Assembly (NCBI GenBank): GCA_027322565.1
Contig: DAHVRG010000200.1
Span: forward strand, 1-14,857
Source of the DNA: Georgenia sp.
GTDB taxonomy: Bacteria; Actinomycetota; Actinomycetes; Actinomycetales; Actinomycetaceae
Length of the DNA: 14,857 nucleotides
Direction of reading: 5' to 3'
Under the pieces are notes generated by a model that worked only from the letters and a program-made list of their open reading frames with translations, searched no databases and had not been told where the DNA came from. The position numbers and the translations under genes are program-made. How positions within the stretch are numbered: position 1 is the first letter of the stretch; each line of letters begins with the position of its first letter. Below are positions 1 through 14,857 of the stretch, in pieces.

Positions 1-618
1 GTCGACGACCTCGACAAGAACCGCTTCACCATCTTCCGCTCCCTGACCCTGCTGCGGCAGCTCGCCCTCGCACCGGCGCTGGTGGACGAGGAGTACGCGG
101 GCGTGGGGTCGAGCAAGGCCGAGGCGTTCCTCGAGCTGCTCGGCGAGGTCGTCGCCGAGGGGCACCGGGCTCTCGTCTTCAGCCAGTTCCCCGGCTACCT
201 CGGGCTCGTGCGCGACCGCCTCGAGCAGCAGGGCGTCGACTACTGCTACCTCGACGGCACCACGACCAACCGCGCCGCGCGGATCCGGGAGTTCAAGGAG
301 GGGCACGCCCCGGTGTTCCTCATCAGCCTCAAGGCGGGCGGCTTCGGCCTCAACCTCACCGAGGCCGACTACTGCTTCATGCTCGACCCGTGGTGGAACC
401 CGGCGGTGGAGAACCAGGCGATCGACCGCACCCACCGCATCGGCCAGTCGCGCACCGTCATGGTCTACCGACTCGTCGCGGAGGGCACGATCGAGGAGAA
501 GGTCATGGCGCTGGCCGAGCGCAAACGAGAGCTCTTCGACCGGGTGCTCGCGGGCGGCACCGCGAGCGCGAGCACGCCGCTGACCGCGCAGGACATCCGC
601 GAGCTGCTCGACGGCTGA
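1..618 (+). CDS. SNF2-family DEAD/DEAH-box helicase, C-terminal part (5' truncated by window)
   Basis: The reading frame is open from base 1, so the gene begins upstream and only the last 205 residues are visible. They form the second RecA-like lobe of a Swi2/Snf2 ATPase: motif IV (LVFSQF, about residues 57-62), motif V (ISLKAGGFGLNLTEADY, about 108-124) and motif VI (ENQAIDRTHRIGQ, about 136-148), followed by the usual VYRLVAEGTIEEKV segment. The two arginines of motif VI are the expected ATP-hydrolysis arginines. Bacterial members (RapA/HepA-like or SWIM-linked helicases) translocate on DNA and remodel protein-nucleic acid complexes; which subgroup this is depends on the missing N-terminus. 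It ends with TGA at 616-618. A possible terminator hairpin lies 70 bp downstream. Confidence 0.93.
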   Translation, partial: VDDLDKNRFTIFRSLTLLRQLALAPALVDEEYAGVGSSKAEAFLELLGEVVAEGHRALVFSQFPGYLGLVRDRLEQQGVDYCYLDGTTTNRAARIREFKEGHAPVFLISLKAGGFGLNLTEADYCFMLDPWWNPAVENQAIDRTHRIGQSRTVMVYRLVAEGTIEEKVMALAERKRELFDRVLAGGTASASTPLTAQDIRELLDG

Positions 619-687
619 GATCAGCCCGAAGGACCATTGCCGCGAACCGCCATCGTCGCGAGACTGAGGTCGTCGGGGCGGCGACGG

Positions 688-707
688 CGAGGACGCAGCG
701 GTCCTCG
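688..707 (+). terminator. Hairpin downstream of the helicase, possible terminator
   Basis: A perfect 7-bp inverted repeat (CGAGGAC at 688-694, GTCCTCG at 701-707) encloses a 6-nt loop. It lies between the helicase stop and the lipoprotein ribosome binding site. There is no U-tract, as is common in high-GC actinobacteria, so it could equally be an operator or a structured leader. Confidence 0.3.
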
Positions 708-731
708 TCCGGCACTCCTGGGAGCCCCACG

Positions 732-1247
732 ATGGATCACGAGGTCACGGCCCGGACGGCCGCGCGCCGCCACGCGCCCGCCCCACCCCGGCGCACGTCC
801 CGTCCGCTCCGGGCCGTGCTCTGCGTGGCGGTCCTGGTGACGGGCTGCAGCGCGCCGCCGGTCGAGGACCTGCCGGGAGCACACACGCCCTCTCCGGCGC
901 CCGCCCCGCGGGCGACGGCGGCGCCCGCGTCGCCCGCCTCCGACGCCGGGAGGTCGACCTCGGCTCACGACCGCGCGGCGACCATCGCACAGATCTGTGC
1001 GGAGACGGAGCTGCTCCACGGCTGGGTCGGCGGCGGCGCCGCCGACTCCCAGATCGGTACCTCGGTGGACAAGATCTCGGCGTTCAACCTCCACGCACCC
1101 GGCACCGACGGCCTGTACTACGCCGCGGAGGTCCTCGCCGAGGCGTGGCGCACCCACGTGGAGGCGCGGGACACCGAGCTCGACGACGGGGGCCAGGCCT
1201 TTCTCCACGCCGTCGAGGCGCTCCGCACGCAGTGCACCCTGGGCTGA
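732..1247 (+). CDS. Small secreted lipoprotein of unknown function
   Basis: A 171-residue protein. The ATG at 732 is supported by a GGGAG ribosome binding site ending 7 nt upstream. The N-terminus is long and arginine-rich, followed by a hydrophobic stretch (about residues 26-37) and a lipobox VTGC, making Cys39 the lipidated residue after signal peptidase II cleavage. Residues about 42-75 are an Ala/Pro/Ser-rich low-complexity tether. The folded part (about 79-171) is helical in character and contains only two cysteines, C89 and C168, near its two ends, which could pair as a disulfide outside the cell. I recognise no family. It is convergent with the sigma factor gene, with 23 bp between the stops, and has no obvious functional partner. 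Confidence 0.75.
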   Translation: MDHEVTARTAARRHAPAPPRRTSRPLRAVLCVAVLVTGCSAPPVEDLPGAHTPSPAPAPRATAAPASPASDAGRSTSAHDRAATIAQICAETELLHGWVGGGAADSQIGTSVDKISAFNLHAPGTDGLYYAAEVLAEAWRTHVEARDTELDDGGQAFLHAVEALRTQCTLG

Positions 1248-1266
1248 CGGCCCGGACGGGGGGCCG
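1248..1266. terminator. Hairpin between convergent lipoprotein and sigma factor genes
   Basis: CGGCCC (1248-1253) and GGGCCG (1261-1266) form a perfect 6-bp stem with a 7-nt loop in the 23-bp gap between two convergent stop codons. The position suits a bidirectional terminator, but there is no T-tract. Confidence 0.4.
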
Positions 1267-1270
1267 CCGG

Positions 1271-2128
1271 TCAGCCGGCCGGGTCGAGGCCTGCGAGTCG
1301 GGCCGGGTCGGCGAGCACGTCGAGGGCGGTGATCCGGCCGTCGGTGATCTCGAAGGCCATGAGCGAGAGCACCCGTCCGTCGCGCACGGCCATGACCCCG
1401 GGGCGGCCGTCGACGAGCACGGGCACGGAGCCGGCGGCGACCCGGGCGAAGGTGGCGGCACGGTCGGCGAGCGCCCGTGCACCGGCGACCACCTCACCGC
1501 CGCGGGACCCGTAGTCGGCCCGCAGCACAACGTCCTCGTCGAGCAGCGCGAGGAGGTCACCGAGGTCCCCGCGCTGGACGGCGAGCAGCCATGCCTCGAC
1601 CACCTGCCGGGCCCGCCGCCGGTCCTGGGAGGTGGGCGCGGGCGCGCCGCGGACCTTCCGCCGTCCCCGCGAGGCGAGCTGGCGGGCCGCGGCGGCCGAT
1701 CTGCCGAGCACACCGGCGATCTCGTCGAAAGGGCGGCCGAAGACGTCGTGGAGCACGAAGGCGAGCCGCTCGGCCGGGTTCAGCCGGTCGAGCACGACGA
1801 GGAGGGCCGCGCCCACCGCGTCGCGCTCGGCGACCTCCCGCTCGGGCTGGCCCTCCCGGCTCACCGGCTCCTCCCACGGCTGCACCTGCCACGGGCGCTC
1901 CCACCGCCTGGGCGCGCTGCGCAGGACGTGGAGGGCGATCCGCGAGACCACGGTGGTGAGCCAGGCGTCGAGGTTGTCGATGGCAGCCACATCGGTCCGC
2001 TCGAGCCGCAGCCACGCCTCCTGGACGACGTCCTCCGCCTGCTCCGCGCCGACGAGCCGGTGCGCGATCGCGCCGAGCCGTCCACGCTGGGCCTCGAACC
2101 TGGCTGCCAGCCGGTCCCGGTCGGTCAT
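1271..2128 (-). CDS. ECF41-type extracytoplasmic-function sigma factor with fused SnoaL-like domain
   Basis: A 285-residue sigma factor: region 2 (about 10-75, with AEDVVQEAWLRL and NLDAWLTTVVSRIALHVLR), a linker, region 4 helix-turn-helix (about 105-160, FDEIAGVLGRSAAAARQLASRGRRKV), then an NTF2/SnoaL-like C-terminal domain (about 171-275). ECF41 proteins use this fused domain as a built-in regulator in place of an anti-sigma factor. Degenerate versions of the three ECF41 signature motifs are visible: WEEP (85-88) for WLPEP, the DYGSRGGEV segment (205-213) for DGGGR, and ADPARL (273-278) for NPDKL. The ATG at 2128 is preferred over an in-frame GTG at 2134 because GGGGAG sits 8 nt before the ATG but only 2 nt before the GTG. 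The partner epimerase gene is divergent, and both share a matched promoter region. Confidence 0.9.
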   Translation of the reverse strand: MTDRDRLAARFEAQRGRLGAIAHRLVGAEQAEDVVQEAWLRLERTDVAAIDNLDAWLTTVVSRIALHVLRSAPRRWERPWQVQPWEEPVSREGQPEREVAERDAVGAALLVVLDRLNPAERLAFVLHDVFGRPFDEIAGVLGRSAAAARQLASRGRRKVRGAPAPTSQDRRRARQVVEAWLLAVQRGDLGDLLALLDEDVVLRADYGSRGGEVVAGARALADRAATFARVAAGSVPVLVDGRPGVMAVRDGRVLSLMAFEITDGRITALDVLADPARLAGLDPAG

Positions 2129-2177
2129 CGGCACACTCCCCTCGGTCGTCGACCCGCCGCAGCGGTCACACCGGGAC

Positions 2178-2204
2178 GACGACGGCGCCGGCCCGAGTGT
2201 GACG
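2178..2204 (-). promoter_or_regulatory. ECF41-type promoter for the sigma factor gene (autoregulation)
   Basis: Read on the minus strand, CGTCACA (2204 to 2198) is one mismatch from the ECF41 -35 consensus TGTCACA and is followed after exactly 16 nt by CGTC (2181 to 2178), the ECF41 -10 element. Overlapping CGTC copies give alternative 13- and 19-nt spacings. It lies 50-76 bp upstream of the sigma factor ATG. The motif is known for the family; its use here is inferred. Confidence 0.6.
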
Positions 2205-2207
2205 TCC

Positions 2208-2234
2208 TGTCACATCCGGTACCCCGACGTCGTC
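2208..2234 (+). promoter_or_regulatory. ECF41-type promoter for the epimerase/SDR gene
   Basis: TGTCACA (2208-2214) is an exact match to the -35 element described for ECF41 sigma factors. CGTC follows after 13 nt (2228-2231) and again after 16 nt (2231-2234). The 16-nt spacing is mirrored by the minus-strand promoter of the sigma factor gene. The epimerase start lies 63 bp downstream. Confidence 0.75.
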
Positions 2235-2297
2235 GACCCTGGCGACACCCGGTGGGCGTACCCGTACCCGCCGGCCGACACGCGAAGGAGAACCGAC

Positions 2298-3081
2298 ATG
2301 CGTCCCACCATCCTCGTCACCGGCGGCACCGGCACCCTGGGCCGGCAGCTCGTCCCACTGCTCACCGCGACCGGTCGCCCCGTCCGGGTCCTCAGCCGCC
2401 GGCCGCACGAGCCGGCGGGCGGCGTCGAGTACGTCGTCGGGGACCTCCTGCGGGACGACGGGACGGACGCCGCCGTCGATGGCGCAGGCACCGTCGTCCA
2501 CCTCGCGGGCAGCCGCACCGGGCGACGACCGGGCCACCGCCGCACTCGTCCGTGCGGCGGCGCACGCGGGGGTCGAGCACCTCGTCCTCATCTCGGTGAT
2601 CGGCGCCGACCGCGTCCCGCTCGGGTACTTCCGCACCAAGCGACGTGCCGAGGAGGCGGTGGAGTCCTCGGGCCTGCCGTGGACGACGCTGCGCGCGGCA
2701 CAGTTCCACAGCCTCGTGCTCACCGCCGTGCGATCCATGGCCCGGCTCCCCGTCGTCCCCGCTCCCGGCGGGCTGCGCTTCCAGCCGGTCGACCCGCGGG
2801 ACGTCGCCACCCGGCTCCTCGAGCTCACCCTCGGTGGTCCCTCCGGCCGCGTGGCCGACCTCGCAGGCCCGGGGGTGTACCGCCTGGACGAGCTCGTGCG
2901 CAGCTACCTCGCGGCACAGGGCCGGCGCCGGCCGTTCGTCCCGGTGCGGGTCCCGGGCCGTGCGGGTGCCGCGTACCGCGCGGGTGACAACCTCGCGCTC
3001 GACACCGCGGACCTCGGCCGGCGCACCTGGGAGGCCTACCTCGCCGAGCAGCTCGCCGCCACGGCCGCGCAGCCGGCCTGA
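2298..3081 (+). pseudogene. NAD(P)-binding epimerase/SDR-like protein of the ECF41 'COE' partner group, apparently frameshifted
   Basis: The ATG at 2298 follows a strong GAAGGAG site (2284-2290). The first about 74 residues are an NAD(P)-binding Rossmann start (TILVTGGTGTLGRQLVPLL, then VEYVVGDL and VVHLAG). Family sense then continues only in the +1 frame from about 2523 (GDDRATAALVRAAAHAGVEHLVLISVIGADRV, later PWTTLRAAQFHSLVL and FQPVDPRDVA) to the TGA at 3079-3081. Removing one G from the GGG at 2520-2522 restores a continuous protein of about 260 residues, the usual size of these NmrA/SDR-like proteins. Genes of this kind (carboxymuconolactone decarboxylase, oxidoreductase or epimerase) typically sit next to ECF41 sigma factors and are their targets. 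As written, translation would run out of frame to 2987 into an Arg/Pro-rich tail. Sequencing error, a recent mutation or +1 recoding are all possible. Confidence 0.8.
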
Positions 3082-3122
3082 GCACCGGCGCACGGTGCCT
3101 CGCGGCCCGCCGTCAGCGAGGC
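3082..3122. terminator. Double hairpin between convergent epimerase and HIT genes
   Basis: Immediately after the epimerase stop, GCACCG (3082-3087) and CGGTGC (3093-3098) form a perfect 6-bp stem with a 5-nt loop. A second 7-bp repeat, GCCTCGC (3097-3103) and GCGAGGC (3116-3122), overlaps it, so the two hairpins are nearly exclusive. The HIT gene stop lies 10 bp further on. This is a good bidirectional terminator candidate, without a T-tract. Confidence 0.55.
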
Positions 3123-3131
3123 GGGGCGCCG

Positions 3132-3581
3132 TCAGCCGAGCCGGGGCGAGTCGAGCGCGGCGGGCACGTGCGCGCCGTGCCCGGCGTCCCGGAGCGCCGC
3201 GCGCACCCGCTCGGCGGCGGCGTCGAGCTCCTCGGCGGGGACGTCGTGGCGGGCGTTGTCGAAGCGCAGCGCGGCCTCGTCCCACGCGGGCAGCACGTGG
3301 ATGTGGAGGTGGGGGACCTCGAAACCGGCCACGAGGACCGCCGCCCGTGGTGCGTCCCACACCGCGCGCTGGGCCTGGCCGACCTTCTTCGCCACGGCGA
3401 CGAGGTGCGCGAGGAGGTCGTCCGACGCGTCGGTGAACTGGTCGACCTCCTCCCGCGGCACCACGAGCATGTGGCCGTCGGTGATGGGCGCGATCGTGGC
3501 GAAGACGACGCACACGTCGTCGGCCCAGACGAACCGGCCCGGGATCTCACCGGCGATGATCTTGCTGAACACGGTGGCCAT
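3132..3581 (-). CDS. HIT-domain nucleotide hydrolase/transferase
   Basis: A 149-residue protein beginning with the typical HIT opening (ATVFSKIIAGEIPGRFVWADD), followed by TDGHMLVVPREEV (about 34-46) and the catalytic histidine triad PHLHIHVLP with His91, His93 and His95. HIT proteins hydrolyse or transfer nucleotidyl groups from substrates such as adenosine phosphoramidates, dinucleoside polyphosphates or nucleotidyl-sulfates through a nucleotidyl-histidine intermediate in the cytoplasm. The exact substrate cannot be read from sequence. There is no clear Shine-Dalgarno before the ATG, but TACGCT (3593 to 3588) lies 6 nt upstream, which would suit a leaderless transcript. The gene diverges from the MarR gene with a 45-bp gap, so the regulator may control it. 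Confidence 0.92.
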   Translation of the reverse strand: MATVFSKIIAGEIPGRFVWADDVCVVFATIAPITDGHMLVVPREEVDQFTDASDDLLAHLVAVAKKVGQAQRAVWDAPRAAVLVAGFEVPHLHIHVLPAWDEAALRFDNARHDVPAEELDAAAERVRAALRDAGHGAHVPAALDSPRLG

Positions 3582-3626
3582 GGGACCAGCGTATCCGTGG
3601 CACGATCACCCGGGAGGAGGCGTGAC

Positions 3627-4091
3627 GTGACAGCAGAGGACCAACCCGGGGTGTCCACCCGGCTCGCCGCCGAGGCGTGGGAGGAGCTCTTCCGTGCCCA
3701 GGTCACGCTCATGCGGCGGTTCGAGGCCGGCGACGACTTCGCCCCGCTCACCTCCCGCGAGTACGACGTGCTCTTCCAGCTCAGCCGCGGCGAGGACGGT
3801 GCCATGCGGATGCGGGACCTCACCGAGCTCATCCTCCTGTCCCAGCCCAGCCTGAGCCGGATGGTCGACCGGCTCTCCGCGCGGGGGCTCGTCGAGCGGC
3901 GCGCGGCGCCGGACGACGGACGCGGCGTCGTCGTCGCGCTCACCGAGGAGGGCGCGGCCCTCCAGCGGCAGATCGGGCGGAACCACGTGCGCTCGATCCG
4001 CCGCTACGTCGGCGGGGCGCTGGACGAGGAGGAGCTGCACACCCTGCGGCGGCTCACCCACAAGCTGCGCACCGCGCAGCCGGAACTGTGA
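3627..4091 (+). CDS. MarR-family winged-helix transcriptional regulator
   Basis: A 154-residue protein starting at a GTG 6 nt after a strong GGGAGGAGG site (3612-3620). It shows the MarR layout: an N-terminal dimerisation helix (about 10-35), LTSREYDVLFQLSR (41-54), the HTH with recognition helix SQPSLSRMVDRLSARGLV (72-89), and the wing with the DDGRGVVVALTEEG signature (96-109), then a C-terminal dimerisation helix. MarR proteins are dimeric repressors released by small phenolic or oxidising ligands and commonly act on a divergent neighbour; here that neighbour is the HIT gene. I did not find a convincing palindromic operator in the 45-bp gap. The stop is only 3 bp from the stop of the convergent MntR-like gene. 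Confidence 0.9.
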   Translation: MTAEDQPGVSTRLAAEAWEELFRAQVTLMRRFEAGDDFAPLTSREYDVLFQLSRGEDGAMRMRDLTELILLSQPSLSRMVDRLSARGLVERRAAPDDGRGVVVALTEEGAALQRQIGRNHVRSIRRYVGGALDEEELHTLRRLTHKLRTAQPEL

Positions 4092-4094
4092 CGC

Positions 4095-4796
4095 TCAGCG
4101 CGTCACCCACACCGCCGCCACCGCCGGGTCGCCCAGCTCGACCTCCTGCCCCTGCGACTCCCCCGGCTGGGTCACGGTGAACAGCGTCGTCCCGACGTAG
4201 GGCCGGGTCTCGACGACGGTCACCTCCGCGTCCAGCCGCACGCCGACGTCGCCGAGGTGCCGCAGCACCTGGGGCTCGGCGTCGGAGATACGCACGACGC
4301 GCCCGCCCTCGCCGGCGGGAGTCTCGGCCAACGGCCGGGCCTGCGGCACCGAGACCTCCCCGTCGCCGCTCGGGATCGGGTCCCCGTGCGGGTCCCGGAC
4401 GGGGTGGCCGAGGAGCGCGTCGACCCGCTCGATGAGGAGGTCGGAGACGGCGTGCTCGAGCACCTCGGCCTCGTCGTGGACCTCGTCCCACGCGTAGCCC
4501 AGGTGCTCCACGAGGAGGGTCTCGATGAGCCGGTGGCGACGCACCATCTTCAGCGCCGCCCGCCGGCCGGGGCCGGTGAGCGAGATGCCGCCGTACCGCT
4601 CGTGGTGGACGAGCCCCTCCTCGGCAAGCCGCCGGACGGTCTCCGAGGCGGTCGACGCGGACACCCCCATGCGGCTCGCGAGCGCGCTCACGCTCATCGC
4701 CGGCCCACCCCACTCCACCGCGGAGTAGATGGCCTTGAGGTAGTCCTGGGTGACGTTCGAGGTGGGCAGCACGGTGCCGCCGTCACGTGTACTCAC
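4095..4796 (-). CDS. DtxR-family metalloregulator, MntR-like (manganese type by its ligands)
   Basis: A 233-residue protein with the three-domain DtxR/IdeR layout: winged HTH (about 15-75, TQDYLKAIYSAVEWGG, then MSVSALASRMGVSASTASETVRRLAEEGLV), metal-binding/dimerisation domain (about 80-145) and a C-terminal FeoA/SH3-like domain (about 157-233). The primary metal site reads H107...E111-x-x-E114-H115. Iron-sensing DtxR/IdeR has Cys at the position of E111, while manganese-sensing MntR has Glu. Asp18 replaces DtxR Met10, as in MntR, although MntR Glu11 is Lys21 here. His88 and Glu92 match the ancillary site. The GTG start overlaps the VKOR stop by 4 nt (GTGA), implying translational coupling; an in-frame GTG at the ninth codon is an alternative. 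It probably represses Mn/Fe uptake genes elsewhere when metal is replete. Confidence 0.88.
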   Translation of the reverse strand: MSTRDGGTVLPTSNVTQDYLKAIYSAVEWGGPAMSVSALASRMGVSASTASETVRRLAEEGLVHHERYGGISLTGPGRRAALKMVRRHRLIETLLVEHLGYAWDEVHDEAEVLEHAVSDLLIERVDALLGHPVRDPHGDPIPSGDGEVSVPQARPLAETPAGEGGRVVRISDAEPQVLRHLGDVGVRLDAEVTVVETRPYVGTTLFTVTQPGESQGQEVELGDPAVAAVWVTR

Positions 4797-5500
4797 AGAA
4801 TCAGCATCCACTGGTCCCAGAAGACGAACCCGATGAGGAAGAGGACGACCGCGTACCACACGACGATGACGAGGGCGCGGTCCTGGACGAGGAACCGCCG
4901 CAGCCCCTCCGGCGCGGGCACGTGCCGTCCCTGCAGCCCGCGGGCGAGGACGTTGACCACGATGGGGATGGTCACCGCCCAGACGACGAGGCAGTAGGGG
5001 CACAGGCCGCGGAGGTTGACGAAGGCCTGGTACTGGAACCACGTGATGGAGGCCGCGGCGAGCACCGAGCCGACCATGAGGAGCACCCAGTAGAACCGCG
5101 GGAGCCGGCCGCCGCCGAGGAGCGCGAGCCCGCTTGCCGTGACGATGCTGAAGGCGATGGTGCCGAGCAGCGCGTTGGGCACCCCGAGTGCAGCGGACTG
5201 CCAGCTGAGGACGAACTTGCCGCAGCCGATGAGCGGGTTGAGGTCGCAGCCGAGCGCCGCGTCCGGGTCCCGGAGCAGGGTCTGCTGGGAGAGCACGAGC
5301 ATGACCGCGGCCCACGTCCCGAGCGCCCCGCCGACGGTGAGCAGCCATCCGAGGCCGCGGGGGGCGCCACCGGCGAGCTGGTGCTCCGTGGGTCGCGCGG
5401 GGTCGAGCTCGGCCAGCGCCCGCTCCTCGGCGAGGAGCTCCTCCTCGGTGAGCACGTCGTCGCTGCCCGTCGCCTCCCCCGCCCGCGGGTGCTGGCTCAT
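4793..5500 (-). CDS. Vitamin K epoxide reductase (VKOR) family thiol oxidoreductase
   Basis: A 235-residue membrane protein. After a soluble acidic N-terminus (1-50) come about five membrane segments (roughly 52-70, 107-128, 135-155, 168-188 and 207-226). The two cysteine pairs of VKOR are present: the loop pair C85 and C93 (GCDLNPLIGC) and the quinone-side pair CPYC (C167, C170), together with the GVPNALLG segment typical of bacterial VKOR. In actinobacteria VKOR replaces DsbB, passing electrons from a DsbA-like thioredoxin to quinone so that exported proteins gain disulfides. A GGAG site lies about 8 nt before the ATG. The ATG overlaps the stop of the upstream phosphoesterase (ATGA) and the gene's own stop overlaps the MntR-like start (GTGA). 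No DsbA-like partner is in the window. Confidence 0.93.
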   Translation of the reverse strand: MSQHPRAGEATGSDDVLTEEELLAEERALAELDPARPTEHQLAGGAPRGLGWLLTVGGALGTWAAVMLVLSQQTLLRDPDAALGCDLNPLIGCGKFVLSWQSAALGVPNALLGTIAFSIVTASGLALLGGGRLPRFYWVLLMVGSVLAAASITWFQYQAFVNLRGLCPYCLVVWAVTIPIVVNVLARGLQGRHVPAPEGLRRFLVQDRALVIVVWYAVVLFLIGFVFWDQWMLIL

Positions 5501-7359
5501 TCGCGCTCCGTTCCTGCCGACGCGTCCGCGTCGGTCGGCTCCTCGGTGGACTCCTGCTCACCAGTATCGCCGCTCGGGGCGGCCTCGTCTGCCGGCCGCG
5601 GGAAGCTGTACCAGCGGCCGAGCTCGACGCCGGCGTCGGTGCCGACCGTGATGACGCGGTAGTCGAGCGGGCGCCCGCTCGCGGCGTCGACCCGCAGCAC
5701 CGTCATCTCGGCCGGGCCGTTGAGCGGGCCGATGGTCGCGCCCCCGGAGGCACCGGCGGTGCTCGCCCCGACGTAGCGGTTACCCCGCCCGAGGAGCTCC
5801 GGCCCTTCGCGCCGGTGCCAGTGGCCGGAGAGCGCGAGCCGGACGCAGCCGTCCTCCAGGGCCGGGACGGCGGCGACCGGGTTGTGGACGAGGAGCAGGT
5901 CGACCCGCCCCTCGGCGCACGCGGTCTCGGCGAGCCGCTCGCCCATCTCCGGTACGGACTCCTCCCGCTCCGGCCGGGTCCCCTCGCCGATGGCGGTGAG
6001 CGTGGGGTCCGTGTCGCCCAGCATCCGGATTCCGGCCACCTCGACGACGTCGCCGTCGAGGACGACGTACCCGGCGTCGCGCATCTGCTCGGCGGTGGTG
6101 ACCGAGTCGTGGTTGCCGGTGGAGACGACGAGCGGGACGTCGTCGGGGATGGCCCCGGCGAAGGCGTTGACGCAGTAGGACTCCACCGACGTCCCGCTCA
6201 TCACGGTGTCCCCGGTGTCGAGCACGGCCTTGGCACCGCTGAGCCGCACCGCGGTCGCGATGACCGAGGCCATCCCGACGTTGCAGTGGAGGTCGCTCAC
6301 GTGGAGGAAGGTCACCGGCTCGACGCGGCGCCGTGCGGTCGGCTCCGCCCGGGCGGGCATCGGCATCCCGGCACCCGGTGCCGCGGTGTCGTCAGTGGTC
6401 TCCGGTGAGGGGCCCGCGTCGGGGGACGGTCCGTCGGTCGGGTCCGGTGACGCGGGGTGGGTCGGCGACCCGTCCGCGCCGACTCCCTGGGGGTCTGCCG
6501 GCGCGGGGCTGACGATCGGGATACCGGGGGGCCGCAGTGGAGAGCGGCTCTCGGCGTAGGCGGCCTCGAGGTTCGCGGTGACCGAGGCGTAGAACGTCTC
6601 GTTCTCCTCGTAGGCGTCGACGAGATAGCCGCCGTAGGTGTCGATGAGCTGGGCCATGCGGCCGGTCATCCGCAGGTCCTCCATCGGGGTGCCGGCCAGC
6701 GCCCGGATGGTCGTGCCCTCGGCGGGCCGGTCCCGGACCGCGCCGGCGACGGGCACCGCGACGAGCCCGACGACGACGGCGCCGACGAGCGGGACGACTC
6801 CGGGCCGGCGCGCGGCGGTCGCGAGCTCGCGGCGCAGCAGCCCGCGCGAGGCGAAGCGCCCGCCGGCGATGAGGACGAGGAGGCCGGACCACATGACGAC
6901 ACCGCGCCCCAGGGCGTCCCGCCCCAGGGCCAGGGCGGCGTCGGCGACCGCGGCCTCGGGCTGGGAGACGAGCTGGGCGTAGGCGGCGAGGTCACCCGCC
7001 AGGCCGGTGACCGGGCTCGGCTGGACCGCGGTCAGCTCCATCGGGATCTCATGGACGGTGACCTCCACGCCGAGCGGCCACGGCAGCGGGGAGTCGAGCA
7101 GGACCGACCCGAGCGGGCCGAGGTCGATGACGATCTCGTGCTGCGGGGTCACCGCGTAGTGCGCGGCGTGGGGGCCGAGGGAGGAGTCCGTCGCGGCGGT
7201 GAGCACACCGAAGAGCGCCGAGGCGAGCCCGGTGACGAGCAGCGTGAGAGTGGTGCGGATGACGCGTCGCGTCGTCGTCGTCTGGCGGTGCCACCACTCC
7301 CAGCGCCGCCGCGGCTGCGGTGCGGGCCCGGCTCCGTCGTGCTCGTCCTCGTGCTGCAT
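5497..7359 (-). CDS. Membrane-anchored calcineurin-like metallophosphoesterase
   Basis: A 620-residue protein. The N-terminal part has three membrane segments (about 36-55, 153-168 and 188-207). The arginine-rich flanks at 31-35 and 172-185 put the loop 56-152 and everything after 207 outside the cytoplasm. A Pro/Thr/Asp-rich linker (about 265-345) leads to a calcineurin-like phosphoesterase domain (348-600) with all motifs: DLH (D356, H358), GD (D384), GNHD (N416, H417, D418), LVH (H492) and GHWH (H513, H515), which bind two metals such as Mn or Fe. The tail after about 590 is acidic and disordered. The substrate is unknown. The ATG at 7359 is chosen because family-like sequence begins just after it; a GTG one codon upstream is possible and the ribosome binding site is weak. 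It is first in the operon with VKOR and the MntR-like gene. Confidence 0.88.
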   Translation of the reverse strand: MQHEDEHDGAGPAPQPRRRWEWWHRQTTTTRRVIRTTLTLLVTGLASALFGVLTAATDSSLGPHAAHYAVTPQHEIVIDLGPLGSVLLDSPLPWPLGVEVTVHEIPMELTAVQPSPVTGLAGDLAAYAQLVSQPEAAVADAALALGRDALGRGVVMWSGLLVLIAGGRFASRGLLRRELATAARRPGVVPLVGAVVVGLVAVPVAGAVRDRPAEGTTIRALAGTPMEDLRMTGRMAQLIDTYGGYLVDAYEENETFYASVTANLEAAYAESRSPLRPPGIPIVSPAPADPQGVGADGSPTHPASPDPTDGPSPDAGPSPETTDDTAAPGAGMPMPARAEPTARRRVEPVTFLHVSDLHCNVGMASVIATAVRLSGAKAVLDTGDTVMSGTSVESYCVNAFAGAIPDDVPLVVSTGNHDSVTTAEQMRDAGYVVLDGDVVEVAGIRMLGDTDPTLTAIGEGTRPEREESVPEMGERLAETACAEGRVDLLLVHNPVAAVPALEDGCVRLALSGHWHRREGPELLGRGNRYVGASTAGASGGATIGPLNGPAEMTVLRVDAASGRPLDYRVITVGTDAGVELGRWYSFPRPADEAAPSGDTGEQESTEEPTDADASAGTERE

Positions 7360-7420
7360 CACGGGCCATTGTCGCCCACCTGCGCAGAACGCGTGCCGAG
7401 CGGCGCCGGATGTGGTTCTC

Positions 7421-7430
7421 TCACAGGTGA
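7421..7430. promoter_or_regulatory. Short palindrome in the divergent phosphoesterase/ligase gap
   Basis: TCAC-AG-GTGA is a short perfect inverted repeat in the 102-bp divergent region, 31 bp upstream of the ligase ATG. It could be a regulator half-site pair, but a repeat this short is expected by chance fairly often. I found no clear -35/-10 pair for either gene here. Confidence 0.2.
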
Positions 7431-7461
7431 CAGCACCCGCGCGTCCTGCCGAGGAGCAACG

Positions 7462-8937
7462 ATGGGCGACGAGATCACGGGGACGACCTTCAGCCGCGCG
7501 GACCACGCCCGCTACCGGGCCAAGGTGCGCCGCTGCCTCGACACCCTGGAGTCGATGCTGGCCGCCGGGGTGTTCGTCGAGGACGAGTGGCGCACCGGCC
7601 TGGAGATCGAGATCCACCTGGTCGACGGCGAGCGGCGCCCGTTCCTCGGCAACGCCGAGGTGCTCGAGCGCATCGCCGACCCGCTCTACCAGACCGAGCT
7701 CGGCCGGTTCACCATCGAGCTCAACGTCGAGCCGCGGCGGATCGACGGCACGTCGCTCGAGCAGCTGGAGAGCGCGCTGCGGCGCAACCTCAACCGGGCC
7801 CGCGACCGGGCCGGCGACGCGGGCGCCGACCTCGTCATCATCGGCATCCTGCCCACCCTCGCCGCGGAGCAGGAGGGCCGGGCGTGGTTCAGCGACAGCG
7901 ACCGCTACCGGGCGCTGGACGACGCCGTCATGGCCTCACGGCGGGAGGACATCACGCTGAAGATCGACGGCCACGAGCCGCTGTCGGAGACGATGGACTC
8001 GATCTTCGCCGAGGCGGCGTGCACCTCGACCCAGTTCCACCTCCAGGTCACCCCGCGCCGGTTCGCCGACTACTGGAACGCCGCACAGCTGCTCGCCGGG
8101 CCGCAGGTGGCGATGGGCGCCAACTCCCCTTACCTCTTCGGGCACCGGCTCCAGGCGGAGACCCGCATCGAGGCCTTCCTCCAGTCCACGGACACCCGCT
8201 CCCCGGAGCTGCGCAACCAGGGCGTGCGGCCGCGGGTGTTCTTCGGGGACCAGTGGATCACCTCGATCTTCGACCTCTTCGAGGAGAACGTGCGCTACTT
8301 CCCGGCACTGCTGCCGGTGAGCAGCGAGGAGGACCCGGCGGAGGTCTTCGCCTCCGGGGGCACGCCGTCGCTCGCCGAGCTGCGCCTCCACAACGGGACG
8401 ATCTACCGGTGGAACCGGCCGATCTACGACGTCCAGGACGGGCGCCCGCATCTGCGGGTGGAGAACCGGGTGCTGCCGGCCGGGCCCACCGTCGTCGACA
8501 CGATCGCCAACGCCGCCTTCTTCTACGGGATGATCGTCGAGCTCGTCACCGACGAGCGGCCACTGTGGTCGCGGATGTCCTTCGACGCCGCCCGCGAGAA
8601 CTTCGAGGCGGCCGCGCGGGAGGGCATGTCGGCCCGCTTCTACTGGCCGGGCATCGGGGAGATCTCCGCGGACGAGCTCGTGCTGCGCAAGCTGCTCCCG
8701 ATGGCGGCCCGCGGCCTGGACCGCCTCGGGGTGGACGGCGGTACCGCCGGGAAGTACCTCGACATCATCGAGTCGCGCGCCCGGCTGGGACGCAACGGCT
8801 CGACGTGGCAGGTCGCCACGGTCCACGCCCACGAGGAGCGGGGGCACGACCGGTCGGAGGCGCTGCGCCTCATGCTCGCGGACTACATGCGCGCGATGCA
8901 CACCGGCAAGCCGGTGCATGCCTGGCCGGTGCCCTGA
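7462..8937 (+). CDS. Glutamate-cysteine ligase family 2 (GCS2) carboxylate-amine ligase
   Basis: A 491-residue protein beginning 5 nt after a GAGGAG site. It has the GCS2 hallmarks: the metal/ATP-site strand GLEIEIHLVD (G46-x-E48-x-E50), FTIELNVEPRR (about 84-94), TSTQFHLQV (about 194-202), NSPYLFGHRLQAETRIEAF (about 219-237) and the LRVENRVLPAGPTVVDTIANAAFFYGMI block (about 332-359). Members join an amine to the gamma-carboxyl of glutamate or a similar acid with ATP; EgtA and YbdK are relatives. This long (about 490 aa) actinobacterial type is usually annotated glutamate-cysteine ligase, but mycothiol-producing actinobacteria do not need glutathione, so the real substrate is open; a step related to ergothioneine or another thiol is possible. 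It diverges from the phosphoesterase operon and is convergent with the gluconokinase gene. Confidence 0.85.
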   Translation: MGDEITGTTFSRADHARYRAKVRRCLDTLESMLAAGVFVEDEWRTGLEIEIHLVDGERRPFLGNAEVLERIADPLYQTELGRFTIELNVEPRRIDGTSLEQLESALRRNLNRARDRAGDAGADLVIIGILPTLAAEQEGRAWFSDSDRYRALDDAVMASRREDITLKIDGHEPLSETMDSIFAEAACTSTQFHLQVTPRRFADYWNAAQLLAGPQVAMGANSPYLFGHRLQAETRIEAFLQSTDTRSPELRNQGVRPRVFFGDQWITSIFDLFEENVRYFPALLPVSSEEDPAEVFASGGTPSLAELRLHNGTIYRWNRPIYDVQDGRPHLRVENRVLPAGPTVVDTIANAAFFYGMIVELVTDERPLWSRMSFDAARENFEAAAREGMSARFYWPGIGEISADELVLRKLLPMAARGLDRLGVDGGTAGKYLDIIESRARLGRNGSTWQVATVHAHEERGHDRSEALRLMLADYMRAMHTGKPVHAWPVP

Positions 8938-8959
8938 GGCGCGGCCGCCGCTGACCGGG

Positions 8960-8974
8960 CCGTCTGCGGGACGG
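8960..8974. terminator. Weak hairpin between convergent ligase and gluconokinase genes
   Basis: CCGTC (8960-8964) and GACGG (8970-8974) form a 5-bp stem with a 5-nt loop inside the 42-bp gap between two convergent stops; flanking G/C-rich bases could extend it with a bulge. No T-tract is present. Confidence 0.3.
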
Positions 8975-8979
8975 GGCCG

Positions 8980-10494
8980 TCAGGCGCGCGGGGTGAAGGA
9001 CTCCAGGTACTCCTGGAGCTCGTCGTAGGCGCCGAGCAGACGGGCCGCCCGGCCGCGCAGCTGCGCGTACGTCGCCCGGTCCTTGCTCGAGACGGTGATC
9101 GGGTCGGCCACGTCCCCCGGGGGGCTGAGCAGGTCCACGCCCGCACCGAGGGACTCGACCTGCCCCGTCGCGTAGAGCGCGAGGATCGCCGACCCGAGGG
9201 CCGAGCCCTCGGCGTCGTCGGTCGGCACCATCGGCCGGCCGACGGTGGCCGCCATGACCTGGCGCCACAGGTCGGAGCGGAAGACCCCGCCCGTGCAGCG
9301 CACCTCGGTGACGGGCGTGACCGTGTCGAGGACGTCGACGATGCTCGCCATCTGGAGCGCCACGCCCTCGATGGCCGCGCGGATGAAGTGTCCGCGCCCG
9401 TGGGCGTGCCGCACCCCGAGGAAGGCGCCGGTGAGCTCCGGGTCCCACAGTGGGGCTCGCTCACCGAGCAGGTAGGGCAGCATGACGAGGCCGTCGCTGC
9501 CGGGCGGCACGTCCGAGGCCATGGCGAGCACCTGCGTGTCGCGCAGCGGGCCGGGCGGCACGTCCGGTGCGTAGACGTCCCCGGCCCAGCGCGCCACGAC
9601 GCCGCCGTTGCTGATCGCCGCGCCGACGACCCAGGCGTCGTCCGTCAGGGCGTAGCAGAAGAGCCGGCCGTTCTCGTCGAGCCGGGGCTCGGGGACGACG
9701 GTGCGCACGGCCCCGCTCGTCCCCATGGAGAGGCCGGCGATACCGGGCTCGATGGCACCGGTGCCGAGGTTGCCGAGGGGGCCGTCCGTGGCGCCGACGT
9801 TGACGGGGATGCCCGGGGACAGCCCGACCCGTCCGGCCGCCTCGGGGGCGAGCTCGAGCAGCGCCGTCGTCGGGAGCACGTCGGGCAGCTGTTCGCGCCG
9901 GACACCGGCGAGCTCGAGCGAGGAGTCGGCCCAGGTACCGGTGCCGAGGTCGAGCAGGCCGGAGGCGGACGCCGTCGAGCGCTCGGTGACCAGCCGGCCG
10001 GTGAGGTGGAGGAGGACGAGGTCCTTGAGCCCCACCCAGCGGTGGGCCCGCTCCGCGGTGACGGTGTCGTTACGGGCGAACCACCGGAGCTTGGTCAGCG
10101 GGCTCATCGGGTGGAGGGGCGTCCCGGAGAGGTGGAGCAGCTCCCGTGCCCGACCCTCGGCGCGCAGCTCGGCGGCCTCGACGTGGGCCCGGGTGTCGGC
10201 CCAGGTGATGATGTCGGTGACGGGCCGCAGCCCCTCGTCGAGCGCGGCCAGCCCGTGCATCGCCGACCCGACGCCGATGACGTCGACCGGGAGGTCGCCG
10301 CACGCGGCGACGACCTCCGCGAGGGCCTGGTCGACGGCCTCGAGGACCATCCCGGGGTCCTGCACCTGCCAGCGCGGCTGGGGCTCGGTGAGCCGGTACT
10401 CGCGGTAGGCGGCCACCCGCCAGCCGGACCCCGGGTCGACGGCGACGACCTTCGTCGTCGTCGTCCCGACGTCGATCCCGATGACGACCCCCAT
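8980..10494 (-). CDS. gntK: FGGY-family carbohydrate kinase, probably gluconokinase
   Basis: A 504-residue sugar kinase of the actin-like ATPase fold. Phosphate-1 motif GIDVGTTTTK is at 6-15, SAMHGLAALDE at 77-87, DIITWADTRA at 94-103, GTPLHPMSPLTKLRW at 124-138, catalytic Asp in GATDGPLGNLG (D237), GLSMGTSGAV at 254-263 and the adenosine motif CTGGVFRSDLWRQVMA in the C-terminal half. The SAMHG and GTPLHPMSPL segments resemble FGGY gluconokinases of the Bacillus GntK type more than xylulokinases or glycerol kinases. The expected reaction is ATP + D-gluconate to 6-phospho-D-gluconate. It is last of a three-gene operon, 2 bp after the dehydrogenase stop. Kinase class is certain; gluconate specificity rests on these segments and on context. 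A sugar-acid kinase with another substrate is the main alternative. Confidence 0.85.
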   Translation of the reverse strand: MGVVIGIDVGTTTTKVVAVDPGSGWRVAAYREYRLTEPQPRWQVQDPGMVLEAVDQALAEVVAACGDLPVDVIGVGSAMHGLAALDEGLRPVTDIITWADTRAHVEAAELRAEGRARELLHLSGTPLHPMSPLTKLRWFARNDTVTAERAHRWVGLKDLVLLHLTGRLVTERSTASASGLLDLGTGTWADSSLELAGVRREQLPDVLPTTALLELAPEAAGRVGLSPGIPVNVGATDGPLGNLGTGAIEPGIAGLSMGTSGAVRTVVPEPRLDENGRLFCYALTDDAWVVGAAISNGGVVARWAGDVYAPDVPPGPLRDTQVLAMASDVPPGSDGLVMLPYLLGERAPLWDPELTGAFLGVRHAHGRGHFIRAAIEGVALQMASIVDVLDTVTPVTEVRCTGGVFRSDLWRQVMAATVGRPMVPTDDAEGSALGSAILALYATGQVESLGAGVDLLSPPGDVADPITVSSKDRATYAQLRGRAARLLGAYDELQEYLESFTPRA

Positions 10495-10496
10495 GG

Positions 10497-11876
10497 TCAG
10501 CTCGCCCGCACGGACTCGAAGGAACGCAGCCGGTCGAGCATCGCCGCCCGGAGCTCCGCGTCCCCGGCGAGGTCGGGGGCGAGCTCGCCGAGGACGTTGC
10601 GCACGGCCTGCTCGTCCTCACCGGCGGCCAGTTGCTGCCAGCGCTCGGCGGCGACGTCGTTGACCGGCACCCCGGCCCCGCGCAGGTGGGCGAGCCAGGC
10701 GGCCACCGCGACGACGGCGCCCTCGGGCATCCGGCCCGCACCCCGCTCGGTCCGCAGCACCGGCCCGTGCCGCACCGGGAGCTTCTGCGAGCCGTCCATC
10801 GCGATCCGCGCAAGGACGTCCCGCATCCGCGGGTTGGCGAAACGCTCGCGCAGCGCCTCCCGGTAGCGGGCGACGTCGTCGGCGGGAACGTCGAGACTGG
10901 GCGCGGCGTCGTCCCACAGCCGCTCCACCCAGCCGCGCACCCGCTCGTCGGCGAACGCCTCGGCGACGGTCTCGTGACCGAGGACGGGCCCGGCGTAGGC
11001 CAGGAGGGAGTGGGCGCCGTTGAGGAGGAGGAGCTTGCGGCGCTCGTAGGGCTCGACGTCGTCGACGAGCGTCACTCCCGCGGTCTCCCACGCGGGGCGC
11101 CCGCCCGGGAACGACCCGGCGACGACCCACTCGGCGAACGGCTCGGTCGCGACGGGCATGGCGTCCTCGACCCCGAGCTCGCGGCGGACCAGCTCGGCGG
11201 TCTCCGCGCCGACGGCAGGGGTGATGCGGTCGACCATCGAGCTGGCGAAGTCGACGTTCTCCTCGACCCACGGCAGGAGCTTCTCGTCCACCGCGGCCCC
11301 GAGGTCGCGCACCACCCGGGCGACGACCGCGCCGTTGTCGGGGAGGTTGTCGCACGGGAGCAGCGTGATCGGGCCGGCGTCGGCGGCCTGCCGGGCGATG
11401 AGGCCGGCGACGAGCTTCCCGGGCACGCTGACCACCGGGGCGACCGGGTCGCGGCGCAGGGTCTCGATGTCGGCGACGACGTCCGGGTGGTCGAGGTCGA
11501 GGCCGCCGTCGGGGCCCCGCAGGTACCCGGCCTCGGTGACCGTGCTCGTGACGACGACGACCTCGGGGTCGCGCAGGTAGGCGAGCCACGCCGTGTGGTC
11601 GGCGGCCGCGTGGACGGCGCTCACCGAGGTGACGACCTCGAGCTCGTCCCCCTCCGGGTGGCGCACGACGAGGGTGAACAGGCCGTCCTGCGGGGCCAGC
11701 GCCCGGGCGGCGTCCGGGCGGCGGCCGGTGAACGCGGCGATCCCCCACTCGGCGCCGTCCGCGGCGTGCATCGTGTACCACGCCTGGTGTGCGCGGAAGA
11801 AGTTGCCGAGCCCGAGATGGGCGATGCGGACCGGAGGGGCCGGCTGGTCGGGGCGGCGGCTGAGGCGCTGGGTCAC
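10497..11876 (-). CDS. uxuB: Mannitol dehydrogenase-family oxidoreductase, probably fructuronate reductase (mannonate 5-dehydrogenase)
   Basis: A 459-residue polyol-specific long-chain dehydrogenase. Near the N-terminus is the nucleotide-binding turn HLGLGNFFRAH (20-30). TEAGYLR (114-120), PCDNLPDNG (174-182) and the catalytic set KLLLLNGAH follow, with Lys281, Asn286 and His289 at the spacing of the catalytic Lys/Asn/His of family mannitol dehydrogenases. The family includes mannitol, arabitol, tagaturonate and fructuronate/mannonate enzymes. Coupling to uxaC points to NADH-dependent reduction of D-fructuronate to D-mannonate (UxuB role); tagaturonate/altronate is the alternative because UxaC can also use galacturonate. 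The GTG start overlaps the uxaC stop by 4 nt (GTGA) and the gluconokinase start follows 2 bp after its stop. No mannonate dehydratase (uxuA) gene lies in the window. Confidence 0.85.
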   Translation of the reverse strand: MTQRLSRRPDQPAPPVRIAHLGLGNFFRAHQAWYTMHAADGAEWGIAAFTGRRPDAARALAPQDGLFTLVVRHPEGDELEVVTSVSAVHAAADHTAWLAYLRDPEVVVVTSTVTEAGYLRGPDGGLDLDHPDVVADIETLRRDPVAPVVSVPGKLVAGLIARQAADAGPITLLPCDNLPDNGAVVARVVRDLGAAVDEKLLPWVEENVDFASSMVDRITPAVGAETAELVRRELGVEDAMPVATEPFAEWVVAGSFPGGRPAWETAGVTLVDDVEPYERRKLLLLNGAHSLLAYAGPVLGHETVAEAFADERVRGWVERLWDDAAPSLDVPADDVARYREALRERFANPRMRDVLARIAMDGSQKLPVRHGPVLRTERGAGRMPEGAVVAVAAWLAHLRGAGVPVNDVAAERWQQLAAGEDEQAVRNVLGELAPDLAGDAELRAAMLDRLRSFESVRAS

Positions 11877-13306
11877 AGCTTGAACACCTTCTTCGGGATC
11901 GTCGTCACGAGGTCGTGTGCCGTGGCCAACGCCTCGTCCTCGGTGAGCCGGTGCTCGGCGACGAGCTCGGCGAGGTACGCCGCGTCGAGCCGGCGGGACA
12001 TGTCGTGCCGGGTGGGGATGGACAGGAACGCCCGGGTGTCGTCGATGAACCCGGAGGTGCGGTAGAACCCGGCGGTCTCCGTCACCGCCCCGCGGAAGCG
12101 CCGGATGGCCTCGGGGGCGTCGAGGAACCACCACGGCACCCCGACGTAGAGCGAGCGGTAGAAGCCGGCCATCGGCGCCAGCTCGCGGGAGAACACGGTC
12201 TCGTCGATGGTGAAGACGACGAGGTTGAGGTTCGGGTGGTTGCCGTAGCGCCCGAGCAGCGGGCGCAGCGCGTCGGTGAACTCCATCGCCAGCGGGATGT
12301 CCGAGCCGGCGTCGGCGCCGTAGCGGGCGAGGTTGTCCGGGTCGTGGTCACGGCGCACGCCGTGGTGCAGCGTCATGACGAGCCCGTCCTCGGTGGCCAT
12401 GCGCGCCGTCTCGCTCATCATGTGCCGGCGGAAGGCGACGGCCTCCGCCTCGGTGACGTCCCCGCGCAGCGCCGCGGCATAGATCCGGGCGGCCTCGCCC
12501 TCCTCCAGGGGCTCGGTGCCGGCGTCGAGGTGTGAGTGGTCGGAGGAGACCGCGCCGTGCTCCTGGAAGTAGCGGCGGCGGTTCTCCAGGGCGGCGACGT
12601 AGCCGGCGTAGTCGCCGGTGTCGACGCCGGCGACCTCACTGAGCCGGCGGGCAAGGTCGGGCCAGCCCGGGCGCGCGAGCTCGAGGAAGCGGTCCGGCCG
12701 GAAGGTGGGCACGACGCGACCGGTGAACGTCGGGTCCGCGGCCAGCGTGCGGTGCGGGGCGAGGTCGTCGAGCGGGTCGTCGGTGGTCGCCAGCACGGAG
12801 ATCCCGAAGCGCTCGAACAGGGCGCGTGGCCGGAACTCGGGCGTGGTGAGCTGCTCGGCGACCTCGTCGTAGATGGCGTCGGCAGTGGCGGCGGAGGGCA
12901 TCTGGGTGATGCCGAAGACCTCGGTGAAGGTGGTGTCGAACCAGTACTTCACCGGGGTGCCGCGGAAGAGGTGGTAGTTCTCGCACAGGATCCGCCAGGC
13001 CTTGCGGGCGGCCGCCTCGTCGAGCGGCAGCGGCCCCTCCGGTCCCCGTCCGAGGTCGCTGAGCTCGGCGCCGTTGGCGTGGAGCAGCCGCAGGACGTAG
13101 TGGTCCGGCGTGAGGAGCAGCGACGCCGGGTCGGGCCACGGCTCGTCGTCGACCAGCCACTGCGGTGGCACGTGGCTGTGCGGCCAGATGATCGGAAGGT
13201 CCTTCGTCGTGGCGTAGATCCTGCGCGCGACGTCCCGGACCTCGGGCTGGGGCGGCAGGAGGCGGTCGGGATGCACGCTCAGGGAGACCTGCGGGGCGAC
13301 GCTCAT
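11873..13306 (-). CDS. uxaC: Glucuronate (uronate) isomerase UxaC
   Basis: A 477-residue protein, close to the usual 465-470. Family segments run throughout: the N-terminal metal site IIWPHSHVPP (H43, H45), KYWFDTTFTEVFGI, ISVLATTDDPLDDL, SSDHSHLD, TLHHGVRRDHD, EFTDALRPLLGRYG, SLYVGVPWWFLDAP and a C-terminal GFIDDTRAFLSIPTRHDMSRR. It is an amidohydrolase-superfamily isomerase converting D-glucuronate to D-fructuronate, and usually D-galacturonate to D-tagaturonate, in the cytoplasm. The first histidine motif reads WPHSHV rather than the enterobacterial DYHCHL form, keeping both histidines. The start ATG has only a weak GGCGGC-like site. The gene is first of the uxaC, dehydrogenase, gluconokinase operon and diverges from the LarA-like gene across a 133-bp region holding repeats and a palindrome. 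Confidence 0.95.
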   Translation of the reverse strand: MSVAPQVSLSVHPDRLLPPQPEVRDVARRIYATTKDLPIIWPHSHVPPQWLVDDEPWPDPASLLLTPDHYVLRLLHANGAELSDLGRGPEGPLPLDEAAARKAWRILCENYHLFRGTPVKYWFDTTFTEVFGITQMPSAATADAIYDEVAEQLTTPEFRPRALFERFGISVLATTDDPLDDLAPHRTLAADPTFTGRVVPTFRPDRFLELARPGWPDLARRLSEVAGVDTGDYAGYVAALENRRRYFQEHGAVSSDHSHLDAGTEPLEEGEAARIYAAALRGDVTEAEAVAFRRHMMSETARMATEDGLVMTLHHGVRRDHDPDNLARYGADAGSDIPLAMEFTDALRPLLGRYGNHPNLNLVVFTIDETVFSRELAPMAGFYRSLYVGVPWWFLDAPEAIRRFRGAVTETAGFYRTSGFIDDTRAFLSIPTRHDMSRRLDAAYLAELVAEHRLTEDEALATAHDLVTTIPKKVFKL

Positions 13307-13345
13307 GCCGCCATCGTCCCGACCACCCCTCCCCCGCGCAATCGT

Positions 13346-13383
13346 GTTGCCAGCCCTTGCCACCGGGTTGCCGCCGGTTGCCA
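13346..13383. repeat. Four helically phased TTGCC direct repeats, candidate operator
   Basis: TTGCC occurs at 13347, 13357, 13368 and 13378, spaced 10, 11 and 10 bp, which places all four on one face of the DNA helix. Three copies extend to xTTGCCA and one to GTTGCCG. The array sits 40-77 bp upstream of uxaC and 57-94 bp upstream of the LarA-like gene, just upstream of its putative -35. This suggests cooperative binding of a regulator of the sugar-acid genes. No regulator gene for the locus is in the window. Confidence 0.55.
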
Positions 13384-13394
13384 CGGATCGTGGC
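13380..13394. promoter_or_regulatory. 15-bp palindrome, candidate repressor site
   Basis: GCCACG-GAT-CGTGGC has perfect 6-bp arms around a 3-bp centre and overlaps the fourth TTGCC repeat. It lies 7 bp upstream of the putative -35 of the LarA-like gene, a position suitable for control in both directions. No protein can be assigned. Confidence 0.4.
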
Positions 13395-13401
13395 CGCCCA
13401 C

Positions 13402-13431
13402 CTGACGGCACGCCGGGCGCGCCGCTACCGT
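13402..13431 (+). promoter_or_regulatory. Putative promoter of the LarA-like gene (leaderless start)
   Basis: CTGACG (13402-13407) and TACCGT (13426-13431), separated by 18 bp, resemble housekeeping -35 and -10 elements. The -10 ends 8 bp before the ATG at 13440 and there is no Shine-Dalgarno, so transcription may start at or next to the A of the start codon. Confidence 0.4.
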
Positions 13432-13439
13432 CTAGCACC

Positions 13440-14756
13440 ATGACGTGGTTCAAGGAGGAGGCCCGGTTCATCTCGCGGCCCCAGATCGAGGCGATGTGCG
13501 ACCGGCTCCTCGAGGAGGCCAAAGAGCGGCTCGGGATCACCGAGTACCGACGGGTGCTCCTGCTCCCGCCGGACCTCACCCGCGCCCACTCCGGGACGGG
13601 CTGGATGGCCGAGTACCTCTACCACCGGCTCGACGCCGCCGGCGCGGAGGTCCACGTCATCCCGACGCTCGGCCAGCATGTGCCGCACACCCCGGAGGAC
13701 AACCGCTGGATGTTCGGCTCCATCCCCGAGGAGCGCATCCACGCCCACGACTGGAAGGACGGCGTCGTCAACGTCGGGACGGTGCCGGCGGAGCTCGTCC
13801 GCGAGAAGACCGGTGGCGCCGTCGACTGGGAGATGCCGGTCGACCTCAACACCATGCTCATGACCGAGCAGTGGGACCTCATCGTCAACATCGGCCACGT
13901 CGTGCCCCACGAGGTGCTCGGCTTCGCCAACCACAACAAGAACTACTTCATCGGCCTCGGCGGCAAGCGCCTGCTCGGCGCCTCCCACATGGCCTCGGCC
14001 GTCTACGGCATCGAGAACAACCTCGGCAACCTCCTCACCCCGGTCCGCGCCTGCTTCAACTACGCCGAGGAGCACTTCCTCGGGCACCTGCCCGACGTCT
14101 ACCTCCAGGTCGTCATGGACTACGACGACGACGGCCGGCTCGCCCACACCGGCGTCTACGTCGGGGACGACCTCGAGACCTACTACGACGCGGCCCGTGC
14201 CTCCCGCGAGCAGAACTTCACCCTCTTCGACAAGCCGGTGCGGAAGATGGTCGCGGTCATGCAGGCCGACGAGTTCCGCGCGACGTGGGTGGCGAACAAG
14301 GCCGTCTACCGCACCCGGATGGCCATCGCCGACGGCGGCGAGCTGCTCGTCATCGCGCCCGGCGTCGAGCGGTTCGGGGAGCAGCCGGAGGTCGACGAGC
14401 TCATCCGCAGGTACGGCTACATCTCCCAGGCCGAGGTCATCGGCCTGTACCGGACGCAGCCCGACATGCAGGACATCCCGCACGGCACCGCGCACCTCGT
14501 CCACGGGTCCTCCGAGGGCCGCTTCACCATCACCTACGCGCCCGGTCACCTCTCGCAGGAGGAGATCGAGTCCGTCGGCTACCAGTACATGGACGTCGAG
14601 GAGGCGCAGCGCCGCTACGACCCCGCCGTCATGAAGGACGGGTGGAACACCATGCCCGACGGCGAGGAGGTCTTCTACATCTCCACGCCGTCGGCCGGAC
14701 TGTGGTCCACCCGGGAGAAGCTCGAGGGCCGCGACACCGAGCTCCACGGCAGCTGA
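13440..14756 (+). CDS. LarA-superfamily nickel-pincer epimerase-like protein, candidate D-gluconate/D-mannonate 2-epimerase
   Basis: A 438-residue LarA-like protein. By alignment to Lactobacillus plantarum lactate racemase I see PDLTR with D45/R48 (LarA D72/R75), TLGQH with H80 (H108), GHVVPH with H157 (H174), K167 exactly 10 residues on (K184, which carries the nickel-pincer nucleotide) and H183 26 residues after H157 (H200, nickel ligand). The segment around K167 (GFANHNKNYFIG) differs from the usual SGGxK form, so this is a divergent branch. LarA relatives racemise or epimerise 2-hydroxy acids by hydride transfer to the cofactor, and D-gluconate 2-epimerase activity is known in the superfamily. 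Beside uxaC, a mannonate-forming reductase and gluconokinase, interconversion of D-mannonate and D-gluconate fits best. Cofactor genes larB, larC and larE are not in the window. An ATG with no ribosome binding site suggests leaderless translation. Confidence 0.8.
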   Translation: MTWFKEEARFISRPQIEAMCDRLLEEAKERLGITEYRRVLLLPPDLTRAHSGTGWMAEYLYHRLDAAGAEVHVIPTLGQHVPHTPEDNRWMFGSIPEERIHAHDWKDGVVNVGTVPAELVREKTGGAVDWEMPVDLNTMLMTEQWDLIVNIGHVVPHEVLGFANHNKNYFIGLGGKRLLGASHMASAVYGIENNLGNLLTPVRACFNYAEEHFLGHLPDVYLQVVMDYDDDGRLAHTGVYVGDDLETYYDAARASREQNFTLFDKPVRKMVAVMQADEFRATWVANKAVYRTRMAIADGGELLVIAPGVERFGEQPEVDELIRRYGYISQAEVIGLYRTQPDMQDIPHGTAHLVHGSSEGRFTITYAPGHLSQEEIESVGYQYMDVEEAQRRYDPAVMKDGWNTMPDGEEVFYISTPSAGLWSTREKLEGRDTELHGS

Positions 14757-14770
14757 CCGACTCTCCTCGC

Positions 14771-14786
14771 CGACCCCCCCCGGTCG
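14771..14786 (+). terminator. Weak hairpin after the LarA-like gene
   Basis: CGACC (14771-14775) and GGTCG (14782-14786) flank six C residues, 15 bp after the stop. The stem is short and there is no T-tract, so terminator function is uncertain. Its right arm overlaps the first 27-bp repeat. Confidence 0.25.
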
Positions 14787-14809
14787 CCGACAGCTCACTT
14801 CCTGACACG
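14783..14809. repeat. 27-bp intergenic tandem repeat, copy 1
   Basis: This copy starts GTCGCCGACAGCTCAC and ends TTCCTGACACG. It matches copy 2 at 25 of 27 positions, and the copies start 40 bp apart with a 13-bp C-rich gap. No coding frame of interest covers it. Confidence 0.7.
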
Positions 14810-14822
14810 CCCTCCTGCCCCC

Positions 14823-14849
14823 GTCGCCGACAGCTCAGTTCCTGGCACG
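14823..14849. repeat. 27-bp intergenic tandem repeat, copy 2
   Basis: This copy starts GTCGCCGACAGCTCAG and ends TTCCTGGCACG, differing from copy 1 by one C/G and one A/G substitution. The window ends 8 bp later, so more copies could follow. The 13-bp gap is too short for CRISPR spacers. Confidence 0.7.
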
Positions 14850-14857
14850 AGCGCGCG

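Follow-up and report, generated by a model that had tools for sequence, protein, structure and literature searches.

Why should a homologue of the nickel-pincer epimerase LarA be encoded opposite a glucuronate isomerase gene that is followed by a gluconokinase-like kinase? The window analyzed here, a stretch of 14,857 nucleotides from a Georgenia-like actinobacterium, encodes on its reverse strand the glucuronate isomerase UxaC (11873–13306, start at 13306; 477 amino acids), a UxuB-like polyol/uronate dehydrogenase of the mannitol dehydrogenase family (10497–11876; 459 amino acids; Pfam Mannitol_dh and Mannitol_dh_C), and a gluconokinase-like member of the FGGY kinase family (8980–10494; 504 amino acids; Pfam FGGY_N and FGGY_C). 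Because the start of the dehydrogenase gene overlaps the uxaC stop by 4 bases and a gap of 2 bases separates the dehydrogenase and kinase genes, the three were taken to form a coupled operon. On the forward strand, across a divergent intergenic region (13307–13439), lies the larA homologue (13440–14756; 438 amino acids); the conserved protein starts at 13440, and the ATG at 13305 chosen by the gene finder is an in-frame upstream start. This layout bears out the sequence-only reading, which had placed uxaC, a fructuronate reductase-type dehydrogenase, and a gluconokinase-like FGGY kinase together in a coupled operon, with a LarA homologue transcribed divergently from it. The same reading had seen no mannonate dehydratase, KDG kinase, or KDPG aldolase in the window, and none of these families was matched by the Pfam scan, which took in nine of the window's reading frames.

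The reading we prefer, at a probability of about 0.72 for the mechanism as a whole, is that the genes here specify a branch of hexuronate catabolism leading from glucuronate to gluconate. UxaC would convert D-glucuronate to D-fructuronate, the UxuB-like enzyme would reduce D-fructuronate to D-mannonate, and the LarA homologue, a member of LarAH group 18, would invert C2 by LarA-type proton-coupled hydride transfer to yield D-gluconate. The FGGY kinase would then produce 6-phosphogluconate, which 6-phosphogluconate dehydrogenase would feed into the pentose phosphate pathway with formation of NADPH. We infer both the substrates and the direction of flux. The sequence-only reading had arrived at this route, and it remains the preferred one because the LarA homologue falls in a predicted hexonate-epimerase group, larE and larB are present, and gnd (6-phosphogluconate dehydrogenase) is clustered in relatives; it needed correction on three points, in that LarC was not found, the route is not new in kind, and the four-gene neighborhood with this kinase recurred in few loci.

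The enzymes of the operon were scored against NCBIfam profiles and PDB sequences. UxaC exceeded the cut-off of NF002794 (535 vs 387 bits). The top-scoring family for the kinase was gntK_FGGY (TIGR01314), although its score of 360 bits is below the curated gluconokinase cut-off of 648, with xylulokinase second at 277; among PDB sequences, 3gbt, entitled "Gluconate kinase", came first with 271 bits, the runner-up reaching 163. Conversion of gluconate to 6-phosphogluconate is its proposed reaction. The dehydrogenase ranked D-arabinitol 4-dehydrogenase (278 bits) above fructuronate reductase (237) and tagaturonate reductase (178) and remained below the cut-offs of all three models (237 vs 603 for the UxuB fructuronate reductase model, NF011611); its top PDB sequence match was 4im7, YdfI, at 256 bits. 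Reduction of fructuronate to D-mannonate is proposed for this enzyme. With no reductase cut-off passed, and with galacturonate also a substrate of UxaC, one may ask whether the LarA homologue inverts some other hexonate (altronate/allonate or an aldarate) in an operon devoted to galacturonate or a further acid; for group 19, itself linked to uronic acids, Desguin 2020 suspects that the native substrate is another one. We regard this as very unlikely, since the dehydrogenase scores higher with the fructuronate than with the tagaturonate model, gnd and the gluconokinase-like kinase are consistent with gluconate, and a beta-glucuronidase or glucuronide-type transporter adjoins larEB in some relatives.

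The LarA homologue belongs to NF052594 (NPN_18_hexonate; 586 bits vs a cut-off of 500), the profile of LarAH group 18, which NCBI names "nickel-dependent putative hexonate epimerase"; hexonate epimerization by this group is a hypothesis in PMC7583248. A literature search that left most subscription journals outside its range found no assayed group-18 enzyme. The sole match in a PDB sequence search was 4nar, GntE2 of Thermotoga maritima (LarAH20), which was also the first fold match (E 2e-27) of an AlphaFold model of the window protein (pLDDT 86). In an alignment from which rows L078, L080, and L081 were excluded (other reading frames), the window protein retains D38, R41, H73, H154, E155, K164, H180, W283, and K287 (GntE2 numbering), and the NPN-binding and catalytic residues (D, R, H, H, K, H, K) are all retained in it and in nine more group-18 proteins. 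H180, the cofactor-binding His in GntE2, is invariant, and the GntE-type loop Glu and helix-11 Trp are common to group 18, GntE1/GntE2, and LarAH15. While the window protein thus shares the LarA fold and the catalytic and NPN residues with GntE2, the two belong to separate LarAH groups, have 24% identity by structure alignment, and differ at the cofactor lysine, where group 18 has AN[HY][NT]K and GntE2 has SGGxK. GntE1 of Corynebacterium glutamicum (LarAH19) and group-19-like proteins from the order of the window's source resemble the window in their neighbors, as uxaC, a LacI regulator, and a beta-glucuronidase adjoin in L078 and L080, and the two that were aligned (L077, L079) have the GntE loop residues; they differ in identity (26–29% where measured) and in the SGGxK stretch found in both aligned proteins. 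Taken together, the window protein is probably an enzyme of the nickel-cofactor family that would make gluconate from glucuronate-derived mannonate.

The proposed order, epimerase before kinase, is reversed in Lactobacillus suebicus extracts, in which, according to PMC6978723, mannonate is phosphorylated and then epimerized, so that 6-phosphogluconate is reached without KDG. By analogy, the window kinase, which scores below the gluconokinase cut-off, could form 6-phosphomannonate, and the LarA homologue could then epimerize it to 6-phosphogluconate. This order is unlikely here: GntE1, GntE2, and LarAH15 take D-mannonate in its unphosphorylated form, group 18 has the same loop Glu and helix-11 Trp as these enzymes, and PMC6978723 ties the L. 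suebicus epimerase to no gene.

The genomic context of related loci is in keeping with gluconate as an intermediate. Clusters in relatives, with genes called crudely (longest frames, judged by third-position G+C), also hold gnd, larE-larB, beta-glucuronidase, transporters, and a LacI regulator. Among 15 actinobacterial genomes with fetched larA or larEB loci, gnd was found in 8 and uxaC in 10, and in two of the remaining five a beta-glucuronidase gene adjoins larEB. In Bacteroidales, the group-18 larA is followed by gnd in all four loci first examined; of 12 more, seven have gnd no farther than about 1.5 kb away, and in the short flanks of the other five no gnd was found. Conservation of the four-gene neighborhood in actinobacteria held in part, a kinase orthologue being near larA in 4 of 20 loci, all from close relatives, and not in the others; more commonly, relatives combine larA or larEB with uxaC, with gnd, or with glucuronide genes. 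In three short loci (L060, L063, and L076), uxaC adjoins larA and the locus ends before any kinase. One genome (G012; loci L013 and L035) could be read at both larA and larEB and has no uxaC, gnd, or beta-glucuronidase nearby, and larA is separated from the sugar genes in several relatives belonging to Georgenia, Occultella, and Ruania. The window context ties group 18 to glucuronate. With a candidate substrate and pathway and gene-cluster support from two phyla, a LarAH group that was until now "putative" and untested becomes directly assayable.

The sequence-only reading had further pictured the LarA-based route as replacing UxuA and KdgK, and a genome search for uxuA indeed found none in the window's own assembly, which is 57% complete. 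Of 17 genomes searched for UxuA, the one enzyme of that route sought beyond the window, 13 gave no match; the four genomes with UxuA all also encode a group-18 LarA, which counts against the proposed route. The mannonate-to-gluconate route is not new in kind, having been proposed in other bacteria: entry into the pentose phosphate pathway by this route was proposed from Thermotoga (Rodionova 2012, as related in PMC7583248 and PMC6978723), and GntE1 and GntE2 were shown in 2020 to catalyze the D-gluconate/D-mannonate 2-epimerase reaction. The Thermotoga GntE2 system likewise has hexuronate genes clustered with a gluconate kinase, and there too mannonate is proposed to enter the pentose phosphate pathway; the Thermotoga-type cluster of gntE, uronate reductase, and gluconate kinase (PMC6978723) recurs in the window, with the kinase and reductase named by best match. 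T. maritima, used as a control, matches both LarC and UxuA, whereas neither was found in the window's own assembly.

LarC is thought to be necessary to insert nickel into the pincer cofactor, and the accepted synthesis takes three enzymes, LarB, LarE, and LarC. In the preferred reading, LarB and LarE would make the pincer ligand; their genes lie on a separate contig of this genome (C249, larE-larB-dctP-dctM), next to those of a TRAP transporter. The sequence-only reading had supposed a cofactor made by LarB, LarC, and LarE; LarB (275 bits, cut-off 175) and LarE (269 bits, cut-off 150) were present in the genome, and LarC was found neither in this assembly nor in any of the other 20 genomes with group 18 in a sample of 396 genomes from the order, so that one of the conditions which that reading had named as refuting, absence of larB/C/E, holds in part. 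LarB was present in all 21 of these genomes and LarC was matched in none, six of the 21 being single-contig assemblies at 99–100% completeness. The same LarC profile matches in 57 of the 396 genomes and in 43 of the 44 group-19-like genomes, those with a weaker LarA match; the Fisher values for LarC co-occurrence ignore phylogeny. In a first set of 21 genomes, LarE was above cut-off in 17, the four misses being Bacteroidales MAGs, and LarC was found in two. The absence of LarC could alternatively signal a cofactor other than the normal one.

Profiles can overlook diverged proteins, and a LarC too diverged to be recognized would leave cofactor synthesis ordinary. Micropruina (G020) carries fragments of LarC at a distance from larEB, and five other genomes gave weak LarC1 matches (E 0.1–3.3); these matches span just 37–51 of 165 model positions. 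This explanation is improbable given the distribution of matches across the order and the completeness of the six single-contig genomes. Moreover, between LarC-less and LarC-bearing genomes no residue was fixed at 90% on both sides in either LarE (20 vs 22 rows) or LarB (20 vs 19 rows), a rough comparison in which Micropruina (L037, G020) was counted as LarC-less and one gene enters twice, as L040 and L117. A LarE tree subject to the same limits did not place the LarC-less rows in one clade, requiring 4 changes, of which at least 2 are forced by well-supported branches. Loss of LarC appears to follow the LarA group and not the LarE lineage.

An early idea, that group 18 as a whole lacks the nickel pincer, originated from the first four Bacteroidales genomes, in which LarB, LarC, and LarE were not found over cut-off. 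It was dropped for Bacteroidales when 149 genomes were searched for LarC alone: LarC was present in 13 of 22 with group 18 versus 3 of 127 without, and at six fetched LarC loci both larB and larE adjoin in four, larB alone in one, and neither in one. Because group 18 is accompanied by LarC in Bacteroidales, it probably relies on the normal nickel pincer. Retention of LarB and LarE where LarC was not found, together with AN[HY][NT]K in place of SGGxK, might instead mean that the actinobacterial enzymes use the pincer ligand with another metal or none and have no need of LarC. We hold this to be a poor prospect, as the Bacteroidales group-18 enzymes that go with LarC have the same kind of cofactor-lysine stretch, the cofactor-binding His is invariant, and the hydride mechanism has been described with the nickel cofactor.

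If the pincer is normal and LarC is lacking, the actinobacterial branch would therefore insert the metal without a recognizable LarC. We put at even odds that Georgenia, Ruania, Occultella, and their kin make a working pincer cofactor by means of LarB and LarE without LarC. Since the loss seems to follow the LarA group, the group-18 epimerase may itself bind the dithio ligand in metal-free form and carry out the metal insertion; alternatively, an unrecognized insertase may take the place of LarC. No gene constantly adjoining larEB stood out as a LarC substitute in the fetched, crudely called neighborhoods, and a PF02595 lead in the window's own genome came to nothing. A literature search, again with most subscription journals outside its range, found no paper on pincer synthesis without LarC. 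The retention of LarB, LarE, and the epimerase where no LarC was found points to a hole in the accepted three-enzyme synthesis: either a second solution to nickel insertion exists or the cofactor differs. The former, if true, would be a second way to form the carbon–nickel bond of the pincer.

The intergenic region between uxaC and larA contains several TTGCCA half-sites (about 13335–13385), a candidate operator for a LacI-type regulator. It is weak in the window, with one site at 13347 carrying 2 mismatches to TGGCAA-N4-TTGCCA; no candidate operator turned up in the Ornithinimicrobium locus, and upstream of a lone larA one was found in L007 only. The exact TGGCAA-N4-TTGCCA lies between lacI and larE in all four close relatives (L002–L005), and first-order Markov simulations (30 per locus, three loci) yielded means of 0.1, 0.13, and 0.27 sites. 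The candidate operator appears to be common to the closest relatives and was counted in favor of the glucuronate-to-gluconate reading.

The window (contig C220), part of an assembly of 2.17 Mb that is 57% complete, encodes on its minus strand an FGGY kinase (8980-10494), a UxuB-like dehydrogenase (10497-11876), and UxaC (11873-13306), as assigned by gene prediction and profiles, with junctions consisting of a 4-base overlap or a 2-base gap. The LarA homologue on the plus strand (13440-14756) scored 586 bits (cut-off 500) against NF052594, "nickel-dependent putative hexonate epimerase". The model's name indicates LarAH group 18 in the scheme of Desguin 2020 (PMC7583248), whose authors suppose group 18 to be a hexonate epimerase from signatures resembling those of groups 19 and 20; conversion of D-mannonate to D-gluconate was demonstrated for GntE1 and GntE2 of those two groups. 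Further gluconate epimerases were added in PMC11770544. The sole PDB sequence match was GntE2 (4nar), and D38, R41, H73, H154, E155, K164, H180, W283, and K287 (GntE2 numbering) are conserved across the window protein and nine other aligned group-18 proteins. An AlphaFold model from a 26-row alignment (pLDDT 86, pTM 0.84; mostly <50 in stretch 159-175 round the cofactor lysine) matched 4nar first, followed by lactate and malate racemases. At this lysine (window 13920-13940, LarA residues 161-167), group 18 carries AN[HY][NT]K, versus SGGxK in GntE2 and two group-19-like proteins.

A contig search resulted in 20 loci from relatives, comprising 15 actinobacterial, one planctomycete, and four Bacteroidales loci with best-segment LarA identities to the window of 76-90%, 66%, and 43-46%, respectively; the nearest named loci by LarA protein are from Georgenia satyanarayanai and Oceanitalea stevensii. 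The four-gene arrangement including the kinase was present in four of the 20 loci (L002-L005), all from Georgenia or Oceanitalea, where gnd and a LacI regulator come next and larE after; larB and DctP follow larE in three fetched stretches (L002, L004, L005), the stretch for L003 stopping inside larE. Another contig of the window's own assembly (C249; L033 1-6532) carries larE, larB, dctP, dctM, and nhaA, in which the DctP/DctM TRAP transporter and NhaA-like antiporter may form an uptake system for hexuronates or hexonates. In Ornithinimicrobium, larB-larE-gnd and uxaC-dehydrogenase-larA diverge from each other. In Occultella the divergent sets are dehydrogenase-uxaC-lacI on one side and two sugar genes, gnd, larE, and larB on the other. 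The larE-larB loci of Micropruina and G. ruanii contain a beta-glucuronidase, and those of three Georgenia (L039, L045, L046) a glucuronide-type GPH transporter. Counted by fetched stretches only, gnd accompanies larA or larEB in 8 of 15 actinobacterial genomes and uxaC does so in 10. Among the remaining five, two have beta-glucuronidase (G007, G020), one has gnd on a short contig (G011), one has its larEB locus absent from the fetched set (G014), and one (G012) has larA near larE and larB, with uxaC, gnd, and beta-glucuronidase not found in its fetched loci. The window stretch beside the kinase-dehydrogenase-uxaC operon, 4095-8937, encodes a DtxR-type metal regulator with a FeoA domain, a VKOR, a metallophosphoesterase, and a product whose Pfam match to glutamate-cysteine ligase falls slightly below cut-off; VKOR or phosphoesterase relatives also lie near larEB in L039, L040, L042, L045, and L046.

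An exact palindrome, TGGCAA-N4-TTGCCA, lies between lacI and larE in L002-L005, with 2-mismatch copies ahead of gnd and in the uxaC-larA intergenic region; simulated loci held on average 0.1-0.27 such sites. The Ornithinimicrobium locus yielded none, and where larA stands alone, a site of this type occurs just upstream only in L007.

As the sequence-only reading drew the route, glucuronate would pass through fructuronate, mannonate, gluconate, and 6-phosphogluconate into the pentose phosphate pathway. This route is not new in kind, because mannonate-gluconate epimerisation into that pathway was proposed by Rodionova 2012, as reported in PMC6978723 and PMC7583248. A search of 17 genomes for the mannonate dehydratase UxuA matched in four, and in neither the window's own assembly (57% complete) nor the seven named Georgenia. 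In all four Bacteroidales loci (L017-L020) gnd directly follows the group-18 larA, which suggests that a second phylum uses the same outlet for gluconate; gnd was also seen in 7 of 12 additional Bacteroidales loci, each about 4 kb long.

LarB, LarE, and LarC are nickel-pincer cofactor synthesis proteins, with nickel installation ascribed to LarC (PMC11796402). Among 21 genomes, LarE and LarB were above cut-off in 17, the misses being Bacteroidales MAGs, and PF01969 identified LarC in two, a planctomycete and Micropruina (in pieces). Searching 17 of these 21 with TIGR00299 at E up to 10 returned LarC in the same two and short weak matches only in five others. An even draw of 396 genomes from the window's order, which overlaps the first set and is not independent of it, contained LarB above cut-off in 77 and LarC in 57. 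NF052594, which counts only LarA proteins close enough to match and leaves more distant ones outside, was above cut-off in 20; a further genome (G286, L076) has its group-18 larA in two adjoining pieces, giving 21 group-18 genomes. All 21 have LarB and none gave a LarC profile match; six are single-contig and 99-100% complete. The 44 genomes with weaker NF052594 matches, taken as other LarA groups, have LarB in 42 and LarC in 43. LarB without LarC occurred in 22 genomes, namely the 21 group-18 genomes and one 62%-complete MAG. Thirteen genomes (G024, G034, G043, G055, G069, G071, G113, G168, G183, G191, G197, G205, G244) have LarB and LarC and no NF052594 match, and may hold LarA proteins of other groups or cofactor users outside the LarA family.

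Group 18 was above cut-off in 22 of 149 Bacteroidales genomes. LarC was present in 16, comprising 13 of the 22 with group 18 and 3 of the 127 without; the other nine group-18 genomes, whose completeness is not given, had no LarC match. In four of six fetched Bacteroidales LarC loci, larB and larE adjoin LarC. Group 18 thus travels with nickel-pincer synthesis in Bacteroidales, and the clear LarC gap belongs to the actinobacterial branch.

In this LarC-less branch, metal insertion would be carried out by something other than LarC. A literature search on pincer synthesis without LarC found no paper, and the available portions of PMC12611868, PMC11851776, PMC6353982, and PMC8305020 do not mention it. 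LarE residues were compared between LarC-less and LarC-bearing actinobacteria, with one row (Micropruina) labelled LarC-less in comparison and tree despite its LarC pieces, and no difference fixed at 90% was found. RCxxC is common to both sets, as mostly are the PCLAS cysteines by the pattern used, and the LarE tree does not split the sets into two clades. The difference between them is the LarA group.
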